Positions 1 to 64,000 of a stretch of DNA of 64,000 nt are shown in pieces. Numbering within the stretch: the first letter of the stretch is position 1; each line of letters starts with the position of its first letter. Under the pieces are notes generated by a model. The model did not search any database and was not told the origin of the DNA. It worked only from the letters and a program-made list of their open reading frames with translations. Origin of the DNA: Streptomyces sp. NBC_00285 (GTDB taxonomy: Bacteria; Actinomycetota; Actinomycetes; Streptomycetales; Streptomycetaceae); assembly GCF_036174265.1 (NCBI RefSeq), contig NZ_CP108055.1, positions 5,022,001-5,086,000 of the forward strand, in the 5' to 3' direction. The position numbers were made by a program, and so were the translations under genes.

Positions 1-198
1 AAGGCCCTCCTCACCGAACTCGCCCGCATCTGCGTCGAACGCGGCTACCAACGCCTGGAGTGGGCCGTCCTCAACTGGAACACCCCCGCGATCAACTTCT
101 ACGAATCCCTCGACGCCCACCCCCAGTCCGACTGGACGGCGTACCGCCTCACCGACGAGGCCCTGGCGCGGGCGGCCAACGCTCCGGAGCACAAGTGA
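1..198 (+). CDS. GNAT N-acetyltransferase, C-terminal part
   Basis: The window opens inside this gene; 65 codons remain before TGA. The visible tail contains the acetyl-CoA fold signature RICVERGYQRLEWAVLNWN followed by AINFYESL, which is the usual beta4-alpha4-beta5 end of small GNAT acetyltransferases of the spermidine/diamine acetyltransferase type. The substrate cannot be judged from the C-terminus. A bidirectional hairpin follows the stop directly. The 5' part lies outside the window. Confidence 0.85.
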   Translation, partial: KALLTELARICVERGYQRLEWAVLNWNTPAINFYESLDAHPQSDWTAYRLTDEALARAANAPEHK

Positions 199-233
199 AA
201 GCCCAGGCCAGAACACTCCTGACCTGGGCTTTT
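198..233. terminator. bidirectional terminator between GNAT gene and tRNA-Thr
   Basis: A 10-bp perfect stem, AAAGCCCAGG (198-207) paired with CCTGGGCTTT (223-232), has a 15-nt loop and A/T runs on both sides. It can stop the GNAT transcript on the plus strand and the tRNA transcript on the minus strand. Confidence 0.8.
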
Positions 234-236
234 CGG

Positions 237-310
237 AGCCCCCTGTCGGATTCGAACCGACGACCTGCTCATTACAAGTGAGCTGCTCTGGCCATCTGAG
301 CTAAGGAGGC
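237..310 (-). tRNA. tRNA-Thr (anticodon TGT)
   Basis: Read on the minus strand, the acceptor GCCTCCT pairs with AGGGGGC and is followed by discriminator T. The D arm reads TAGCTCAGATGGCCAGAGCA. The anticodon loop is CTTGTAA (272-278) with anticodon TGT. The T arm contains GGTTCGAATCC. CCA is not encoded (the next bases are CCG), as is common in Streptomyces. All cloverleaf stems close. Confidence 0.95.
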
Positions 311-442
311 GTGCACCACTACCGCGTGCGTGCGCCCGAGCAGTGTACCCAGGTCGCCATGGGGGCCTGTCGAAAATTTCCGCGAAGTTCACAGTCCTCC
401 AGGTACTGACATACGGGTGAACCCCGGGTACCGTCCTGACCC

Positions 443-468
443 AGTCCACTCGTGTGGACTACACCACC
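443..468. promoter_or_regulatory. candidate operator upstream of msiK
   Basis: AGTCCAC-TCGT-GTGGACT (443-460) is a perfect 7+7 inverted repeat. Overlapping it, TGGACTACACCA (455-466) matches 10 of 12 core bases of the DasR box TGGTCTAGACCA. msiK serves chitobiose uptake, so DasR control is plausible, but the match is imperfect and the assignment is inference. Confidence 0.4.
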
Positions 469-523
469 TTCCTACAACGGATCGTCCGGCACGTTCCTGC
501 CGGTAGAAGGGGGCCTCAGAGCC

Positions 524-1660
<1,137 letters not shown>

Positions 1661-1719
1661 GTCCGCCGAGTCCGGCCACATTCGGCCCAGGACATATCGC
1701 GCGAATTCACCCGCGTTGA

Positions 1720-1757
1720 CGAGAAGGGCCCCGCAGCGCGCTGCGGGGCCCTTCTCG
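1720..1757 (+). terminator. msiK terminator
   Basis: A 38-bp near-perfect hairpin, CGAGAAGGGCCCCGCAGCG followed by its reverse complement, lies 60 bp after the msiK stop. It is GC-rich with no long U tract, typical of Streptomyces terminators. Confidence 0.85.
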
Positions 1758-1904
1758 TGCCTGGACTCTGTCGCCGGATACCCCGGCACTTCGGTCATTT
1801 CGAGCAGTGTGCGTCAACGCCTTACCCAAAAAGCGGCACCATCTCATCCCCCGAACCGGTGACTAAATGTCGCCAAATCATTACCGCACGCTACCCTCAC
1901 ACGC

Positions 1905-2363
1905 GTGAAGCACTCCACTAACCAACAGACGCGACGCGGCCGGGGCCCCGCCCGCCGTATCGGCCGCTCCCTCGCCCTTGTCCTGCCCGTCGTCCTGGTT
2001 CTCTCCGGGACCCTGGCGGTCACCCGAGTCAACTGGTCGGGGGATCCCTCGAGCTCCTCGGTGCTCACCGCTTCGGACGCGACGGTCTCCGACGGCAAGC
2101 CGCGCAGCGCTCCCCTGGCTCCGCAGGACGTCCTGCGGGAGCAGCTGCTGACCGAGCTCCAGGAGAAGAACCCGGGTATCGCCCTCACGCACCTCCAGGA
2201 GGCTGTCAACGACCGTCCGTCGCTCGCCAGGCACTGCGTCTCCATCGCGAAGGCCCTGGGCCGCGCAGCGGTCCGTGTGTACGGTCCCAAGCGCGCCCAG
2301 TCGTACACCCGCCCCGTCTGTGACACGTCCTTCGCGACGGGTGTGGCGGCCGCGCATGGCTGA
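1905..2363 (+). CDS. hypothetical membrane-anchored or secreted protein
   Basis: A 152-aa protein starting at GTG. Arg-rich residues 9-21 precede one hydrophobic helix (SLALVLPVVLVLSGTLAV, about 22-39), giving an N-in anchor or uncleaved signal. The outer part holds an Ala/Ser-rich stretch and a compact domain with two cysteines (RHCVSIAK and RPVCDTSF), which could form a disulfide. I do not recognise the family. It is followed after 59 bp by the nucleotidyltransferase gene on the same strand. Confidence 0.75.
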   Translation: MKHSTNQQTRRGRGPARRIGRSLALVLPVVLVLSGTLAVTRVNWSGDPSSSSVLTASDATVSDGKPRSAPLAPQDVLREQLLTELQEKNPGIALTHLQEAVNDRPSLARHCVSIAKALGRAAVRVYGPKRAQSYTRPVCDTSFATGVAAAHG

Positions 2364-2422
2364 CCCGCGACCGGGGGACACCGACCGAGGTCGGGAAAGG
2401 GGCGCGTCGTACAGTTTCGGTC

Positions 2423-3154
2423 ATGACCGATCAGAACGCCGCGTCCCGTCCCACCCAGGCCGTGATCCTGGCCGGCGGCCAGGGTTCCCGGCTGCGCCCC
2501 TACACCGACGACCGGCCCAAGCCGATGGTCGAGATCCCCGGTACGGGGACTCCGATCATCGGCCATCAGCTCGTCTGGCTCGCCGAGGAAGGCGTGACGG
2601 ACGTGGTGGTCAGCTGTGGGCATCTCGCCGATGTGCTGCAGAACTGGCTGAAGACGGCCGATCTTCCGCTGCGCGTCACCACCGTCATCGAGACGGAGCC
2701 GCTCGGCCGCGGCGGCGGTCTGAAGTACGCGGCCGCGCGTCTGCCGCATCCGGAGCGGGCGTGGTACGCGACGAACGGTGACATCTGGACCCGCTTCTCG
2801 CTGCGTGACATGGCGGACTTCCACAACGAGCGCGACGCGGTCGCGACGCTCGCGTTGGCGCGTCCGCGGATTCCGTGGGGTGCCGTGCAGACCGACGGCT
2901 TCGGGCACATCACGGACTTCATCGAGGCGCCGCCGTCGACGTTCGAGATCAACGCGGGTGTGTACGTCTTCTCGCCCGCGTTCGCGGCTCTGCTGCCGGA
3001 GCGCGGGGACCATGAGCGGACGACGTTTCCCACGCTCGCGCGTGAGTTGCGGCTGGCCGGGTTCCCGATTCCTCAGGGGGCGTACTGGCGGGCCATCGAC
3101 ACCGCGAAGGACCTGACCGAGGCGGCGAAGGAACTGGCCGCGTTGGGGCGGTAG
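2423..3154 (+). CDS. nucleotidyltransferase (NDP-sugar pyrophosphorylase family)
   Basis: A 243-aa protein with the nucleotidyl-transfer signature VILAGGQGSRLRPYTDDRPKPMV at residues 13-35, a sugar/nucleotide pocket segment (ATNGDIWTRFSLRDM) and EINAGVYVFSP near residue 170. These place it with glucose-1-phosphate or mannose-1-phosphate NTP transferases that make NDP-sugars for cell-surface glycans. It lacks the C-terminal beta-helix acyltransferase domain of GlmU. The exact sugar cannot be read from sequence. The ATG at 2423 gives the standard N-terminus. Confidence 0.85.
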   Translation: MTDQNAASRPTQAVILAGGQGSRLRPYTDDRPKPMVEIPGTGTPIIGHQLVWLAEEGVTDVVVSCGHLADVLQNWLKTADLPLRVTTVIETEPLGRGGGLKYAAARLPHPERAWYATNGDIWTRFSLRDMADFHNERDAVATLALARPRIPWGAVQTDGFGHITDFIEAPPSTFEINAGVYVFSPAFAALLPERGDHERTTFPTLARELRLAGFPIPQGAYWRAIDTAKDLTEAAKELAALGR

Positions 3155-3220
3155 CGGTCGTCTTCAGGGTGCGGGCCGCCTGTGGCTGGTCGCGCAGTTC
3201 CCCGGGGCCCCTACTTGGGA

Positions 3221-3252
3221 AAGGTCCCGCACCTTCATAGGTGCGGGACCTT
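3221..3252. terminator. convergent terminator
   Basis: The perfect hairpin AAGGTCCCGCACC (3221-3233), loop TTCATA, and its complement (3240-3252) sits between the convergent nucleotidyltransferase and DoxX genes and can serve both. Confidence 0.85.
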
Positions 3253-3311
3253 CTCGTGGGCTTCCATGTCTCAGCCGGTGGGCTTGCCCAGTACGTCGCC
3301 CACCGGCCCGC

Positions 3312-4976
3312 CTACCCCAACAGGCCGCCGACCAGGCCCGGTTCACCGGAGGAGCCTCCGGTGCCGGTGCCGCCGCTCGAACCGGTGCCGCCTGTGGAGC
3401 CGGTGCCGCCGGTGGGTCCTGAGGTGGTGCTGGGGGCCTGCTGGGCCGGGGAGGACTGCTGGGGTGAGTTCTGGCCCGTGGTGCCCTGGGTCTGGCTGGG
3501 CGAGCCGGTGGTGGTGCCGGTGTCGCGGGTGGCGCCGGGGGCGGCCGAGGTCCCTGCGGAGGGGCCGCTCGTGGCGCCGTGGCTGGGCGTGGTGGACGCG
3601 GACGGGCTCTTCTTGCGGGCCTTGGCGGAGTCCTGCGGGAGCGGGGAGCCGGGCAGTTCGTTGCGCGGGGCCTCGCCGGGGCCGGGGACGATGACGCGGT
3701 CGGCGTCCCGGACGGCGCCGCCGAGCACGGAGCCAATCAGCAGGGTCAGGCCCACGACGATCGCGGTGACGAGGGCGCCGCGGCGCAGGACGTAGCGGCG
3801 CAGTTCCCAGATGTCGGAGCGGGGGCCGAGGCGCCGCCAGGCGCCGCCCGCGAGGCGGCCGTCGATGGAGTAGACGGGGGCACCGGCGATGATCAGCGGG
3901 GACCAGGCGGCGAGGTAGATGATGTCCGGGGTGTCGTAAGCGGGGACGCTCTTCCAGCTGACGGTGACGAGGAGCGCTGCGGAGAGGCCGGCGCCGACGA
4001 CCGCGCCGACGCGCTGCCAGCAGCCCAGGATCGTGAGGACGCCCACGATGACCTGGAGGAAGGCGATGACGAGGCCGGCGCCGACCGGGTGCTGGAGGGC
4101 GAACTGGCGCAGTGGTTCGGCCACTTCCCACGGGTGCAGGGTGTTGAGCCACTTGACCATGGAGCCGCGTTCGCCGCCGTCGAAGTAGACGGGGTCGCAG
4201 AGCTTGCCCATGCCGGCGTAGATGGTGATGAAGCCGAGGAAGATGCGCAGCGGGAGGAGGACGACGCCGAGGTTCATCCGGCGGCCGGGGAAGTACGCGT
4301 GCCGCGCGGGTTCGTCGCCCGGCCGCTTCGGGGTGCGGTCGGCGCCGGTCTCGTCGTAGTAGCCGTCCGTGAACTCCTCTGCCGGGTAGGCGGGTTCGTC
4401 GTACGTGCTGGCGACGGGCCGCATGCCGGGGAGGAGTCGGGTGCCGTCGGCGTCCTCGTGCGTGCGCTGGGCGCCGACGACCGGGGTCTCCATGGTCTGG
4501 GCCAACTCGGCGTCGTAGTCGGCCTCGTAGCCGCGCTCGACGTCGATGCGGGGGATGACCTGGGTGGCTCCGGCGTCCGCGGAGGCGGGGGGTTCGCCAT
4601 GGCCGACACTGCCGCCCCGCACGGCCTGGAGCAGGCGGTGGGCGCCGGTGTCGTCGGGGGCGGACTTGCCGCTCCACACAACGGGCCGGCGGCGCCCCGC
4701 GGCGGGCGCCACGCCGGCTCTGCCCGCCGTGGCGCCGACAGCCGCGATGCGCGTGGTGTCCTCGGCGCTCAAGTGCCGTGCGATCCGCTGGGATTGGGCA
4801 GTGCGCCGCGTCGACGCGCCCAACTGGACGCGGAAGCTGGCGTGGTTGACGATGATCTGCGCCGGATCGCTCGGCACCTTCACCATGCTCAGCGCGGGAG
4901 CGTCATCGAACCCGGAATCGAATCCCGACGAGCCGCCCCCCGTGGGTGTGCGGGGTGTTCTGGTGTCCACACTCAT
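3312..4976 (-). CDS. DoxX family membrane protein with long disordered tails
   Basis: A 554-aa protein. Residues 1-230 are soluble and low in structure and include the conserved segment SDPAQIIVNHASFRVQLG. A DoxX membrane domain follows, with helices at LGVVLLPLRIFLGFITIYAGMGKL, a paired segment near GAGLVIAFLQVIVGVLTILG and further helices, then one more helix (ALVTAIVVGLTLLIGSVLGGA). The last 130 residues are Ser/Thr/Gly/Pro-rich, ending in repeated GGTGSTGG-type units, as in wall-spanning tails. DoxX proteins take part in membrane redox and thiol stress systems in actinobacteria. The start is supported by a clear family-like N-terminus and the stop of the intergenic gap. Confidence 0.85.
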   Translation of the reverse strand: MSVDTRTPRTPTGGGSSGFDSGFDDAPALSMVKVPSDPAQIIVNHASFRVQLGASTRRTAQSQRIARHLSAEDTTRIAAVGATAGRAGVAPAAGRRRPVVWSGKSAPDDTGAHRLLQAVRGGSVGHGEPPASADAGATQVIPRIDVERGYEADYDAELAQTMETPVVGAQRTHEDADGTRLLPGMRPVASTYDEPAYPAEEFTDGYYDETGADRTPKRPGDEPARHAYFPGRRMNLGVVLLPLRIFLGFITIYAGMGKLCDPVYFDGGERGSMVKWLNTLHPWEVAEPLRQFALQHPVGAGLVIAFLQVIVGVLTILGCWQRVGAVVGAGLSAALLVTVSWKSVPAYDTPDIIYLAAWSPLIIAGAPVYSIDGRLAGGAWRRLGPRSDIWELRRYVLRRGALVTAIVVGLTLLIGSVLGGAVRDADRVIVPGPGEAPRNELPGSPLPQDSAKARKKSPSASTTPSHGATSGPSAGTSAAPGATRDTGTTTGSPSQTQGTTGQNSPQQSSPAQQAPSTTSGPTGGTGSTGGTGSSGGTGTGGSSGEPGLVGGLLG

Positions 4977-5116
4977 CTAACCGAGTGACGTGTGTTTAGG
5001 ACACTGCTTTGACTCGCCGGATCTGTCCGGACCCCGTCAAGGTTGCCCCGTACGCCACGAATACCCCGTGTGGGGGACTGCGCCGAAAACCTGTTCAACC
5101 CCGCCGGCGTGCGCCG

Positions 5117-6058
5117 TCAGGCCCGTCGGCGCGCCGCCTCGTACAGCACGATGCCCACCGCCACACCGGCGTTGAGGGACTCCGCGCCGCCCGGCATGGG
5201 GATCCGCACCCGGTAGTCGCAGGTCTCGCCGACCAGTCGGGACAGGCCTTTGCCCTCGCTGCCGACCACGATGACGACGGGGCCGCCGAGGGCTTCCAGG
5301 TCGCCCACCTCGTGCTCACCGTCGGCGGCGAGGCCGACGACCGCGATACCGGCCTTCTTGTACGCCTCCAGGGCGCGCGTCAGGTTGGTGCAGCGGGCGA
5401 CGGGGGTGCGGGCGGCCGTACCGGCGGACGACTTCCACGCACCGGCGGTCATGCCGGCCGCGCGCCGCTCGGGCACGACGACGCCGTGGCCGCCGAAGGC
5501 GGAGACGGAGCGGACGGCGGCACCGAGGTTGCGCGGGTCGGTCACGCCGTCGAGGGCGACGATCAGGGGGTCCTGTCCCGCGTCGTAGGCGGCGTTGGCG
5601 AGGTCCTCGGCGTGGGCGTACTCGTAGGGCGGGACCTGGAGGACCAGGCCCTGGTGGTTGAGCCCGTTGGTCATGCGGTCGAGCTCGGGGCGGGGGGCCT
5701 CCATGAGGTGGACGCCGCCCCGGTCGGCGACGAGCTGGAGGGCCTCGCGCACCCGCTCGTCGTTGTCGATGAACTGCTGGACGTAGAGCGTCACCGCGGG
5801 TACGCCCTCGCGCAGTGCCTCGACGACGGGGTTACGGCCGACGACCATCTCCGAGGTGCCCTTGCCGCCACGGCCGCGCGGGGCGGGACGGCGCACCGCC
5901 TGCTTCGCCTTGGAGTTGGCGATTCGGTTCTTCTTGTGCCCCTTGCGCACCTCGGCGGGCGGGGTCGGACCCTTGCCCTCCAGGCCCTTGCGTCGCTGGC
6001 CGCCACTGCCGACCTGCGCGCCCTTCTTGCCGGACATGCGGCGGTTGTTGGCTGCCAT
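5117..6058 (-). CDS. rlmB: 23S rRNA (guanosine-2'-O-)-methyltransferase RlmB-type (SpoU/TrmH)
   Basis: A 313-aa protein. The first 75 residues are a Lys/Arg-rich extension (RRMSGKKGAQ, KGHKKNRIANSK) typical of actinobacterial members, and the next block is a SpoU substrate-binding domain (VVGRNPVVEALREGVP). The catalytic knot domain shows motif 1 LDGVTDPRNLGAAVRS, motif 2 VVIVVGSEGKGLSR and motif 3 RIPMPGGAESLNAGVAVGIVLYEA. The protein methylates ribose in 23S rRNA using SAM. It lies downstream of cysS, as in other Streptomyces. Confidence 0.93.
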   Translation of the reverse strand: MAANNRRMSGKKGAQVGSGGQRRKGLEGKGPTPPAEVRKGHKKNRIANSKAKQAVRRPAPRGRGGKGTSEMVVGRNPVVEALREGVPAVTLYVQQFIDNDERVREALQLVADRGGVHLMEAPRPELDRMTNGLNHQGLVLQVPPYEYAHAEDLANAAYDAGQDPLIVALDGVTDPRNLGAAVRSVSAFGGHGVVVPERRAAGMTAGAWKSSAGTAARTPVARCTNLTRALEAYKKAGIAVVGLAADGEHEVGDLEALGGPVVIVVGSEGKGLSRLVGETCDYRVRIPMPGGAESLNAGVAVGIVLYEAARRRA

Positions 6059-6114
6059 GACCTACCTGTCCTACGTCGGTGCTGCGTCAATGAGATGTTC
6101 GTACGTCTATGCAG

Positions 6115-6142
6115 TGTGCCGCCCGGAAGGCCGGGCGGCACA
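6115..6142 (-). terminator. hairpin between cysS and rlmB
   Basis: A 12-bp perfect stem, TGTGCCGCCCGG (6115-6126) with its complement (6131-6142) and a 4-nt loop. There is no U tract, so it may attenuate rather than end the cysS transcript. Confidence 0.6.
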
Positions 6143-6168
6143 ATCGATCTTGGGTGACCGGGGTGGGG

Positions 6169-7566
6169 CTAGCGCGGTCCGAGGGTCCAGCGCGGCCCCT
6201 GGGGGCCGTCCTCGATGGTCAGTCCCGACTGGCTCAGCTGGTCGCGGATGGCGTCAGCGGTGCCCCAGTCCTTGCGGGCGCGGGCCGCCTCGCGCTGGTC
6301 GAGGACCAGGCGTACAAGGCTGTCGACGACGCCGTGCAGGTCCTCGCCGCGGTCGGCCTCGCCGGCCCAGTGCGCATCGAGCGGGTCCAGGCCGAGGACG
6401 CCGAGCATGGCACGCACCTCGGCGAGGCGGGCCACCGCGGCTTCCTTGTCGTCGGCCGCGAGGGCGCTGTTGCCCTGCCGGACGGTGGTGTGCACGATGG
6501 CGAGCGCCTGCGGGACGCTCAGGTCGTCGTCCATGGCCTCGGCGAAGGCGGGCGGCACCTCGGCCGCCGGCGCCACGTCACCGGCCTTCTCCACAACACG
6601 CTGGACGAAGCCCTCGATCCGCGCGAACGCGGACTCCGCCTCGCGCAGGGCGTCCTCGCTGTACTCGATCATCGAGCGGTAGTGGGGCGTGCCCAGGTAG
6701 TACCTGAGCACGATCGGCCGCCACTGCTTGACCATCTCGGAGACGAGGACGCTGTTGCCGAGCGACTTGGACATCTTCTCGCCACTCATGGTGACCCAGG
6801 CGTTGTGCACCCAGTACTTCGCGAACTCGTCGCCGTAGGCCTTGGCCTGTGCGATCTCGTTCTCGTGGTGCGGGAAGATCAGGTCCAGGCCGCCGCCGTG
6901 GATGTCGAAGGCGGTGCCGAGGTACTTGTGCGCCATGGCCGAGCACTCCAGGTGCCAGCCGGGGCGGCCGCGGCCCCACGGGGTCTCCCAGTCGGGCTCG
7001 CCGGGCTTGGTCGCCTTCCACAGCGCGAAGTCCCGCGGGTCCCGCTTGCCCGTCTCACCGTCGGCGGAGGGCTGGAGGAGGTTCTCCAGCTCCTGGTTGG
7101 AGAGCTGGAGGTACTCCGGGAAGGACTTCACGTCGAAGTAGACGTTGCCGTCGGACTCGTAGGCGTGGCCCCGCTCGATGAGCCCGCGCATCATCTCGAT
7201 CATCTCGGGGACGTGCCCGGTGGCCCGCGGTTCGTACGTCGGCGGCAGGCAGCCGAGGGCGTCGTAGCCGTCGTTGAACGCGCGCTCGTTGTCGTAGCCG
7301 ATGGACCACCAGGGGCGGCCCTGGTCACGGGACTTCGTGATGATCTTGTCGTCGATGTCCGTGACGTTGCGGATGAAGGTGACGTCGTAGCCGCGGTACT
7401 CGAACCAGCGGCGCATGATGTCGAAGTTCAGGCCGGAGCGGATGTGGCCGATGTGCGGGGCGGCCTGCACGGTGGCGCCACACAGGTAGATCGAGACGCA
7501 GCCCGGCGTGAGCGGGGCGAAGTCACGGATCTGCCGGGCGCTGGTGTCGTGCAGGCGAATGGTCAC
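6169..7566 (-). CDS. cysS: cysteinyl-tRNA synthetase
   Basis: A 465-aa class I synthetase that charges tRNA-Cys. HIGH motif APHIGHIRSG near residue 37, KMSKS motif GEKMSKSLGNS near residue 265, and zinc ligands around LCGATVQ (Cys29) and LECSAMAHKYLG. The length and C-terminal helical DALR-type region separate it from the shorter mycothiol ligase MshC. GTG start. The downstream neighbour is rlmB; upstream lie ispF and ispD. Confidence 0.95.
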   Translation of the reverse strand: MTIRLHDTSARQIRDFAPLTPGCVSIYLCGATVQAAPHIGHIRSGLNFDIMRRWFEYRGYDVTFIRNVTDIDDKIITKSRDQGRPWWSIGYDNERAFNDGYDALGCLPPTYEPRATGHVPEMIEMMRGLIERGHAYESDGNVYFDVKSFPEYLQLSNQELENLLQPSADGETGKRDPRDFALWKATKPGEPDWETPWGRGRPGWHLECSAMAHKYLGTAFDIHGGGLDLIFPHHENEIAQAKAYGDEFAKYWVHNAWVTMSGEKMSKSLGNSVLVSEMVKQWRPIVLRYYLGTPHYRSMIEYSEDALREAESAFARIEGFVQRVVEKAGDVAPAAEVPPAFAEAMDDDLSVPQALAIVHTTVRQGNSALAADDKEAAVARLAEVRAMLGVLGLDPLDAHWAGEADRGEDLHGVVDSLVRLVLDQREAARARKDWGTADAIRDQLSQSGLTIEDGPQGPRWTLGPR

Positions 7567-7641
7567 GGGTCCAGGGTAGTGGGCGAACCCCCGTGCATTG
7601 CACCCGTCCGAGACATCTCAGACTCCGCTCGCCACGACATC

Positions 7642-8133
7642 TCAGGCCCTGCGCGCCACCAGCGCCGTCGCCACCGCCATCAGCCCTTCGTCCCGGCCGG
7701 GGAAGCCGAGTCCGTCCGTCGTGGCTCCCGACACCGACACCGGTGCGCCGGCCGCCTCCGACAGGATCTTCTGCGCCTCTTCCCTGCGCTTGCCGATCTT
7801 CGGGCGCGGTCCTACGACCTGTACGGCGACGTTGCCGATGACGAAGCCGGCCTCGCGCACGATCCGGGCCGCCTCCGTCAGCAGGGTGACGCCGGACGCA
7901 CCCGACCACTGGGGGCGCCCGGTGCCGAAGTGCTGTCCGAGGTCGCCGAGGCCGGCCGCCGAGAACAGCGCGTTGCACGCGGCGTGGGCGACGACGTCCG
8001 CGTCGGAGTGGCCGGCCAGGCCGGGGCCCTCGCCCTCCCACTTCAGGCCCGCGCACCACAGGTCGCGGCCCTCCTCGAAGGCGTGGATGTCGGTGCCGAT
8101 GCCGACCTGCGGCAACCCGAGGTCAGAAGCCAT
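7642..8133 (-). CDS. ispF: 2-C-methyl-D-erythritol 2,4-cyclodiphosphate synthase
   Basis: A 163-aa enzyme of the non-mevalonate isoprenoid pathway. It shows the zinc and substrate motifs [12 protein letters not shown] and [29 protein letters not shown], and the terminal segment [14 protein letters not shown]. The ATG at 8133 gives the normal family N-terminus; a longer frame to 8298 only reads through ispD in another frame. The start overlaps the ispD stop by 11 bp, so the two are translationally coupled. Confidence 0.95.
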
Positions 8134-8887
8134 CGTTGAGCCTCCTGCGTGCCAGGACCGCCTCGGCGAGGACCAGGTCCAGCGGGCGGGTGACCTTGAA
8201 GGCCTCCTCGTGTCCGGGCACGACGACGACCGTGAGCCCCAACTGCTCGACCATGCTCGCGTCGTCGGTGACGTCCTCGGTGACCGTCTCGTGGGCACGG
8301 ATCAGCGTGGCCCGGTCGAAACCCTGCGGTGTCTGTACGGCGCGCAGGCGGGCGCGGACCGGGGTCGCCACCACCGGTTCCGGCTCACCGGGAGCGGTCG
8401 CCGGCTCGACCTCCTTCACGGTGTCCGCGAGGGGCAGTGCCGGGACCACGGCGGACGCGCCCTCCCGTACGGCCTCGATGACCGCGTCGACGGTGTCGAC
8501 CGGGACGAGCGGGCGGGCCGCGTCGTGGACCAGGACGATGTCGTAGTGGGCGGGGAGGGCGTCCAGGCCGAGTTTGACCGATTCCTGGCGGGAGTCGCCG
8601 CCCGGGACGACGAGGAAGTCCGTCCGCTCGGGCAGCGCGTGGGCGTCGAGGAGGGACTTCACCTCGCCGGCGCCGTCGGGCGGGGCCACCACGACGACCA
8701 GGGAGACGGCACGGGACGCGGCCATCGCGCGGACCGCGTGGATCAGCATGGGGGTGCCGTTCAGCGCGCGGAGTGCTTTGGGGGCGCCCGGACCGAGGCG
8801 TACGCCCCTTCCGGCGGCCGGAATCACCACCGCGGTGCGGGCTTCCGCACGTGCTTCGGCGGGCTCGGGGCGCGAAACGTCAGACAT
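8123..8887 (-). CDS. ispD: 2-C-methyl-D-erythritol 4-phosphate cytidylyltransferase
   Basis: A 254-aa CTP:MEP cytidylyltransferase. The CTP-binding loop [20 protein letters not shown] is at residues 23-42, with later motifs [15 protein letters not shown] and [11 protein letters not shown]. It has a short Ala/Glu-rich N-terminal extension. It acts in the same pathway as the overlapping ispF gene and lies 315 bp downstream of carD. Confidence 0.94.
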
Positions 8888-9202
8888 CGGTTCCTGTCAG
8901 GTTTGTGTGCTCGGCCAACGTGGGTACGGAGACAGCGTGCCGGGCGCGACGCCTTGACCGGACCCTTCCGTGACCCCGGTCGAGCCTGCTGCCCGGGCCC
9001 GGCACGCCAAGTATCGGGGGAGCTTTCCCCGAGAGGAACACACGCACGGCGGCCGGTGACGTCGTGGATGTCGGCATCCGGACATGAACATGCCGCAGCG
9101 CCCGGCGACAGCTGTTGCGTCATCGGGCACCGCGGCATTTCAGTGCGGCAATTGGGATTCAGTGTGCTGAGCTGAGCGGGCGAGGTGCCTGCACAGGGGC
9201 GC
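8888..9202. other. ispD-carD intergenic region
   Basis: No gene is supported in these 315 bases. Reading frames here have no family features. The region should hold the carD transcript end and an ispDF promoter, but I see no clean hairpin with U tract and no convincing -35/-10 pair. Confidence 0.5.
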
Positions 9203-9685
9203 TCAGGACGCGAGAACCTCGTCGAGAAGAGCCTCGGCCTTGTCCTCGTTCGTGTTCTCCGCGAGGGCGAGTTCGCTCACCAGGATCTGCCGCGCCTTGG
9301 CGAGCATGCGCTTCTCACCTGCGGAGAGTCCGCGCTCGCGCTCACGACGCCACAGGTCACGCACGACTTCCGCGACCTTGATGACATCGCCGGAGGCGAG
9401 CTTCTCCAGGTTTGCCTTGTAACGACGGGACCAGTTCGTGGGCTCCTCGGCGTACGGCGCGCGCAGCACCTCGAAGACCCGGTCCAGCCCTTCCTGACCG
9501 ACCACATCACGCACGCCGACGAACTCCGCATTGTCCGCTGGCACACGTACCGTCAGGTCACCCTGGGCGACCTTCAGCACCAAGTAGGTCTTGTCCACGC
9601 CTTTGATCTGGCGAGTTTCGATAGCCTCGATCAGCGCGGCCCCGTGATGGGGATAGACCACGGTGTCGCCAACCTTGAACGTCAT
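9203..9685 (-). CDS. carD: CarD/CdnL family RNA-polymerase-binding regulator
   Basis: A 160-aa protein. The N-terminal Tudor-like RNAP-interaction domain starts [27 protein letters not shown], followed by the helical DNA-binding domain ([45 protein letters not shown]). CarD binds the RNAP beta subunit and stabilises open complexes at rRNA and other promoters. The length is standard. It has its own long upstream region. Confidence 0.95.
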
Positions 9686-10294
9686 GTGACAGGTACCCCT
9701 TCCGTGGCTATCCAGGGTAACACGGAAACCGCGGTTCCTGAATGGCGTTTTCGCAGGTCAGGGCATATCTCGGGGCTTGACAACAACAACAGGAACGTGC
9801 TGCGCAGGCCGAGCGGAAGAAGGTATTCGCAGGTCGGAGCGGCTCTCCGGGGGAGGTGAAACGCGTACGTTACACACATCCAGAAGCCCCTCCGCTCGGG
9901 CTAACGTCCCCAAATGTCCGGTTCCATGTGTGCGACTTCCGCTACTCCGTTCGGAGTCAGGAGTCGGTTCCGCGTCGATTCAGGAATTGATCACGCGACG
10001 CCGGACGGATCAGCCCGTGATCAATTCCGGGGGCGATCACGCATTCCTTCACGGAATTTTTGCTACTGGATGCCGACGCTGTTATCCGAATGCCTGACGA
10101 GTGCCGGACGAGCGCCGGAGTGCGGGACCGATGTGACTCACGAGTCTCTTGTGAACCGGAGTGACCGGAGAGATACCCCTCTTGGGGAGGGTCGGGTGCG
10201 GCGCGGTGGGAACGGCTCGGTAACCTGAGGCCGCTGACAGACACTTAGCGCGGCTTTACGGCCGCCTCGCTCAAGTCAAGGAGTTGCCGCCGCC
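9686..10294. other. long carD-lipoprotein divergent intergenic region
   Basis: 609 bases without a supported gene, lower in GC than its surroundings. It must hold the carD promoter (minus) and that of the lipoprotein gene (plus). It contains a strong inverted repeat at 9983-10028, listed separately, and the short repeat ATTCC-TTCACGGAAT around 10040-10056. Small frames across it look non-coding. Confidence 0.5.
9983..10028. repeat. 13-bp inverted repeat with 20-bp spacer
   Basis: GGAATTGATCACG (9983-9995) and its exact complement CGTGATCAATTCC (10016-10028) are separated by 20 bases. The core TTGATCA/TGATCAA is AT-rich for this genome. It could be a regulator site pair or an RNA hairpin; no U tract follows. 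Confidence 0.75.
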
Positions 10295-10942
10295 GTGAGC
10301 AGCAGCCTTCGACGCGGCGTCCTCGCCGCCGCCGCCATCGCGTTCTCGGTCACCGCGCTCTCCGCGTGCGCAGCCGGAAACAACGCCCAGACGCTGGAGG
10401 TCAAGCCGGACAACGCGGAGACCAGCGTCGGCGGCATCAGGCTCCAGAACGTCGTGGTCATCACCCAGCCCTCCACCCAGGCCTCAGGCGAGACCAAGGG
10501 TCCCGCCGTGGTCTCCGCGACCGTCTACAACGGCACCGACACCGCCCAGACCCTGGACGCCATCAGCGTCGACGGTGGCGGCAGCGCCAAGCTCAAGCCC
10601 GCCAAGGGCAAGGGCAAGGTGACCGTCCCGGCCCACGGTTCCGTCATCATCGGCGGCAAGGGCAACGCCTCCGCCTCGGTGGCCGAGATCGGGGAGAGCG
10701 TCCAGAACGGCAACGCCCAGAAGGTCACCTTCACCTTCAGCACGACGGGCGACGTGAGCCTGCGCGCCTTCGTGGTCCCGGCCGACAGCTACTACGCCAA
10801 GTGGGGCCCGTCGGCGATCCCGTCGCCGCCGGTCATCTCGCCCACGCCGACCGGCTCGCCCACGCCGACCGGCTCGGGCAAGCCGACCGACACGGCGGCC
10901 TCCGCGAGCGCGACGGCGACCGAGTCGGCCACGAGCCACTGA
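10295..10942 (+). CDS. lipoprotein of unknown function
   Basis: A 215-aa protein with a type II signal peptide: RRGVLAAAAIAFSVTALSAC, lipobox LSAC, lipidated Cys near residue 25. The mature domain (about residues 40-170, QNVVVITQPSTQASGETKGPAVVSATVYNGT...) looks like an all-beta extracytoplasmic fold of the DUF461/PCu(A)C-like kind. The tail after residue 175 is a Pro/Thr/Ser repeat (PTPTGSPTPTGSG). GTG start with AAGGAG 11 bp upstream. It lies next to phoP but is separated by a strong terminator. Confidence 0.85.
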   Translation: MSSSLRRGVLAAAAIAFSVTALSACAAGNNAQTLEVKPDNAETSVGGIRLQNVVVITQPSTQASGETKGPAVVSATVYNGTDTAQTLDAISVDGGGSAKLKPAKGKGKVTVPAHGSVIIGGKGNASASVAEIGESVQNGNAQKVTFTFSTTGDVSLRAFVVPADSYYAKWGPSAIPSPPVISPTPTGSPTPTGSGKPTDTAASASATATESATSH

Positions 10943-10969
10943 GCAGCCGTACGGGACCGTCGTACGACT

Positions 10970-11019
10970 CGTACGCCGAAGGGCGGGACCTCCTCGGAGG
11001 TCCCGCCCTTCGGCGTACG
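10970..11019. terminator. bidirectional terminator between lipoprotein gene and phoP
   Basis: A 50-bp near-perfect palindrome: CGTACGCCGAAGGGCGGGAC (10970-10989) continues to TCC and is mirrored up to 11019 around a 2-base centre. It lies between convergent genes. Confidence 0.9.
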
Positions 11020-11033
11020 TGAGGCGTTTGTCT

Positions 11034-11714
11034 TTACGGCTCGAACTTGTAGCCGAGACCACGCACCGTCACCAGATACCGCGGCGCGCCCGGGTCGGGC
11101 TCGATCTTGGCGCGCAGGCGCTTGACGTGGACGTCGAGGGTCTTGGTGTCGCCCACGTAGTCGGCGCCCCAGACCCGGTCGATGAGCTGCATACGGGTCA
11201 GGACGCGGCCGGCGTTGCGCAGCAGCATCTCCAGGAGGTCGAACTCCTTGAGAGGGAGGTCGACCTTGGCGCCGGAGACCGTCACGACGTGGCGGTCGAC
11301 GTCCATACGGACCGGGCCGGCCTCCAGCGCGGCCGGGCTGACCTCCTCGGGCTCGCCGCGGCGGCGCAGGACGGCGCGGATGCGGGCGACCAGTTCGCGG
11401 GAGGAGAAGGGCTTGGTGACGTAGTCGTCGGCCCCTATTTCCAGGCCGACGACCTTGTCGATCTCGCTGTCCTTGGCGGTGACCATGATCACCGGGACGT
11501 TGGACTTGACGCGCAGCTGACGGCAGACCTCCGTGCCGGGCAGGCCCGGCAGCATCAGGTCGAGGAGGACGAGATCGGCGCCGTTGCGCTCGAACTCGTC
11601 GAGTCCGTCGGGGCCGGTCGCCGCGATGGCGACCTCGAAGCCCTCCTTGCGGAGCATGTACGAAAGGGCGTCGGAGAAGGACTCCTCGTCCTCGACGACG
11701 AGCACTCGGGTCAC
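11034..11714 (-). CDS. phoP: phosphate response regulator PhoP
   Basis: A 226-aa OmpR-type response regulator. The receiver has acidic pocket VVEDEE, phospho-acceptor Asp52 (LLDLMLPG) and conserved Lys in YVTKPFSSREL. The C-terminal winged helix shows LPLKEFDLLEMLLRNAGRVLTRMQLIDRVWG and the recognition helix TKTLDVHVKRLRAKIE. It controls phosphate scavenging and, in Streptomyces, antibiotic output. The GTG start overlaps the phoR stop by 4 bp (GTGA), which fixes it against a longer frame running into phoR. Confidence 0.97.
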   Translation of the reverse strand: MTRVLVVEDEESFSDALSYMLRKEGFEVAIAATGPDGLDEFERNGADLVLLDLMLPGLPGTEVCRQLRVKSNVPVIMVTAKDSEIDKVVGLEIGADDYVTKPFSSRELVARIRAVLRRRGEPEEVSPAALEAGPVRMDVDRHVVTVSGAKVDLPLKEFDLLEMLLRNAGRVLTRMQLIDRVWGADYVGDTKTLDVHVKRLRAKIEPDPGAPRYLVTVRGLGYKFEP

Positions 11715-12967
11715 GGAAGGACCTCCGGGGCGGGAAGCGGGTCGTAAGAAGCCGACTCGGGGGTGGAATGCCCGTCCTCGTCGTCGAGGTCGGGGTGCTG
11801 GAGCGCGCGGTCGCGGGCCGCGCCCGCCTCCGGCAGTTTGAGGGTGAACGTGGAGCCCTGTCCCTCCGAGCTCCACACCGTGACTTCCCCGCCGTGCGAG
11901 GCGGCCACGTGCTTGACGATCGCGAGACCCAGGCCCGTGCCGCCGGTCTGGCGGGAACGGGCCGGGTCGACGCGGTAGAAGCGCTCGAAGATGCGCTCCT
12001 TGTCCTTGTCGGAGATGCCGATGCCCTGGTCGGTGACGGCGACCTCGATCAGGTCGCCGCTCGGCACCGGTACCCGGCGGGCTGCTATGCCCACGCGGGT
12101 GCGGGCGGGCGAGTAGTTGACGGCGTTCTCGACGAGGTTGCCGAGAGCGGCGGCGAGCTGGCCGCGGTTGCCCCAGACCCGCAGTTCGGCCGCGCCGGCG
12201 GCGGCCATGGTGATCTGTTTGGTGCCGGCCTGGTGCCGGCAGCGGTCGATGGCCTCGGCGACGAGTTCGTCGACCCGGACCGGCTCGGCGTCCTCCAGGG
12301 GGTCGTCGTTCTGCACCCGGGAGAGGTCGATGAGTTCCTGGACCAGGCTGGTCAGCCGGGTCGCCTCGATCTGCATACGGCCTGCGAAGCGCTCCACGGC
12401 CTCCGGGTCCTCGGAGGCGTCCATGACGGCCTCCGACAGCAGGGAGAGCGCGCCGACAGGGGTTTTGAGCTCGTGGCTGACATTCGCGACGAAGTCGCGT
12501 CGTACCGCTTCGATCCGCCGGGCCTCGGTGAGGTCCTCCACGAGGAGCAGCACCAGCCGGGAGCCGAGCGGCGCCACCCGCGCGGAGACCGCGAGGGCCT
12601 CCCCGCGACCGGTTCCGCGCCTCGGAAGGTCCAGCTCCACCTGGCGTATCTCCCCGTCCCTCCTGGTGTCCCGGGCCATCTGGAGCATGGGCTCCACGGA
12701 GAGCTTGCCGCCGCGGACCAGCCCGAGGGCGTACGCGGCGGAGCTCGCCTTGACCACGGCGTCGGCCTCGTCGAGGACGACGGCGGAGGAGCGGAGCACG
12801 GAGAGGACGGTGTCCACGCCAGGCGGAAGCACCGCGTCCGTGTGCAGCGAGGTACGGGTGGGGCGCTTCTGTTCCCGCTCGCTCCAGCGGAACGCCAGCA
12901 TGGCGATGACGCCGGTGAGTACACCGGCGATCGCTGCCGCTGCGGCGACCGCCGCGTTCACGTCCAT
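11711..12967 (-). CDS. phoR: phosphate sensor histidine kinase PhoR
   Basis: A 418-aa kinase. One N-terminal membrane helix (residues 5-27), then a PAS-like region (about 50-140), the HisKA box FVANVSHELKTPVG with phospho-His about residue 165, and an ATPase domain with N box NLVENAVNYSP, G1 DQGIGI, F box IFERFYRVD and G2 GGTGLGLAIVKH. The lack of a large outer sensor loop fits PhoR proteins that sense through PhoU/Pst. It is cotranscribed with phoP (4-bp overlap) from a promoter facing phoU. Confidence 0.97.
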   Translation of the reverse strand: MDVNAAVAAAAAIAGVLTGVIAMLAFRWSEREQKRPTRTSLHTDAVLPPGVDTVLSVLRSSAVVLDEADAVVKASSAAYALGLVRGGKLSVEPMLQMARDTRRDGEIRQVELDLPRRGTGRGEALAVSARVAPLGSRLVLLLVEDLTEARRIEAVRRDFVANVSHELKTPVGALSLLSEAVMDASEDPEAVERFAGRMQIEATRLTSLVQELIDLSRVQNDDPLEDAEPVRVDELVAEAIDRCRHQAGTKQITMAAAGAAELRVWGNRGQLAAALGNLVENAVNYSPARTRVGIAARRVPVPSGDLIEVAVTDQGIGISDKDKERIFERFYRVDPARSRQTGGTGLGLAIVKHVAASHGGEVTVWSSEGQGSTFTLKLPEAGAARDRALQHPDLDDEDGHSTPESASYDPLPAPEVLP

Positions 12968-13040
12968 GCCTCCAGGTTAGGCATGGGATCGGTCCTGGCC
13001 ACAGCGGTAGGAGTGCGAGCTCGAACACTCGTCGCCCAGA

Positions 13041-13073
13041 GTTCACCTTGGAGCCAGTATTGGTTCATTTGGG
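13041..13073. promoter_or_regulatory. PHO box (PhoP operator) between phoRP and phoU
   Basis: Three consecutive 11-bp direct-repeat units: GTTCACCTTGG, AGCCAGTATTG, GTTCATTTGGG. The outer two match the Streptomyces PHO unit GTTCACC-N4 and the middle one is degenerate. The position between divergent phoR and phoU fits autoregulation of both transcripts by phosphorylated PhoP. Confidence 0.85.
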
Positions 13074-13190
13074 AGGCCGGAAACGGACGCGTACAGGGCC
13101 GAACGTGGGAGCGTGGGGTACGCAGCACCGGTTTCACGGCCGGTTATGGCCCCTGGAACCCACAGGAATGACGTACGAGAGGGAACCCTG

Positions 13191-13880
13191 ATGCGGGACG
13201 CGTACCACGAGGAACTTGATTCGATCGGCGACGGTCTGGTGGAGATGGCCCGCCTGGTCGGCTCGGCGATCGGACGCGCCACGACCGCGATACTCGACTC
13301 CGACCTGAAGCTGGCCGAAAGCGTCATCGAGGCCGACCAGAAGGTGGACGACCTCCAGCACGACCTGGAGGCCAAGGCGATAGCGCTCCTGGCCCGCCAG
13401 CAGCCGGTGGCGACGGACCTCCGTATCGTCGTCACGTCCCTGCGCATGTCGGCCGACCTGGAGCGCTCCGGCGACCTGGCCCAGCACGTCGCGAAGCTCG
13501 CCCGGCTCCGCTTCCCGGAGCGCGCGATCCCGCACGACCTGCACGCGACCATCCTGGAGATGGGCCAGCTGGCGCAGCGCCTGATGGCGAAGGCGGCGGA
13601 GGTCATCATCACCAAGGACGTCGACCTCGCGCTCCAGCTGGAGTCGGACGACGACGAGATGGACCTGCTGCACCGCACGCTCTTCCAGCACCTGCTGGAC
13701 GACAAGTGGAAGCACGGCATCGAGACCGCGGTCGACGTGACGCTGCTCGGCCGCTACTACGAGCGGTTCGCCGACCACGCGGTGTCGGTGGCCAAGCGGG
13801 TGGTGTACCTGGTCACGGGTGAGCACGCCGACGATCTCCAGGGGGACATCCAGCCGCCGACGGGGGTGGAGGGGGCCTGA
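13191..13880 (+). CDS. phoU: phosphate transport regulator PhoU
   Basis: A 229-aa helical protein with two PhoU repeats. Repeat 1 holds EADQKVDDLQHDLEAKAIALLARQQPVATDLRIVVTSLRM and repeat 2 holds ESDDDEMDLLHRTLFQHLLD and YYERFADHAVSVAKRVVYLVTGE. These carry the E/DxxxD metal-cluster motifs. It links Pst transport state to PhoR and represses Pho genes when phosphate is plentiful. The ATG at 13191 yields MRDAYHEELDSIGDGLVEMA, the family N-terminus. Confidence 0.96.
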   Translation: MRDAYHEELDSIGDGLVEMARLVGSAIGRATTAILDSDLKLAESVIEADQKVDDLQHDLEAKAIALLARQQPVATDLRIVVTSLRMSADLERSGDLAQHVAKLARLRFPERAIPHDLHATILEMGQLAQRLMAKAAEVIITKDVDLALQLESDDDEMDLLHRTLFQHLLDDKWKHGIETAVDVTLLGRYYERFADHAVSVAKRVVYLVTGEHADDLQGDIQPPTGVEGA

Positions 13881-14029
13881 GCCCTCCGGGGTGCGAGGGC
13901 TCCTGTGCGGGGCGGGCGCAAGCCTCTGTGCGCCGTTGATGCGCCCAGTGGAGCGGGCATCCAATGGGTACAGGGCCTGATCCCACCGTCGGGACGTCCG
14001 GCCCTCGCTTCTAGGAGGGACCCAGACCC

Positions 14030-14188
14030 ATGGCCGAATCCCCCAGCACCCCCCAGCCCGACCCCACGCAGGAACGCCCGACCGAGCAGCCCGCCGCGAT
14101 CAGGACCCTGACGGTCATCGGCGCGTGCGGCTGCGGTTCGGGCTGCGGGTGCGGGTGCCAGTCGGGCAACCCGTGTCAGTGCGGCTGA
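14030..14188 (+). CDS. 52-aa protein with Cys-rich metallothionein-like tail
   Basis: A short gene with a good ribosome site (AGGAGGG at 14013-14019, 10 bp before ATG). The first half is Pro/Glu-rich and disordered. After AIRTLTVIGA come seven cysteines in 20 residues, CGCGSGCGCGCQSGNPCQCG, with C-x-C pairs as in metal-binding peptides. No hydrophobic segment. A terminator follows, so it is a separate transcript. It sits directly upstream of a nickel-binding SCO4226-like gene, which makes metal handling a reasonable guess but not a proof. Confidence 0.75.
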   Translation: MAESPSTPQPDPTQERPTEQPAAIRTLTVIGACGCGSGCGCGCQSGNPCQCG

Positions 14189-14203
14189 CTTTCGTACGGC
14201 GGT

Positions 14204-14235
14204 GAAGGGCTCCGGGGTTGCTACCGGGGCCCTTC
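14204..14235 (+). terminator. terminator after Cys-rich mini-gene
   Basis: GAAGGGCTCCGG (14204-14215) pairs with CCGGGGCCCTTC (14224-14235) with one T-G pair, 16 bp after the stop codon. Confidence 0.8.
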
Positions 14236-14323
14236 GTCGTGGGGCCCGCGTGACTGCAACGGTCGCCCCGGGCGGGCGGGAGGCGCAGCATGGAGGGAGT
14301 CGGAAGGACAGGAGGTGCGGGCC

Positions 14324-14572
14324 ATGTCGCGCTTCATGGACGTGCACCACGGGATGCAGGGCATCACGGCGGACCAGCTGAACCAGGCTCATCAGGCCGA
14401 CCTCGCCATAGAGGGAGAAGAGGGCGTGCACTTCGAGCGCGCGTGGGCGGACCCCGAGTCGGGAACCGTCTACTGCCTCTCCGAGGCACCCTCGGCCGAG
14501 GCGGTCCAGCGCATCCACGAACGGGCGGGGCACAAGGCGGACGAGATCCACGCGGTGCCGTTCTCGGTCTGA
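14324..14572 (+). CDS. SCO4226-like nickel-binding protein (DUF4242)
   Basis: An 82-aa protein beginning MSRFMDVHHGMQGITADQLNQAH, close to what I recall of S. coelicolor SCO4226, a dimeric ferredoxin-like protein reported to bind nickel. Candidate ligands are the early His pair (DVHHG), the His in QAHQAD and VHFERAW, and Cys in TVYCLSEAPS. AGGAGG at 14310-14315 lies 8 bp before the ATG at 14324; a GTG at 14315 would bury this site, so the ATG is preferred and gives exactly 82 aa. Confidence 0.85.
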   Translation: MSRFMDVHHGMQGITADQLNQAHQADLAIEGEEGVHFERAWADPESGTVYCLSEAPSAEAVQRIHERAGHKADEIHAVPFSV

Positions 14573-14636
14573 CCCGACCCCGGCACCCCGATATATCGGT
14601 TGGAGCGGCTCCTGGGCCTCTCGTAGGGTCCCGCGC

Positions 14637-15290
14637 ATGGACTGGCAGAAGTGGCACGACCGTTACGACACCCCCGAGTCACCGCTGGCCCGTCGTCTGC
14701 GGTGGGTCCAGGACCGTATCCGCCTGGCGCTGGACGACGCCCCGCCCGGCCCGCTGCGGGTGGTGAGCCTGTGCGCCGGCCAGGGCCGCGACCTGTTCGG
14801 CGTGCTGCCCGCGCACCCACGCCGTGCGGACGTCCGCGCCCGGCTGGTGGAGCTGGACCCGGCGAACGTGGCCGCGGCGACCGAATCCGCCCGCGCGACC
14901 GGCCTCGACGGCGTCGACATACTCACCGGGGACGCAGCCCTCCTGGACCACTACGCCGATCTGGTCCCTGCCGATCTCGTGCTGCTCTGCGGGGTGTTCG
15001 GCAACATCACGGACGCGGACATCGAGCGCACGGTCGAGGCGTGCAGGCAGCTGTGCCGCTCCGGCGGCCGGGTCATCTGGACGCGGCACCGCAAGTCCCC
15101 CGACCGGGTCCCGCAGGTCTGCGAGTGGTTCGAGCAGCGGGGCTTCACCCGCGAGTGGCTCACGGAAGCGGAACCGGACCAGGTCCAGTCGGTCGGCGTC
15201 CACCGCTTCGACGCGGACCCCGTCCCGCTCCGACCGGGCACGCGTGTCTTCGACTTCGTGGGCTACGAGGCGCTGCGCCCGAGGGCCTGA
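14637..15290 (+). CDS. class I SAM-dependent methyltransferase
   Basis: A 217-aa protein with motif I RVVSLCAGQGRDLFGVL (residues 42-58), the acidic residue of motif II in ARLVELDPANVAAA, and motif IV ADLVLLCGVFGNITDADIER. The CAGQGRD variant and the phrase VIWTRHRKSPDRVPQVCEWFEQRGF recall a conserved Streptomyces family of unknown substrate. The ATG at 14637 has no strong ribosome site but starts the conserved MDWQKWHDRYD sequence. Confidence 0.85.
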   Translation: MDWQKWHDRYDTPESPLARRLRWVQDRIRLALDDAPPGPLRVVSLCAGQGRDLFGVLPAHPRRADVRARLVELDPANVAAATESARATGLDGVDILTGDAALLDHYADLVPADLVLLCGVFGNITDADIERTVEACRQLCRSGGRVIWTRHRKSPDRVPQVCEWFEQRGFTREWLTEAEPDQVQSVGVHRFDADPVPLRPGTRVFDFVGYEALRPRA

Positions 15291-15488
15291 ACCGAAAACA
15301 GCTCCGCCGACGACGAGACACCGGGAGGGCTGGTGCCTGATGGCCCATGTCGCCCAGGAGCCGGTACGTCAACACGGTGGGTCGGGTGGGGCCGTCTCCG
15401 CGGGCCGGGCCCCTGGTCAGAGGTCGGTGTCAGAGGCTCCCGTTAGCGTGTCGGCGACCAGATCCGACTGCTCTTCGGGAGAACCACC

Positions 15489-16172
15489 GTGGACATCCTG
15501 CTCATCGCCGGCTTGTGGCTCGACGGATCCGCCTGGGACGACGTCGTGCCCGAACTCACCGCGCTCGGCCACCATCCCGTGCCGCTCACTCTCCCGGGCC
15601 AGGGCGACGGCGACACCTCCGCGACGCTGGACGACCAGCTGGGAGCAGTGCTGGCCGCGGTTGACGCGGCACCCGGAAAGCCGCTGGTGGTAGGGCACTC
15701 CGCAGCAGCGACCCTGGCCTGGCTGGCCGCCGACGCGCGACCGGAGAAGGTGGCCAAGGTCGCCCTTGTCGGCGGCTTTCCCTCCGCCCATGGGCAGGCC
15801 TACGCCGACTACTTCGCGATGGAGGGCGGCGCCATGCCCTTCCCGGGCTGGGATCCCTTCGAGGGCGCGGACGCCGCCGACCTGGACCAGCAGGCGCGCG
15901 ACCGCTTCGCGTCCGCCGCGGTTCCTGTCCCCGAGGGGGTCGCCAAGGGTGTCGTACGACTGACCGACGAGCGCCGTTTCGACGTCCCCGTCGTGGTTGT
16001 CTGCCCCGAGTTCACCCCCGCTCAGGCCAAGGAGTTGGTCGCCGCCGGTGACAGTCCTGAGCTCGCCCGCGCCGCCCGCCTCGAGTACGTGGACCTCGAC
16101 TCGGGCCACTGGCCGATGGCCACCCGCCCCCGCGAACTGGCCCGCGTCCTGGCGGAGGCCGCCAACTCCTAG
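15489..16172 (+). CDS. alpha/beta hydrolase
   Basis: A 227-aa single-domain hydrolase. Oxyanion region LIAGLWLDGSAWDDVVPELTALGH, nucleophile elbow VVGHSAAATLAWLA (Ser about 71), and catalytic His in DLDSGHWPMATRPRELARVL near residue 202. The acid is likely in VVVVCPEFT or nearby but is not obvious. Similar proteins are annotated as non-haem chloroperoxidase-like or esterase. GTG start with GGAGAACCACC in front. Confidence 0.85.
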   Translation: MDILLIAGLWLDGSAWDDVVPELTALGHHPVPLTLPGQGDGDTSATLDDQLGAVLAAVDAAPGKPLVVGHSAAATLAWLAADARPEKVAKVALVGGFPSAHGQAYADYFAMEGGAMPFPGWDPFEGADAADLDQQARDRFASAAVPVPEGVAKGVVRLTDERRFDVPVVVVCPEFTPAQAKELVAAGDSPELARAARLEYVDLDSGHWPMATRPRELARVLAEAANS

Positions 16173-16296
16173 CGGTGCCCGGTGGGGTGGTCGGGGCACC
16201 GCTGACATCGGCCGGCCGGCCACCCAACGTGCGTACAGGGGCCTCGATGTCGGAAACGACCCCGTCAGCAGCGGGTCTTCCGTAAGGTATCCGCCC

Positions 16297-16851
16297 GTGA
16301 CGTCGTATGAGCAGTGGTCCTTGATCGCTTCGTTCGGTTCACTGATCGTCAGTGTCGTCGCCTTCGCCGCACTGGCCTGGCAGCTCCTCATGCTGTCGCG
16401 CAGCACGAGTCAGGACCACGACAGGCGCCGCAAGCAGGCGACCATGGAGTACCTGACGGCCAACATGGAGCGGCGGAAGGCGCTGTTCGACGAGGGGATA
16501 CCGCACGAGCGGGATCACGAGGCCATCGCGGCCCTGGTCAGCCTGTCGCTGTCCGACGACGAACGGGCGACGAAACTCATCACGGCGTACCTCACGGCGT
16601 TCAACTTCCTTTCTGTCGGCGCGCAGACGGACGCCTTCGACCGAGAGGTCATCGACGAGGCGTGGGGCGGCATCGTCATCTCCGTCTGGAACAACTACCG
16701 GCCCTGGATCGAGGAACAGCGGCGTCGGCACGGTGAGCCCCGGGTGTGGGAGAACCTGGAGTGGCTGGCCGGGAAGATGACGCCGCGCCGAACCGTCGTC
16801 CCTGCTGGGGGCACGGGAAATCTGCCCCCGCAGGGACAACCTGTGCCGTAG
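16297..16851 (+). CDS. DUF4760-like single-pass membrane protein
   Basis: A 184-aa protein with an N-terminal membrane helix (IASFGSLIVSVVAFAALAWQLLML, about residues 10-32) and a helical cytoplasmic domain (RRRKQATMEYLTANMERRKALFDEG...). The arrangement matches DUF4760 proteins of unknown function. GTG at 16297 was picked because AAGG lies 8 bp upstream and it places the helix at the N-terminus; the open frame upstream has unlike composition. Confidence 0.65.
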   Translation: MTSYEQWSLIASFGSLIVSVVAFAALAWQLLMLSRSTSQDHDRRRKQATMEYLTANMERRKALFDEGIPHERDHEAIAALVSLSLSDDERATKLITAYLTAFNFLSVGAQTDAFDREVIDEAWGGIVISVWNNYRPWIEEQRRRHGEPRVWENLEWLAGKMTPRRTVVPAGGTGNLPPQGQPVP

Positions 16852-16880
16852 GGAGGCGGTGCGGCAGGGCGGTGCTCGTC

Positions 16881-17447
16881 CTAGCCACCGCCTGGACGTC
16901 CGGGCTCCGGGGTCTCGTCCGCGAAGCCGTGGTCGGCCGGGTGCGTCGGTCGCTGCGCCAGCCAACCCGACACCCTCGGGCCGCCGTTGATCGCTTCCCC
17001 GTCCAGGACCGTGCGGACATGCCGAAAGCCCTGGCGGAGGTAGTACGCCTGCAGGCCCTCGTTCGTCGTCCACGCATCGAGGCGGAGCCATGTCGCCCCG
17101 GCCCGGCAGGCGCGGTCGCCGGCCCAGTCCAACAGTCGCCCGCCGATGTTCTGCCCCGCGTGCGTCCGTGCCACGGAGAGCTTGTTGATGAACATGGAGG
17201 GCTCTGAGAGTTCCTGCTCCGTCCAGAGGCCCGCTTGCACCTCGGAGGTCACGGTGATGGTGGCCGCCGTCGCCGAACCGTCCAGGACGATGAAGACGGT
17301 GCCGTCCTCGACGGTCTCCAGCAGCTTGGCCGCCGGGTAGGGAAACTGCCACTGGTCCGTTCCGAGGCGGGAGAGCCAGCCCGCGGCCTCCGTCCGGAAG
17401 GCCAGCAGCTGGGGCAGGTCGCTCGGTTGGGCGGGGACGATTCTCAC
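16881..17447 (-). CDS. GNAT N-acetyltransferase
   Basis: A 188-aa acetyltransferase. The core shows IVPAQPSDLPQLLAFRTEAAGWL, the beta4 segment MFINKLSVARTHAGQNIGGRLLDWAGDRA (acetyl-CoA loop QNIGGR) and AYYLRQGFRHVRTV. The last 25 residues are a charged tail. GTG start. The substrate is unknown. It runs convergent with the upstream plus-strand gene. Confidence 0.85.
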   Translation of the reverse strand: MRIVPAQPSDLPQLLAFRTEAAGWLSRLGTDQWQFPYPAAKLLETVEDGTVFIVLDGSATAATITVTSEVQAGLWTEQELSEPSMFINKLSVARTHAGQNIGGRLLDWAGDRACRAGATWLRLDAWTTNEGLQAYYLRQGFRHVRTVLDGEAINGGPRVSGWLAQRPTHPADHGFADETPEPGRPGGG

Positions 17448-17590
17448 CGGGGCTCATTCTCGCTTCGGGCGGACTCTTCGGGCGGACTCTTCGCCGATCT
17501 CGTGGTTCAGCCGGCGGCCATCTCGTCGAGGTACCCGTACCCCATCCACGCCGCCACGCCGAGCGCCCACAGGGGTTCCAGGCCGCGAAA

Positions 17591-17629
17591 ATGCCTCCCG
17601 CCCGCGCCATTCGCGCAGGTGGGAGGCAT
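17591..17629 (-). terminator. gpmA terminator
   Basis: ATGCCTCCC (17591-17599) and GGGAGGCAT (17621-17629) form a stem closing a GC-rich loop just past the gpmA stop codon on the minus strand. Confidence 0.7.
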
Positions 17630-17640
17630 GATCACGGAAC

Positions 17641-18402
17641 CTACTTCTTCTTGCCCTGGTTCTTGACCGCCTCGATCGCTGCCGCTGCGGCGTCGGGGTC
17701 GAGGTAGGTGCCGCCCGGGTTCAACGGCTTGAAGTCGGCGTCGAGTTCGTAGGACAGCGGGATGCCCGTCGGGATGTTCAGGCCCGCGATGTCGGTGTCC
17801 GAGACGCCGTCGAGGTGCTTGACGAGGGCTCGGAGGCTGTTGCCGTGGGCCGCGACCAGGACCGTGCGGCCCGTGAGGAGGTCGGGGACGATGCCGTCGT
17901 ACCAGTAGGGGAGCATGCGGACGACGACGTCCTTCAGGCACTCCGTGCGGGGGCGCAGCTCCGGGGGGATGGAGGAGTAGCGCGGGTCGGACGCCTGGGA
18001 GAACTCCGAGTCGTCGGACAGCGGGGGCGGCGGGGTGTCGTAGGAGCGGCGCCACAGCATGAACTGCTCCTCGCCGAACTCCGCGAGGGTCTGGGCCTTG
18101 TCCTTGCCCTGGAGGGCGCCGTAGTGGCGCTCGTTCAGACGCCAGGAGCGGTGGACCGGGATCCAGTGGCGGTCGGCGGATTCGAGGGCCAGCTGGGCCG
18201 TGCGGATCGCACGCCGCTGGAGGGACGTGTGGACCACGTCGGGCAGGAGGTCGGCGTCCTTCAGGAGCTCGCCGCCGCGGACTGCCTCCTTCTCGCCCTT
18301 CTCGTTGAGATTGACGTCCACCCAGCCGGTGAACAGGTTCTTCGCGTTCCATTCGCTCTCGCCGTGGCGGAGGAGGATCAGCTTGTACGGTGCGTCGGCC
18401 AT
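17641..18402 (-). CDS. gpmA: 2,3-bisphosphoglycerate-dependent phosphoglycerate mutase
   Basis: A 253-aa glycolytic mutase. The phospho-histidine motif is [12 protein letters not shown] (residues 9-20); the active-site segments are [34 protein letters not shown] and the second catalytic His in [20 protein letters not shown]-terminal Lys tail (NQGKKK). The length is that of cofactor-dependent dPGMs. Single transcription unit ended by a hairpin. Confidence 0.95.
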
Positions 18403-18565
18403 GCGTATGAGCGTAATCCACGGTTTCGGTCCCCTGCGTGCCCGCTCGGCAGATGGACAGTGAACGGGACGGTTGGCGTCGTCCGTTAATCGAGTGGCCT
18501 GCCGTCCCCTCTTCTTCGTAAGGTGTGGCCAGCGTCTGGGCTACTTACATCGTGGGGGATCCGTC

Positions 18566-19840
18566 ATGCCGCTCGCCACCCTGGGACGCGCCGCCCGCGA
18601 GACCGTCTCGGGGCTGCCCCGCGCGTTCTGGTGGCTGTGGACCAGCACGCTCGTCAACCGGCTGGGTGCCTTCGTCGCCACCTTCATGGCCCTGTACCTG
18701 ACCCTCGACCGCGGCTACTCCGCCTTCTACGCCGGTGTCGTCGCCTCGCTGTACGGCCTGGGCGGAGTCGTCTCGTCGATCGGCGCCGGGGTCATGACCG
18801 ACCGGCTCGGGCGACGGCCCACCCTGCTCGTCGCGCAGTCCGCGACCGCCGTCTTCGTCGCGCTCCTAGGGTTCATGCACCACCCGGCCGCGATCGCCGT
18901 CGTCGCGTTCCTGGTCGGCATGGCCTCCAACGCCTCCCGGCCGGCGGTGCAGGCGATGATGGCCGACATCGTGCGGCCCGAGGACCGTGTCCGGGCCTTC
19001 TCGCTCAACTACTGGGCCATCAACCTCGGCTTCGCCGTCTCCTCCACGGCCGCCGGGTTCATCGCCGAGTACAGCTATCTCGCGGGCTTCCTGATCGAGG
19101 CCGCGATGACCGCCGTCTGCGCGGTCGTCGTCTTCCTCAGGCTGCCCGAGTCGCGGCCCGTCGTGCGGCACTCCACGGAGCCGGTGGACGACGTCGGCCT
19201 GCGTACCGTCCTGCGCGACGGACGGTTCATGAGTGTCGTCGGGCTGTCCTTCCTCGTCGCCCTGATCTTCCAGCAGGGTGCCCTCGGGCTGCCCGTCGCG
19301 ATGGGCGAGGCCGGGTTCACGCCCGCCGACTACGGCCTGGCCATCGCTCTCAACGGTGTGCTGATCGTCGTGCTGCAGATCCCGGTGACCCGCTTCATCC
19401 AGGACCGGGACCCCCGGCGGCTGCTCGTCGCCTCGTCCCTGCTCGCGGGATACGGCCTCGGGCTCACGGCCTTCGCCGGATCGGTCGGCCTCTTCGCCCT
19501 CACGGTGTGCGTGTGGACCATGGGCGAGATGATCAACGCGCCCACCCAGACCGGGCTCGTCGTCCGCCTCTCCCCCGCCCACGGGCGTGGCCGGTACCAG
19601 GGCATGTACACCCTGTCCTGGTCGGTCGCCGCCCTCGTCGCCCCCCTGATGTCCGGTTTCGTCATCGACCGGTTCGGGGCGGAGTGGCTGTGGGGGTCGT
19701 GCGCGCTCGTGGGGACGGTGGCGGCGGTGGGATACGCCGTCCTGATGCGCCGGCTGCCGAAGGAGGGGGCCGCCGCCGGGACCGTAGTACGCGAGGAACC
19801 GGCCGCCGCGGGTGTCACGGATGCATCCGTGCACCCTTGA
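18566..19840 (+). CDS. MFS transporter
   Basis: A 424-aa major-facilitator protein with about 12 membrane helices. The inter-helix 2/3 motif is GVMTDRLGRRPTLL and a second half copy appears as IQDRDPRRLLVASSLLAGYG. The protein resembles drug or metabolite exporters (DHA1-like); the substrate is unknown. ATG at 18566 has GTGGGGG 8 bp upstream and starts the natural N-terminus. The 3' end overlaps the convergent DUF2000 gene by 26 bp. Confidence 0.9.
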   Translation: MPLATLGRAARETVSGLPRAFWWLWTSTLVNRLGAFVATFMALYLTLDRGYSAFYAGVVASLYGLGGVVSSIGAGVMTDRLGRRPTLLVAQSATAVFVALLGFMHHPAAIAVVAFLVGMASNASRPAVQAMMADIVRPEDRVRAFSLNYWAINLGFAVSSTAAGFIAEYSYLAGFLIEAAMTAVCAVVVFLRLPESRPVVRHSTEPVDDVGLRTVLRDGRFMSVVGLSFLVALIFQQGALGLPVAMGEAGFTPADYGLAIALNGVLIVVLQIPVTRFIQDRDPRRLLVASSLLAGYGLGLTAFAGSVGLFALTVCVWTMGEMINAPTQTGLVVRLSPAHGRGRYQGMYTLSWSVAALVAPLMSGFVIDRFGAEWLWGSCALVGTVAAVGYAVLMRRLPKEGAAAGTVVREEPAAAGVTDASVHP

Positions 19841-20249
19841 GGACCTTGTCCACCGCGTTGCGCGGCCCGTACACGGCGAGGCCCACCAGATCCAGATCGG
19901 CCGTCGTGACGGCTCGTACCGCCGCGCGGTTGTCGCGGTCGTTGCCCGTCGAGAACAGGTCGCTCGTGAAGAGCGCGCGTGGGAGCGAGCGGGACAGCAC
20001 GCGCGCGTGGGCGGCCGTCAGGGTCTCCTTCGTGCCCTCGAAGACCAGCACGGGCTGCCGGAACATCGGCAGATAGGGCACGCCGTCTGCGTCCTCGTAG
20101 GGTTCGCCGATCACCTCGGGGGCCTCGGCGCCCAGGCCGCTGACCAGGAACGCGGTGACGTTCAGGCGCTGCCAGGTCTCCAGGTCCTCACGCAGCAGGA
20201 CGGCGATCTTCGTGTCGAAGCGGATCGGTTCGTTGCTCATGCGACTCAT
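19815..20249 (-). CDS. DUF2000 family protein
   Basis: A 144-aa protein, typical for DUF2000: FDTKIAVLLREDLETWQRLNVTAFLVSGLG at the start and LVGLAVYGPRNAVDKVLKGARMHP at the end. Members look like PTH2-fold proteins of unknown activity. It is divergent from an AraC regulator gene 49 bp away, a pairing that suggests the regulator controls it. The start could also be the ATG at 20240. Confidence 0.8.
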   Translation of the reverse strand: MSRMSNEPIRFDTKIAVLLREDLETWQRLNVTAFLVSGLGAEAPEVIGEPYEDADGVPYLPMFRQPVLVFEGTKETLTAAHARVLSRSLPRALFTSDLFSTGNDRDNRAAVRAVTTADLDLVGLAVYGPRNAVDKVLKGARMHP

Positions 20250-20298
20250 GCGATGAGACTGCCGCGCACCGTACGGCACCGTCTTGTACGTTCCTTAC

Positions 20299-21135
20299 AT
20301 GGCCGCCCGCAGTGAAGTCACCGCCTGGCGCCCCGCTGTCCCGGGCGTCACCGAGGTCTTCCACGCCCGCTTCACCGAGTACGCCTACCCGATGCATGTG
20401 CACGAGGCGTGGACGCTGCTGATCGTGGACGCCGGGGCCGTACGGTACGACCTCGACCGGCACGAGCACGGCACGCCGGACGACACCGTGTCCCTGCTGC
20501 CGCCGCACGTCCCGCACAACGGCTCCCCGGCGAGCCCGGACGGCTTCCGCAAGCGGGTCGTCTACCTCGACGGCACACATCTGGGCGACGAGCTCATCGG
20601 GCCCGCCGTCGACGGTCCCGATCTGCGGGATCCCGTACTGCGGCGGCGGGTGGGGCAGTTGCACACCGCGCTGACCCGCGCCGGTGAGGAGTTCGAGGCC
20701 GAGAGCAGGCTCACCCTCATCGGCGACCGGCTCCGGACCCTGCTGGGGCCGCGGCTGACCGCCGAGTCGCCGCGCCAGGACCCCGCCCTCGCCCGCCGGT
20801 TGCGCGAACTCCTCGACGAGCGGGTCGTGGAGGGCCTGTCGCTGGAGAGGGCCGCAGGAGACCTGCAGGCTCATCCGGCGCATCTCGTACGGGCGTTCAG
20901 CACCGCCTACGGCATCGCACCGCACCAGTATCTGACCTCGCGGCGGGTCGACCGGGCCCGGGCCCTGCTGCTCGCCGACCGCGGTCCCGCCGAGGTCGCC
21001 GCGCTCACCGGTTTCCACGACCAGGCCCATCTCACCCGGCACTTCAAGCGGTTGGTGGGGGTGCCGCCGGGGCGTTACCGGACGAGCGCGAGGAGATCGA
21101 CGGAAGACATCCGTCCGGTGATCGCCGGCGGTTAG
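20299..21135 (+). CDS. AraC family transcriptional regulator
   Basis: A 278-aa regulator. The N-terminal cupin-type sensor shows FTEYAYPMHVHEAWTLLIVDAGAVRYDLD and LLPPHVPHNGSPAS. The C-terminal double helix-turn-helix shows LSLERAAGDLQAHPAHLVRAFSTAYGIAPHQYLTSRRVDRARALL and VAALTGFHDQAHLTRHFKRLVGVPPGRYR. ATG at 20299 is preferred over a TTG at 20284. The divergent DUF2000 gene is the likely target. Confidence 0.92.
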   Translation: MAARSEVTAWRPAVPGVTEVFHARFTEYAYPMHVHEAWTLLIVDAGAVRYDLDRHEHGTPDDTVSLLPPHVPHNGSPASPDGFRKRVVYLDGTHLGDELIGPAVDGPDLRDPVLRRRVGQLHTALTRAGEEFEAESRLTLIGDRLRTLLGPRLTAESPRQDPALARRLRELLDERVVEGLSLERAAGDLQAHPAHLVRAFSTAYGIAPHQYLTSRRVDRARALLLADRGPAEVAALTGFHDQAHLTRHFKRLVGVPPGRYRTSARRSTEDIRPVIAGG

Positions 21136-21145
21136 CGTCGCCGGC

Positions 21146-21667
21146 ATGGATGACAGACAGAACTCCTTACCGTTCAGACGTCTCTCCGTCGCCGTCGCCG
21201 GGGCGGCCGTCCTGGTCGCCGTCAGTGTCGGCGGTGCCATCGCCGCGAGTTCGGCCGACGAGCCCAGCGCCGAGCCGAGCGTGTCGACCTCCACCGCGCC
21301 GGACGAGGGCTCCGGCGGGAGCGTGGGGGTGAGCGAAGGCGGCACCTCGGACGGCAACTCGAACGCCGGCACCTCCGGCGGCACCGACCCGAGCCCCTCC
21401 TCCACGTCCCCTGACGATCCCCCGGTCACCGACGGCCCCACGGACGAACCCTCCACTCCGAGCGAGTTGGAGGAGCTCAACCGCCGTATCGCCGAACTCG
21501 ACAAGAAGATCGACGAGTTGCCCACCAAGAAGGAACTGGCCGACGCACTGCGGGCCTTCGCGGACCAGCTGGACAAGCCGGCCACGCCCGGCGATCCCGA
21601 CGGGCCGACCGACGAGCCCACCGACGATCCGCAGCCCACCGACTCGCTGCCGCCCGGCACCTCGTAG
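21146..21667 (+). CDS. secreted or anchored Ser/Thr/Asp-rich protein with coiled coil
   Basis: A 173-aa protein starting 10 bp after the AraC gene. One N-terminal hydrophobic helix (LSVAVAGAAVLVAVSVGGAIAAS, residues 13-35) is followed by about 75 residues of Gly/Ser/Thr/Asp-rich linker, then a charged heptad-like helix (ELEELNRRIAELDKKIDELP) and a Pro/Asp-rich tail. No enzymatic motifs. Function unknown; close spacing suggests cotranscription with the regulator. Confidence 0.7.
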   Translation: MDDRQNSLPFRRLSVAVAGAAVLVAVSVGGAIAASSADEPSAEPSVSTSTAPDEGSGGSVGVSEGGTSDGNSNAGTSGGTDPSPSSTSPDDPPVTDGPTDEPSTPSELEELNRRIAELDKKIDELPTKKELADALRAFADQLDKPATPGDPDGPTDEPTDDPQPTDSLPPGTS

Positions 21668-21695
21668 GCGGCGAAAACCCTCGAGGGCCCGGCGG

Positions 21696-22187
21696 TCAGT
21701 GCTCCGATCGCTGTGTCAGATGCGCGAACGCGTCCAGGTTGCGTGTCGACTCGCCCCGGTCCACCCGCCACGCGTACTCCTTGCGGATCGCGGTGGCGAA
21801 ACCCAGCTCCAGCAGGGTGTTGAAGCTGCCGTCGGCCGCCTCCAGGACCTGACCCAGGAGGCGGTCGACCTCGTCGGCGGTGATCACGGCGAGGGGGAGC
21901 TTGCCGGTGAGGTAGATGTCGCCGAGCTGGTCGACGGCGTAACTCACGCCGTACAGCTTGAGGTTGCGCTCCAGGAGCCAGCGGTGGACCCCGGGTTCGT
22001 TCTCGTCGGGGTGGCGGATGACGAAGGCGTTCAGCGACAGGGAGTGGCGGCCGACGAGGAGGGACACCGTCGTCTTCAGCTTGCGGGTGCCGGGGAGCTG
22101 GACGACGTAGTTGCCGGGCGCGGGGCTCTCCCACTCCAGCTCGGCATCCTCCAGAACTCCCTCGATGACCTTTCGTGCATCAGCCAT
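21696..22187 (-). CDS. YbjN domain protein
   Basis: A 163-aa protein of the YbjN superfamily (type III secretion chaperone-like fold): [49 protein letters not shown] then [45 protein letters not shown]. It starts inside the last codons of mshA (8-bp overlap), so it is translationally coupled to mycothiol synthesis. Its role is unknown. Confidence 0.85.
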
Positions 22188-23517
22188 GCTGCGAGCGTAC
22201 GCGACGGCGGTACGACTGGGCCGCGGCCACATACACGTCCGCCGTCGCCGCGGCCGCGGTGTCCCAGCCGAACGACTGGGCGTGCCGGGCGGCCGCCTCA
22301 CCCATGCGCGACGTGAGTGCCGGGTTGTCCGCGAAATCGCGCAGCACACGTGCGTAGGCGGCCGGATCGTGTCCCCGTACGAGGAAACCCGTCTTCTCGT
22401 CGGCCACCGCCACCGGCAGCCCGCCGACCGCCGCCGCGAGGACCGGTGTGCCGGCCGCCTGGGCCTCTATGGCGACCAGGCCGAAGGACTCACTGTAGGA
22501 GGGCATGACCAGCACGGACGCGGCCCGGAACCAGTCGGCGAGCTGCTCCTGGCCGACGGGCGGGTGGAACCGTACGACATCCGCGATGCCGAGGCGGGAG
22601 GCCAGTTTCTGCAGGCCCTCGGGTTTGGCGAGGCCGCTGCCGCTGAGGCCGCCGACGACCGGGACGAGGAGACGGGAGCGCAGGTCGGGGCGTTGGTCGA
22701 GCAGGACGGCGATCGCGCGGAGCAGTACGTCGGGGGCCTTCAGGGGCTGGATGCGGCCCGCGAAGAGGGGGATCAGGGCGTCCTGCGGCAGGCCGAGGCG
22801 GGCGCGGGCGGCGGCACGGCCGTCGGCGGGGCGGAAGCGGTCGAGGTTCACGCCGGGGTGGACGACGGCGACCTTGGCGGGGTCGGCGCCGTAGTGCCGG
22901 GCGAGTTCCTCGCGCTCCTCGGCGGTGTTCGCGATGAGACGGTCCGCGGCGGCGACGATCTGGGTCTCGCCGATGACACGGGCAGCGGGCTCGGGGGTGT
23001 CGCCGTCGGCCAGGTTGGCGTTCTTGACCTTGGCCATGGTGTGCATGGCGTGTACGAGCGGGGTGCCCCAGCGCTGGGCGGCGAGCCAGCCGACATGGCC
23101 GGAGAGCCAGTAGTGCGAGTGGACCAGGTCGTAGTGGCCGGGGCGGTGGCCGGCCCAGGCCTGCATCACGCCGTGGGTGAAGGCGCACAGCTGGGCGGGG
23201 AGGTCCTCCTTGTTGAGGCCCTCGTAGGGGCCCGCGTCCACGTGGCGGACCAGCACGCCGGGGGCCATCTCGACGGTGGGCGGGAGACCGCCGGTCGTCG
23301 CGCGCGTGAAGATCTCGACCTCGATGTTGATCGCGGCGAGGCGCTGGGCGAGTTCCACGATGTAGACGTTCATGCCGCCCGCGTCGCCGGTGCCCGGCTG
23401 GTGGAGCGGTGAGGTGTGCACGGAGAGCATGGCGACGCGGCGGGGGCGACGGTGCAGGCGCAGCCGGTGGGGTGCGGCCTGGGAGCGACGCTGGAGCCTG
23501 CTGACGTACTGGCTCAC
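22180..23517 (-). CDS. mshA: D-inositol-3-phosphate glycosyltransferase (mycothiol synthesis)
   Basis: A 445-aa GT4 glycosyltransferase that joins GlcNAc from UDP-GlcNAc to inositol-3-phosphate, the first step of mycothiol synthesis. Visible motifs: [72 protein letters not shown] and the nucleotide-sugar motif [26 protein letters not shown] at 23517 follows AAGGAGG by 8 bp; a longer frame to 23571 is therefore rejected. A SigR-type promoter lies upstream. Confidence 0.95.
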
Positions 23518-23579
23518 GTGGCGTTCCTCCTTGCTGCGGGCATGCCGTTCGGAGGGTTCGGGGCCCTCCAAGGGGGTGC

Positions 23580-23606
23580 AACACCGGAGGAAGGCATTCC
23601 CATTCC
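23580..23606 (-). promoter_or_regulatory. SigR-type promoter of mshA
   Basis: On the minus strand GGAAT (23606-23602) and GTT (23582-23580) are separated by 19 bases, matching the SigR consensus GGAAT-N18/19-GTT. It lies about 63 bp before the mshA start. Thiol-stress control of mshA by SigR is established in S. coelicolor. Confidence 0.75.
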
Positions 23607-23773
23607 GGACGGGGCCGTTTTTGCCGAGGTATTACCGGGTTTCGCTCAACCGTTCGAGGACGGGGCGCGTCGCGGGACTGTGGTGAGCGGTGGGGCGAGG
23701 GCGCCACCTCACGGTCCTGCCGCAGCACTGGCGCCGGCGCCCGGCCCCGCAGCCGCCGCATACCCTCGTAGGC

Positions 23774-24640
23774 ATGACGTCCCGTGCCGCCTCCCTCCCC
23801 CACTCTCGGCTTCGCTCGAGCGGGGGGACCCCCATCGTGGGCACGGTCACGCGCGGGACGACCAACCCCAACCGGCTGCGCCGCATGGACCGCTGGATCG
23901 CGGTGACACACGGCGCCGAACTCCGCCGCGCCGCCGATCCCGTCGCCGTCGACCTCGGGTACGGCGCCGCGCCCTGGACCGCCGTCGAGCTGCTGCTCCG
24001 GCTCCGGACCGTGGCTCCACGCACGCGTGTGGTCGGCGTCGAGATCGAACCGGCCCGCGTGGCGGCGGCGAGGCCGTACGAACGGGACGGACTCTCCTTC
24101 CGGCACGGCGGGTTCGAGATCCCGGTCCCCCGACGGCCCCTGCTGGTCCGGGCGGCCAACGTGCTGCGCCAGTACGACGAGGCCGAGGTGGCCGCCGTAT
24201 GGGAACGGCTGTGCGCCCGGCTGGCACCGGCCGACCCGGCACGGGGATCCCGCGGCGGGCTGCTCGTCGAGGGGACCTGCGACGAGATCGGACGCCGGCA
24301 CGTATGGGTCGCGCTCGGTCCGGAGGGGCCGCGGACGGTCACCTTCGCGACCCGGCTGGGGTCACTGGAGCAGCCTTCCGACCTCGCCGAGCGGCTGCCG
24401 AAGGCCTTGATCCACCGCAACGTCCCGGGCGAGCCCGTGCACGCCTTCCTGCGCGACTTCGACCGCGCGTGGGCCGCGGCCGCGCCCTACGCGTCGTACG
24501 GCGCCCGGCAGCGGTGGATCCGGACGGTACGGACCCTGACGGCCGACTGGCCGGTGGTGGACGGGCCTTCGCGGTGGCGGCAGGGGGAAGTGACCTTGAC
24601 GTGGGGGGCGTTGGCGCCGCGCGGGGCACGGCTGTCGTGA
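23774..24640 (+). CDS. SAM-dependent methyltransferase-like protein
   Basis: A 288-aa protein divergent from mshA. Motif I is variant: AVDLGYGAAPWTAVELLLRLR; the post-I acidic residue is in VVGVEIEPARVAAA, and LLVRAANVLRQYDEAEVAAVWERL follows. The substrate is unknown. Codons 8-21 consist of a dispersed repeat element (see 23795), so the biological start may lie downstream, for example at the ATG of RMDRWIAVTHG. The C-terminal half (VDGPSRWRQGEVTLTWGAL) is conserved in actinobacterial homologues as I recall them. Confidence 0.75.
   Translation: MTSRAASLPHSRLRSSGGTPIVGTVTRGTTNPNRLRRMDRWIAVTHGAELRRAADPVAVDLGYGAAPWTAVELLLRLRTVAPRTRVVGVEIEPARVAAARPYERDGLSFRHGGFEIPVPRRPLLVRAANVLRQYDEAEVAAVWERLCARLAPADPARGSRGGLLVEGTCDEIGRRHVWVALGPEGPRTVTFATRLGSLEQPSDLAERLPKALIHRNVPGEPVHAFLRDFDRAWAAAAPYASYGARQRWIRTVRTLTADWPVVDGPSRWRQGEVTLTWGALAPRGARLS
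23795..23836. repeat. dispersed GC-rich palindromic repeat
   Basis: A stretch with core CACTCTCGGCTTCGCTCGAG followed by CGGGGGGACCCCCA is a sequence I recognise as recurring in many Streptomyces genomes. Here it lies inside the 5' part of the methyltransferase frame. The recurrence is recalled, not measured. Confidence 0.6.
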
Positions 24641-24896
24641 ACTCCGGTACGCCTCCCCGATGAACCCGGCCCGGCCCGGCGGCCCGGCGAGCGAGCGGGA
24701 ACGATCTGTGTGAGTCGTTCGTCACAAAGTCGGGGAGATCGTCTTCGGGGGGCGAGGGCGTGGGGAGGCACCGACAAGCGCCGGGCGTGAGGGGATACGC
24801 CGGGAAGGCCTACCTCTGTCACTTTCGGCCCTGACGTGGCACGATCCCCCGAGCGCCGTAAGTTACTGACGGTAAATCAGCCTTGGGGGCAGACGT

Positions 24897-25979
24897 ATGG
24901 GCACGGGCAAGCGCGGTCTGATCGCTACGGCCGTGACCGTGATCGGCGCGGTCGTCGTGCTCTCGGCACCGGGCACCGCCTTCGCCGTCCCGGACCCGAC
25001 GTCCACGCCGTCACCCACCGCCTCGCCGACGGCCGCCGTGACCAACAAGGACATCGAAGCCGTACGCCAACAGCTCGACGCGCTCTACCACGACGCGGCC
25101 GTCGCCACCGACGCCTACAACGCCGCCGAGGAGAAGGCCGAGCAGCAGTCGGCGCAGATCGTCGCGCTGGCCAAGAAGATCGTCACGGGCCAGGAGAAGC
25201 TGGAGAAGCTCAAGGCCCGCGCGGGTGCCGCGGCCGCCGCCCAGTACCGCACGAACGGCCTGCCGGACGAGGCCCAGCTGATGCTGAGCGACGATCCGCA
25301 GGAGTTCCTGGACGGCACCGGACGCGTCCTCCAGGGCCAGCGCGCCACCAAGGCCCTGATCGCGGAACTGGCCCGAACCCAGCAGGACTTGAAGCAGTAC
25401 GCCGACGACGCCTCGGCCCAGTGGACGAAGCTGGAGGCGGGCCGCAAGGCGAAGGCGGCCGCCAAGAAGCAGGTCGAGCAGCAGATCGCGGCGGCCGAGC
25501 AGCTCGAGTCCCGGCTGGAGACAGCGGAGAAGGAGCGCCTCGCCGAACTGGAGGAACAGGCCGCCCACACGGCGCAGTCCGCCTGGCTGGACTCCGGCAT
25601 CCTCGACGAGATCGACGGCAGGGCGAGCGAGGCCGGGAAGATCGCCGTCGAGTACGCGACGACACAGATCGGCAAACCGTACGAATGGGGCGCCGAGGGC
25701 CCGGGGTCGTACGACTGCTCCGGACTGACCTCACAGGCCTGGGCGAGCGCCGGGAGGCCCATTCCGCGCACCTCGCAGGAGCAGTGGAAGCAGCTCAGGC
25801 ATGTCGACGTCAAGGACATGCGGCCCGGCGACCTGATCATCTACTTCGACGACGCCAGTCACGTGGCGATGTATCTCGGCGACGGCGCGATCGTGCACGC
25901 CCCGCGGCCGGGGCGGACGGTGACGATCGCCGGGGCCGGGTCGATGCCGATACTCGGGGTGGTGCGGCCGGACGCGTGA
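24897..25979 (+). CDS. secreted NlpC/P60 peptidoglycan endopeptidase
   Basis: A 360-aa protein: Sec signal peptide (residues 1-31, cut near AFA-VPD), a long coiled-coil region (about 45-235, rich in Gln/Glu/Lys/Ala), and an NlpC/P60 domain. Catalytic Cys in SYDCSGLTSQAWASAG (about 279), His in DASHVAMYLGDG and a third polar residue His in IVHAPRPG. These enzymes cut peptide stems of cell wall during growth or sporulation. The 256 bp upstream hold no riboswitch I can recognise. Confidence 0.93.
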   Translation: MGTGKRGLIATAVTVIGAVVVLSAPGTAFAVPDPTSTPSPTASPTAAVTNKDIEAVRQQLDALYHDAAVATDAYNAAEEKAEQQSAQIVALAKKIVTGQEKLEKLKARAGAAAAAQYRTNGLPDEAQLMLSDDPQEFLDGTGRVLQGQRATKALIAELARTQQDLKQYADDASAQWTKLEAGRKAKAAAKKQVEQQIAAAEQLESRLETAEKERLAELEEQAAHTAQSAWLDSGILDEIDGRASEAGKIAVEYATTQIGKPYEWGAEGPGSYDCSGLTSQAWASAGRPIPRTSQEQWKQLRHVDVKDMRPGDLIIYFDDASHVAMYLGDGAIVHAPRPGRTVTIAGAGSMPILGVVRPDA

Positions 25980-26252
25980 GGTGCGCCGGCCGAACCCGTG
26001 AGACCTGCGCGATGTGACGCGGGGCACGCCTGACGGCTCCGCAAACCTGCCGCGAACGTGACGTTCGTCATCCCACCGACACCCGCACCTGTCCAACTGC
26101 GGTACAGAAAGCGGCATATGACAGTGGCCACCGGTCAAACGGTGTGCCTCACGCCATTCCTTTCCCGCCCCGGCACCCGCTATGGTCCCCGTCGGTGGAT
26201 CGAGACCCCTCGCTGCACCGTGCCCTCGGGGGGAGGGAAGGAATCCGAGACC

Positions 26253-27554
26253 ATGCCCGTACCCATACCGCGGCAGCGAGCGATCCCGGCCGCGGAGAGT
26301 GGTCAGGCGCAGGCCGCACCCCAGGACGGCCTCTCCAAGGAAGCCGCCCCGCACAAGGAAGCCACGGTCGACAACAACGCCGCCACCCAACTGACCCTGC
26401 TGGTGATCGAGGACGATCCCCGCGGCTCCACGGTCGCCCCCGAACTCCTGGACCCGACCGGCAGGCCCATGCGCGTCCGCACCGCCCGTAACCTCACCGA
26501 GGCGGAGCGGCTGCTCACGGACGACGTGCACTGCATCCTGCTCGACCTCGCGCTGCCCGTGCCCGGCCGCGCGGCCGACGACGACGAGCTCGCCGTACTG
26601 CGCCACGTCCTGGAGATCGCGCCCCGGCACGCCGTCCTCGCGCTCACCGCGTCCGGCGACTCCGAGCGCGGCGCGGAGGCGGTACGCGTGGGCGCCCAGG
26701 ACTATCTCTTCCGGGACGAGCTGGACGGGCGCCTGCTGAGCCGGGCCATCCGGTACGCGGTGGAGCGGAAACGTTCCGACACGGCTGAGCGCAGGCTCGC
26801 CGAGGGGCGGCTGCGGGCCCAGGAGAACCGGCGCCTGGAGCGGGGACTGCTGCCCACACCGCTGCTGGAGGGGTCCTCGCTGCGGTTCGCCGCGCGTTAC
26901 CGGCCGGGACGGTCACGGGCCCTGCTCGGCGGGGACTTCTACGACGTCGTACGGACTCCCGACGGGACCGTCCACGCGATGATCGGCGACGTCTGCGGGC
27001 ACGGGCCCGACGAGGCGGCGCTGGGTGTGGAGCTGCGGATCGCCTGGCGTGCGCTCACGCTGGCCGGGCTGTGCGGGGACGAGCTGCTCGGCACGCTCCA
27101 GGAGGTGCTGGAGCACGAGCGCTCCGACGACGAGATCTTCGCGACCCTGTGCACGGTCGACATAGCACCGGACGGGCGACGGGCGGGGCTGTGTCTCGCC
27201 GGCCACCCCTCGCCGCTGGTGGCACGGCCGGGCAGGCCCGCACGCTTGCTGCCGTACGACAACAACGGCCCCGCACTGGGACTACTGCCGGGGGCCCGGT
27301 GGCCCCGGATGCAGGTGGAGCTGGGGGCCGAGTGGAGTCTGATGCTCTACACCGACGGCCTGATCGAGGGACATATCGGTCAGGGGCGGGAGCGGCTCGG
27401 ACAGGACGGGATGGTTTCCATGATCCGTCGCCAGCTGGCCGAGGGGCTGCGCGGAGAGGAACTGCTGCGGGCCGCGGTGAACGAGGTGCGGTCGCTCAAC
27501 GGCGGCGAGTTGGCGGACGACGTGGCGGTGCTGCTGCTCGACCGGGAGGGCTGA
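26253..27554 (+). CDS. response-regulator receiver fused to SpoIIE/PP2C phosphatase
   Basis: A 433-aa protein. Residues 45-170 are a receiver domain (TLLVIEDDPRGSTV, LLDLALPVPG, ALTASGDSERG, VGAQDYLFRDELDG; the phospho-Asp is in LLDLA). After a linker helix (RRLAEGRLRAQENRRLERGLLP), residues 215-433 form a SpoIIE phosphatase (GGDFYDVV, GDVCGHGPDEAALG, LCLAGHPSPL, YTDGLIEG, DDVAVLLLD). It probably acts on an anti-anti-sigma factor. ATG at 26253 has GGAGGGAAGGA upstream; earlier in-frame starts add an unlike sequence. Confidence 0.9.
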   Translation: MPVPIPRQRAIPAAESGQAQAAPQDGLSKEAAPHKEATVDNNAATQLTLLVIEDDPRGSTVAPELLDPTGRPMRVRTARNLTEAERLLTDDVHCILLDLALPVPGRAADDDELAVLRHVLEIAPRHAVLALTASGDSERGAEAVRVGAQDYLFRDELDGRLLSRAIRYAVERKRSDTAERRLAEGRLRAQENRRLERGLLPTPLLEGSSLRFAARYRPGRSRALLGGDFYDVVRTPDGTVHAMIGDVCGHGPDEAALGVELRIAWRALTLAGLCGDELLGTLQEVLEHERSDDEIFATLCTVDIAPDGRRAGLCLAGHPSPLVARPGRPARLLPYDNNGPALGLLPGARWPRMQVELGAEWSLMLYTDGLIEGHIGQGRERLGQDGMVSMIRRQLAEGLRGEELLRAAVNEVRSLNGGELADDVAVLLLDREG

Positions 27555-27606
27555 GCGGGGTCTGCCCGTCGGGCCACCGCACTGGATTCAGCTGGGTCGG
27601 TGCCGG

Positions 27607-27969
27607 TCAGCGGCCGCCGTTGTAGGGGCCGTACGGGCCGTCGCTGCTGCTTCCGCCGCCACCACCGCGTCGGCCCCAGCCCTTGCCGCCTCCCGACACC
27701 TGCCTGAGAGCCGGACGGACGTCCACGAAGAAGACGATCGTGGCGATGAGGCCGGCGATTTGCAGGAAGAGCACCGGGACGAGGAAGTTCACCACGACCG
27801 CGATGCCGAGGATGATCAGCCAGAAACCCTTGTTCTGCTTGTCGGCGGCCCGGTAGGCGTCGCCACGGAACAGCGCGGCCATGACCAGCGCCGCCACGGC
27901 GAGAACCAGCATGGCGAGGTAGAGAAGCCCCAGAAACCCTGCGAACCCCTGCATCAGCACAACGTCCAC
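27607..27969 (-). CDS. DUF2516 membrane protein
   Basis: A 120-aa protein with about three hydrophobic segments (GFAGFLGLLYLAMLVLAVAALVMAALF, GFWLIILGIAVVVNFLVPVLFLQIAGLIATIVFFVDVRPAL) and a Gly-rich tail. The family is actinobacterial and of unknown function. The start may be GTG 27969, or internal GTG/ATG codons at 27960 or 27954; none has a strong ribosome site. Confidence 0.8.
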   Translation of the reverse strand: MDVVLMQGFAGFLGLLYLAMLVLAVAALVMAALFRGDAYRAADKQNKGFWLIILGIAVVVNFLVPVLFLQIAGLIATIVFFVDVRPALRQVSGGGKGWGRRGGGGGSSSDGPYGPYNGGR

Positions 27970-28047
27970 CGCCCGACTCGGCTCGTCAACACACGATTAC
28001 GCGGTCACCGTACCGGTTCCCGTTCCCGCAAGCTCGCTACCCCGAGA

Positions 28048-28080
28048 ACGGGCCGGGCACTCGGTAAGTGCCCGGCCCGT
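28048..28080 (-). terminator. terminator after the Ala/Lys-tailed protein gene
   Basis: Perfect hairpin ACGGGCCGGGCACT (28048-28061), loop CGGTA, complement to 28080; it lies 17 bp past the stop of the minus-strand gene at 28098. Confidence 0.85.
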
Positions 28081-28097
28081 CCAGCTCCCGCGATGCC

Positions 28098-28757
28098 TTA
28101 CTTGACGGGCGGGGTCGTCTTCTTCGCCGTGACCTTGCGCGGCGTGGCCTTCTTGGCGGTCGCGGCCTTCTTCGCCGCGGCGGGGGCCACGGCCTCGGCG
28201 GGCTGCGCGGCCGGCGTCGGGGTCGCCACCTTGATCTCGCCCGGCTCGGCCTTCGGCTCGACGGCGACGGCCAGTTCCTCGATCTCCTCGGCGGCCTCGC
28301 CACGCCACGTCTTCACGGTCTGCTCACCGTGCTCGGCGACCTTCTCGTAGGTCTCGCGGGCCTTGACGGCGTACTCGGCGGCGACACCGACGCTGCGCAG
28401 GGCGAGGTCCTGGGCGGACTCACCGAGCTTCTTCAGGTCGGCGTCGAGGGTGGTGCCGAGCTTCTTGATGTCCCCGTCCAGGCTGGTGATGAACTCGCCG
28501 ACCTTGGTCTGGAGGGTCTCCTGCGTCTCCTTGACCCTGGCGCCGGCCTCCTTGGCACGGGCCTGGGCCTTCTCCTGGACGGCCTTCGGGTCGGTGCCAC
28601 GCACCGCGTCGATACGGGCCGGCGCCTCGGCGCGCAGCTGCTCCACCAGGCCGGGCACCTTCTTGGCCTCCTGGAAGGCCAGTTCACCGGCGCCGGCGAG
28701 GAAGTAGAGGGGGGTCGGGTCGGTGACGGCCTTGCGGATGTCGTCGGTGATGGCCAT
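28098..28757 (-). CDS. HBHA-like helical protein with Ala/Lys-rich tail
   Basis: A 219-aa protein. Residues 1-150 are almost all helical with heptad spacing (VPGLVEQLRAEAPARIDAVRG..., VKETQETLQTKVGEFITSLDGDIKKLGTTLDADLKKLGE). The last 50 residues are Pro/Ala then Lys/Ala-rich (AKKAATAKKATPRKVTAKKTTP). The architecture matches mycobacterial heparin-binding haemagglutinin; in Streptomyces a nucleic-acid, glycan or membrane contact role is possible. No signal peptide. It lies 90 bp downstream of the XRE regulator gene. Confidence 0.8.
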   Translation of the reverse strand: MAITDDIRKAVTDPTPLYFLAGAGELAFQEAKKVPGLVEQLRAEAPARIDAVRGTDPKAVQEKAQARAKEAGARVKETQETLQTKVGEFITSLDGDIKKLGTTLDADLKKLGESAQDLALRSVGVAAEYAVKARETYEKVAEHGEQTVKTWRGEAAEEIEELAVAVEPKAEPGEIKVATPTPAAQPAEAVAPAAAKKAATAKKATPRKVTAKKTTPPVK

Positions 28758-28847
28758 GGTGATGGTCCTCCCGGGTCGCGTTCTGCTGAGGGTTTGGGGT
28801 CCCGCGATGCCTGTCGGCGCTGTTGAACCAGGTCGTGATGTCGTGGG

Positions 28848-29411
28848 TCAACCGGCCGTCTGCTGCGGGTCGGCGTCGCTGCCGTCGGCACTGTCGGTAC
28901 TACGGGGCTTACGGGTCTTGCGGGGGCGACGGCTGTCCGGTGCGGCGGCGTCGCCGTCCGGTCGGCCACTGTCCTGAACGCCCCTGTCCTGAAGGTCCTC
29001 GTGAGCGCCCGCGTCGCTCTGCGCGTCATGCTGCGCGGGGGCCGCACCCGCCGGGGCGATCTCGAAGCCGTTCTCCTTGCGGAAGGACTCGTAGATCTGG
29101 AGCAGCACCTGCTTCTGCCGCTCGTTGAGCGTGGGATCGGCGAGGATGACCGCACGTGTCTCCACGTCGTCCCGGTCCCGCTCGGCGTCGAGGATGCCGG
29201 CCCGCACATACAGCGTCTCGGCGGAGATCCGCAGGGCCTTCGCGACCTGCTGCAGCACCTCCGCGCTCGGCTTGCGCAGCCCGCGCTCGATCTGGCTCAG
29301 ATACGGATTGGACACCCCGGCGGCATCGGCGAGCTGCCTGAGCGACAGCTGCGCGGTGCGCCGCTGGTCACGCAGATACTCACCGAGATTGCCGACGTTG
29401 AGCGATGCCAT
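28848..29411 (-). CDS. XRE-family transcriptional regulator
   Basis: A 187-aa regulator. The HTH is at residues 5-65 (GEYLRDQRRTAQLSLRQLADAAGVSNPYLSQIERGLRKPSAEVLQQVAKALRIS). Residues 70-115 form a conserved helical segment (LYVRAGILDAERDRDDVETRAVILADPTLNERQKQVLLQIYESFRKE), and the rest is a charged tail with basic PRKTRKPR. ATG at 29411 is preferred to 29429 because GGTGGAG sits just before it. A perfect palindrome 30 bp upstream is the likely autoregulatory site. Confidence 0.88.
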   Translation of the reverse strand: MASLNVGNLGEYLRDQRRTAQLSLRQLADAAGVSNPYLSQIERGLRKPSAEVLQQVAKALRISAETLYVRAGILDAERDRDDVETRAVILADPTLNERQKQVLLQIYESFRKENGFEIAPAGAAPAQHDAQSDAGAHEDLQDRGVQDSGRPDGDAAAPDSRRPRKTRKPRSTDSADGSDADPQQTAG

Positions 29412-29441
29412 GGCTCCACCTTGCCCCACCCCTGCTAACTA

Positions 29442-29461
29442 TTGCAAGCACTCGCTTGCAA
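29442..29461. promoter_or_regulatory. palindromic operator of the XRE regulator gene
   Basis: TTGCAAGC-ACTC-GCTTGCAA, 8-bp perfect arms, 31 bp upstream of the XRE start codon. The position is right for an autorepressor site overlapping the promoter. The Tn7-like element begins only about 12 bp further upstream. Confidence 0.65.
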
Positions 29462-29472
29462 AAGTGCGCCAC

Positions 29473-29533
29473 GCCACTTGTGGCTGCGTGTGACTCGCAG
29501 CGATAACTGTCACTTCGCAGAGGTGTCTGTCAC
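29473..29533. repeat. left terminal inverted repeat with two TnsB-type sites
   Basis: The outer segment GCCACTTGTGGCTGCG leads to TCGCAGCGATAACTGTCAC (29495-29513) and then to TCGCAGAGGTGTCTGTCAC (29515-29533). The stop codon of tniQ lies inside the repeat. Confidence 0.75.
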
Positions 29534-30785
29534 CCGCCGGACCCAGTCGTCGTTGGATGCCGCAGGGCGCCATTCGCGGTGACGCGCGTCCCGATAGCCG
29601 AGGACCGCCTTCTGTGTCACCGGCTCCTTGCGGGCGAGGACGACTCTCAGGGGCGGGGAGTTCCTGGGGGAGTTGCGCAGCACATCGCCGATGGCTCGGT
29701 CGGGTCCTGGTAGTTCACGCAGCTGCCCCTGGACCGGGGCGAGCAGTCGTAGTGCCTGCCGGTCGGTGGCTTGCAGGATCTGGTGGGCGATCGCGGCGGA
29801 TGCGGCATAAGCCGTCGAGTCGGGTGCGGGATCGATCAGCACGTGGCTGTAGTGGTGCTTGCCGCGTTTGTGGAGCCCGGCTCTCTCACGCTGGCGTCGT
29901 GCGACGTCGCGATCAAGGATGTCGGCGTGTTCGCCGCTCGGCGCCAGAGGCCGGGTTGTCGGCCAGGTCAAGAGGATGAGGCCGGCGACGCTGTGCAGGT
30001 CGAAGAAATACTGGGCGGTGTCGATGATCCAGCCGACGCTTGTTGTCTCCTCGGGACCGGAGGGGCCGAGGAGCCCGAGGAGTTCTTGTTGAAGTACGAG
30101 GGCTTCGTCGAGGAACTTGTCGCTGCAGGTGGGTGGGGGTGCCTGGTCGTGGCGGGCTCCGCAGGCGGGGGCATTCCGCTGTCCGGGGGAGCCGTCGGTG
30201 ACGGTCCGGCACTGGTTGGGGTGGAGGTCTTCGTCGTGGATCCGGGGGATGAGAGAGGTGCCCTGGACTTCGAGACCGTGGTGTCCGCACTGGGAGCAGT
30301 CGTAGCGGAGCATGCATCGGTGGGTGGTGCAGGTGAAGACCGGGGGAAGTCGCCAGAGGCGCTTCCAGTTGCCGCCGTGGGCGCGTTCGATGTCGGAATC
30401 GCCTGCCAGGCAGCGCGGGCAGAACCGTGACCAGTGCCGGAAGATGCCCCGGTTGTTGTAGAGCATCCGGTTTGCCGGTCGGCCCAACAGTGTCTCGCTG
30501 AGGGGGCCGTAGCGGGTGCCGAGTGGAGCCATGAACAGCTCGGATGCCTCGCCCCGGCTCAGCCGGGTGGTGCGGGCGAACTCGGCTATCTGCTCGGGAA
30601 GTTGCTGGTATTGCTGGCGGATGGAGATGCGTTCGAGGATCACCGTCCGGTGTGCGCTCAGCCCGGTGTGACGAACGATCGTGCCGGGGCTGGCGGTGTT
30701 GTGGTGGGCAAGCCGCAGGACGAAGCCGGCGAGGCTTTCGTCCCGGAAGGGAGCGAGGCTGCGGGGCAGGGGACGAATCCAGGCC
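29510..30785 (-). pseudogene. tniQ: TniQ family protein, start lost
   Basis: The frame shows a full TniQ pattern: N-terminal LPRSLAPFRDESLAGFVLRL (about 30770-30700), then SRGEASELFMAP, the zinc-ribbon region HWSRFCPRCLAGD...GGNWKRLWRLPPVFTCTTHRCMLRYDCSQCGHHG, and a long C-terminal part. TniQ proteins choose targets for Tn7-like transposons. No ATG or GTG exists before the conserved N-terminus back to a TAG in this frame; the first GTG (30643) would remove 45 residues. It is therefore called a pseudogene, created where tnsA and tniQ were joined out of frame. A functional truncated protein is not excluded. Confidence 0.75.
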
Positions 30786-31394
30786 GGTAAGGACGTGCGG
30801 CTTCCACCGCGCGGCCAGTACGTAGTCCCAGCCGCAGGCGAGCGCCGCCTCTAATGCAGCGGCGAACGACTCGATGTCTTCCGTCCGGACCCGGTCGAGC
30901 GGACGTACGTCGACAAGACACACCCCGGTGCGGGCCAGGACCAGGAAGTCCGGAACGTGAACGCGCCGCCCGTCACCTGTACAGAATTCCAGCTTCAACG
31001 GCTGCGGAACCACATCCCTCACCCGGCCGGCGAAGTCGAGAGCGAGCAGGACCCGAGCTTCCTCCAGGCTCTCGAAGCCGTGATGCCGCCCCGTGCTGAC
31101 CATGTACTGAAGCCCGGGCCGGTGGCGCTGCCGCCGATGCCACGAGAACCAACGGACCGGCCCGGCCTCGGAGATCTGGACCTGGGCGAGGTCCCGGACC
31201 GGGACGGTCAGCTCACCGCCTCCAAGGTTCAAGCTGACCGACCAGCGACGAGTCCAGCCGTCCGCGAGATCCAGCCCCTGGCGCCCGGAGGCAACCGACA
31301 CCCGCACGAGCAAGTCGTCCCAGCGGCAGCGGTGCGACCACACCGCCCCCGCCCCGGGCTCCACCACAGGCAGAAGTCCGTACTCATCGGCCAT
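30786..31394 (-). pseudogene. tnsA: TnsA-like endonuclease, C-terminus lost
   Basis: About 200 codons resemble the TnsA-like nuclease of actinobacterial Tn7-like elements: RWFSWHRRQRHRPGLQYMVSTGRHHGFESLEEARVLLALDF, HVPDFLVLARTGVCLVDVRP and the segment ACGWDYVLAARW. The E...D...D-V-R pattern fits a PD-(D/E)XK-type active site that cuts 5' transposon ends. After about 30790 the frame enters tniQ DNA in the wrong frame and continues for another 290 meaningless codons, so the natural C-terminus is gone. ATG at 31394 was chosen; an upstream start to 31505 lies inside the terminal repeat. Confidence 0.75.
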
Positions 31395-31446
31395 GCCCTC
31401 AAGGAGACGCTCACCACGGTGCCGGCGCCAACACTCTTCGAAAATG

Positions 31447-31535
31447 GTGACAACCCGACTGCGAACCCAGCCCTCGTGACAACTAGCCCGAGCAATTGGT
31501 GACAACCATCGCTGCGAACGCGACCACGAGTGGCA
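31447..31535. repeat. right terminal inverted repeat with three TnsB-type sites
   Basis: Inward-facing sites on the minus strand: TCGCAGCGATGGTTGTCAC (31517-31499), a weaker CTCGGGCTAGTTGTCAC (31492-31476) and TCGCAGTCGGGTTGTCAC (31464-31447). The outer part TGCCACTCGTGGTCGCG (31535-31519) matches the left end. Confidence 0.75.
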
Positions 31536-31587
31536 ATATCAGTGAGTTCTGGCACCGGTTGTCGATCGACGGCCGGACGGCCTCCCG

Positions 31588-32151
31588 CTATTGCGGTGCG
31601 ATGGCTTTGAGCCAGTCCTCGACGGCGACGACGTCTGCCCACTGCGGGAACAGCTTTTCGATGAGCATCGTGTGCACCTCGGGGTCGGTGTCGAGGCAGA
31701 CATCCGCCAGGACGGTTAGGTCGAAGTCCAGGTCGATGGCGCGCCACAGAGTGGACAGCACTACAGCGCTGGTGGCGATGCCGGTGAGAACAAGGCTGTC
31801 GATATCGCGTGCCCTCAGTACCAAGTCGAGGTCACTGCCCGAGAACGCGCTCCCCCGCCTCTTGGTAACCACGACGTCGCCCTGCTGGGGCGCGACATCG
31901 GGATGGATCTCGGTGCCAGGCTCACCCTCGGTGAACAGGCCTGCCTGCACGGCGTTTGTCATCACCTTGTTGCGAGGGCTGACTTCTGGATCGCCCGGCC
32001 GTAACCCGATCACCACGTAGATCACGGGGATGCGGGCAGCCCGGGCACCTTCGATCGCACTACGCAAGCGCGACAGATATCCGGAACCGTCGTCGGCGAT
32101 AGCCACGATGTCCCGTTGCACGTCCATCACCAGAAGTGCGCTGTTTGCCAT
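31588..32151 (-). CDS. isochorismatase-like hydrolase family protein lacking the nucleophile Cys
   Basis: A 187-aa protein of the cysteine hydrolase fold: ALLVMDVQRDIVAIADDG (conserved Asp), GDVVVTKRRGSAFSGSDLDLVLRARDIDSLVLTGIATSAVVLSTLWRAIDLDF. The conserved Lys is present (VTKRRG), but the position normally holding the catalytic Cys (G-x-x-T-x-x-C-V) reads TSAVVLST. Members with this change exist and may not hydrolyse by the usual route. GGAGAAGGGACGG precedes the ATG. It lies 52 bp outside the Tn7-like remnant. Confidence 0.85.
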   Translation of the reverse strand: MANSALLVMDVQRDIVAIADDGSGYLSRLRSAIEGARAARIPVIYVVIGLRPGDPEVSPRNKVMTNAVQAGLFTEGEPGTEIHPDVAPQQGDVVVTKRRGSAFSGSDLDLVLRARDIDSLVLTGIATSAVVLSTLWRAIDLDFDLTVLADVCLDTDPEVHTMLIEKLFPQWADVVAVEDWLKAIAPQ

Positions 32152-32552
32152 GCTTACCGTCCCTTCTCCGCTGGAAACCAAGAGCAAGTCTGGTAGATCA
32201 ACCGAGCCGCGGTGGAGGTTTCGGAGATCCTCATCAACGTCGCGCCGCAGCGCGCCCATGACCGGTATCAGATCTCAGCGCCATTTTCTTGCCCTGTGAT
32301 CACCAAGCGCTGTCCAAACCCGGTGATAAGCGGTGTCGCCCGTCAGTTGCGAAGCCACTACAAGGACCAGGCCAGAGCTCCCGCCCGGTGACAGCTATCG
32401 CTACGAGTCACACTGGGGCCGAGCACGATGGGTGCCGTAGTTGCACGACAGCTGTCGTCATCCGCTCCGGCTCCCGGTGCAGGTACTCCCGGGTCGGCCT
32501 CCACACGGCTCCGAGAGTCGGCGTTGTCAGTGGGCCCTGCCAGGGTGGCGTC
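32152..32552. other. intergenic region before NUDIX gene
   Basis: 401 bases between divergent genes. No protein family or RNA gene seen. It should contain promoters for both neighbours. Confidence 0.4.
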
Positions 32553-33056
32553 GTGGACGAACTGGTGGAGCGTGTCGACGATCAGGATCGTGTGCTGGGG
32601 GTGGTGGTCAGCCGCCGACAGGCCATCCGGGAGGGGTGGCTGCACCGGGTCGCCGTGACGGTGTGTCGTGATGAGCGTGGACGGATCCTCGTTCACCGGC
32701 GCTCGGAGCAACTGTCGCGCTTCCCCGGGCTCTACGAGGTGGTCGTCGGTGGCGCCGTGGATGTCGGTGAGTCCTATGAACAGGCCGCCGCGCGGGAGCT
32801 GGCCGAAGAGCTGGGCATTGGTGTGCTGCCGCGCTTGCTGTTCACGTTCATCAACCGCAGCGGCTTGAGCCCTCACTGGCTCGGCGTGCACGAAGCCGTG
32901 GTGCCGGACGCCGTGGTTCCCGATCCGGATGAGGTCGCCTGGCATGGCCGGCTGACCGAGCCGGAGCTGCGGTCGGCCCTGTTGGAGTGGCGCTTCACTC
33001 CCGACAGCCACGAAGCCTTCAGCCGGTACCTCGCGTTCCGGACCGCGCAGTCCTGA
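32553..33056 (+). CDS. NUDIX hydrolase
   Basis: A 167-aa protein. N-terminal strand region (DELVERVDDQDRVLGVVVSRRQAIREGWLHRVAVTVCRDERGRILVHRRSEQLSRFPGLYEV) resembles isopentenyl-diphosphate-isomerase-like NUDIX proteins. The NUDIX box GAVDVGESYEQAAARELAEELGI has all key residues (G-x5-E-x7-REL-x-EE-x-GI). The substrate is unknown. GTG at 32553 is the likely start; the open frame further upstream has no family features. Confidence 0.88.
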   Translation: MDELVERVDDQDRVLGVVVSRRQAIREGWLHRVAVTVCRDERGRILVHRRSEQLSRFPGLYEVVVGGAVDVGESYEQAAARELAEELGIGVLPRLLFTFINRSGLSPHWLGVHEAVVPDAVVPDPDEVAWHGRLTEPELRSALLEWRFTPDSHEAFSRYLAFRTAQS

Positions 33057-33276
33057 CCCTGCCCGCCTCGCGGGCTGGGACACCCGCTTGCAGCCGCGCC
33101 TTGTGAGAGCGGCTGTCCGTGACAGGGAGTACGGATGCTTGATCGACTCCCGCTCGTTGAGCAGCTCGATGGTTGACGGTCCATGCTCTCCCACAACGAG
33201 GCCCTGACCGACGTATCGGTACCTTCGTGCGCCGAGTCGCCCGATACTCCGCGCCTCCATAGCTGTCAGACCCCTG

Positions 33277-33969
33277 ATGTTGGATGCAGACGTGACCATT
33301 CACGATGTTGCTCGGCAACTGCCCGAGATTCCCGCGCTCCGCGATCACTGCCGCGCGATGGCGATGCTGGAAGCGATACTCAGCCCGGAATGGGCCGATC
33401 GGCACTACTCCTTCGACGCGCACTGGTCCGCCGGGGAAGAGGTCGCCTCGATGCGCGACGGATCGGGCGACGAGTTTTCCATCGTCTTCTCGGCCGTCGG
33501 TGCCTACATCCGTGGCTTCGCACACGAGTCACACATGAGTCCCTATGCCAACGACGAGCCGTGGCCGGGCGTGTTGGACGACGTCCCGGAAGTCTTCCGC
33601 TCCTGCGTCGATGAGCCCGCGTTCACCGACGAGGACGGAATGCCCGTCCTGACCGCCTGCACATGGCGGGAGGTGACCGATGGAGCTTGGAACGCGGGAA
33701 CGATCGAGTTCCCTGACGACGGTGCCGGCGATCCAGATGGCTCCGAGCACTTGTTCCGGTTGCTGGCCGACCGGACTCCGGAAGCGTTCCAGCGCTTCGC
33801 CGAGGACTACTACGAAATCCCGGTGCCCCTCGCAGTCATTCGGCACGTGCTTGCTCTGCATCCCCTGACGAGCGAGGTAGTTGCCGCTTTGAACCCTGAA
33901 GTCACGGTGGACGCCCTGACAAAGGACATTGCTGAGATCGGCTACCCACTGGGCAGCGAAATCACCTGA
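33277..33969 (+). CDS. hypothetical acidic protein
   Basis: A 230-aa acidic soluble protein with no signal or membrane segment. It begins MLDADVTIHDVARQLPEIPALRDHCRAMAMLEAILSPEW and contains WSAGEEVASMRDGSGDEFSIVFSAVGAYIRGFAHES. The pattern is that of conserved Streptomyces proteins of unknown function; a toxin-immunity role is possible for such acidic proteins in accessory DNA but is not shown. Normal high-GC third-position use supports coding. Confidence 0.7.
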   Translation: MLDADVTIHDVARQLPEIPALRDHCRAMAMLEAILSPEWADRHYSFDAHWSAGEEVASMRDGSGDEFSIVFSAVGAYIRGFAHESHMSPYANDEPWPGVLDDVPEVFRSCVDEPAFTDEDGMPVLTACTWREVTDGAWNAGTIEFPDDGAGDPDGSEHLFRLLADRTPEAFQRFAEDYYEIPVPLAVIRHVLALHPLTSEVVAALNPEVTVDALTKDIAEIGYPLGSEIT

Positions 33970-33994
33970 TGCCGGGCCTGGCCGCCGTACTGGA

Positions 33995-34455
33995 TCAGGC
34001 TTCGCTGCGGTCGGCTACGGCTGCGTACTCCAGCCACTTGTCCACCACGTCGCGGACTTCGTCCAGGGCGGGATCGCGGCGTCCACCAGGGCCGCTCCAG
34101 TTCCTCGCCCCGGTCGGCCCGCATGGGCAGCGGCAGCACCACGTCCCGCAGCGGCATCGCGACGTCCACCGGCTGGTCGGAGACGAGGGTCAGCCGGAAG
34201 GCGCAAAGGGAATGTGTGTGGACATCCACGGCGAGGGCGAGATGGACCTTCACCGGTCACCCGCACATGCTTTCGCGGACCGTCACGGGCAACACCGTGG
34301 TGTCCCGTGCGACCACTTGGCCGGGCCGGTGGATGAGCACGTGCCCGTTCTTCACGGGGAGTTCGGCCCAGCGGGCGTACCGTTGGCGGGCCTCGCCCTG
34401 GCCGAGTCGGTCGGCACCCCCGTTCCGCCCACAGATTTCGGCAGCGTTCAGGTTC
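33995..34455 (-). pseudogene. Mu-type (rve) transposase remnant
   Basis: The minus frame reads ARQRYARWAELPVKNGHVLI...GQVVARDTTVLPVTVRESMCG, then TGA (34259-34257), then continues in the same frame PVKVHLALAVDVHTHSLCAFRLTLVSDQPVDVAMPLRDVVLPLPMR. This is the catalytic-core pattern (D-T-T, A-V-D) of Mu-like integrases in Streptomyces. It is broken by the in-frame stop, and after ELERPW the match ends. Both gene ends are missing. It is a decayed insertion remnant in the accessory region. Confidence 0.7.
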
Positions 34456-35233
34456 TGGCAACCGGGACGAGGGTCAAGTACGTGATGCCGAGGATGTTGC
34501 GGTAGCCGTCGGCCCAGGACGACCGCTGGCGGTCGACTCGTTCACGGGTCTCGGCGGCAAGTGGATGGTCCGGGTTCATGGCGAGCCAGAGTTCTGTGTC
34601 GTGCCGGTAGCCGGACTCGAACTCCTCCCACTCCTCACGGCTCGCCGACTCGATCCAGGCCGGCCGGAAGCCCGCCTCGACAGCCAGGTCGACGAGCGGT
34701 CCGAGCCGCAGGTGGTCGCCTGCGTGCGCCCCGGGCCACATTGCCGGGAGTTCCTCGTCGGTCGGGGCACGTTCCCAGAAGCCCTCGCCCAGGACGACGC
34801 GTCCGCCGGGGCGGACCAAGCGGCGCAGCTCATGCAGTACGACGCTGGGATCGTACGGCTGCTCGGGGTCGCACAGCGCCTGACCAGCCCCCAGGCACAG
34901 CACCGCGTCCACGGGCCCGCGTGCCGTGCCGCGGGCCGACTCCTCGCTGAATTCGACCCGTCCGGCCAGTCCGCGCCCCTTCGCAAGGTCCCTGCCCCTG
35001 GCCAGGTCCTCGGCGTTGATGTCGAGGCCCACGCCTGTCGATCCCGGGACGGACTCCAGAAGGCGCAGCAACAGTTCGCCCCAGCCGCAGCCGATGTCAA
35101 GGACGGTGCGGGGCGAGACGGCGGCGAGCCGCGCGACGATGCGCCCGGCGCGGGCTTCGGAGAGCGGCCCGTGGAAGGTCAGACTGCCGAGACGCGGGGG
35201 AAGATCGGAAGCGATTGCCATGGGGTGGAACAT
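34448..35233 (-). CDS. class I SAM-dependent methyltransferase
   Basis: A 261-aa protein. Motif I RTVLDIGCGWGELLLRLLE (residues 41-60), acidic residue in GVGLDINAEDLARGRDLA, motif IV VDAVLCLGAGQALCDPEQPYDP and motif VI RPGGRVVLGEGFWER. The N-terminal segment and C-terminal WADGYRNILGITYLTLVPVART fit a conserved actinobacterial family of unknown substrate. GGGAGAG precedes the ATG. The 3' end overlaps the transposase remnant. Confidence 0.87.
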   Translation of the reverse strand: MFHPMAIASDLPPRLGSLTFHGPLSEARAGRIVARLAAVSPRTVLDIGCGWGELLLRLLESVPGSTGVGLDINAEDLARGRDLAKGRGLAGRVEFSEESARGTARGPVDAVLCLGAGQALCDPEQPYDPSVVLHELRRLVRPGGRVVLGEGFWERAPTDEELPAMWPGAHAGDHLRLGPLVDLAVEAGFRPAWIESASREEWEEFESGYRHDTELWLAMNPDHPLAAETRERVDRQRSSWADGYRNILGITYLTLVPVART

Positions 35234-36123
35234 TAGTTCTCTCCCAGTGGCGTGCCGAGTGATTTAGATCCGGCTCGACCGACCCGAACGACTGGCCCGG
35301 ACGACTGGCCCCGCAATGGCCCCGCACCTGGTGCGCCCGCCGCGGGTCCACCCTGATCGCGCACTCCCGGGAAGTCACCTGCGCCGGCTCACACACCCGA
35401 AGCCCGCCATGGAACTGCTCGTGAGTCTCGCACGGCGCTGACGCTCCGCCAGGCGCCGGGCGATCCCGCCGTCGGCACACCGGGCCCCATCACACGAGCA
35501 CGAGCACGACCACGCCCACGCCCACGAGCGCGAACAGTCCGTGAGCCGACTGCCTACGGCCAGGACCGCGCCACCCGCCCACAGGTCGACCCCGGCCATC
35601 CACAGGCCGGCCTCCGAAGCGAGTACCGCCGATGCACGCGTGCGGGCGTGCGTGCATGGGTGCATGGGTGCATGGGTGCATGGGTGCCTGCATGCGTGTC
35701 GCCGCGGAGGACACGTGCCCCTCCCCTCCGCCCTGCTCAGAGCCCATATCCCGCCCCAGCCGTGGTCGCCACGCACGCCCGCTCGCCACCCTTCTGTTAC
35801 TCACTTTCGGGTGACGGTCTCGCCGGCACCAGGGTGGCGCGGCCTGGCGGTCGGAGACTGCGGATCAATGCCCATAAGGGTCGTCGGACCGCACAGGCGT
35901 CAACTTGGTGCATTCGACGCATGAATGGACGTTACACACGAGAATTACAGCGACGTGGGCGAACGGTAACGGAGCGCCCGTATTGCTTTCACAACCTGCA
36001 CGGGACGGCCATGGTGTGAGGGCGCGGCCGACCGGCCGCCACCCGCACACCGCACCAGCCCGTTCCACCCGGTCCGCTGTCAGGGCCCGGAACAGGTGGG
36101 TGCTCGTACAGCCAGGGGGCTTT
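35234..36123. other. 890-bp region without an intact gene
   Basis: No complete gene is supported. On the minus strand two adjacent frames (35490-35804) read like pieces of one small membrane protein (GLWMAGVDLWAGGAVLAVGSRL, then in another frame LFALVGVGVVVLVLV), suggesting a frameshifted remnant. It also holds a tandem repeat (35652-35687) and the promoter of the downstream secreted protein gene. Confidence 0.5.
35652..35687. repeat. 8-bp tandem repeat GCATGGGT x4
   Basis: Four exact copies of GCATGGGT (35654-35685) inside a longer GC/TG-rich tract with related GCGTGCGTGC steps before it. Non-coding context. Confidence 0.9.
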
Positions 36124-36672
36124 GTGTCTTCTTCCACTGTGACCGCCCGTCGTATCTCCGCTGCGGCTCTCGCCGCCGCCGCCATCGTCGGGGCCGTGGC
36201 GCTGCCGGCGTCGGCGGCCGACCACGCCCGGCCCGACGGGCCGAAGGTGGAGATCAGCGCGGTGCAGTACGACTCTCCCGGGCGTGACGACCGCTCGCGG
36301 CACTCGCTGAACAAGGAGTGGGTGGAGCTCACCAACACCTCGCGCCGGACGGTCAACCTCGACGGCTGGACCCTGCGGAACAAGGACGGCAAGACCTACA
36401 CCTTCCACCACTACCGCCTCGACGGCCGCTCCACGGTCCGTATCCACACCGGCCATGGCCGCGACACCGCCAGCGACCTGTTCCAGGACCGCCGCGACTA
36501 CGTGTGGGACGACCGTTCCGACACGGCCACCCTGCGCAACGACCACGGTCGCTTCGTCGACGACGAGTCCTGGGGCCGCCACCACGGTGGCCACGGAGGC
36601 CCCGGCGGTCATGACAGCCACGGTGACCACGGCGGTCACGGCGGTCACGAGCGTGGCGACATCCGCCGCTGA
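36124..36672 (+). CDS. secreted lamin-tail-domain protein
   Basis: A 182-aa protein. Signal peptide ARRISAAALAAAAIVGAVALPASA, cut about residue 32. The lamin tail domain follows: VEISAVQYDSP...SLNKEWVELTNTSRRTVNLDGWTLRNKDGKTYTFHHYRLDGRSTVRIHTGHG...RRDYVWDDRSDTATLRNDHGRFVDDESW. The last 35 residues are a His/Gly-rich repeat (GGHGGPGGHDSHGDHGGHGGH) that could bind metal. GTG at 36124 has AGGGGG 4 bp before it. Exported LTD proteins are common in Streptomyces, role unknown. Confidence 0.88.
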   Translation: MSSSTVTARRISAAALAAAAIVGAVALPASAADHARPDGPKVEISAVQYDSPGRDDRSRHSLNKEWVELTNTSRRTVNLDGWTLRNKDGKTYTFHHYRLDGRSTVRIHTGHGRDTASDLFQDRRDYVWDDRSDTATLRNDHGRFVDDESWGRHHGGHGGPGGHDSHGDHGGHGGHERGDIRR

Positions 36673-36720
36673 CCCACCCGCGCGCATCCACCCCGCCGGG
36701 TGATGTCTGCTGAACAACCA

Positions 36721-36759
36721 CGCATGGCCCCGACCGGTTCGCCCGGTCGGGGCCATGCG
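36721..36759 (+). terminator. terminator after lamin-tail gene
   Basis: CGCATGGCCCCGACCGG (36721-36737) pairs with its complement (36743-36759) across a 5-nt loop; 49 bp after the stop. Confidence 0.85.
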
Positions 36760-36789
36760 CCGTCGCGCCGTCTTCGGTGTGCCCCGGGA

Positions 36790-37120
36790 TCACCGTGCGG
36801 AGAGGCGACCGACCGACCACCCCACCTGCCTGGCGAGCTCGGCGGGCTCGTCAAGCCGTGGCAGCTTCCGGGGGTTTCTCACCACGTAGATCCGGGTGAT
36901 CCGCTCGTCCTCCACCGCGAGGCTCACAGAGGACATCGCGCCGCGGACGTCGCGCCGCGGACGTCCCGCCGTTGAGCCGCACGGTCTTCGCCTCGAAGGT
37001 GTCCACCTGCTCGGTTCGCGCCCGCGAGCACCTTCGCCGCCGTTTCGACCCCGTGGACCGGAACCAACGCGGCGATCACCGGCACGGCCGTCACCAGCGC
37101 GGCGGCCACCGGCCCACCAC
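36790..37120 (-). pseudogene. ECF41-type sigma factor, C-terminal remnant
   Basis: The last 50 codons read SVSLAVEDERITRIYVVRNPRKLPRLDEPAELARQVGW before TGA at 36792-36790, the classic end of SnoaL-tailed ECF41/SigJ sigma factors. Upstream, parts of the same family appear in a different frame (VHGVETAAKVLAG; FEAKTVRLNGG), so the gene is frameshifted, and the sigma2/sigma4 regions are absent because the methyltransferase gene begins at 37123. Confidence 0.7.
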
Positions 37121-37122
37121 CC

Positions 37123-37848
37123 TCACGGGCGCCGCGCCACGAACACGAACTCCCGGCCCGGCCGGTCCGGAGCGTCGCGTACGTCCTCCACGGCGAACCC
37201 CCGCGCGGCCAGTTCCGCCCCGATCTCCTCCCGTTCCCGGAAGCGCAATGTCGAGTCCGAGGTCAGCACCTGTCCGTCCGCCGCGAAGACATAGGTCCAC
37301 CGGAATGACACCAACTGCCCTTCCACCGCGGTGACTTCCACCCAGCTCTCCACCACCCCGACGCCGGCCACGTCCGTCACGGCGTACGACGCCTCCCGGG
37401 TCCACTCCTCCCAGGCCCGCCGGGCCGGGTTCCGCGTCTCGAACACCAGCCGCCCACCGGGCCGTAGCGCCGCGTGAATGCCCCGAAGGGTCTCCCGCCA
37501 GGCATCCGCTTCTACGATCTGCATGGCGACGTTGGCCGTCATGGTCGCCAAGTCGACGTGCATCGGAGGGAGTTCGGTCGCGTCACCGTGGATCCAACGC
37601 ACCCTTTCGGCGCCCGGTTTCCCACGGGCCACGTCGAGCGAGGCCAGGGCCGGGTCGACGCCCACGACCTCGATCGACCGTGCGGCCAGCAGCAGCGCGA
37701 ACACCCCTGTCCCGCAACCGATGTCCAGCACCCGCCTCGCCCCGAACTCCTCCGCCATCCGCAGATAGGCGTCGAGGTCGCTGCGGTCGGGGTCGAGCGG
37801 ATCGTAGATCGCGGCAAGCCGTGGATGGGTGAAGCCCTCGTCAGCCAT
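37123..37848 (-). CDS. class I SAM-dependent methyltransferase
   Basis: A 241-aa protein. Motif I RRVLDIGCGTGVFALLLA (residues 38-55), VVGVDPALASLDVARGK (acidic ribose ligand), DLATMTANVAMQIVEADAWRETLRGIHAALRPGGRLVFETRNP. This is the standard UbiE/Coq5-like small-molecule methyltransferase fold; the substrate is unknown. C-terminus FVFVARRP. It abuts a decayed sigma-factor gene, which is often paired with small enzymes, but no functional link can be shown. Confidence 0.9.
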   Translation of the reverse strand: MADEGFTHPRLAAIYDPLDPDRSDLDAYLRMAEEFGARRVLDIGCGTGVFALLLAARSIEVVGVDPALASLDVARGKPGAERVRWIHGDATELPPMHVDLATMTANVAMQIVEADAWRETLRGIHAALRPGGRLVFETRNPARRAWEEWTREASYAVTDVAGVGVVESWVEVTAVEGQLVSFRWTYVFAADGQVLTSDSTLRFREREEIGAELAARGFAVEDVRDAPDRPGREFVFVARRP

Positions 37849-37909
37849 GCGGGCGACGGTAGGGGGAGCGGGCCGGGGCCGGCCACCCGATATCGCCGCG
37901 CTACCGGGA

Positions 37910-38389
37910 TCAGTGCTGGAGCCACTCCTCCAGCTCGGTGAAGTCCCTTTCAGTGAGGCCCTGTTGGGGATTCACGCGGTGCAGGAGAGCCCGTGCGGGA
38001 TGCTGGGCCGTCACCCAGGTACGGTCGGCGTCGGTGATCTCGTCGTCGACCCAGACGAAGGGCCGGCCGGCCGCCCAGGCGACGAGGGGCCGGGTCTTGA
38101 AGTGTAGGCCGGGCGGCCCCGGCTCGTCCGTTTCGGGCCAGTCCACCACCGGAAGGCGGGGCAGCCCGAGCCAGGGCGTCAGACAGGTGTTGGCGTCATC
38201 CATCCAGGTCGTGGCCCACACCGGCTCGCAGCCAAGCGACGTCAGGCGCGCGCCGAGCGCGGGGTCCACGCGCGTCAGCAACGGGTGCTCGGCAGCGGCA
38301 GCGGGCAGCGGAAGAACCCCGTCGTACACCGGATACGGCCCCGCACCGAACGGCAGCAGTACCCCGTCGACATCCAGGAAGAGCAGCAT
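37910..38389 (-). CDS. HAD-like hydrolase domain protein
   Basis: A 159-aa protein starting MLLFLDVDGVLLPFG, the HAD motif I (D-x-D). It continues LGCEPVWATTWMDDANTCLTPWLGLPRLPV and PFVWVDDEITDADRTWV (acidic motif IV), like the HAD domain found in RNA-repair-associated and free-standing actinobacterial proteins. The start lies 1 bp after the RraA-like stop (TGA-G-ATG), so the two are coupled. A longer upstream frame to 38686 is only read-through. Confidence 0.85.
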   Translation of the reverse strand: MLLFLDVDGVLLPFGAGPYPVYDGVLPLPAAAAEHPLLTRVDPALGARLTSLGCEPVWATTWMDDANTCLTPWLGLPRLPVVDWPETDEPGPPGLHFKTRPLVAWAAGRPFVWVDDEITDADRTWVTAQHPARALLHRVNPQQGLTERDFTELEEWLQH

Positions 38390-38390
38390 C

Positions 38391-39014
38391 TCAGCCCTGG
38401 AACCCGCCTTCCGCGAGGAGCTCGTCGATACGGGCCCGATGTGCCGCCTCCCAGTCGTCGAGTGTCTCGGCCGCCTCCTTGGCCAGCTTGGCGTGGGCGG
38501 CGGCGAGCACATCGGCCCGACGTGCGGCGGGGACGGCCACGACCCCCTCCTCGTCTGCGACCACCACGTCACCGGCCTCGACGAGCACCCCACCGCACCG
38601 CACCGGCACACCCAGCGGCTCAACGGCCTTCTTGGCGGCCGGAATCGGGATGACACCCCGGGCGAACACGGGGAAGCCTGCCTCACGCACCTCGGCGAGG
38701 TCGCGGATCAGCCCGTCGGCGACGAACGCGACGATCCCCCGGCGCTGGGCCACCGCGCAGACGTTGCCGCCGGCCAGCGCGTAGTCGAGGTCCCCCGACT
38801 CCACCACGATCACCGCACCGGGCGCCGCCCGGTGGATCGCCGCGTGCAGCATCAGGTTGTCGCCGGGAGGGCACCGTACGGTGAACGCCGGCCCAGCGAC
38901 CCGCGGCACCGGCCCCCACAGCGGCCTGATCCCGATGTCCATGACGCGCTCGCGGCCCAGCAGATCGGCCAGAGTGGTGGTGGGGATGTCCGCGAACTCG
39001 GTGGTCTCGATCAC
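38391..39014 (-). CDS. RraA-like / HMG aldolase family protein
   Basis: A 207-aa protein of the RraA fold (formerly MenG): GPAFTVRCPPGDNLMLHAAIHRAAPGAVIVVESGDLDYALAGGNVCAVAQRRGIVAFVADGLIRDLAEVREAGFPVFARG. It contains the G-G-N and D-G-x-x-R-D motifs used for metal and pyruvate binding in 4-hydroxy-4-methyl-2-oxoglutarate/oxaloacetate aldolases. Whether it is an aldolase or an RNase E inhibitor-like protein cannot be decided. GTG start. First gene of a two-gene unit with the HAD gene. Confidence 0.88.
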   Translation of the reverse strand: MIETTEFADIPTTTLADLLGRERVMDIGIRPLWGPVPRVAGPAFTVRCPPGDNLMLHAAIHRAAPGAVIVVESGDLDYALAGGNVCAVAQRRGIVAFVADGLIRDLAEVREAGFPVFARGVIPIPAAKKAVEPLGVPVRCGGVLVEAGDVVVADEEGVVAVPAARRADVLAAAHAKLAKEAAETLDDWEAAHRARIDELLAEGGFQG

Positions 39015-39171
39015 GCCCCGGACGTTACCGTGTCCGCATGACTGCCGGGTCGGCCTTGTGCCGTGAGCGAGTTGGGTGCCCGGCCTCCGAGTGAGGCCAG
39101 GGCGGGCCAGGAGCCCGCCTCTTTCTCCGAGTCGTCCAGGAATTCACCGGAGACCAGAGAAAGAAGAGAGA

Positions 39172-40029
39172 GTGCCCCACCCCATCCATGACTTCAACCG
39201 ACAGATCATCGAGGAGTTCCGCGCGAACCACGGCCGGGTCGGCGGCCCCTTCGAGGGCGGACGCCTGATCCTGCTCACCACCACCGGCGCCCGTACCGGC
39301 GCCCCGCACACCACCCCCGTCGGCTACCTTCCCGACGGCGGCGACCACATCCTCGTGATCGCCTCGGCGGGCGGCTCGCCCCGCCACCCCGACTGGTACC
39401 GCAACCTCGTCACCCACCCCCAAGTCACCGTCGAGAGCGGGGTGTTCACCTATGAGGCGAACGCCGTCGTGCTGGCCGGCGAGGAGCGGGACCAGGCGTT
39501 CGCCCGGGCGGTGGAGGTGGACCGTGGCTGGGCGGCGTACCAGGAGAAGACGGACCGGATCATCCCCGTGGTCGCCCTGCAGGAGATCGCCCGCCCCGGC
39601 CCACCGAACATCAACGCCTCGTCGCCGGGCGAGGCCATCACACTCGTCCACGACGTCTTCCGTCGCGAACTCGCCCTGATCCGGAAGGAGATGGCCGCGC
39701 ATGCGCCGGGCGGTTCGACCCTGGGTGCCCAACTGCGCGTGAACTGCCTGACGTTCTGCCAGGGTCTGCACAACCACCACACCGGCGAGGACCTGGCCAT
39801 GTTCCCGTTCCTGGCCGACCGCCACCCGGAGACGGTCCCGGTCCTCGACCGCCTGCGCGCCGAGCACGAGCAGATCGCGGCCCTGGTGGAGAAGCTGCGC
39901 GAGGCGCTCGCCGACCCGGACCCCGCGTCCGTACGCACGGAGGTCGACCGCCTCACGACCGAGCTGGAAGCCCATCTGACGTACGAGGAGGAGCAGTTGA
40001 TCCCGCTCCTCGACGGCGTCCGACACTGA
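39172..40029 (+). CDS. F420-dependent nitroreductase-like domain fused to hemerythrin HHE domain
   Basis: A 285-aa fusion. Residues 1-130 are a Ddn/DUF385 split-barrel (FNRQIIEEFRANHGRVGGPFEGGRLILLTTTGARTGAPHTTPVGYLP, HPDWYRNLVTHPQVTVE), which binds deazaflavin F420. Residues 145-285 are a hemerythrin-like four-helix bundle: HDVFRRELALI, CQGLHNHHTGEDLAMFPFL, LRAEHEQI, LTYEEEQLIPLL with the His/Glu di-iron ligand pattern. The fusion joins a flavin-type reductase to an O2/NO-responsive iron site. GTG at 39172 after AAGAAGAGAG. Confidence 0.9.
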   Translation: MPHPIHDFNRQIIEEFRANHGRVGGPFEGGRLILLTTTGARTGAPHTTPVGYLPDGGDHILVIASAGGSPRHPDWYRNLVTHPQVTVESGVFTYEANAVVLAGEERDQAFARAVEVDRGWAAYQEKTDRIIPVVALQEIARPGPPNINASSPGEAITLVHDVFRRELALIRKEMAAHAPGGSTLGAQLRVNCLTFCQGLHNHHTGEDLAMFPFLADRHPETVPVLDRLRAEHEQIAALVEKLREALADPDPASVRTEVDRLTTELEAHLTYEEEQLIPLLDGVRH

Positions 40030-40043
40030 GCTGACACCGAGCG

Positions 40044-40082
40044 ACGGGCGGCCGTCGCGCTAGAACGGCAACGGCCGCCCGT
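40044..40082. terminator. convergent hairpin overlapping helD 3' end
   Basis: ACGGGCGGCCGT (40044-40055) pairs with ACGGCCGCCCGT (40071-40082). It lies between convergent genes and covers the last codons of helD. Confidence 0.75.
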
Positions 40083-42078
40083 GCACCACCTCCAGCCGTG
40101 ACACCGCCCGGGTCAGCACGACGTACAGCCGGTGCAGCCCGCGTTCCTCCGCCTCCGCGATCGCGGCCGGCTCGACGGCCACCACATGGTCGTACTCAAG
40201 TCCCTTGACGACACCGGCCGGTACGACGCTCACCCGCGCACCGAGCTCGTCCGGCCCGGCGAAGGCGATGCCGGCCGCGTCGAGGGCCTGGCGTACCCGT
40301 TCCACGTCCGCGTCGGCCGCGACGACCCCGACGGACCCCTCGTACGCGAGGGAATCCCGTACTGCGGCCACGACCGCGTCCGCCAGCTCGCCCGGTTCCG
40401 TCTCCCGCACCCTCAACTCGCCGTCCCCGCGCAGGGACAGCCCGGCCGGCACCTCCACGTCCAGCCTCGCCAGAAGCTGGTTGGCGAGCCCTACGACGGC
40501 CTGCGGCACCCGGAACCCGATGGTCAGCGGCACGACGGCCGCGTCCGGCTTGCCGAGATGGCGCAGGACGGGGTGCCAGGAACGGGCCGCCCACGGAGTG
40601 GTCCCCTGCGCCAGATCACCGAGCACGGTGAGCGAGCCGAAACGGGCCCGGCGGGCGATCGCCCGGCACTCCATCGCCGACAGATCCTGCGCCTCGTCGA
40701 CGACGAGATGGCCGTACCCCTCGGGATGCTCGATCAGCCCGGCGATCTCGTCGAGCAGCACGAGGTCGGCGGCCGACCAGCGCGCCGACTTCCACGACCG
40801 CGGCGGCTTGCCCCACAGCAGGGTCTGTTGCTCGTCACGGTCGAGGATCCCGTCGGCGGCGTCCGCCAACGCGGCCCGGTCGGTGAGGAGTTCGGCCAGA
40901 AGCTCCTCGGGCCGCACCTTCGGCCAGGCGCCGTCGAGGAACGCCCCGACCGCCCGGGACCGCGAGACCCGCTGCACCCACGCACCACTCTGCGGCCCGG
41001 CCCGCCGCTCGGCCTGCAACTGCACACTGCGCACCACACGACTGCGCACCCGCTCCCGCCCGGTCCCGTACGGCGGTTCCTCGCCCCGTACGTCCGTCAC
41101 GATCCGCGCGAGTTCACCGGTCCCGACCCGCCAGCTGTACGAATCGTCTTTGATCTCAAGGGAGTTGACCCGTGCGGTCGACACGCGGGCGTAGATCGCC
41201 CTGCGCAGCACCTCGGCCATCCGGGGATCGTGCTTGAGGACGGCCGCGGGGTGGGCGTCGGTGGAGGTGACCGGCTGGCGGGCGATCTCGTCCTGGAGCG
41301 TGGACTGCCGCACACCGGTCTCCCCGAGTGCGGGCAGGACCTGGGAGATGTAGGAGAGGAAGGTCCGGTTGGGCCCGAGGACGAGGAGTCCGCCACGCCG
41401 GATCCGCTGCGGGTGTGTGTAGAGGAGGTAGGCGGCCCGGTGCAGTCCGACGGCGGTCTTGCCGGTCCCGGGAGCCCCCTGGACGCACACGGAAACGGCG
41501 AGATCCCCTCGTACCAGCGTGTCCTGCTCGGGCTGGATGGTCGCGGCGATGTCCCGCATGGGCCCGACGCGGGGCCGTTCGATCTCCCGGGTGACGATGG
41601 CGCTCGGCCCCGACTCCCCCCTGCTCAGGTGCTCGTCCTCCAGCCCCGTGAGGTCGGCGGACTCCCCCGTGCTGCCCGGCGCCCACCCGAACCGCCGCCG
41701 CACGGTGACGCCCTGCGGATCGCGGGCGCCGGCCTGGTAGAAGGCGCGGGAGACCGGGGCACGCCAGTCCACGACGAGGGGCGGGGCAGCGGGATGCTCG
41801 CTGATCCGCAGCCGCCCGAGGTGATACGCCTGCCCGGCGTGGTCACCGTGGTCGAACTCCAACTTCCCGAAGAACAGCGGCCCTTCAGGCAGCTCCCGCA
41901 TCTCCTTCGCCTTGCTGCGCAGCTGATACCCGAGCACCTCGGCGTCGGCCCCGGATGCGGAGACGTCCTCACCGGTGACGGTGTGTTCCTGGGCGCCTTC
42001 GACCATGGCGGTGAGTGCGGCGCGGCAGCGGTCGTGGTGGATGCGTTCCAGGCGGAGCTCGTGATCGAGGGACGTCAT
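40060..42078 (-). CDS. helD: HelD-like RNA polymerase recycling motor (UvrD/Rep-type ATPase)
   Basis: A 672-aa protein. The N-terminal region has the HelD arm-like helices (HELRLERIHHDRCRAAL) and the segment LFFGKLEF...YHLGRLRISEHPAAPPLVVDWRAPVSRAFYQA. Walker A GAPGTGKTAVGLHRAAYLLY; Walker B-like HLVVDEAQDLS; late motifs GFRVPQAVV and VKGLEYDHVVAVEP. HelD removes stalled RNA polymerase from DNA and can confer rifamycin tolerance in actinobacteria. ATG at 42078 was chosen; an upstream start to 42135 would run through the operator. It follows tetR on the same strand. Confidence 0.9.
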   Translation of the reverse strand: MTSLDHELRLERIHHDRCRAALTAMVEGAQEHTVTGEDVSASGADAEVLGYQLRSKAKEMRELPEGPLFFGKLEFDHGDHAGQAYHLGRLRISEHPAAPPLVVDWRAPVSRAFYQAGARDPQGVTVRRRFGWAPGSTGESADLTGLEDEHLSRGESGPSAIVTREIERPRVGPMRDIAATIQPEQDTLVRGDLAVSVCVQGAPGTGKTAVGLHRAAYLLYTHPQRIRRGGLLVLGPNRTFLSYISQVLPALGETGVRQSTLQDEIARQPVTSTDAHPAAVLKHDPRMAEVLRRAIYARVSTARVNSLEIKDDSYSWRVGTGELARIVTDVRGEEPPYGTGRERVRSRVVRSVQLQAERRAGPQSGAWVQRVSRSRAVGAFLDGAWPKVRPEELLAELLTDRAALADAADGILDRDEQQTLLWGKPPRSWKSARWSAADLVLLDEIAGLIEHPEGYGHLVVDEAQDLSAMECRAIARRARFGSLTVLGDLAQGTTPWAARSWHPVLRHLGKPDAAVVPLTIGFRVPQAVVGLANQLLARLDVEVPAGLSLRGDGELRVRETEPGELADAVVAAVRDSLAYEGSVGVVAADADVERVRQALDAAGIAFAGPDELGARVSVVPAGVVKGLEYDHVVAVEPAAIAEAEERGLHRLYVVLTRAVSRLEVVHGRPLPF

Positions 42079-42090
42079 TCCAGCAAACAT

Positions 42091-42110
42091 ACCGGATAAC
42101 GTTACCGAGT
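42091..42110. promoter_or_regulatory. candidate TetR operator between tetR and helD
   Basis: On the minus strand ACTCGGTAAC-GTTATCCGGT is an imperfect palindrome (7 of 10 arm positions match) next to AT-rich TAAATTTAA, a likely promoter. Its position in the 74-bp tetR-helD gap suggests helD is controlled by the adjacent TetR. Confidence 0.55.
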
Positions 42111-42152
42111 TAAATTTATTACCGCGCCTCACCAAGGCTCACGCAAGGTGGC

Positions 42153-42761
42153 TTACGCAAGGTGCGGGAGCCCCGCCGCCAACAACCCGAACGCCCGCTC
42201 CGCCGCGGCCACCGCGTCCCCCCGCACGTCCCCGACCCGCTCCCCCGCCGCGATCCGCCGCCAGTTCTCCATGGCGAGCACCCGCCGCACGGCGATGATC
42301 TGCCCCGCCGCCAGCCGTGCGTCCAAGTCCCCGCCGAGAGCCTCCGCGAGCGCGGCCTCCTGCCGTTCCAGGTGGCCATGAGCGCGGGCGACGAGGGAGG
42401 GGGTGCCGTAGAGCAGCGAGTGGAAGGCGAGGACCCCGGGGTGATCATTGAGCCCGGTGACGGGATCCTCCCGCTCCAGCCCGTCGAGGAAGTGCCGCCG
42501 CAGGGCGACGAGAGGCGCCTCGTCCGACTGGGTCACCACCCGCGCCGCCTCGTCCTCATGATCGGCGATCCGATGGAGGACGAGGTCCTCCTTCGCCGGG
42601 AAGTACCGGAACAGGGTCGGCTTGGAGATCTCCGCGGCGGCGGCGATCTCGGCAACGGAGACGGCGTCGAAGCCCTTCTCCAGAAACAGGCCGACGGCGA
42701 TCCCCGACACCGACTCGTACATCCGCTGCTTCTTACGCTGGCGCAGGCCGGGCTCGGTCAT
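42153..42761 (-). CDS. TetR family transcriptional regulator
   Basis: A 202-aa repressor. The N-terminal HTH is at residues 8-55 (RKKQRMYESVSGIAVGLFLEKGFDAVSVAEIAAAAEISKPTLFRYFPAKEDLV). The C-terminal ligand domain is helical with no recognisable specificity. It probably controls helD, which follows in the same orientation after an operator-like palindrome. The APH-like gene upstream ends 34 bp before its start. Confidence 0.92.
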   Translation of the reverse strand: MTEPGLRQRKKQRMYESVSGIAVGLFLEKGFDAVSVAEIAAAAEISKPTLFRYFPAKEDLVLHRIADHEDEAARVVTQSDEAPLVALRRHFLDGLEREDPVTGLNDHPGVLAFHSLLYGTPSLVARAHGHLERQEAALAEALGGDLDARLAAGQIIAVRRVLAMENWRRIAAGERVGDVRGDAVAAAERAFGLLAAGLPHLA

Positions 42762-42795
42762 GGGGCGAGCCTACGCACCACCGCCCCGGCCGACG

Positions 42796-44766
42796 TCAGG
42801 CCTCCTTGAGCGGAGCCGGCATCTTCGGCACCCTGCGCCTGCGCAGTCCCAGCGAACCCCTGGCGGCGGTCAGCGTCATCTCGTACGCGTCGACGGCCCG
42901 CCGCACGTTCGGCGTGTCCAGCGCGGCCCCTGTCGTCATCCGGTCCAGATCTACGTAGGCCGAACGGATCTGCTCGATGTAGCGGTAGACGCGCCAGTCC
43001 CACTCCCAGCCGACGACACACTCGGAAGGAAGCTTCCTGCTCCAGCGTTCGAACATGCGCGTCCGCATCTCGGTCGGCGTCGGCGTCAGATGCAGATGGC
43101 GGACGAGGTCGTACAGGGGATCACCGATCATCCCCATCTCCCAGTCGATGATGGTCAGTCCGCCCCGGCGCCCGGCCCGCACCAGATTCCAGGGATTGAG
43201 GTCGCCGTGCAGGAGAACAGGGGTGCGCTCGGTCACCTCGTAACGGCCGAGGATCCGCCGGAGCACACCGCCGTCCGGCAGACCTCTTTGGTGGGCGGCG
43301 GAAAGGGTCTCCGCGGGAAGTTCGTCGACGAAGGCGGTGAGCCGTGCGGTCAGTCGGCGGAAGAAGTCCGCCCTCGGCTCGTCGGACGGCAGGGACAAGT
43401 GGTCCACCACCGCGAGTGCGGCGAGGTGGTCCACGAGTTCGTCCGCCTCCGCGGGCAGCAGCCCCTGCACGGGGTGCTGCGGGGCCCGGCCGCCGGGACC
43501 CTCGTAGGTGTGGATCGCGAAGTGGCGCCCACGGTCGTCGTGGCCCAGTGCCAGGATCCGCGGTGCCCGTACCTGTGCGTCGGACTGCTCGATGAGCTGC
43601 AGGACGGCGTGCTCCGGAAGGAACCCCTTCTCCCGTCGAGGGGCCGCCGCGGTCTCACGACGGACCACCACGGGGTCCGCATAACCGTCCAGCTGAACAA
43701 CGGAGTTGAGATGCGCCGTCCCACGGAAGACCCGACCGGCCGGGACGACGCCCTCCATCGCCAACGCACGGCGCACCAGGTCCGGCGGGAAGTCGACGCG
43801 CTCCGGGACACGATCGTCACGCCGCCACTGAAAGAGGCCGGCCGGCACCTGCCCGGCCTCCCGCGCGATACGCGCCGCCTGCCAGCGGTACAGGGCGTCC
43901 GCGATCTCCTTCTCGGGCGGGACCTCGGACATCCCGAGCGGGTCGGCCGCGCGCTCCAGAGCCGTACCGATCTCACCGGCCACCACCGTCAGCCGACGCT
44001 CCTCGACCGAGTCACCGAGAGACTTCGCCGCCCGGATCACATCGTCGTAACCGGCGTGGATGCGCTCGAAGTCGACGTAGCACCCCAGGTCCCGGCCGAG
44101 GCCGTTGACCGCCAGGGGCCTCGTGCACTGCATCTCGCGGGCCCACTCCTGGACGACCTCGTCCACCTGGTCCTCGGGATAACGCATCCGCACCAGGTGA
44201 CCGGCCAGACCGTGCAGCGGGTCCCCGTACGACGCCGAGGTCCAGTCGAGACGGGCCACCGAGAGCTTGGGACCCTCGGGGCCCTCCAGGACGATGGTGT
44301 TGTCCCGGCTGAGGTTCGTGAGCAGGAGACCGTAGGGGCGGCGGGACAATGCGGGAATCCGCTCGACGAACCGGTCCAGCGCGTCCCCGGACACACCGAG
44401 CACGGCGAACAGTCCGCCAATAGCAGTCCAGTTGGGGTCGAGCATCCGACGCCTGGCACGCCTGACGAGCGTCTCAAGATAGTCCCGGCTGTCCCTCTCG
44501 TTACGCGGCCACTCGGCCGGCAGCGCGGGCAGCGACTCCTTGCGCACGAGGGTCAACTGGACCAGAAACCGTGTCAGTACGCCGATGGACAGGTAGTCGA
44601 CGGGCTTGTCTGCCGGACAGGTTCCGGCCAAAACGTCGGCCGCCAGCCCAGGGGAGGCAACCGGGGCCCCCACGGAGATCTCAGAGAGATATCCGTTCCG
44701 GCGAAACGCCCAGAGAACGGCACTCCGGACTTCGCCCCCGCCGTCAGGCCAAGCCTCGATCGCCAC
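42796..44766 (-). CDS. double aminoglycoside-phosphotransferase-like kinase, degenerate first domain
   Basis: A 656-aa protein with two APH-fold kinase domains. Domain 1 (1-280) is short at its N-terminus by about 70 residues against its paralogue at 45873 and has a damaged catalytic loop: LLLTNLSRDNTIV in place of HTDLHRDN, with DWTSASYGDPLHGLA after it. Domain 2 (about 320-656) is intact: catalytic loop PVLLHGDLNPWNLV, metal motif TIIDWEMGMIGDPLYDLVRHLH. It is likely a small-molecule kinase with a pseudo-kinase partner domain. GTG at 44766 has AGGAG 6 bp upstream. It lies downstream of a broken GntR gene. Confidence 0.85.
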   Translation of the reverse strand: MAIEAWPDGGGEVRSAVLWAFRRNGYLSEISVGAPVASPGLAADVLAGTCPADKPVDYLSIGVLTRFLVQLTLVRKESLPALPAEWPRNERDSRDYLETLVRRARRRMLDPNWTAIGGLFAVLGVSGDALDRFVERIPALSRRPYGLLLTNLSRDNTIVLEGPEGPKLSVARLDWTSASYGDPLHGLAGHLVRMRYPEDQVDEVVQEWAREMQCTRPLAVNGLGRDLGCYVDFERIHAGYDDVIRAAKSLGDSVEERRLTVVAGEIGTALERAADPLGMSEVPPEKEIADALYRWQAARIAREAGQVPAGLFQWRRDDRVPERVDFPPDLVRRALAMEGVVPAGRVFRGTAHLNSVVQLDGYADPVVVRRETAAAPRREKGFLPEHAVLQLIEQSDAQVRAPRILALGHDDRGRHFAIHTYEGPGGRAPQHPVQGLLPAEADELVDHLAALAVVDHLSLPSDEPRADFFRRLTARLTAFVDELPAETLSAAHQRGLPDGGVLRRILGRYEVTERTPVLLHGDLNPWNLVRAGRRGGLTIIDWEMGMIGDPLYDLVRHLHLTPTPTEMRTRMFERWSRKLPSECVVGWEWDWRVYRYIEQIRSAYVDLDRMTTGAALDTPNVRRAVDAYEMTLTAARGSLGLRRRRVPKMPAPLKEA

Positions 44767-44940
44767 TGTTGCTCCTGAAACGCTAGTTCTAAACATCGAA
44801 AACGATGCGTATCCAAGAAAATTGATGCACACGATAGTGGGACGCGCCCCTTCGCATGGCCTCAGTACGCTCTTTGAGACGGCACCTGTCGGACATGTCT
44901 AGGACGTTCCGCAGCTTTTAACATCCCCGCGCCTACTTCG

Positions 44941-45723
44941 TTACGTCGCCAGAAGCTGCCAACTCGAGTCGAACCACCTCTGCCAGCTGCTCACGATCAG
45001 CGAGTCCTGAGAGTCCAGGTCGACGTCCTTGGCGCAGTAAGTCAGCGTGGAGTCGGAGTCCATGACATCGACGACATCCAGGATGGTTCCGTCATCGAGA
45101 GTTGTGGGCCGCTTCGAGGGGACATACGCCCCCGTCACCACCTCGGCCCCGTTGAAAAGGTAGAGCTTCGAGTAGGCACAGGGGGGAACCCGCCGGATCT
45201 CCACCGTGGCTCGCAGCCCGTCGATGTCCCTGTCCAGCTCCCGGAGGCAGCTGACGAGGTTGTTCGTGTGGTACCTCCTGATGCCCCGAAGGTACTGTTG
45301 CGGCCTGTCGTCGGCCGGGGCCAACTGGGCGTAGGGGAAGGACAGCAACTGATCGTCGGACGGCACCAGCAGGCGGATGGCGATCGTGGCCGACCTGATC
45401 TCACGCACCCGGATGAGCTCCTCCTGGGCGCGCACGTGGGTGTAGAGGACTTCCAACATGATGGTGAACACGTCCAGCGTTACATCGCGCGCCGTGAACG
45501 CGGAGGCGATCAGTGGCCCGAGCGTCACGCGCCAGCCTTCACGGGCCAGGACCAGGAACACCCGCTGGACGATGTCGCGAGACACGTGATGCCTCGCTGC
45601 GAGATCGCGCTGCGACGGTAGAAGAGTGCCTTCGTACTCGTCTTATGTGATGTCCGCGAGCAGGGCGCTCTTCAGCTCCTGGAACTTCCGACCGCCTTCG
45701 TCAGCCACACTCCTGGTACTCAC
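44941..45723 (-). pseudogene. DevA-type GntR regulator broken by in-frame stop
   Basis: From GTG 45723 the frame reads VADEGGRKFQELKSALLADIT, then TAA (45645-45643), then DEYEGTLLPSQRDLAARHHVSRDIVQRVFLVLAREGW. Together this is a GntR winged helix interrupted by one nonsense codon. The effector domain (RVTLGPLIASAFTARDVTLDVFTIMLEVLYTHVRAQEE...IAIRLLVPSDDQLLSFPYAQL...WQRWFDSSWQLLAT) is intact and matches the regulator at 48277, but about 25 linker residues after EGW are missing. Re-initiation could give a 214-aa protein without full DNA-binding domain. Confidence 0.8.
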
Positions 45724-45834
45724 ACGCCGCCCCTACCGCTGCCCGTCACGTACCAAACGGTTTTAGGCAACTCGGCTTGCTGCAGAGGCAGTTCCTCAGG
45801 CCATCAGATCAGGCGGAGTAACCAGTTTGCGGCA

Positions 45835-45852
45835 GCCAGTCCACTGGACCGA
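45835..45852. promoter_or_regulatory. candidate operator GCCAGTCCACTGGACCGA
   Basis: Palindromic core GTCCA-C-TGGAC, about 112 bp upstream of the broken GntR start. Nearly the same sequence (GCCAGTCCAATTGGACCGA) occurs at 49298-49316 upstream of the intact GntR paralogue, which supports a shared regulator site. Confidence 0.6.
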
Positions 45853-45872
45853 ATCACTTGCCGACTCCTTTG

Positions 45873-48098
45873 TCACGCCCTGGCGCAGATCTCGGCCGAC
45901 ATGTTCCCTTGCTCCACATGCGGTAGCGCGAGCGTGAGGAATGGGTTGACCGTCGAATTACTCTTGAGTCCTAGCGTCGCGGTCGCTGCGGTCAACGTCA
46001 TGGCGTAGGTGTCCACCGCACGGCTGACGTTGGGAGCTTCGAGGCTGTCCCTGGTCACCAACCGGTCCAGGTCCACGTAGGCCGAACGAACGGTTTCGAT
46101 CCATCGGTACACACGCCAGTCGGGTCGCCAGCCCCTGGTGCAGTCCTCCGGCAGCAGCTGCGACCACCGGTCGAACAGGCGCGTTCGGATCTCGGGGAGA
46201 GTAGGAGTGAGGTGCATGTGGCGGACGAGGTCGTAAAGAGGATCGCCGACCATGGCCATCTCCCAGTCGATCAAGGTCAGTCCCGTGCCGTCCTCGCGGC
46301 GGATCATGTTCCACGGATTGAGGTCTCCGTGGAGGAGTACGGCACGTCGAGGTTTCACCTTGTGCCGGCCAAGGATCTGTTCGAGGCGGAAACTGCTTGT
46401 CGGAAGCCCTAGCTGTCCCGCGAGCTGGAGAGTCTCCTTCGACAGATCCGACACCATCCGGATCAGTTCGTCGCAAAGTTGCTCGTGAAACCCCGCGCCT
46501 GGTGTGTACGAGTCCTCGGCCAACTTCGCACAGTCGACCTGTGTAAGGGCGTGAAGCTGGTTCACAAGGTCGTCCGCCTCAGACGGCAGAAGTCCCCCTG
46601 CAGGGTGATCGGGAGAACGGATCTCCCCCTGCGGCCCTTCAAAGGAATGGATGGTGAACTGGTCTCCGAGTTCACTGGTCCCCAACGCCAGTACGCGCGG
46701 CGCGCACACCGCCACACCCGATTCTTCGATCGCCCGTAGCACGGCGTGCTCCTTCAGAAACCGACGCTCCCGGGGATCGCCGGCACCCACTTTGCGCCGC
46801 ACCATCACCGGGTAGGGCGCCCCTTCTACCCGCACCGCGGTACTGAGGTGTGCCGTCCCCTTGAACACCCGGTCGGCCGAGGCAGCCCCCTCCTCGAAGA
46901 GGGCCTCCTGTACTGCCGGCCCAAGAAACCCCGGATGCTCGGGAACCCTCTCGTCACGCTCCCATGAGATCGATGACACCGCGCGGTCACGGCTGTGGCG
47001 CTTGCCGTGCGACACGTTCCAGCGGAAGAGAATGCGCTCGATGGCCTTCTCATCCGGAACGTTCTTCAGTCGAAGCGGCTCCTCGGCCGCCTGCAGCGCC
47101 CAGAACACCGCTTCGGTCGCGGCGTCCAGGTCCCTTTGATCGAACGATTCGCCTAGGGAAGTCGCCGCGCGCATCACGTCTGGATAGACCGACTGGGCAC
47201 GCTCGAAGGCGACATAGTGCCGCAGGTCGCGCTCCAGACCGTTGACAGCCTTGGCCCGACGCTCCACCATCGCCAACCGCCACGCGTCGACTGCCTCGCC
47301 CCACTGGCCCTCGGGATAGCTCATGCGCACAAGATGGGTGGCGAGGTCGTGCAACGGGTCACCGTAGGTGGCCAGTTCCCAGTCCACACAGATCAGCGGG
47401 GGCCCTGTCTCATAGGACACGATGACGTTGTCGCGGTGCAGGTCTGTATGCAGGAGGCTGAACGGGCGGCTGACCATCGCGGGCACACGCTCCGCGAACC
47501 GCACCATCGCGTCCTCGGGGATGCCAAGCATCGCGAACAGGCCACCGAATCTGTCCCAGTTACGTTGGCGGACCTGCGTCTCCGTGGACAGGGCCAACGT
47601 ACGCAGAAAGGCCCGGCTGTCACGGCTGGAGCGGGGCCAGGACTGCGGCAGGGGCGGCAGTTCTTTCCGGCCGACCTGTGTCATGTCCGCCAGCAGTTCG
47701 GCCAGGGCCCGGACCAGATGCTGGTCCACCAACTTGCCGTTCGGACAGACGCTCGACAGGGGGACGCCGTCCACATAACTCATGAGCGCGACGTCGCCGT
47801 ACTTCAATAGGCACCGCGGTACATGTGGAAGGGCACTACTGATCGCCTTGAGGATCTCCGCTTCGTCCTGCCATGTGCGGATCACCACAGGCAGCGCGGA
47901 TCGCTGACGCTCACGCACCATGACGAATTCATGATCCACTAATGCTTTGAGCCAGGGTGGGAGCGGAACGACGTAATTCAGGTTGTGATGTCCACGAGTA
48001 AGCCTTCCGGCGGCCTTGGCACGAGACACCAACTCACCGAGCGCCTCGCGGGCCGCCCGCTCCGCGAACGCGGTAGCAGGCCCGGATGGACCACCCAC
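45873..48098 (-). CDS. double aminoglycoside-phosphotransferase-like kinase
   Basis: A 741-aa protein with two intact-looking APH-fold kinase domains. Domain 1 (about 30-345): catalytic loop FSLLHTDLHRDNVIV, metal segment ICVDWELATYGDPLHDLATHLVRM. Domain 2 (about 400-700): HSFEGPQGEIRSP hinge region, AVLLHGDLNPWNMI and TLIDWEMAMVGDPLYDLVRHMHLTPT. The two domains share the motif GDPLxDL-x-x-H, so they arose by internal duplication. The substrate is unknown. GTG at 48098 has AGGAG 5 bp upstream. It follows an intact DevA-type GntR gene. Confidence 0.88.
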   Translation of the reverse strand: MGGPSGPATAFAERAAREALGELVSRAKAAGRLTRGHHNLNYVVPLPPWLKALVDHEFVMVRERQRSALPVVIRTWQDEAEILKAISSALPHVPRCLLKYGDVALMSYVDGVPLSSVCPNGKLVDQHLVRALAELLADMTQVGRKELPPLPQSWPRSSRDSRAFLRTLALSTETQVRQRNWDRFGGLFAMLGIPEDAMVRFAERVPAMVSRPFSLLHTDLHRDNVIVSYETGPPLICVDWELATYGDPLHDLATHLVRMSYPEGQWGEAVDAWRLAMVERRAKAVNGLERDLRHYVAFERAQSVYPDVMRAATSLGESFDQRDLDAATEAVFWALQAAEEPLRLKNVPDEKAIERILFRWNVSHGKRHSRDRAVSSISWERDERVPEHPGFLGPAVQEALFEEGAASADRVFKGTAHLSTAVRVEGAPYPVMVRRKVGAGDPRERRFLKEHAVLRAIEESGVAVCAPRVLALGTSELGDQFTIHSFEGPQGEIRSPDHPAGGLLPSEADDLVNQLHALTQVDCAKLAEDSYTPGAGFHEQLCDELIRMVSDLSKETLQLAGQLGLPTSSFRLEQILGRHKVKPRRAVLLHGDLNPWNMIRREDGTGLTLIDWEMAMVGDPLYDLVRHMHLTPTLPEIRTRLFDRWSQLLPEDCTRGWRPDWRVYRWIETVRSAYVDLDRLVTRDSLEAPNVSRAVDTYAMTLTAATATLGLKSNSTVNPFLTLALPHVEQGNMSAEICARA

Positions 48099-48276
48099 GA
48101 GCACTCCTGAGCAACTATGCGGCGCCTCCGATTTTTATGCGCAGCAACAGAGGGACCACACTGTAGTGCTCAAGCGTCCTGAGACGGGCGGTTATTCAGA
48201 ACTTGATACCCAGCTGAAACAGGCTTCACTCCTTGGCTTCACACCGTTCGAAGGTTGTAACGAACAGCAACCGCGA

Positions 48277-49161
48277 TCAGGACGGGTCGTAGCGGTGCCA
48301 ACAGGAGTCAAACCAGTCCTGCCAGCTTTGCATGAACACGGAGCCGATGGCATTGGGATCACCCTCGTCATGAACGAGCCGTATCAAGGTAGACCCCAGC
48401 CCCAGGACGTCCCAGGCGTCTATCTCCGTGTCGTCGTCCATCAGGATCGTGCGCTCCACGATCTTGTACGGGCCGAGAAGCCCCTCGGTACCGCGCCTCA
48501 AATACAGCTTGTGCGTCGGAACGAGCGGGACTTCACGGACCTTCACATCCACGTCGTCCACGAATCCGTCGCTTTGGAGATTGCGCAGGGCGTTACGGAG
48601 AGAGGATGTGTGCCGACGGATGATCTCCCGAGTCCTAGCCTGGAGGATCCGGTCCAGCTCCTTCACATCGACCTTGGGGTCCTTTGGTGCCCTCGCCCGT
48701 GGATACGGCAGCTCGATCTCGTCCGAGGGCAGCAGTATCCGGAGCGCGATACGCCCAGGGGCGGGGATCAATCCACTACTGATCGCCTCGGCCTGCACCC
48801 GCATGTGGGTGTCGAGGCTCTCCGAGGTGAACGTAAAAACGTCCAGCTCCACAACGGGTTGAGCAAAGGCTCGGGCGACAAAAGGTCCGAGTGCTATGCG
48901 GCCAGGCGGCACCTTGGGCTGTGTCGTCACGTGTATGGGGAGCGTCACTCGGACTTTCGAGCCACTGCCCCGACGGGATTCGATCCAGCCCTCGATCCTC
49001 AGCTCACTCAGAACACGCTGGATCGTGTCACGCGAGACGTCGAACTCTTCGGCCAGAGCACGCTGCGCAGGCAGGTTGGAGCCCGGCCGGTACTCGCCAT
49101 CGGAGATACGGGACCGCAGCGTTGCCAGGATGCTGGCTCCCTTGCCGCGTTCTTCGCTCAC
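48277..49161 (-). CDS. DevA-type GntR family regulator
   Basis: A 294-aa regulator. The winged helix is at residues 5-75 (ILATLRSRISDGEYRPGSNLPAQRALAEEFDVSRDTIQRVLSELRIEGWIESRRGSGSKVRV). The effector part shows GRIALGPFVARAFAQPVVELDVFTFTSESLDTHMRVQAEAI, ALRILLPSDEIELPYP, the conserved THKLYLRRGTEGLLGPYKIVERTI and a final SWQDWFDSCWHRY box. The same layout occurs in four more proteins nearby. GTG 49161 was chosen because the longer frame to 49242 adds an unlike sequence. Kinase gene downstream; candidate operators upstream. Confidence 0.88.
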   Translation of the reverse strand: MSEERGKGASILATLRSRISDGEYRPGSNLPAQRALAEEFDVSRDTIQRVLSELRIEGWIESRRGSGSKVRVTLPIHVTTQPKVPPGRIALGPFVARAFAQPVVELDVFTFTSESLDTHMRVQAEAISSGLIPAPGRIALRILLPSDEIELPYPRARAPKDPKVDVKELDRILQARTREIIRRHTSSLRNALRNLQSDGFVDDVDVKVREVPLVPTHKLYLRRGTEGLLGPYKIVERTILMDDDTEIDAWDVLGLGSTLIRLVHDEGDPNAIGSVFMQSWQDWFDSCWHRYDPS

Positions 49162-49250
49162 ACCGCGACGGTACCTCCAGTACCGGCCACTCAAACCGGC
49201 TTCGGTCCACATACAGTCAAATCTGCCGATCCAATAGACCAAATTTGACG

Positions 49251-49316
49251 GACCGGTTAGTCGATCAACCGGTCAGGGCACAACCACATTCGAAGAAGCC
49301 AGTCCAATTGGACCGA
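49251..49316. promoter_or_regulatory. two candidate operators upstream of the 48277-49161 regulator
   Basis: Site 1: GACCGGTT-N8-AACCGGTC (49251-49274), perfect 8-bp arms. Site 2: GCCAGTCCAATTGGACCGA (49298-49316) with perfect 12-bp core GTCCAATTGGAC, shared with 45835-45852. Both precede the regulator by 90-155 bp. Confidence 0.6.
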
Positions 49317-49396
49317 TGCTTGATCAGCTTCATCAAAGTGGACGGGGAGTGGACGGCATGGTGGACCGGTTACGTGCCTGCAGTGCAGCCGACGGC

Positions 49397-50131
49397 TCAG
49401 GGAAGGCTGCGCAGGACGTCCAAAACCTGCTTCATCGAACGCACGACCACCTCTGCGCCCGCGCGCCTCAGGATCTGTTCCTTGTCCTCGTTACGCGCGT
49501 AGCCAAGGAACGAGACACCGGCCTGTCGCGCGGCCAGAAGGTCCGTGTCTGCGTCACCGATCATGACCGTGGCCGACGGTACAGCTCCCATCGCCTTGAT
49601 GGCCTCATCCAGACAGTGCGGGTTCGGCTTCATCAGATCCAGGTTCGGTGTGCGGCCGTAGATGTACGGGAAACAGTCCGCCAGCCCACGGCTCTCGACG
49701 TACGCCGTCGCCGCGAGGGCGGCGTTGTTGGTGGTGATCGCGAACCTGACACCGAACGTCGACCACGTCCTGATCAACGGATCGGCGTGCGGAGTGGGCA
49801 TCGCCTTGGGGACGGCCTCCAGTTCGCGCCGGGTGAGCCATTCCTCCAGCGCGAGGACCAGATCGCTTCCACGATGCCGTTCATGGACACCTCGCAGCGC
49901 CACGTGCGGATCGTCGCCGGATCGTTCCTGCTTGGTCAGCAGTGCGCCCATGCCCAATCCGTCGATCATCCGGACCAGTTCATCGGCGATCTCGTGCGCG
50001 GGATACCCCGCGAACAACCGGCACATCGGCCCGTCCATGTCCCAGAGCACGTACCTGGCGGAGGTGACCAGTGATGCGAGTCGTGCTGTCTCTGCTGTCA
50101 CCGGTTCAGTGTGCGTCGTCTCAGGAGTCAC
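49397..50131 (-). CDS. devB: HAD-superfamily phosphatase, DevB type (copy 1)
   Basis: A 244-aa HAD hydrolase. Motif I RYVLWDMDGPMCRLF, cap-region helices, motif [18 protein letters not shown], motif III Lys in [19 protein letters not shown], motif IV TVMIGDADTDLLAARQAG. The start GTG shares one base with the devA stop (TAGTG), so the genes are coupled, as for devA-devB of S. coelicolor. devB there is needed for normal aerial development; the substrate is unknown. It is about 80% identical by eye to the second copy at 54271. Confidence 0.85.
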   Translation of the reverse strand: MTPETTHTEPVTAETARLASLVTSARYVLWDMDGPMCRLFAGYPAHEIADELVRMIDGLGMGALLTKQERSGDDPHVALRGVHERHRGSDLVLALEEWLTRRELEAVPKAMPTPHADPLIRTWSTFGVRFAITTNNAALAATAYVESRGLADCFPYIYGRTPNLDLMKPNPHCLDEAIKAMGAVPSATVMIGDADTDLLAARQAGVSFLGYARNEDKEQILRRAGAEVVVRSMKQVLDVLRSLP

Positions 50132-51023
50132 TAGGAGAGTGTCAGGTCCGTCGTGATGGTTTCCCAGAGGGCGTTGAACCACTTCTGGGATTCCTCGACG
50201 AACGCGGCGTCGCGCTGGCCAGCGTTCTGATCGAAGGAGAAGAGGAGGGAGGCCGAGCCGAGGACGTCGTACATGTCGAGCATGCCACTGTCGGACATCT
50301 CCTCACGGCGCGTCACCATGTAGTACGCGATCAACGCCTCCGAGTCGTTGAGGAGGTACAGCTTCACCGGCGGTGTGAACGGCAGCGCCCTGAACGTGAC
50401 CTTGACGTCGATGCCGTGGGACGAGCGCAGGGCCTGGAGGTTGTGGCGCAGGACGTGGCCCTGGGCGTTGCGCTGGGTCAGCCAGCGCTCGTGGACCGGG
50501 TTGTCGTCCTGCGGGACCTCAACCGGGACGGGGAAGGCGAGAGTGATCTCCCGGGACGGCAGCAGGATGCGGACGTCGATCGACTCGGGGTGGATGGTGC
50601 CCTCGTGGATGAGGCGCAGCGGTTCGCCCAGGGCCACCATCAGCGTCTCGGCGGTGAGGCAGGCGGCGTCGATCCGGACGTTCGGGGCGGTGAAGGCCTC
50701 CGACAGGCGGGGGGCCAGGCCGACCATCGTGGGCTGCGGCTCACCGGTCACCGGCACCCGCTCCGCGATCCGCGGCGGACTCCCCTTGCTCACGTTGCTG
50801 AGCAATCCGTCCTCCTGCAGCGCGCGCAGTGCCTGGCGGACCGCGCCCCGTTCCACACCGAACTCCTCCGCCAGTTCGGCCTGAGTGGGCAGGCGGTCGC
50901 CCGCCTTGAGGTCACCCGCGCGGATGCGGTCCCGCAGGGTGTCGGCGATTTCCTGGGGCGAGAGCCTTCTGCTGCCGTTCACTGCCACGTTCTCCTGAGT
51001 CACGACCAGACGTTACAACTCCA
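50053..51023. repeat. duplicated segment, copy 1 (devA and devB 5' end)
   Basis: Matches 54927-55897 at a constant offset of 4874 bases. Differences cluster at about 50175-50255 (end of devA) and at 51011-51016; the remaining roughly 750 bp look identical. Outside the segment the two copies diverge. Confidence 0.85.
50131..51003 (-). CDS. devA: GntR family developmental regulator DevA-like (copy 1)
   Basis: A 290-aa regulator. The winged helix is at residues 15-80 (SPQEIADTLRDRIRAGDLKAGDRLPTQAELAEEFGVERGAVRQALRALQEDGLLSNVSKG). The effector domain contains LGEPLRLIHEGTIHPESIDVRILLPSREITLAFPVPVEVP and the conserved LPFTPPVKLYLLNDSEALIAYYMVTRREEM, ending in WFNALWETITTDL. It matches my memory of S. 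coelicolor DevA, which represses itself and is needed for aerial growth. The start may be GTG 51003 or GTG 50982, which has AGGAG 9 bp upstream. devB follows with a 1-base overlap. Confidence 0.85.
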   Translation of the reverse strand: MTQENVAVNGSRRLSPQEIADTLRDRIRAGDLKAGDRLPTQAELAEEFGVERGAVRQALRALQEDGLLSNVSKGSPPRIAERVPVTGEPQPTMVGLAPRLSEAFTAPNVRIDAACLTAETLMVALGEPLRLIHEGTIHPESIDVRILLPSREITLAFPVPVEVPQDDNPVHERWLTQRNAQGHVLRHNLQALRSSHGIDVKVTFRALPFTPPVKLYLLNDSEALIAYYMVTRREEMSDSGMLDMYDVLGSASLLFSFDQNAGQRDAAFVEESQKWFNALWETITTDLTLS

Positions 51024-51043
51024 ATCCATCTATGGGGAGTTGT
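51015..51043. promoter_or_regulatory. inverted repeat in devA promoter
   Basis: ACAACTCC (51015-51022) and GGAGTTGT (51036-51043) form perfect 8-bp arms around 13 bases, directly upstream of devA. The devE promoter has a related, less perfect stretch (ACAACTTCCCGCCATCTTTG from 52320), sharing the CCATCT-TGGG centre. Confidence 0.6.
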
Positions 51044-51090
51044 ACGGAAGTTGTTTATCAACCGTCACCAAGTGGGGACAACATAGTAAG

Positions 51091-51105
51091 AGTTGGTTAC
51101 CAACT
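51091..51105. promoter_or_regulatory. palindrome AGTTGG-TTA-CCAACT upstream of small membrane gene
   Basis: Perfect 6-bp arms with 3-base centre, 70 bp before the small membrane protein gene and 88 bp before devA on the other strand. The same arms recur at 52395-52411 in the equivalent place next to devE, suggesting a DevA/DevE-family operator. Confidence 0.65.
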
Positions 51106-51174
51106 TCGTTGAGTTGGTGGAAGTTTTGCCTCCAGTCCCGCCCGTCCGCCCGAAAGCCCGAAGGGGGAACCAAC

Positions 51175-51363
51175 ATGCCGGCCCTCGCCCTCCTCTCCGC
51201 CGTCTTCGTAGTCGGCGTCGAGCAGACCATGCAGTGGAAGTACGGCGCCAGCGGCATCATCGGGATGCTGTTCCTGACCATCGGCATCAAGGCCAAGAGC
51301 CCCACGATCAGCTCGATCGGGGCCGTGGTGCTGGCTCTGCTGGTCGCGGGACCTGCCATATGA
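51175..51363 (+). CDS. 62-aa membrane protein beside devA
   Basis: Two membrane helices (ALALLSAVFVVGVEQTMQW and a later GAVVLALLVAGPAI) flank a middle segment KYGASGIIGMLFLTIGIKAKSP that is also hydrophobic. AAGGGGG precedes the ATG by 7 bp. It is paralogous to the protein at 52500: both share QW(K/R)-x-GA-x-GI and TIG(I/V)K(A/S)K. Divergent from devA across a regulator-type palindrome, so co-regulation is likely. Function unknown. Confidence 0.8.
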   Translation: MPALALLSAVFVVGVEQTMQWKYGASGIIGMLFLTIGIKAKSPTISSIGAVVLALLVAGPAI

Positions 51364-51399
51364 CCCGAACGGCACCCCGCTCCGCCACTGTGGGAGACG

Positions 51400-52308
51400 T
51401 CAGTTCGTGAGTGCCAACTCCGAACTGATCGTCTCCCACAGTGCGTTGAACCACAGGTGGGACTGCTCCACGAAGGTCGTGTCCCGCAGGCCGGCCCCCT
51501 GCTCGAAGGCGAACAGCATCGACTGCGTACCCGCGGAGTCGTACAGCTCCATGTGCTCGTGGTCGATCTCCGCCTTGCGGCGCGACAGCGTGTAGTAGGC
51601 GAACAGCGCCTCCTCGCCGTTGAGCAGGTACAGCTTCACCGGTGGCGTGAAGGGCAGGGCGCGGAAGGAGACGTGTACGTCTATGCCGTGCGTGGCACGC
51701 AGTGCGAGCAGGTTGTGCTGGAGGACCTGGCCCTGGGCGTTGCGCTGGGCCAGCCAGCCGTCGTGGACCTGGTCGTCGTCGCGGCCCTCGACCGGGACCG
51801 GGAAGGCGAGGTCGATGTCCCGGCCCGGCAGCAGGACGCGGACGTCGATCTTGGCCGGATTCAGCCGTCCTGCGTGGATCTGGCGCAGCCCCTCACCGAG
51901 GGCGAGGTTGAGGGACACCGACGTCAGGCACAGGGCGTCTATCTCGACGTGCGGGACCGCGAAGGCGGAGGCGATCCGGGGTCCGAGGGAGACCGTCGTG
52001 GGCTGCGGCGTGGCCGCCGGGCCGGTGAGCGCCCGGCCGACGCCCAGGTCGGGGGCGACGGTCGCCGGGCTTCCCTTGGAGATGTTGGTGAGCAGGTGCT
52101 CCGCCTGGAGCAGGTGCAGCGCCTGCCGTACGACCCCGCGCTCGACGCCGAACTCGTCGGCCAGCCGCGCTTGCGTGGGCATCCGCTGACCAGCCCGCAG
52201 CGTGCCGGACCTGATCCGGGCGCGGAGCTCGTCGGCCACCTCGTCATGTGACGTCTGTGGCCGCTGTGACCTCTTCCGTCCATTGACGGAGGCGTGTTTC
52301 GGGTCCAC
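51400..52308 (-). CDS. devE: GntR family regulator, DevE-like
   Basis: A 302-aa regulator close to DevA: winged helix DEVADELRARIRSGTLRAGQRMPTQARLADEFGVERGVVRQALHLLQAEHLLTNISKG; effector domain with LGEGLRQIHAGRLNPAKIDVRVLLPGRDIDLAFPVPVEG and LPFTPPVKLYLLNGEEALFAYYTLSRRK; end WFNALWETISSELALTN. In S. coelicolor a devA paralogue named devE lies next to devA; the position and similarity match. GTG 52308 is chosen over a TTG at 52314. No HAD gene follows; a small membrane gene is divergent. Confidence 0.75.
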   Translation of the reverse strand: MDPKHASVNGRKRSQRPQTSHDEVADELRARIRSGTLRAGQRMPTQARLADEFGVERGVVRQALHLLQAEHLLTNISKGSPATVAPDLGVGRALTGPAATPQPTTVSLGPRIASAFAVPHVEIDALCLTSVSLNLALGEGLRQIHAGRLNPAKIDVRVLLPGRDIDLAFPVPVEGRDDDQVHDGWLAQRNAQGQVLQHNLLALRATHGIDVHVSFRALPFTPPVKLYLLNGEEALFAYYTLSRRKAEIDHEHMELYDSAGTQSMLFAFEQGAGLRDTTFVEQSHLWFNALWETISSELALTN

Positions 52309-52394
52309 GACCAAACACTACAACTTCCCGCCATCTTTGGGCAGTTCACTGGAAGGTGGTTATGAGCCGCATCCAAGCGGAGATAAGTACAGTG

Positions 52395-52411
52395 AAGTTG
52401 GCCGCCAACTT
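52395..52411. promoter_or_regulatory. palindrome AAGTTGG-CCG-CCAACTT upstream of second small membrane gene
   Basis: Perfect 7-bp arms, 3-base centre. Same half-site as at 51091-51105. Distance to devE start is 87 bp, matching the 88 bp for devA. Confidence 0.7.
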
Positions 52412-52499
52412 GAGCAATCTTGAGAAACATGGTCATACCTTCACAAGGTTGGCTAACCCGGCGGCCGACAGGGGCCACCGTCCCGAAGGGGGGACCGTC

Positions 52500-52685
52500 A
52501 TGCCGTTCGTCGCTGTCGCCATCGCCGCCCTCGCAGTCGGCTTCGAGGCACTCGTCCAGTGGAGGTGGGGCGCAATGGGCATCGTCGCGTTCGTCGCACT
52601 GACCATCGGCGTGAAGTCCAAGAACGTCGCGATCGGTGGCATCGGAGCGGTCATCCTCGTGATGCTGCTCGCCCAGTCCGGATGA
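52500..52685 (+). CDS. 61-aa membrane protein beside devE
   Basis: Paralogue of the 51175 protein: helix FVAVAIAALAVGFEALVQW, then RWGAMGIVAFVALTIGVKSKNV and helix GIGAVILVMLLAQ. AAGGGGGG precedes the ATG by 6 bp. Divergent from the devE-like gene with a palindrome between. No known domain; likely membrane partner or target of the developmental regulators. Confidence 0.8.
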   Translation: MPFVAVAIAALAVGFEALVQWRWGAMGIVAFVALTIGVKSKNVAIGGIGAVILVMLLAQSG

Positions 52686-52760
52686 CGCCCGCCCCGTCGG
52701 GCCCAGGATCCGGCTGACCGGGCCCCCTTCCGGAGGGGAGCCGGGAGCTCGGTCGGTCTG

Positions 52761-52877
52761 CACAGCCACAACTGAACATCGACAACTGAACAGCAGCGAC
52801 AGCTGCACCCACCCGCACAGCCACAACTGAATGACGAGAACCGAACACCGACAACTGAACATCGACAACTGAACACT
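52761..52877. repeat. degenerate tandem repeat ACAACTGAACATCG
   Basis: Units of about 14 bp: ACAACTGAACATCG at 52769 and 52851, ACAACTGAACAGCAGCG, ACAACTGAATGACGAG, AACCGAACACCG and others across 110 bases. AT-rich for this genome and non-coding, between the small membrane gene and the Eis-like gene. Confidence 0.8.
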
Positions 52878-52951
52878 TCGCTACGGATGCGAAAGCACAA
52901 CCATCGGCACCACAAGGAACACCGCCCACCCGTCCCCGCCAGAAGGGAGCG

Positions 52952-54217
52952 TCAGAACATGTCCGGGCACCAAGGCCGCCTGGACGTACGCAGCAGGGCG
53001 TCGGCTCCCCGGCCGGCGCCCGCTTGTTCTTCCTGCACCCGGCCGAGTGCCACGAGCCGCACCGCCGACTCGTCACCGAGCCACAGTGCCGCCAACTCCC
53101 CCACGTCCAGCGTGAGATCGGCGCTCTCCGTCGTCGCCGTGCAGGAGGCCCCGGCAGGTGAGACGTCCAGCCGGTACCGGCCGCCGGCGAGTCCGGCCGG
53201 GTCCACGACCTCCAGCACCAGCGTGCCCTCACCCTCGTAGGTCCGCGACTCCAGGGCCCGTACGACGTCCAGGATCCGCACCCACAGCCAGTCCGACTGC
53301 GTGGTGATCCTGGCCGCGCGCGGGTCGGGCAGCAGGTGCGGGAGCAGGTCGTCGGGGGCGCGCGGGCCGGTCTTGACCTGCGTGACCCAGTCGACCGAGC
53401 ACAGGTAGTGCCACAGGGCGCGCTCGGCGGCCGGGGTCGAGCAGAGCATCGCCCGCACACTCGCCGTGTTCAACGGCTGCTTGGCGTCGCCCCACGTGTC
53501 GTCCACCTCGTAGGCCAGGAGCCCCTCGACCGTGCCGTCCGCCGCCCGGTACACCGCGAAGAACGGCTCGGTCCACTTCGAGTCGAGACGCAGGGCGCCC
53601 GTCTTGAGCTGCCACAGCCAGTCACCGCGGCTGACGGCACCCGGCGTGGCGCGGCGCAGCCGGTCGTGCAGTTCGGGGCCGATTTTGCGTACCTCGTCGG
53701 GGCCCACCAGGTCGATACGGGCGCCCGCGCCCAGGTCCGGCCCGCGGCGGTCGAGGCCGGTGCGCGGGAGGTCGATGCTCCACTCGGCGGCCGAGGTGGC
53801 GGGGCCGAAGCCGTAGCGGCCGTAGATCCGGTACTCGGCGGCGATCAGCGTGGCCACGACGTCCCCGCGTTCCTTCGCGACGGCGAGGTCGTGGTTCATC
53901 ATGCGGGTGAGCAGACCGCGCCGGCGATGGGTGGCGGTCACGGTGACGCCGGTTATCCCGTCGGCGGTCACGAACTCGCCCCCGACCGCCGTGACCTCCT
54001 GCTCGAAGGACCGGAAGGTCGCCACGCAACGGTCCCCCTCGAAGGCCCCGAGGTACCGCCCTGGCTCGAACTGACTCCTCCGGGCCTCCAGCTCCGCCTC
54101 CGCCACGACCGGCTCCCGCAGAAACCCGACGTGCACGGCCCGAAGCCACTCGGGAAACTCAGCCTCGGTGATCGGACGGACCTTTGTGCTGTCGGTGTGC
54201 GAGTGAGCGCGGACCAT
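52952..54217 (-). CDS. Eis-like GNAT acetyltransferase
   Basis: A 421-aa protein of the Eis family: N-terminal GNAT domain ([73 protein letters not shown] with the RRRGLL acetyl-CoA loop), a second GNAT-like domain, and a C-terminal sterol-carrier-like domain ([47 protein letters not shown]). Eis proteins acetylate several amines of aminoglycosides or proteins. ATG 54217 is chosen; a TTG at 54256 adds 13 residues. It lies between the two devAB copies. Confidence 0.9.
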
Positions 54218-54270
54218 AGGGTCACCGTAGGGGACAGCATGGATGGTGTCGTGCAAATATTCGGGCCCGT

Positions 54271-55005
54271 TCAGGGAAGAGCGCGCACGATGTCCAGTAT
54301 TTGCTCCATCGAGCCCACTACGACCTCGGCGCCCGCGTCTCTCAGCATCCGCTCCTTGGTCTCGTTACGCGCGTAGCCGAGGAACGAGACCCCGGCTTGC
54401 TGTGCGGCTTGGAGGTCGGTCGGGGCGTCGCCGATCATCAGGGTGACCGAGGGATCGGCGCCCATGGCCTTGATGGCCTCTTCCAGGCAGTAAGGGTTGG
54501 GCTTCATCAGGTCGAGGTCCTGGGTGCGGCCGTAGACGTACGGGAAGCAGTCCTTCAGCTCTCGACTCTCGACGTACGCCACTGCCGCGAGGGCGGCGTT
54601 GTTGGTGGTGATCGCGAATCTGACATCGCGCGAGGACCAAGTCCTGATCAACGGGTCGGCGTGCGGGGTGGGCATCGCCTTGGGAACGGCCCTCAACTCC
54701 CGCTGGGTGAGCCACTCCTCAAGTTCGAGGACCAGGTCGCTTCCCCTGCGCTGTTCATGGACCCTACGCAAGGGTTGATGGGAATCAAAGGCGGATCGTT
54801 CCTTCTCGGTCAGAAGGACGCCCATGCCCAACTGATCGATCTTGTCCACCAGTTCGTTGGCTATCTCATGAGCGGGATACCCCGCGAACAGGCGGCAGAT
54901 CGGCCCGTCCAGGTCCCAGAGCACATACCTGGCGGAGGTGACCAGTGATGCGAGTCGTGCTGTCTCTGCTGTCACCGGTTCAGTGTGCGTCGTCTCAGGA
55001 GTCAC
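54271..55005 (-). CDS. HAD-superfamily phosphatase, DevB type (copy 2)
   Basis: A 244-aa paralogue of the protein at 49397: motif [15 protein letters not shown], motif [18 protein letters not shown], Lys motif [19 protein letters not shown], motif [20 protein letters not shown]. All catalytic residues are kept. The first 35 residues match copy 1 exactly, the rest at about 80%. GTG start overlaps the upstream regulator stop by one base. Confidence 0.85.
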
Positions 55006-55897
55006 TAGGAGAGTGTCAGGTCCGTCGTGATGGTTTCCCAGAGGGCGTCGAACCACTTCTGCGACTGCTCGACGAACGCGGCGTCGCGGTCGCCGGCGCC
55101 CTTCTCGAAGGAGAAGAGGAGGGAAGCCGAGCCGAGGACGTCGTACATGTCGAGCATGCCACTGTCGGACATCTCCTCACGGCGCGTCACCATGTAGTAC
55201 GCGATCAACGCCTCCGAGTCGTTGAGGAGGTACAGCTTCACCGGCGGTGTGAACGGCAGCGCCCTGAACGTGACCTTGACGTCGATGCCGTGGGACGAGC
55301 GCAGGGCCTGGAGGTTGTGGCGCAGGACGTGGCCCTGGGCGTTGCGCTGGGTCAGCCAGCGCTCGTGGACCGGGTTGTCGTCCTGCGGGACCTCAACCGG
55401 GACGGGGAAGGCGAGAGTGATCTCCCGGGACGGCAGCAGGATGCGGACGTCGATCGACTCGGGGTGGATGGTGCCCTCGTGGATGAGGCGCAGCGGTTCG
55501 CCCAGGGCCACCATCAGCGTCTCGGCGGTGAGGCAGGCGGCGTCGATCCGGACGTTCGGGGCGGTGAAGGCCTCCGACAGGCGGGGGGCCAGGCCGACCA
55601 TCGTGGGCTGCGGCTCACCGGTCACCGGCACCCGCTCCGCGATCCGCGGCGGACTCCCCTTGCTCACGTTGCTGAGCAATCCGTCCTCCTGCAGCGCGCG
55701 CAGTGCCTGGCGGACCGCGCCCCGTTCCACACCGAACTCCTCCGCCAGTTCGGCCTGAGTGGGCAGGCGGTCGCCCGCCTTGAGGTCACCCGCGCGGATG
55801 CGGTCCCGCAGGGTGTCGGCGATTTCCTGGGGCGAGAGCCTTCTGCTGCCGTTCACTGCCACGTTCTCCTGAGTCACGACCAAACGCTACAACTCCA
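54927..55897. repeat. duplicated segment, copy 2 (devA-like and devB 5' end)
   Basis: Partner of 50053-51023. At the right side the match stops inside the promoter (AACTCCA), so copy 2 lacks the inverted repeat and palindrome present upstream of copy 1. Confidence 0.85.
55005..55877 (-). CDS. GntR family developmental regulator DevA-like (copy 2)
   Basis: A 290-aa protein identical to the regulator at 50131 except near the C-terminus (FEKGAGDRDAAFVEQSQKWFDALWE against FDQNAGQRDAAFVEESQKWFNALWE). Same winged helix and effector domain, so both copies should bind the same DNA. Its own upstream region is cut short at the duplication edge and lacks the palindromes. The HAD gene follows with a 1-base overlap. 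Confidence 0.85.
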   Translation of the reverse strand: MTQENVAVNGSRRLSPQEIADTLRDRIRAGDLKAGDRLPTQAELAEEFGVERGAVRQALRALQEDGLLSNVSKGSPPRIAERVPVTGEPQPTMVGLAPRLSEAFTAPNVRIDAACLTAETLMVALGEPLRLIHEGTIHPESIDVRILLPSREITLAFPVPVEVPQDDNPVHERWLTQRNAQGHVLRHNLQALRSSHGIDVKVTFRALPFTPPVKLYLLNDSEALIAYYMVTRREEMSDSGMLDMYDVLGSASLLFSFEKGAGDRDAAFVEQSQKWFDALWETITTDLTLS

Positions 55898-55938
55898 GTC
55901 AGCGCAGCCGAGTCCCGTGGAGAAGTCGACGAGAAGAA

Positions 55939-56598
55939 CTACGTCAGCAGGTCCTCCACCTGCGCCTCGCCCTCCCGGTACCGCCGGGTGATCTCCCCGC
56001 TGCACTCGTCCGCCGTCCGCTGCAGCCGCTGGCGTCGCCCGGACACCTGCTGCTCGTAGCGCACGAGCCGGCCCATCGCGGTGTTCAGCTCCAGGTCGGT
56101 GCGTGCGTCGAGGTCCGACAGTTCGACCTCGGCGAGCATCTCCGCGGCCAGGAGCCGGTACTTCTCGCTGTACGGCGTGCCCAGCGTGACGTGGCGTGCC
56201 GAGGAGCGGTGGCGGGCCGGGGCGTCCGTGAGGATCTCCGGGAGCCGCTCGAAGACCGACCCCTCGCCGGCGTCCTCGAAGGCCCCGGCGGCCGACGGGG
56301 ACCGGTGTGCCAGTTCCGCGCGGAGGATGTCGATACGGCCCTGCAACAGCCGTCGGACATAGCTGAGGTCCGCCTCGTCCCGCTGGGCGTCCCGGCGCAG
56401 GGTGCGCAGTTCGGGCAGGCTCAGCGCGGGGAGTTCGTGGTCGGGCGGCTCCGAGGGCAGCAGGCGGCTGTCCGTTCGCTGTGCGGGTGGCCGGGGTGCC
56501 TCCGGGGTCGCCCTGCGGGCAGCGCCCTGCGATCGCGGTGTCTCGGGGCCCGCCCCGCGGCCCGGCCCGGAATGATGCCCAGTACTCGGTGTGCTCAT
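55939..56598 (-). CDS. rsiG: RsiG, c-di-GMP-dependent anti-sigma factor for WhiG
   Basis: A 219-aa helical protein. The two RsiG signatures E-x3-S-x2-R-x3-Q-x3-D are both present and complete: EADLSYVRRLLQGRID in the first helix and EQQVSGRRQRLQRTAD in the second. These bind c-di-GMP and let RsiG hold the sporulation sigma factor WhiG inactive (known in S. venezuelae). The N-terminal 65 residues are disordered and Pro-rich. The ATG at 56598 follows AGAGGC. Its neighbours are developmental regulators. Confidence 0.9.
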   Translation of the reverse strand: MSTPSTGHHSGPGRGAGPETPRSQGAARRATPEAPRPPAQRTDSRLLPSEPPDHELPALSLPELRTLRRDAQRDEADLSYVRRLLQGRIDILRAELAHRSPSAAGAFEDAGEGSVFERLPEILTDAPARHRSSARHVTLGTPYSEKYRLLAAEMLAEVELSDLDARTDLELNTAMGRLVRYEQQVSGRRQRLQRTADECSGEITRRYREGEAQVEDLLT

Positions 56599-56777
56599 GC
56601 GCCTCTATCGTCCCCTCGACCGGCGTGTGGAAGCATCGTGCCACCCCAAGTGGCCGCTATGTGACCGAGTGCCCCCGAACGGCCCTGATCGGCCCTGATC
56701 GGCACCAGATGGGGGGTTAGGGATCAAAAGGCAAACCCGCGCACGGTCCCGTCCAAAGGGCCCGGCATGATGGCCGT

Positions 56778-57203
56778 ATGCGTGCAGTGGTGCAGAGGGT
56801 GGACGGCGCGAGCGTCGTCGTCGACGGTGAGACGGTCGGGGAGATCAACGGCGAAGGACTCTGTGTCCTCGTCGGGGTCACCCACGAGGACACCAAGGAG
56901 AAGGCGGCCCAACTGGCCCGCAAACTCTGGTCGGTTCGCATGCTGCAGGAAGAGAAGTCGTGCAGCGACATCGACGCCCCGCTGCTCGTGATCAGCCAGT
57001 TCACCCTGTACGGCGACGCCCGCAAGGGCCGCCGCCCCACCTGGAACGCCGCCGCTCCCGGTGACGTGGCCGAGCCCCTCGTCGAGGAGGTCGTCGCCCA
57101 ACTGCGCGCGCTGGGCGCGACGGTGGCCACCGGCCGCTTCGGCGCGCAGATGCGGGTGTCCCTGACGAACGACGGCCCCTTCACGGTCCTGCTGGAGATG
57201 TGA
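56778..57203 (+). CDS. dtd: D-aminoacyl-tRNA deacylase
   Basis: A 141-aa enzyme that removes D-amino acids (and Gly from tRNA-Ala) from tRNAs. [39 protein letters not shown], the SQFTL motif ([19 protein letters not shown]) and the Gly-cisPro-type end [21 protein letters not shown] (here NDGP). Standard length. Convergent with ygfZ. Confidence 0.95.
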
Positions 57204-57228
57204 GTGGTCACGCCCCCGGGTGGCGGGC

Positions 57229-58194
57229 CTACGGCTCCACGATGACTTCCTGGGCCGCGGCCGTCGTGTCGACGACGAGCCGCGCGTCCAGCGGTACGTT
57301 CCGCTTGACCAGGGCGAGCGCCACCGGGCCGAGTTCGTGGTGCCGTGCGGACGTCGTCACGAAACCGATCTTGCGGCCGTCCGGCCCGTCGTCCGCGAGG
57401 CGGATGTCCGCCCCGGCGGGCGGCAGGTGCACCTCGCTGCCGTCCAGGTGGAGGAAGACCAGGCGCCGCGGCGGCTTGCCCAGGTTCTGGACGCGGGCCA
57501 CCGTCTCCTGCCCCCGGTAGCACCCCTTCTGCAGGTGAACTGCCGTGCCGATCCAGCCCAGTTCGTGCGGGATGGTGCGGTGGTCGGTCTCGAAGCCGAA
57601 GCGCGGGCGATGCTGCTCGACGCGCAGCGCCTCGTAGGCGAGCAGACCGGCCACGGGACCGGACTTCTCGGCGTACGACTCCAGGTCCGCACGCGGCAGG
57701 AAGAGGTCACGGCCGTACGGCGTCTCGCGTACGACGGCCCCCTCGGGAACCTCCGCGATGGAGCCGGCGGGGAGGTGGACGACCGCGAACTCGTCCGTGC
57801 GGTCGGCGACTTCGACCCGGTAGAAGAACTTCATCGACTCCAGGTAGGCGATCAGCGCGCCCTGGGTGCCGGGTTCGACGTGTGCCCAGACCGTGGTGCC
57901 GTCGTCGACCAGGTACAGGGCGTGCTCGATGTGGCCGTGTGCGGAGAGGACCAGTGCCTCGGTGGCCTGGCCCGTGGGGAGGTCGCTGACGTGCTGGGTG
58001 AGCAGCAGGTGCAGCCAGCTGAGACGGTCGTCTCCGCTGACGGACACGACCCCGCGGTGCGAGAGGTCGACGAAACCGGTGCCGCCGGCGAAGGCGCGCT
58101 GTTCTCGGAACAGGTCGCCGTAGTGCGCGGCCACGCCTTCGTCCACGCCCTCGGCGGGGACGGCGCCGGGCAGGGACAGCAAGGGGCTTTTCAT
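57229..58194 (-). CDS. ygfZ: YgfZ/GcvT-like folate-binding protein (Fe-S assembly)
   Basis: A 321-aa protein with GcvT fold. The YgfZ signature LQKGCYRGQETVARVQNLGKPPRRLVFL holds the conserved Cys. N-terminus FVDLSHRGVVSVSGDDRLSWLHLLLTQHVSDL is typical. YgfZ proteins help repair or mature certain iron-sulfur enzymes using folate. ATG 58194 is preferred to GTG 58200. It follows nur by 10 bp, so the two are cotranscribed. Confidence 0.9.
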   Translation of the reverse strand: MKSPLLSLPGAVPAEGVDEGVAAHYGDLFREQRAFAGGTGFVDLSHRGVVSVSGDDRLSWLHLLLTQHVSDLPTGQATEALVLSAHGHIEHALYLVDDGTTVWAHVEPGTQGALIAYLESMKFFYRVEVADRTDEFAVVHLPAGSIAEVPEGAVVRETPYGRDLFLPRADLESYAEKSGPVAGLLAYEALRVEQHRPRFGFETDHRTIPHELGWIGTAVHLQKGCYRGQETVARVQNLGKPPRRLVFLHLDGSEVHLPPAGADIRLADDGPDGRKIGFVTTSARHHELGPVALALVKRNVPLDARLVVDTTAAAQEVIVEP

Positions 58195-58204
58195 ATGCAC
58201 AAGC

Positions 58205-58648
58205 CTACGACTCGGTAGTTGAATTCTTGAGCTTGAGGGAACAGTCCTTGCAGCGGCCGAAGATCGCGAAGTGCTTCATGTCGGTCTCGAAACCGAAGCT
58301 GTCGCGCAGCTTCGCCGTGAACTCGGCGGCCACCTCGATGTCCGCCTCGATGACGTTCTCGCAGTCGCGGCAGACCAGGTGGATGTGGTGATGGCGGTCG
58401 GCCAGGTGGTACGTCGGCGCGCCGTGCCCGAGATGGGCGTGGCTGACGAGACGGAGCTCCTCCAGGAGCTCCAGGGTCCGGTAGACGGTGGAGATGTTGA
58501 CCCCCGACGCGGTTTTCTTCACTTCCGTGAGGATCTCGTCGGGGGTCGCGTGTTCCAGGGTGTCCACAGCTTCGAGGACAAGCTGGCGCTGCGGCGTCAG
58601 TCGGTAGCCGCGCTGCCTGAGGTCGCTCTTCCAATCGGTGCTCACCAC
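58205..58648 (-). CDS. nur: nickel-responsive Fur-family regulator Nur
   Basis: A 147-aa Fur-family protein nearly matching S. coelicolor Nur as I recall it: VVSTDWKSDLRQRGYRLTPQRQLVLEAVDTLEHATPDEIL, the DNA-binding helix NISTVYRTLELLEEL, the metal-site stretch HLADRHHHIHLVCRDC and GRCKDCSLK. Nur with nickel represses nickel uptake and the Fe-superoxide dismutase gene. The start GTG GTG at 58648 matches the known N-terminus. Upstream gene ends 16 bp before. Confidence 0.92.
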   Translation of the reverse strand: MVSTDWKSDLRQRGYRLTPQRQLVLEAVDTLEHATPDEILTEVKKTASGVNISTVYRTLELLEELRLVSHAHLGHGAPTYHLADRHHHIHLVCRDCENVIEADIEVAAEFTAKLRDSFGFETDMKHFAIFGRCKDCSLKLKNSTTES

Positions 58649-58664
58649 ACCGGGAAGTCTAGAA

Positions 58665-59240
58665 CTACTTGAAGAAAGCGATCCCGTCGTCCGGCATGTC
58701 GTCCGGGAGGGCCTTGGCCCAGCGTTCGACATCCTCCGGGGTGACGACCTTCTTCAGGTGGGCCGACATGTAGGGGCGCAGCTCGACCTCGGGGGTCTGC
58801 TTCTCGCCGACCCACATGAGGTCGCTCTTGACGTAGCCGTACAGGCGCTTGCCGCCGGTGTACGGACCGGAGGCGGCCGTACGGGCCACCGCGTCCGTCA
58901 CCAGGTCGATCTGCGGCTTCTGCTTGGCCAGCTCGCCGTACCAGATCTCGACGACGCCGTCGTCGCGGACCATCGTCACCTCGACCTTGCGGTCGGCGTC
59001 GATGCGCCAGAAGCCGTGCTCGGTCTCCAGCGGGCGGATCTTGTTGCCGTCGTTGTCCAGCACCCAGGTGTGGGAGCGGTACTCCAGGAAGTCCCGGCCG
59101 TCGTGGCCGAAGGTCACCTCCTGGCCGAAGTTGCACTTCTCCGAGCCCGGGAAGTCGTGGACGCCCGCGCCTGCCCAGTTACCGAGCAGGAAGACGAGCG
59201 GGACGAGGTCCTTGTGGAGGTCGGACGGGATCTCGATCAT
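58665..59240 (-). CDS. nitrobindin/FABP-like beta-barrel protein
   Basis: A 191-aa protein of the THAP4-like haem-binding (nitrobindin) family: PLVFLLGNWAGAGVHDFPGSEKCNFGQEVTFGHDGRDFLEYRSHTWVLD, GFWRIDADRKVEVTMV and late PEVELRPYMSAHLKKV with a His that could be the proximal haem ligand. Nitrobindins handle NO or peroxynitrite chemistry. Placed between a tiny membrane peptide and nur in one transcription unit. Confidence 0.88.
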   Translation of the reverse strand: MIEIPSDLHKDLVPLVFLLGNWAGAGVHDFPGSEKCNFGQEVTFGHDGRDFLEYRSHTWVLDNDGNKIRPLETEHGFWRIDADRKVEVTMVRDDGVVEIWYGELAKQKPQIDLVTDAVARTAASGPYTGGKRLYGYVKSDLMWVGEKQTPEVELRPYMSAHLKKVVTPEDVERWAKALPDDMPDDGIAFFK

Positions 59241-59263
59241 GAGTGGCAGTTCCTAGACGGGGG

Positions 59264-59362
59264 TCAGCGCTGGCCCTGGTACAGCTTCTTCACGGTCAGT
59301 CCTGCGAAGGCGAGAACGCCGACGCAGACCAGGACCAGCAGGGCTTCGAAGAAGATCTCCAC
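59264..59362 (-). CDS. 32-aa single-helix membrane peptide
   Basis: GTG start with AGGAG 7 bp upstream. One membrane helix, FFEALLVLVCVGVLAFAGLTV, followed by a positively charged end KKLYQGQR. The short length, good ribosome site, and position 23 bp before the nitrobindin-like gene support a real gene. I believe similar peptides are conserved in Streptomyces at this place. Function unknown; it may anchor or tune a partner. Confidence 0.75.
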   Translation of the reverse strand: MEIFFEALLVLVCVGVLAFAGLTVKKLYQGQR

Positions 59363-59464
59363 GGGGTGCTCCTCGGATGAGCGTGGTGCGGTGCATGTAC
59401 ACGGGGCCGGGCCCCAGCTTACGCGGCCGGGGCCCGGCGAACTGCGCGAGGTTCCCCTACGGGG

Positions 59465-60466
59465 TCAGCCCAGCAGCTGGCTCTGCAGCGTCACCGTCTG
59501 CCGGAAGGGAACGGCGTTCGCGGCGCCCTTGCGGGACTGGACCACCAGGGCGAGGACATCACCGGCGCCTATGTAGGCGTGGCGGGCCTGCTCGGCACCA
59601 TACGGCTTGGACTCGACGTAGACGCTGGACGTGATGTCCTGGATCCGTGCCGCGTCCGGGAAACCGTCGTCGGAGACGGAGTCGGGGGCGTCGCGCAGTT
59701 CGTAGCCGGGGCTGCCGTACGGGGCGATGTCCTTGCCGAACAGGTCGTCCACGACGGCCGCGGTGTCGAACTGCAGCAGGTAGATCCGGGTGTGCGTGCC
59801 GTCCGGGGTGGTCCAGCCTCGGGCCGCGATGTGCCGCAGACCGTTCTCGGAGAGCTTCTTCCCCAGCTCGTCGCGGTCCTCCTTCTCCGCGTACTCCGCG
59901 AGGAGGTCCTTGGCCGGCAGCCAGCCGTCGGTTCCGCGCAGTGCCTTGTCGGCGGTCGCCCCCTTGGGTGCGGGCAGCACCAGGGCGCGCAGGTCGGCGT
60001 AGTGGCTGCCCGCCTTGTTGTCCGCGGCGAGCGGTCCCGGGCTGCCGGAGGGCAACGGCGCCTTCGTCAGCGTCGGGTACTCCCACCGCCCGTCCGACAC
60101 CGTCGACAGCCCCGGTACGTCCGTCCGCGCCATCCCCGAGATCCCGTACGCCGTCCCGCCCCCGACCACCGCGAAGGTGAGCAGGGCGGCGGTCCAGCGG
60201 AGGGTTGCCCGGAGGACGCGGCGGTCCTTGAGGGCGCGGGGGGCGCTTTCCGGCGCGGTCTCGGATGCGGGCGCGGGCGCGGGAACGGCTTCCGGCACGG
60301 ACCCCGACTCCGGCGCGGGCGCGGGCGCGTCCGCCACCTCGGTCTGCCAGGCCTCGACCAGCGGACCCGTCGCCTCTGCCTTCTCCGATCCGGTGGCCGG
60401 TGCCGGCGTCGTGGGTCGCTCGGGTCGCTCGGGTCGGTCGGTCTGTTCTTCCGTCTGCTCGGTCAT
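59465..60466 (-). CDS. single-pass membrane protein with large outer domain (third of three)
   Basis: A 333-aa protein. Residues 1-90 are cytoplasmic, Pro/Ala/Glu-rich; membrane helix ATLRWTAALLTFAVVGGGTAYGI (about 90-110); outer domain with DLRALVLPAPKGATADKALRGTDGW, THTRIYLLQFDTAAVVDDLFGKDI and a final DVLALVVQSRKGAANAVPFRQTVTLQSQLLG. Overlaps the upstream gene by 4 bp (ATGA). Its outer domain resembles those of the other two genes; family not recognised. Confidence 0.8.
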   Translation of the reverse strand: MTEQTEEQTDRPERPERPTTPAPATGSEKAEATGPLVEAWQTEVADAPAPAPESGSVPEAVPAPAPASETAPESAPRALKDRRVLRATLRWTAALLTFAVVGGGTAYGISGMARTDVPGLSTVSDGRWEYPTLTKAPLPSGSPGPLAADNKAGSHYADLRALVLPAPKGATADKALRGTDGWLPAKDLLAEYAEKEDRDELGKKLSENGLRHIAARGWTTPDGTHTRIYLLQFDTAAVVDDLFGKDIAPYGSPGYELRDAPDSVSDDGFPDAARIQDITSSVYVESKPYGAEQARHAYIGAGDVLALVVQSRKGAANAVPFRQTVTLQSQLLG

Positions 60467-61299
60467 ACCGACTCCCCCGGTTCCGCTATGCGGTCGAGCT
60501 GCTCGCGCAGGAGCATCGCGACCCCCCTCTGCTGCAGTGGCTTCGCGCTGTCCGCGGTGAAGGTGACCAGGACGTTGCCCTGCAGGGCGGAGCAGAACAT
60601 CGAGTCCAGCTTCACGTCGGCGTCCGGCGGCAGCAGATAGCAGCGGGCGTCCTTGTGGCCCTCGATCCGGGGCCCGTCACGCAGGGCATCGCCGAGCGCG
60701 TCGAAGAACTCGTTCTGGAACTTCGCGATCCCCCGGACCGCCGCCTTGTTGTCCAGCTGCGCCAGCTCGATGGTCACCGCGGCGGCCTTGTCCGTGTAGA
60801 CCGAGGAGAGCTCGTCGGTGCTGACGTAACTGCGCATCGCGATACCCGTGAGGCGCTGCTTGTCGATCTGCTTCTCCAACGCCTTGCGCTGCGTGCGGGG
60901 CAGCCCGCTCAGCGACTCCTTGCGCAGGGCGGCGGCCTGGTCACCGTTGAGGTGGGCGTCGTTTCCGTACTTCCCGATGTCGGGCCCGCGGCTCCATCCG
61001 TCGGCGCCGTACGGCACGAGCATCGCCGACAGCCCCGTCGCCGGTGCGGCCTTCGCCTTGTCGGTACCGGCCTTGGGAAACTTCCACACGGGGGCGCCCG
61101 CGTCGCGGTCGGCACCGTCGACGGTGATCACGGTGTAGCCGACCCCGGCGACCACCGCCACGGCCAGCACCACGGACCCGACGATCGCGGTGACACGGCC
61201 ACGACGGACCGGCTTCCTGGCGGGCGCCACGGGCTCGCTGGAGGCGGTGAGTTCGGCGGGGCCGACCTCACCCACCGGCTGGTTCTCGTTCTCGCTCAC
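60463..61299 (-). CDS. single-pass membrane protein with outer domain (second of three)
   Basis: A 278-aa protein with membrane helix GRVTAIVGSVVLAVAVVAGVGYTV (about 34-57) and an outer domain (GLSAMLVPYGADGWSRGPDIGKYGNDAHLNGDQAAALRKESLSGL..., DARCYLLPPDADVKLDSMFCSALQGNVLVTFTAD) with two Cys likely bridged. The GTG at 61299 overlaps the previous stop by 4 bp; a longer frame to 62031 only reads over the upstream gene. Function unknown. Confidence 0.8.
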   Translation of the reverse strand: MSENENQPVGEVGPAELTASSEPVAPARKPVRRGRVTAIVGSVVLAVAVVAGVGYTVITVDGADRDAGAPVWKFPKAGTDKAKAAPATGLSAMLVPYGADGWSRGPDIGKYGNDAHLNGDQAAALRKESLSGLPRTQRKALEKQIDKQRLTGIAMRSYVSTDELSSVYTDKAAAVTIELAQLDNKAAVRGIAKFQNEFFDALGDALRDGPRIEGHKDARCYLLPPDADVKLDSMFCSALQGNVLVTFTADSAKPLQQRGVAMLLREQLDRIAEPGESV

Positions 61300-62027
61300 A
61301 GCTTCTTCACCTGCCGCTCGGCCAGGTCCATGATCTTCGCCTTCGGGATGGGCTTGGTGTCGTAGACGAAGATCATCATGAAGATGTCCCCACGCCAGGC
61401 GACGGCCTCGGCGTTGTACTGCGGCAGATAGCCCGGTTTGGTGTCCGGCTTGGTGTGGACGTACGCCATGGCGTTTGTGCTCCCCGGCACCGTCCAGCTC
61501 TTGGTGCCGTCCACGGAGTCCTCGAAGTAGTTCTCGCCGTCGGCCGCGTCGGAGGCCTGCAGCGCCTCTTCCTGCCGGTACTGGACGAGCCGGATCTCGA
61601 CGCCATAGGTGCTGCCGACGTTCCAGCCCGTCTGGGCCGCGCGGCGGAACTCCTCGGAGACGAGGTCGCCGAACGCCCCGGCCGGCTTGTCGTACGTCTC
61701 CGCAAGCCCGGCCAGCGTCATCCAGCCGTTGTGGCTCACCCAGTCGCCGTCCTTGGCCCCGGCCGGCTTCTTCAGCAGCAGTTTCCGCAGGTCGCCGTCG
61801 GTCTTTACCCGGCGGTCCTCGGAGGCGGACAGCGGTTCGGGCGCCGGGCCCTTGGCCTGGGCGAGCGTCGGCTGGGAGAGCGAGGCCAGCTTCATCGGCT
61901 CGCGGTCGGCCTGGATCAGGTAGCCGGTACAGCTCCCGGCGACGACACCGAGTGCGGCCGCGGCGGCGATCAACAGTGTCGCGCGGCCCCGGCGGCGCGT
62001 AACGGCCGTCTCTTCGGGCACTTCCAT
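61296..62027 (-). CDS. single-pass membrane protein with outer domain (first of three)
   Basis: A 243-aa protein. N-terminal helix RATLLIAAAAALGVVAGSCTGYLI (residues 15-38), outer domain with VKTDGDLRKLLLKKPAGAKDGDWVSHNGWMTLAGLAETYDKP and AMAYVHTKPDTKPGYLPQYNAEAVAWRGDIFMMIFVYDTKPI. First gene of a three-gene coupled unit. Function unknown; its topology resembles extracytoplasmic sensor or scaffold proteins. Confidence 0.8.
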   Translation of the reverse strand: MEVPEETAVTRRRGRATLLIAAAAALGVVAGSCTGYLIQADREPMKLASLSQPTLAQAKGPAPEPLSASEDRRVKTDGDLRKLLLKKPAGAKDGDWVSHNGWMTLAGLAETYDKPAGAFGDLVSEEFRRAAQTGWNVGSTYGVEIRLVQYRQEEALQASDAADGENYFEDSVDGTKSWTVPGSTNAMAYVHTKPDTKPGYLPQYNAEAVAWRGDIFMMIFVYDTKPIPKAKIMDLAERQVKKL

Positions 62028-62207
62028 GCATCCCTCACAAAACGAGAAGCGCGCATTCCGTATGCGCGCTTCACAAGAGACTCCTGGTCAACACCCAGAG
62101 TTGTACGGAAGGTTGATCACGATCCGGCCACATCGGCAACGGCCACGACCTGGGCCCCGTCAGCGCGGACCCGTGGTCGCGACGGCCGTACGCACTACGC
62201 TGCCCGC

Positions 62208-62570
62208 ATGGCGAAGAAGCTCGTGATCAAGGTGACCGCCGGATCCGATGCCCCCGAGCGCTGTTCGCAGGCGTTCACGGTGGCGGCGGTGGCCGTGGCC
62301 AGCGGGGTGGACGTCTCCCTGTGGCTGACCGGGGAGTCCGCGTGGTTCGCCCTGCCGGGCCGGGCCGCCGAGTTCGAACTGCCGCACGCGGCCGCGCTGC
62401 CCGACCTGCTCGACTCGGTCCTCGCGGGCGGCCGGCTCACCCTGTGCACCCAGTGCGCGGCCCGCCGCGACATCACGGAGAAGGACGTCATCGAGGGCGT
62501 ACGGATCGCGGGGGCGCAGGTCTTCGTGCAGGAGGCACTCGCCGACGGGACGCAGGCACTCGTCTACTGA
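62208..62570 (+). CDS. DsrE/DsrF-like family protein
   Basis: A 120-aa protein of the DsrE fold: KLVIKVTAGSDAPERCSQAFTVAAVAVASGVDVSLWLTGESAWF, then LTLCTQCAARRDITEKDVIEGVRIAGAQVFVQEAL. The C-x-x-C in LCTQCAAR fits sulfur-relay or redox roles of this family. ATG 62208 gives the family length; longer frames are read-through. Nearby sulfur genes (63646-64000) make sulfur transfer plausible. Confidence 0.85.
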   Translation: MAKKLVIKVTAGSDAPERCSQAFTVAAVAVASGVDVSLWLTGESAWFALPGRAAEFELPHAAALPDLLDSVLAGGRLTLCTQCAARRDITEKDVIEGVRIAGAQVFVQEALADGTQALVY

Positions 62571-62716
62571 GCGGCGACTGAGCGGCCCCGCGGCCTGTCA
62601 CAGCTGATCGACAATTCGCGGGAGCCCTTACCCGGCAGGGTTAGTCTCACGATCGACGGCCACCCGTCCGTCGACCAGCCCGCCGCTCTGACCGCCGCCC
62701 CTGGGGGACCCACCGC

Positions 62717-63445
62717 ATGCGCGCCCTGCGAATACTTCTGATCATCACCGTGATTCTCGGCGGGCTGTTCGTCGCCGCCGACCGTCTGGCGGTCCACTTC
62801 GCGGAGGGCGAGGTCGCGGACCGGCTGAAGACGCAGGAGGGGCTGACCACGACGCCGAGCGTGGACATCAAGGGGTTCCCGTTCCTGACCCAGGTCGCGG
62901 GCGGGGAGCTCGACGACGTCGAGGTCGGCATGAAGGACTACGCCGCGGACACCGGTACCAGCGGGGGCTCGATCCGCATCGACGACCTGAACGCCGCCAT
63001 GAAGGGTGTCGCGTTCTCCGGCGACTACAGCTCCGCCACCGCCTCCACCGCCGACGGCACCGCGAGCATCGCCTACGACCAGCTGCTGAAGGCCGCGGGG
63101 GCCGAGAAAGCCCAGCTCCCGCTGGGCGTCACCGCCCAGGTCGTCGGCCTCTCCGACGGCGGGAGCGGCAAGATCAAGGTCGACATCAAGATCAGCGCCC
63201 TGGAGAAGCCCGTCTCCGTGCTCAGCACCGTCAGCGTCGTCGACGGCGACACCGTGCGGGTGCACGCCGACTCGATCCCGAGCTTCGGCACCATCACCCT
63301 CGCCGACTCCGACGTCCGTTCGATCGCCGACTTCGACCAGAAGATCGAGGGCCTGCCGGGCGGTATCAAGCTCGACAAGGTCGAAGCGGGTGCGGACGGT
63401 GTGGAGATCGCGGTGAAGGGTTCGGACGTCAAGCTCGCCGGGTAG
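62717..63445 (+). CDS. DUF2993/LmeA-like phospholipid-binding protein
   Basis: A 242-aa protein. N-terminal helix or signal anchor ALRILLIITVILGGLFVAADRLAV, then the DUF2993 pattern FAEGEVADRLKTQEGLTTTPSVDIKGFPFLTQVAGGELDDVEVGMKDY, ending GLPGGIKLDKVEAGADGVEIAVKGSDVKL. LmeA of mycobacteria binds phospholipids and acts on lipomannan elongation. ATG 62717 is the natural start. A hairpin follows about 80 bp downstream. Confidence 0.88.
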   Translation: MRALRILLIITVILGGLFVAADRLAVHFAEGEVADRLKTQEGLTTTPSVDIKGFPFLTQVAGGELDDVEVGMKDYAADTGTSGGSIRIDDLNAAMKGVAFSGDYSSATASTADGTASIAYDQLLKAAGAEKAQLPLGVTAQVVGLSDGGSGKIKVDIKISALEKPVSVLSTVSVVDGDTVRVHADSIPSFGTITLADSDVRSIADFDQKIEGLPGGIKLDKVEAGADGVEIAVKGSDVKLAG

Positions 63446-63524
63446 GACGAGCATCGGACCGGACGGCGCGCGTCCGACAGGCGAGACGGCGACGTCCGCA
63501 CCGTAGATGTGATGACGACTACAT

Positions 63525-63564
63525 CCGCCCGGGAACCGTGGGAACACGGCCCGGGCGGCTTTTT
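63525..63564 (+). terminator. terminator after LmeA-like gene
   Basis: CCGCCCGGG (63525-63533) pairs with CCCGGGCGG (63550-63558), followed by CTTTTT: a classical hairpin with U tract. Confidence 0.9.
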
Positions 63565-63645
63565 GATCCCACATCCCGGACGATCGCGTCTCAGCATGCG
63601 ACACACCGGTGACATGCCGGTATGTCCGTCCCTACGATCGAGGTC

Positions 63646-63726
63646 ATGAAGCGACAGGCGGATCTCACGAAGCGGCGGGCAGTAGACCTGTGCCGCGTCG
63701 CCGCCATGCTCTGTCGCCCCTTCTGA
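63646..63726 (+). CDS. Cys-containing leader peptide upstream of sulfurtransferase
   Basis: A 26-aa frame, MKRQADLTKRRAVDLCRVAAMLCRPF (given in two parts: MKRQADLTKRRAVD and LCRVAAMLCRPF). The second part with two Cys is a recurrent actinobacterial 'putative leader peptide' pattern found before sulfur-assimilation genes. Cys codons in such leaders suggest attenuation by cysteine supply. The sulfurtransferase start is 109 bp downstream. AGGTC rather than a strong ribosome site precedes the ATG. Confidence 0.7.
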   Translation: MKRQADLTKRRAVDLCRVAAMLCRPF

Positions 63727-63834
63727 GCGGACGGCACCGACCTCCGCATCCCCCGCCCTGGCACTCCCAGGCACCCGTGCGCCCCGCGCACCCCTACGCA
63801 CGCCCCGCCGCACCTGCCCCGGAGGAGAACGAGC

Positions 63835-64000
63835 ATGAGCCGCAGTGACGTCCTGGTCGACGCCGACTGGGTCGAGGCCAACCTCGACGACTCGAACATC
63901 GCGATCGTGGAGGTGGACGAAGACACGTCCGCCTACGAGAAGAACCACATTCGCAACGCGATCCGCATCGACTGGACCACGGACCTGCAGGACCCGGTCC
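63835..64000 (+). CDS. thiosulfate sulfurtransferase (rhodanese), N-terminal part
   Basis: The window ends after 55 codons. MSRSDVLVDADWVEANLDDSNIAIVEVDEDTSAYEKNHIRNAIRIDW is the N-terminal, non-catalytic rhodanese domain of the CysA/SseA-type thiosulfate sulfurtransferase conserved in actinobacteria. GGAGGAG is 7 bp before ATG. The catalytic Cys lies beyond the window. The leader peptide upstream suggests cysteine-dependent control. Confidence 0.9.
   Translation, partial: MSRSDVLVDADWVEANLDDSNIAIVEVDEDTSAYEKNHIRNAIRIDWTTDLQDPV

Follow-up and report, generated by a model that had tools for sequence, protein, structure and literature searches.

An expanded devA/devE locus with double APH-fold kinases in Streptomyces

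The closest described system is the devA-devB-devC-devE locus of Streptomyces coelicolor, for which the available text of Clark and Hoskisson (2011; PMC3187754) reports that devA negatively autoregulates itself and devB, that mutants in devA, devE and devB are affected in development, and that DevE and DevA are 57.6% identical. Streptomyces sviceus carries the extra devA-like paralogues DevF and DevG (SSEG00372 and SSEG00373), 29–33% identical to DevA and DevE and numbered near devE, which the same text lists as paralogues with no partner genes discussed. By that account, the expansion of the regulators is itself partly known already. This source is the sole paper found to cover both DevA and DevE. 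In its available text, neither a ligand for these two regulators nor a substrate of DevB was found, and the word ‘kinase’ occurs 0 times (figure contexts aside); for the literature found, the first-pass annotation’s description of a regulator–kinase coupling as undescribed therefore stands.

The window analyzed here, a stretch of 64,000 nucleotides from Streptomyces sp. NBC_00285, holds at 42796–55883 five DevA-type GntR genes (R1–R5), two DevB-type HAD phosphatases (H1 and H2), two DevC proteins and two double APH-fold kinases (K1 and K2, the former degenerate). As far as the published text describes the S. coelicolor locus (PMC3187754), both combine a GntR helix–turn–helix (HTH) with a C-terminal domain that, in the window, is probably of the DevA type, and the gene layout is alike, with a HAD gene co-transcribed with devA, a divergent devC of ~50 aa and a devE duplicate upstream; what the window adds is a double kinase, regulators of a third type, a second devAB that has no operator, and a decaying module. 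Judged by its conservation in 80 loci, the arrangement is more than chance; the operator-less second devAB and the decaying devG-kinase copy were not seen in that form in these 80 fetched loci.

Regulators, phosphatases and small membrane proteins

The five regulators, all encoded on the minus strand, are homologous over the C-terminal domain (27% to 98% pairwise identity; weakest pair, E ~5e-15), as had been claimed for a shared effector domain. R2 (48277..49242; GntR HTH, 4.9e-21), R3 (50131..51003), R4 (51400..52314; GntR HTH, 1.8e-16) and R5 (55005..55883; 98% identical to R3) carry a GntR winged HTH (Pfam PF00392) at the N terminus, which is broken in R1 (44941..45585, HTH remnant to 45678). 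R1 has one in-frame TAA within the HTH and lacks the segment between HTH and effector domain, which bears out its earlier description as a pseudogene. The true start of R3 may lie 15 or 21 nt downstream, at a GTG preceded by AGGAG. A V/HKLYL box proposed for the effector domain survives only in its lysine, the sole residue of the box that is invariant over 64 aligned family members, a set that does not include R1, which reads SKLYL.

The effector domains behave as one family, in agreement with the first-pass annotation, and the tree gives DevA, DevE and DevG groups: R3 and R5 group with DevA, R4 falls in a 16-row devE set (SH-aLRT 100) and R2 in a 15-row set of the third type (all but one of them devG, 14 rows; SH-aLRT 100), which R1 joins weakly because of its long branch, while DevA does not form a single clade apart from DevE. 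The names DevA (R3) and DevE (R4) follow gene order, which is as in print, their identity of 58% and the tree groups, rather than the SCO4190 sequence; likewise, the label DevG for R2-type genes denotes position and rough identity, not a comparison with SSEG00373. For R2 and R3, the effector domain has no Pfam match at E ≤ 5, so that the UTRA, FCD or aminotransferase domain of HutC, FadR, MocR and other GntR subfamilies is absent from both, and whole-protein NCBIfam matches of the regulators are confined to the HTH part.

R3 is accompanied by a co-directional HAD gene (H1, 49397..50182, minus strand; PF00702, 6.2e-15) and a divergent small protein (DevC, 62 aa, 51175..51363, plus strand), R5 by a HAD gene only (H2, 54271..55056, minus strand) and R4 by a divergent small protein only (DevC-like, 61 aa, 52500..52685, plus strand). 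Both small proteins are hydrophobic, consistent with the two mini membrane proteins reported at first pass. The two HAD proteins, 82% identical to each other, were likewise correctly called: both match PF00702 and, by inspection, display the four motifs by which HAD phosphatases are defined (DMDG/DLDG, TTNN, MKPN and GDADTD/GDAPTD). R3-H1 and R5-H2 form a 1634-bp repeat that is 91% identical overall but mosaic in 100-bp steps, at 0.93–1.00 over the first 1000 bp and 0.72–0.86 beyond; the R5-H2 copy ends at 55898, without the predicted operator op1. An Eis-like GNAT acetyltransferase is encoded at 52952..54256 on the minus strand (NCBIfam NF002367 (PRK01346.1-4), 5e-92, above cut-off), and an Eis-type GNAT gene upstream of the first regulator is a conserved neighbor of the dev genes (71/80 loci). 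An anti-phage defence reading of the locus was rejected, PADLOC having returned weak HTH and hydrolase matches only.

Double kinases and their conserved position

Two APH stretches are found in each of the kinases that had been annotated as double, K1 (42796..44832, minus strand; Pfam APH, 4.7e-27) and K2 (45873..48104, minus strand; Pfam APH, 4.7e-48); only K2 is intact, however, whereas domain 1 of K1 is truncated and has lost the HxDxxxxN motif (catalytic loop LTNLSRDN versus HTDLHRDN in K2), which domain 2 of K1 keeps. The two proteins are 50% identical over 602 aa, in a BLAST alignment starting at K2 residue 116. Both loops are kept in every row (17/17) of an alignment of K2 with 16 of the 120 homologues listed, and an HxDxxxxN search missed 4 of 44 rows, namely domain 1 of K1 and the second domains of L077, L179 and L180. 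With a stop in the R1 HTH and the first active site of K1 lost, the R1-K1 module is decaying; close DNA relatives of it were not found in 25 genomes, 15 from the genus and 10 from the order, where the longest matches, on kinase genes, are 64–69% identical. K2 has Pfam APH and catalytic loops in common with APH, choline and methylthioribose kinases, but the dev-locus protein differs in fusing two kinase domains, of which domain 1 nests among single dev-locus kinases in the kinase domain tree and domain 2 forms a separate clade.

We lean, by a little, toward the view that the expanded devA/devE sporulation locus encodes a kinase/phosphatase switch that acts on a metabolite, is autoregulated locally and is sensed by proteins of the DevA family. 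The APH-type kinase would phosphorylate a small metabolite and DevB would remove the phosphate, opposing it. The kinase travels with devB, which makes a phosphorylatable metabolite the probable ligand and gives a handle on it; these observations suggest a phosphorylated small molecule as the signal of the dev switch proteins. Kinase, HAD and regulators occur together in 80/80 loci and, in a second count, in 15/16, which would also fit protein kinases acting on the DevA-type regulators or the membrane protein, with DevB as a protein phosphatase and switching by phosphorylation instead of by a metabolite. We regard this as improbable: most Pfam and fold matches of the kinases are to enzymes that phosphorylate small molecules (APH, choline, ethanolamine and methylthioribose kinases), although the structure model is weak (pLDDT 66) and its fold matches restate the APH fold, and the nearest NCBIfam families of the HAD proteins are AHBA synthesis-associated (best, far below cut-off) and phosphoglycolate phosphatases (also below cut-off). 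That best match, together with the frequency of APH and HAD genes in biosynthetic clusters, speaks for a locus whose product is a secondary metabolite or a component of the cell envelope, in phosphorylated form, under ordinary pathway-specific regulators; the recognized conserved core, however, consists of regulators, HAD, kinase and small membrane proteins, and we judge this reading improbable as well.

Recurrence of the kinase beside DevA-type regulators, on which the first-pass annotation had staked its proposal, was observed widely. Among 61 Streptomyces genomes, which are relatives and give counts that are not independent, 26 have the kinase (E ≤ 1e-30); DevA-type genes are present in 26/26 and lie within 3.2 kb of it in 25, the remaining kinase being at a contig start. 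In 80 kinase loci fetched of 200 found, selected by kinase, a DevA-type regulator and a HAD gene lie upstream of the kinase on the same strand in 80/80. The kinase–dev link is thus real and general in Streptomyces. The full order in the genus is devC-devE-devC-devA-devB-(devG)-kinase-(membrane sensor).

The kinase is nevertheless absent at that threshold from 9 of 35 DevA-bearing Streptomyces genomes, where the stretches around the DevA-type genes hold none even at E ≤ 1e-3, and 13 of 13 non-Streptomyces genomes with regulator-HAD pairs have such pairs only, no kinase being found; it is therefore not needed for the core function. This patchiness, the fact that the 80 fetched kinase loci are all from Streptomyces (one titled only Actinobacteria), and the wide retention of flanking genes with no obvious link (YgfZ in 64, GNAT in 71, TetR in 58 and HelD in 55 of the 80 loci) would fit an APH enzyme of the resistance or salvage type that came to lie by the dev genes in one Streptomyces ancestor and was kept by synteny, with no functional link. 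Such hitch-hiking seems unlikely to us, since the kinase keeps its place beside devA-devB while devG, the membrane-anchored paralogue (memR) and additional HAD and kinase genes are variably present, since single kinases occur in both regulator-HAD-kinase and regulator-kinase-HAD orders, and in view of the close spacing in 25 of the 26 genomes.

Putative sensor domain and a putatively membrane-anchored paralogue

Structure prediction of the whole regulator suggests a phospholipase-D-like fold for the effector domain, with a degenerate HKD motif. Enzymes of the phospholipase D (PLD) superfamily carry the HKD motif, HxKxxxxD; the effector domain resembles them in its predicted fold and has an invariant Lys at the HKD position, but differs in having no catalytic motif, with His at −2 of the Lys in 0/64 members and the Asp replaced (at +5, 54 members have Asn, 7 Arg, 2 Pro and 1 Gln). 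Proof of PLD ancestry by sequence failed: compared by hhalign with five stretches of PLD domains from the same genome, the effector domain reached a probability of 0.06% and the membrane paralogue 0.32%, and no sequence match of the C-domain to any solved structure was found. The VIA list from the whole-regulator model was filled mostly by the HTH (residues 10–85). TrmB-type regulators, which carry a PLD-like C-terminal domain, likewise join a winged HTH to a C-domain that is in the same Foldseek list (TrmBL2), whereas the HTH of the dev regulators is of the GntR type. DevA, DevE and DevG may thus bind the metabolite or its phospho form through a C-terminal domain that, in the model, resembles a dead PLD domain.

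Directly after the kinase, 25 of the 80 loci encode an HTH-less protein, memR, with a DevA sensor domain and a hydrophobic anchor; by hydropathy, 21 of 24 memR rows have a membrane-like segment, and only 5 show another one above threshold. This putatively membrane-anchored, HTH-less paralogue is a new observation here, as are the predicted sensor fold and the two predicted operators. It would read the same ligand with no DNA contact, and so would offer a second output. More tentatively, and with odds that we place against it, sporulation in kinase-bearing Streptomyces could be gated by a dedicated phospho-metabolite whose level is set by the double kinase and DevB, which GntR repressors read through a domain descended from a dead PLD, and which the membrane-tethered sensor copy reports at the envelope. 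If so, this would be a new self-contained signaling circuit, in which copy-specific operators let the paralogues split the signal.

Predicted operators and a distal promoter relic

Under the kinase/phosphatase switch that we favor, DevA, DevE and DevG would each repress their own local promoter until the ligand appears, by binding at two different predicted operators, both of them palindromes. The candidate DevA/DevE operator op1, AGTTGGnnnCCAACT, lies between devA and devC (51091..51105), with a second predicted copy upstream of devE (52396..52410); op2, GTCCAATTGGAC, is the candidate DevG operator (49302..49313). That two operators are predicted and that the HADs have diverged speaks for two or more related signals and against one ligand.

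Op1 is found almost only upstream of devA/devE in the fetched loci. Of its 53 exact sites in the 61 genomes, 16 fall outside such positions (9 where the genome bears DevA, 7 where it does not), in a placement count that left out 7 of 81 effector matches (R1 and six weak rows of 39–50 bits, five of them memR genes and one, from G016, a distant memR-like match). Since reversed op1 gave a similar total across these genomes (47 sites), the argument rests on site location, not number; with one mismatch, op1 and its reversed control each have 17 sites in the window’s own genome. Op1 was not seen upstream of 11 of 79 devA genes in the 80 loci. For op2, 33 of 36 matches in the 80 loci (1.66 Mb) are upstream of devG, and 24 of 57 loci showed no op2 ahead of devG; in the window’s own genome, op2 has a single one-mismatch site and a single two-mismatch site (control, 5). 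With these candidate operators the regulon becomes open to experiment; they point to a mostly local one, and the developmental phenotype would then stem from enzymes encoded in the locus.

Two exact op1 sites and one with a mismatch lie at C1:4913049-4913589, ~160 kb from the locus. This stretch was rejected as a target in a distal DevA regulon: tblastn of R2, R3, R4, H1 and K2 gave nothing there better than E 0.035, and it holds three pieces of 44–125 bp that are 78–93% identical to the devC/devA and devE promoters, making it a decayed promoter relic, which may act as a decoy.

Gene order, regulator types and decay

Within a 10.3-Mb genome, for which the nearest named homologues belong to Streptomyces, the window covers C1:5022001-5086000, and the locus occupies the minus strand of that window. 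Transcription order runs from R5 and H2 (GntR regulator, HAD phosphatase) through an Eis-like GNAT gene (52952-54256), the GntR regulator R4, R3 with H1 (GntR, HAD) and R2 with K2 (GntR, double APH-fold kinase) to R1 with K1 (broken GntR, degenerate double kinase); two hydrophobic proteins of 61-62 aa (DevC type) are encoded divergently from R3 and R4. The listed start of R3 (devA) is a GTG at 51003, ahead of AGGAG; translation may in fact begin at a GTG either 15 or 21 nt further on, with better spacing at 21 nt. The Eis-like GNAT gene has been conserved as a neighbour: 71 of the 80 loci fetched for comparison have it 5' of the first regulator.

As the first-pass annotation had proposed, all five regulators share one effector domain, their C-terminal domains being homologous. 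A quick maximum-likelihood tree was built from 69 effector domains chosen by hand among those found. In it, genes in the devA position group with R3 and R5, those in the devE position with R4 (SH-aLRT 100), and those located between devB and the kinase, here labelled devG, with R2 and R1. The devG set includes one upstream-positioned gene (L008:3094), and the place of R1 in it is weak because of its long branch.

R1 carries a TAA inside the HTH and lacks the linker. The same annotation had counted two double kinases: K2 is indeed one, whereas K1 is a degenerate copy that aligns only from K2 residue 116 onwards and whose domain 1 is missing the catalytic Asp, the motif of domain 2 being intact. 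The R3-H1 (49397-51003) and R5-H2 (54271-55883) units form a repeat in which the regulators are 98.6% identical and the HAD genes 83%; in 100-bp steps, identity is 0.93-1.00 over the first 1000 bp, then 0.72-0.86. These step identities fit an older duplication followed by recent homogenization of the regulator part. H1 is closer to the devB of another locus, L001 (87.7%), than to H2 (83.4%). The mosaic of near-identical regulators and HAD ends at 72-86% has the appearance of a pattern left by gene conversion.

The double kinase as a member of the dev locus

With the K2 protein as query, 845 relatives out of 7995 scored reached E<=0.001 (120 listed). A genome scan for kinase-encoding stretches turned up 200, and the best 80 of these were retrieved (79 titled Streptomyces, one Actinobacteria). 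All 80 loci, selected by kinase, carry a DevA-type regulator and a HAD gene 5' of it on the same strand, and 77 of the 80 a DevC-type gene on the opposite strand. A third regulator lies between HAD gene and kinase in 58/80 and is absent from 22 (nothing recognized in 20, short regulator remnants in two). Because these loci had been selected by kinase, a kinase-blind sample of 61 genomes of the genus was added: the DevA-type effector domain (E<=1e-8) is present in 35 and the kinase (E<=1e-30) in 26, all of them among the 35 (Fisher p 7e-10, uncorrected for kinship). In 25 of these 26, the kinase lies within 3.2 kb of a DevA-type gene; in the remaining genome (G001) it sits near a contig start, with the regulators on another small contig. 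Regulator, HAD gene and kinase occur together in 15 of 16 loci fetched from the 26 genomes, and a HAD gene is nearby in 8 of 9 Streptomyces genomes that have the regulator without the kinase. The kinase thus belongs to the dev locus, and the coupling claimed from the window recurs in 25 of the 26 kinase-bearing genomes and in all 80 loci selected by kinase.

Short, weak matches to the regulator ahead of the kinase (L053:9654-9731 and L058:9650-9781; 24 and 55 bits) resemble remnants of devG, which may point to repeated loss of this gene. In L006, L008, L009, L011, L014, L023, L026, L027, L029, L033, L035, L039, L047 and L077, the opposite strand shows a third, weak match of DevC type (22-69 bits) ahead of devG, so that every type of regulator may be paired with a divergent small membrane protein of its own.

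Directly 3' of the kinase, 25/80 loci (23 of the 74 whose sequence continues for more than 3 kb downstream) encode a protein, memR, that would be a membrane-anchored copy of the sensor: it has the DevA effector domain without an HTH, and a hydrophobic segment at the N-terminus. It spans ~295 codons in 24 of the 25 (L002:12273-13151, for example, aligned with 23 further rows), the L003 copy being seen in part only. The match to the DevA effector profile covers 190 columns (hhalign probability 98.8%, E 1.2e-16); a Pfam scan of 64 rows found the GntR HTH in 57, and the remaining 7 fit the number of memR rows. The 120 relatives listed of 349 found carry no precomputed Pfam domain, and source names among them are 'hypothetical protein', 'uncharacterized (membrane) protein' and 'ATP/GTP-binding protein'. 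The window's own genome has no memR match at E<=1e-15; there, the place before the TetR gene is occupied by R1-K1.

Predicted operators

Words over-represented upstream of dev genes yielded a predicted operator, AGTTGGnnnCCAACT (op1); it matches exactly at 147 sites over the 80 loci (1.66 Mb), of which 78 are upstream of devE (77/77 loci), 68 upstream of devA (68/79) and one elsewhere. R5 lacks a copy because the repeat stops 15 bp upstream of it. A second predicted operator, GTCCAATTGGAC (op2), has 36 matches in the 80 loci, 33 of them upstream of devG (33/57 loci). In the 61 genomes, drawn apart from the discovery loci although species may overlap, op1 has 53 sites, of which 37 lie within 800 bp upstream of a DevA-type effector match (74 of 81 such matches used) and 16 elsewhere, 7 of these in the 26 effector-less genomes; the reversed op1 gave 47 sites in total, a comparison by number only, with control placement unreported. 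This placement suggests a mainly local regulon for exact predicted sites, and agrees with the published autoregulation by DevA (PMC3187754). In the window's own genome, ~160 kb from the dev locus, degraded remains of devC/devA and devE promoters (L164, G000:C1:4903000-4922000, at ~9.88-10.6 kb) retain op1 at two exact sites and one near-exact site, with no dev gene recognizable there.

Proposed signal and origin

On the simplest reading, the kinase and DevB would share one metabolite as substrate; the DevA family would sense it, and repression would be lifted once it accumulates. Two predicted operators, and diverged HADs beside near-identical regulators, speak for signals that are distinct but related. 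Among known systems, the devABCE locus of S. coelicolor is nearest, and the sequence features tested are consistent with its published description; in the open-access literature searched (including PMC3187754, PMC5083789 and PMC4877046), no description was found of the kinase arm, the third regulator's operator, the predicted fold or the putative membrane sensor.

At the level of the class, 39 of 345 genomes have the effector domain (E<=1e-10), including 13 outside the genus; all 13 have a regulator followed by a HAD gene, and none of these stretches (three of them 9 kb or shorter) has the kinase at E<=1e-3. Three Streptomyces loci (L135, L136, L172) combine a devC-regulator-HAD set with one single-domain kinase. 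A tree built from 44 kinase domains places domain 1 of the double kinase within the single dev-locus kinases and gives domain 2 a clade to itself. Together, these point to a likely path in which devAB would have gained a single kinase, followed by fusion with a second kinase domain and spread of the regulators. L065, L077, L178 and L180 have on the opposite strand one more HAD gene, adjoining a distant memR-like gene in L065 and L178, and a single kinase ahead of the double one; these genes may represent a second mini-module.
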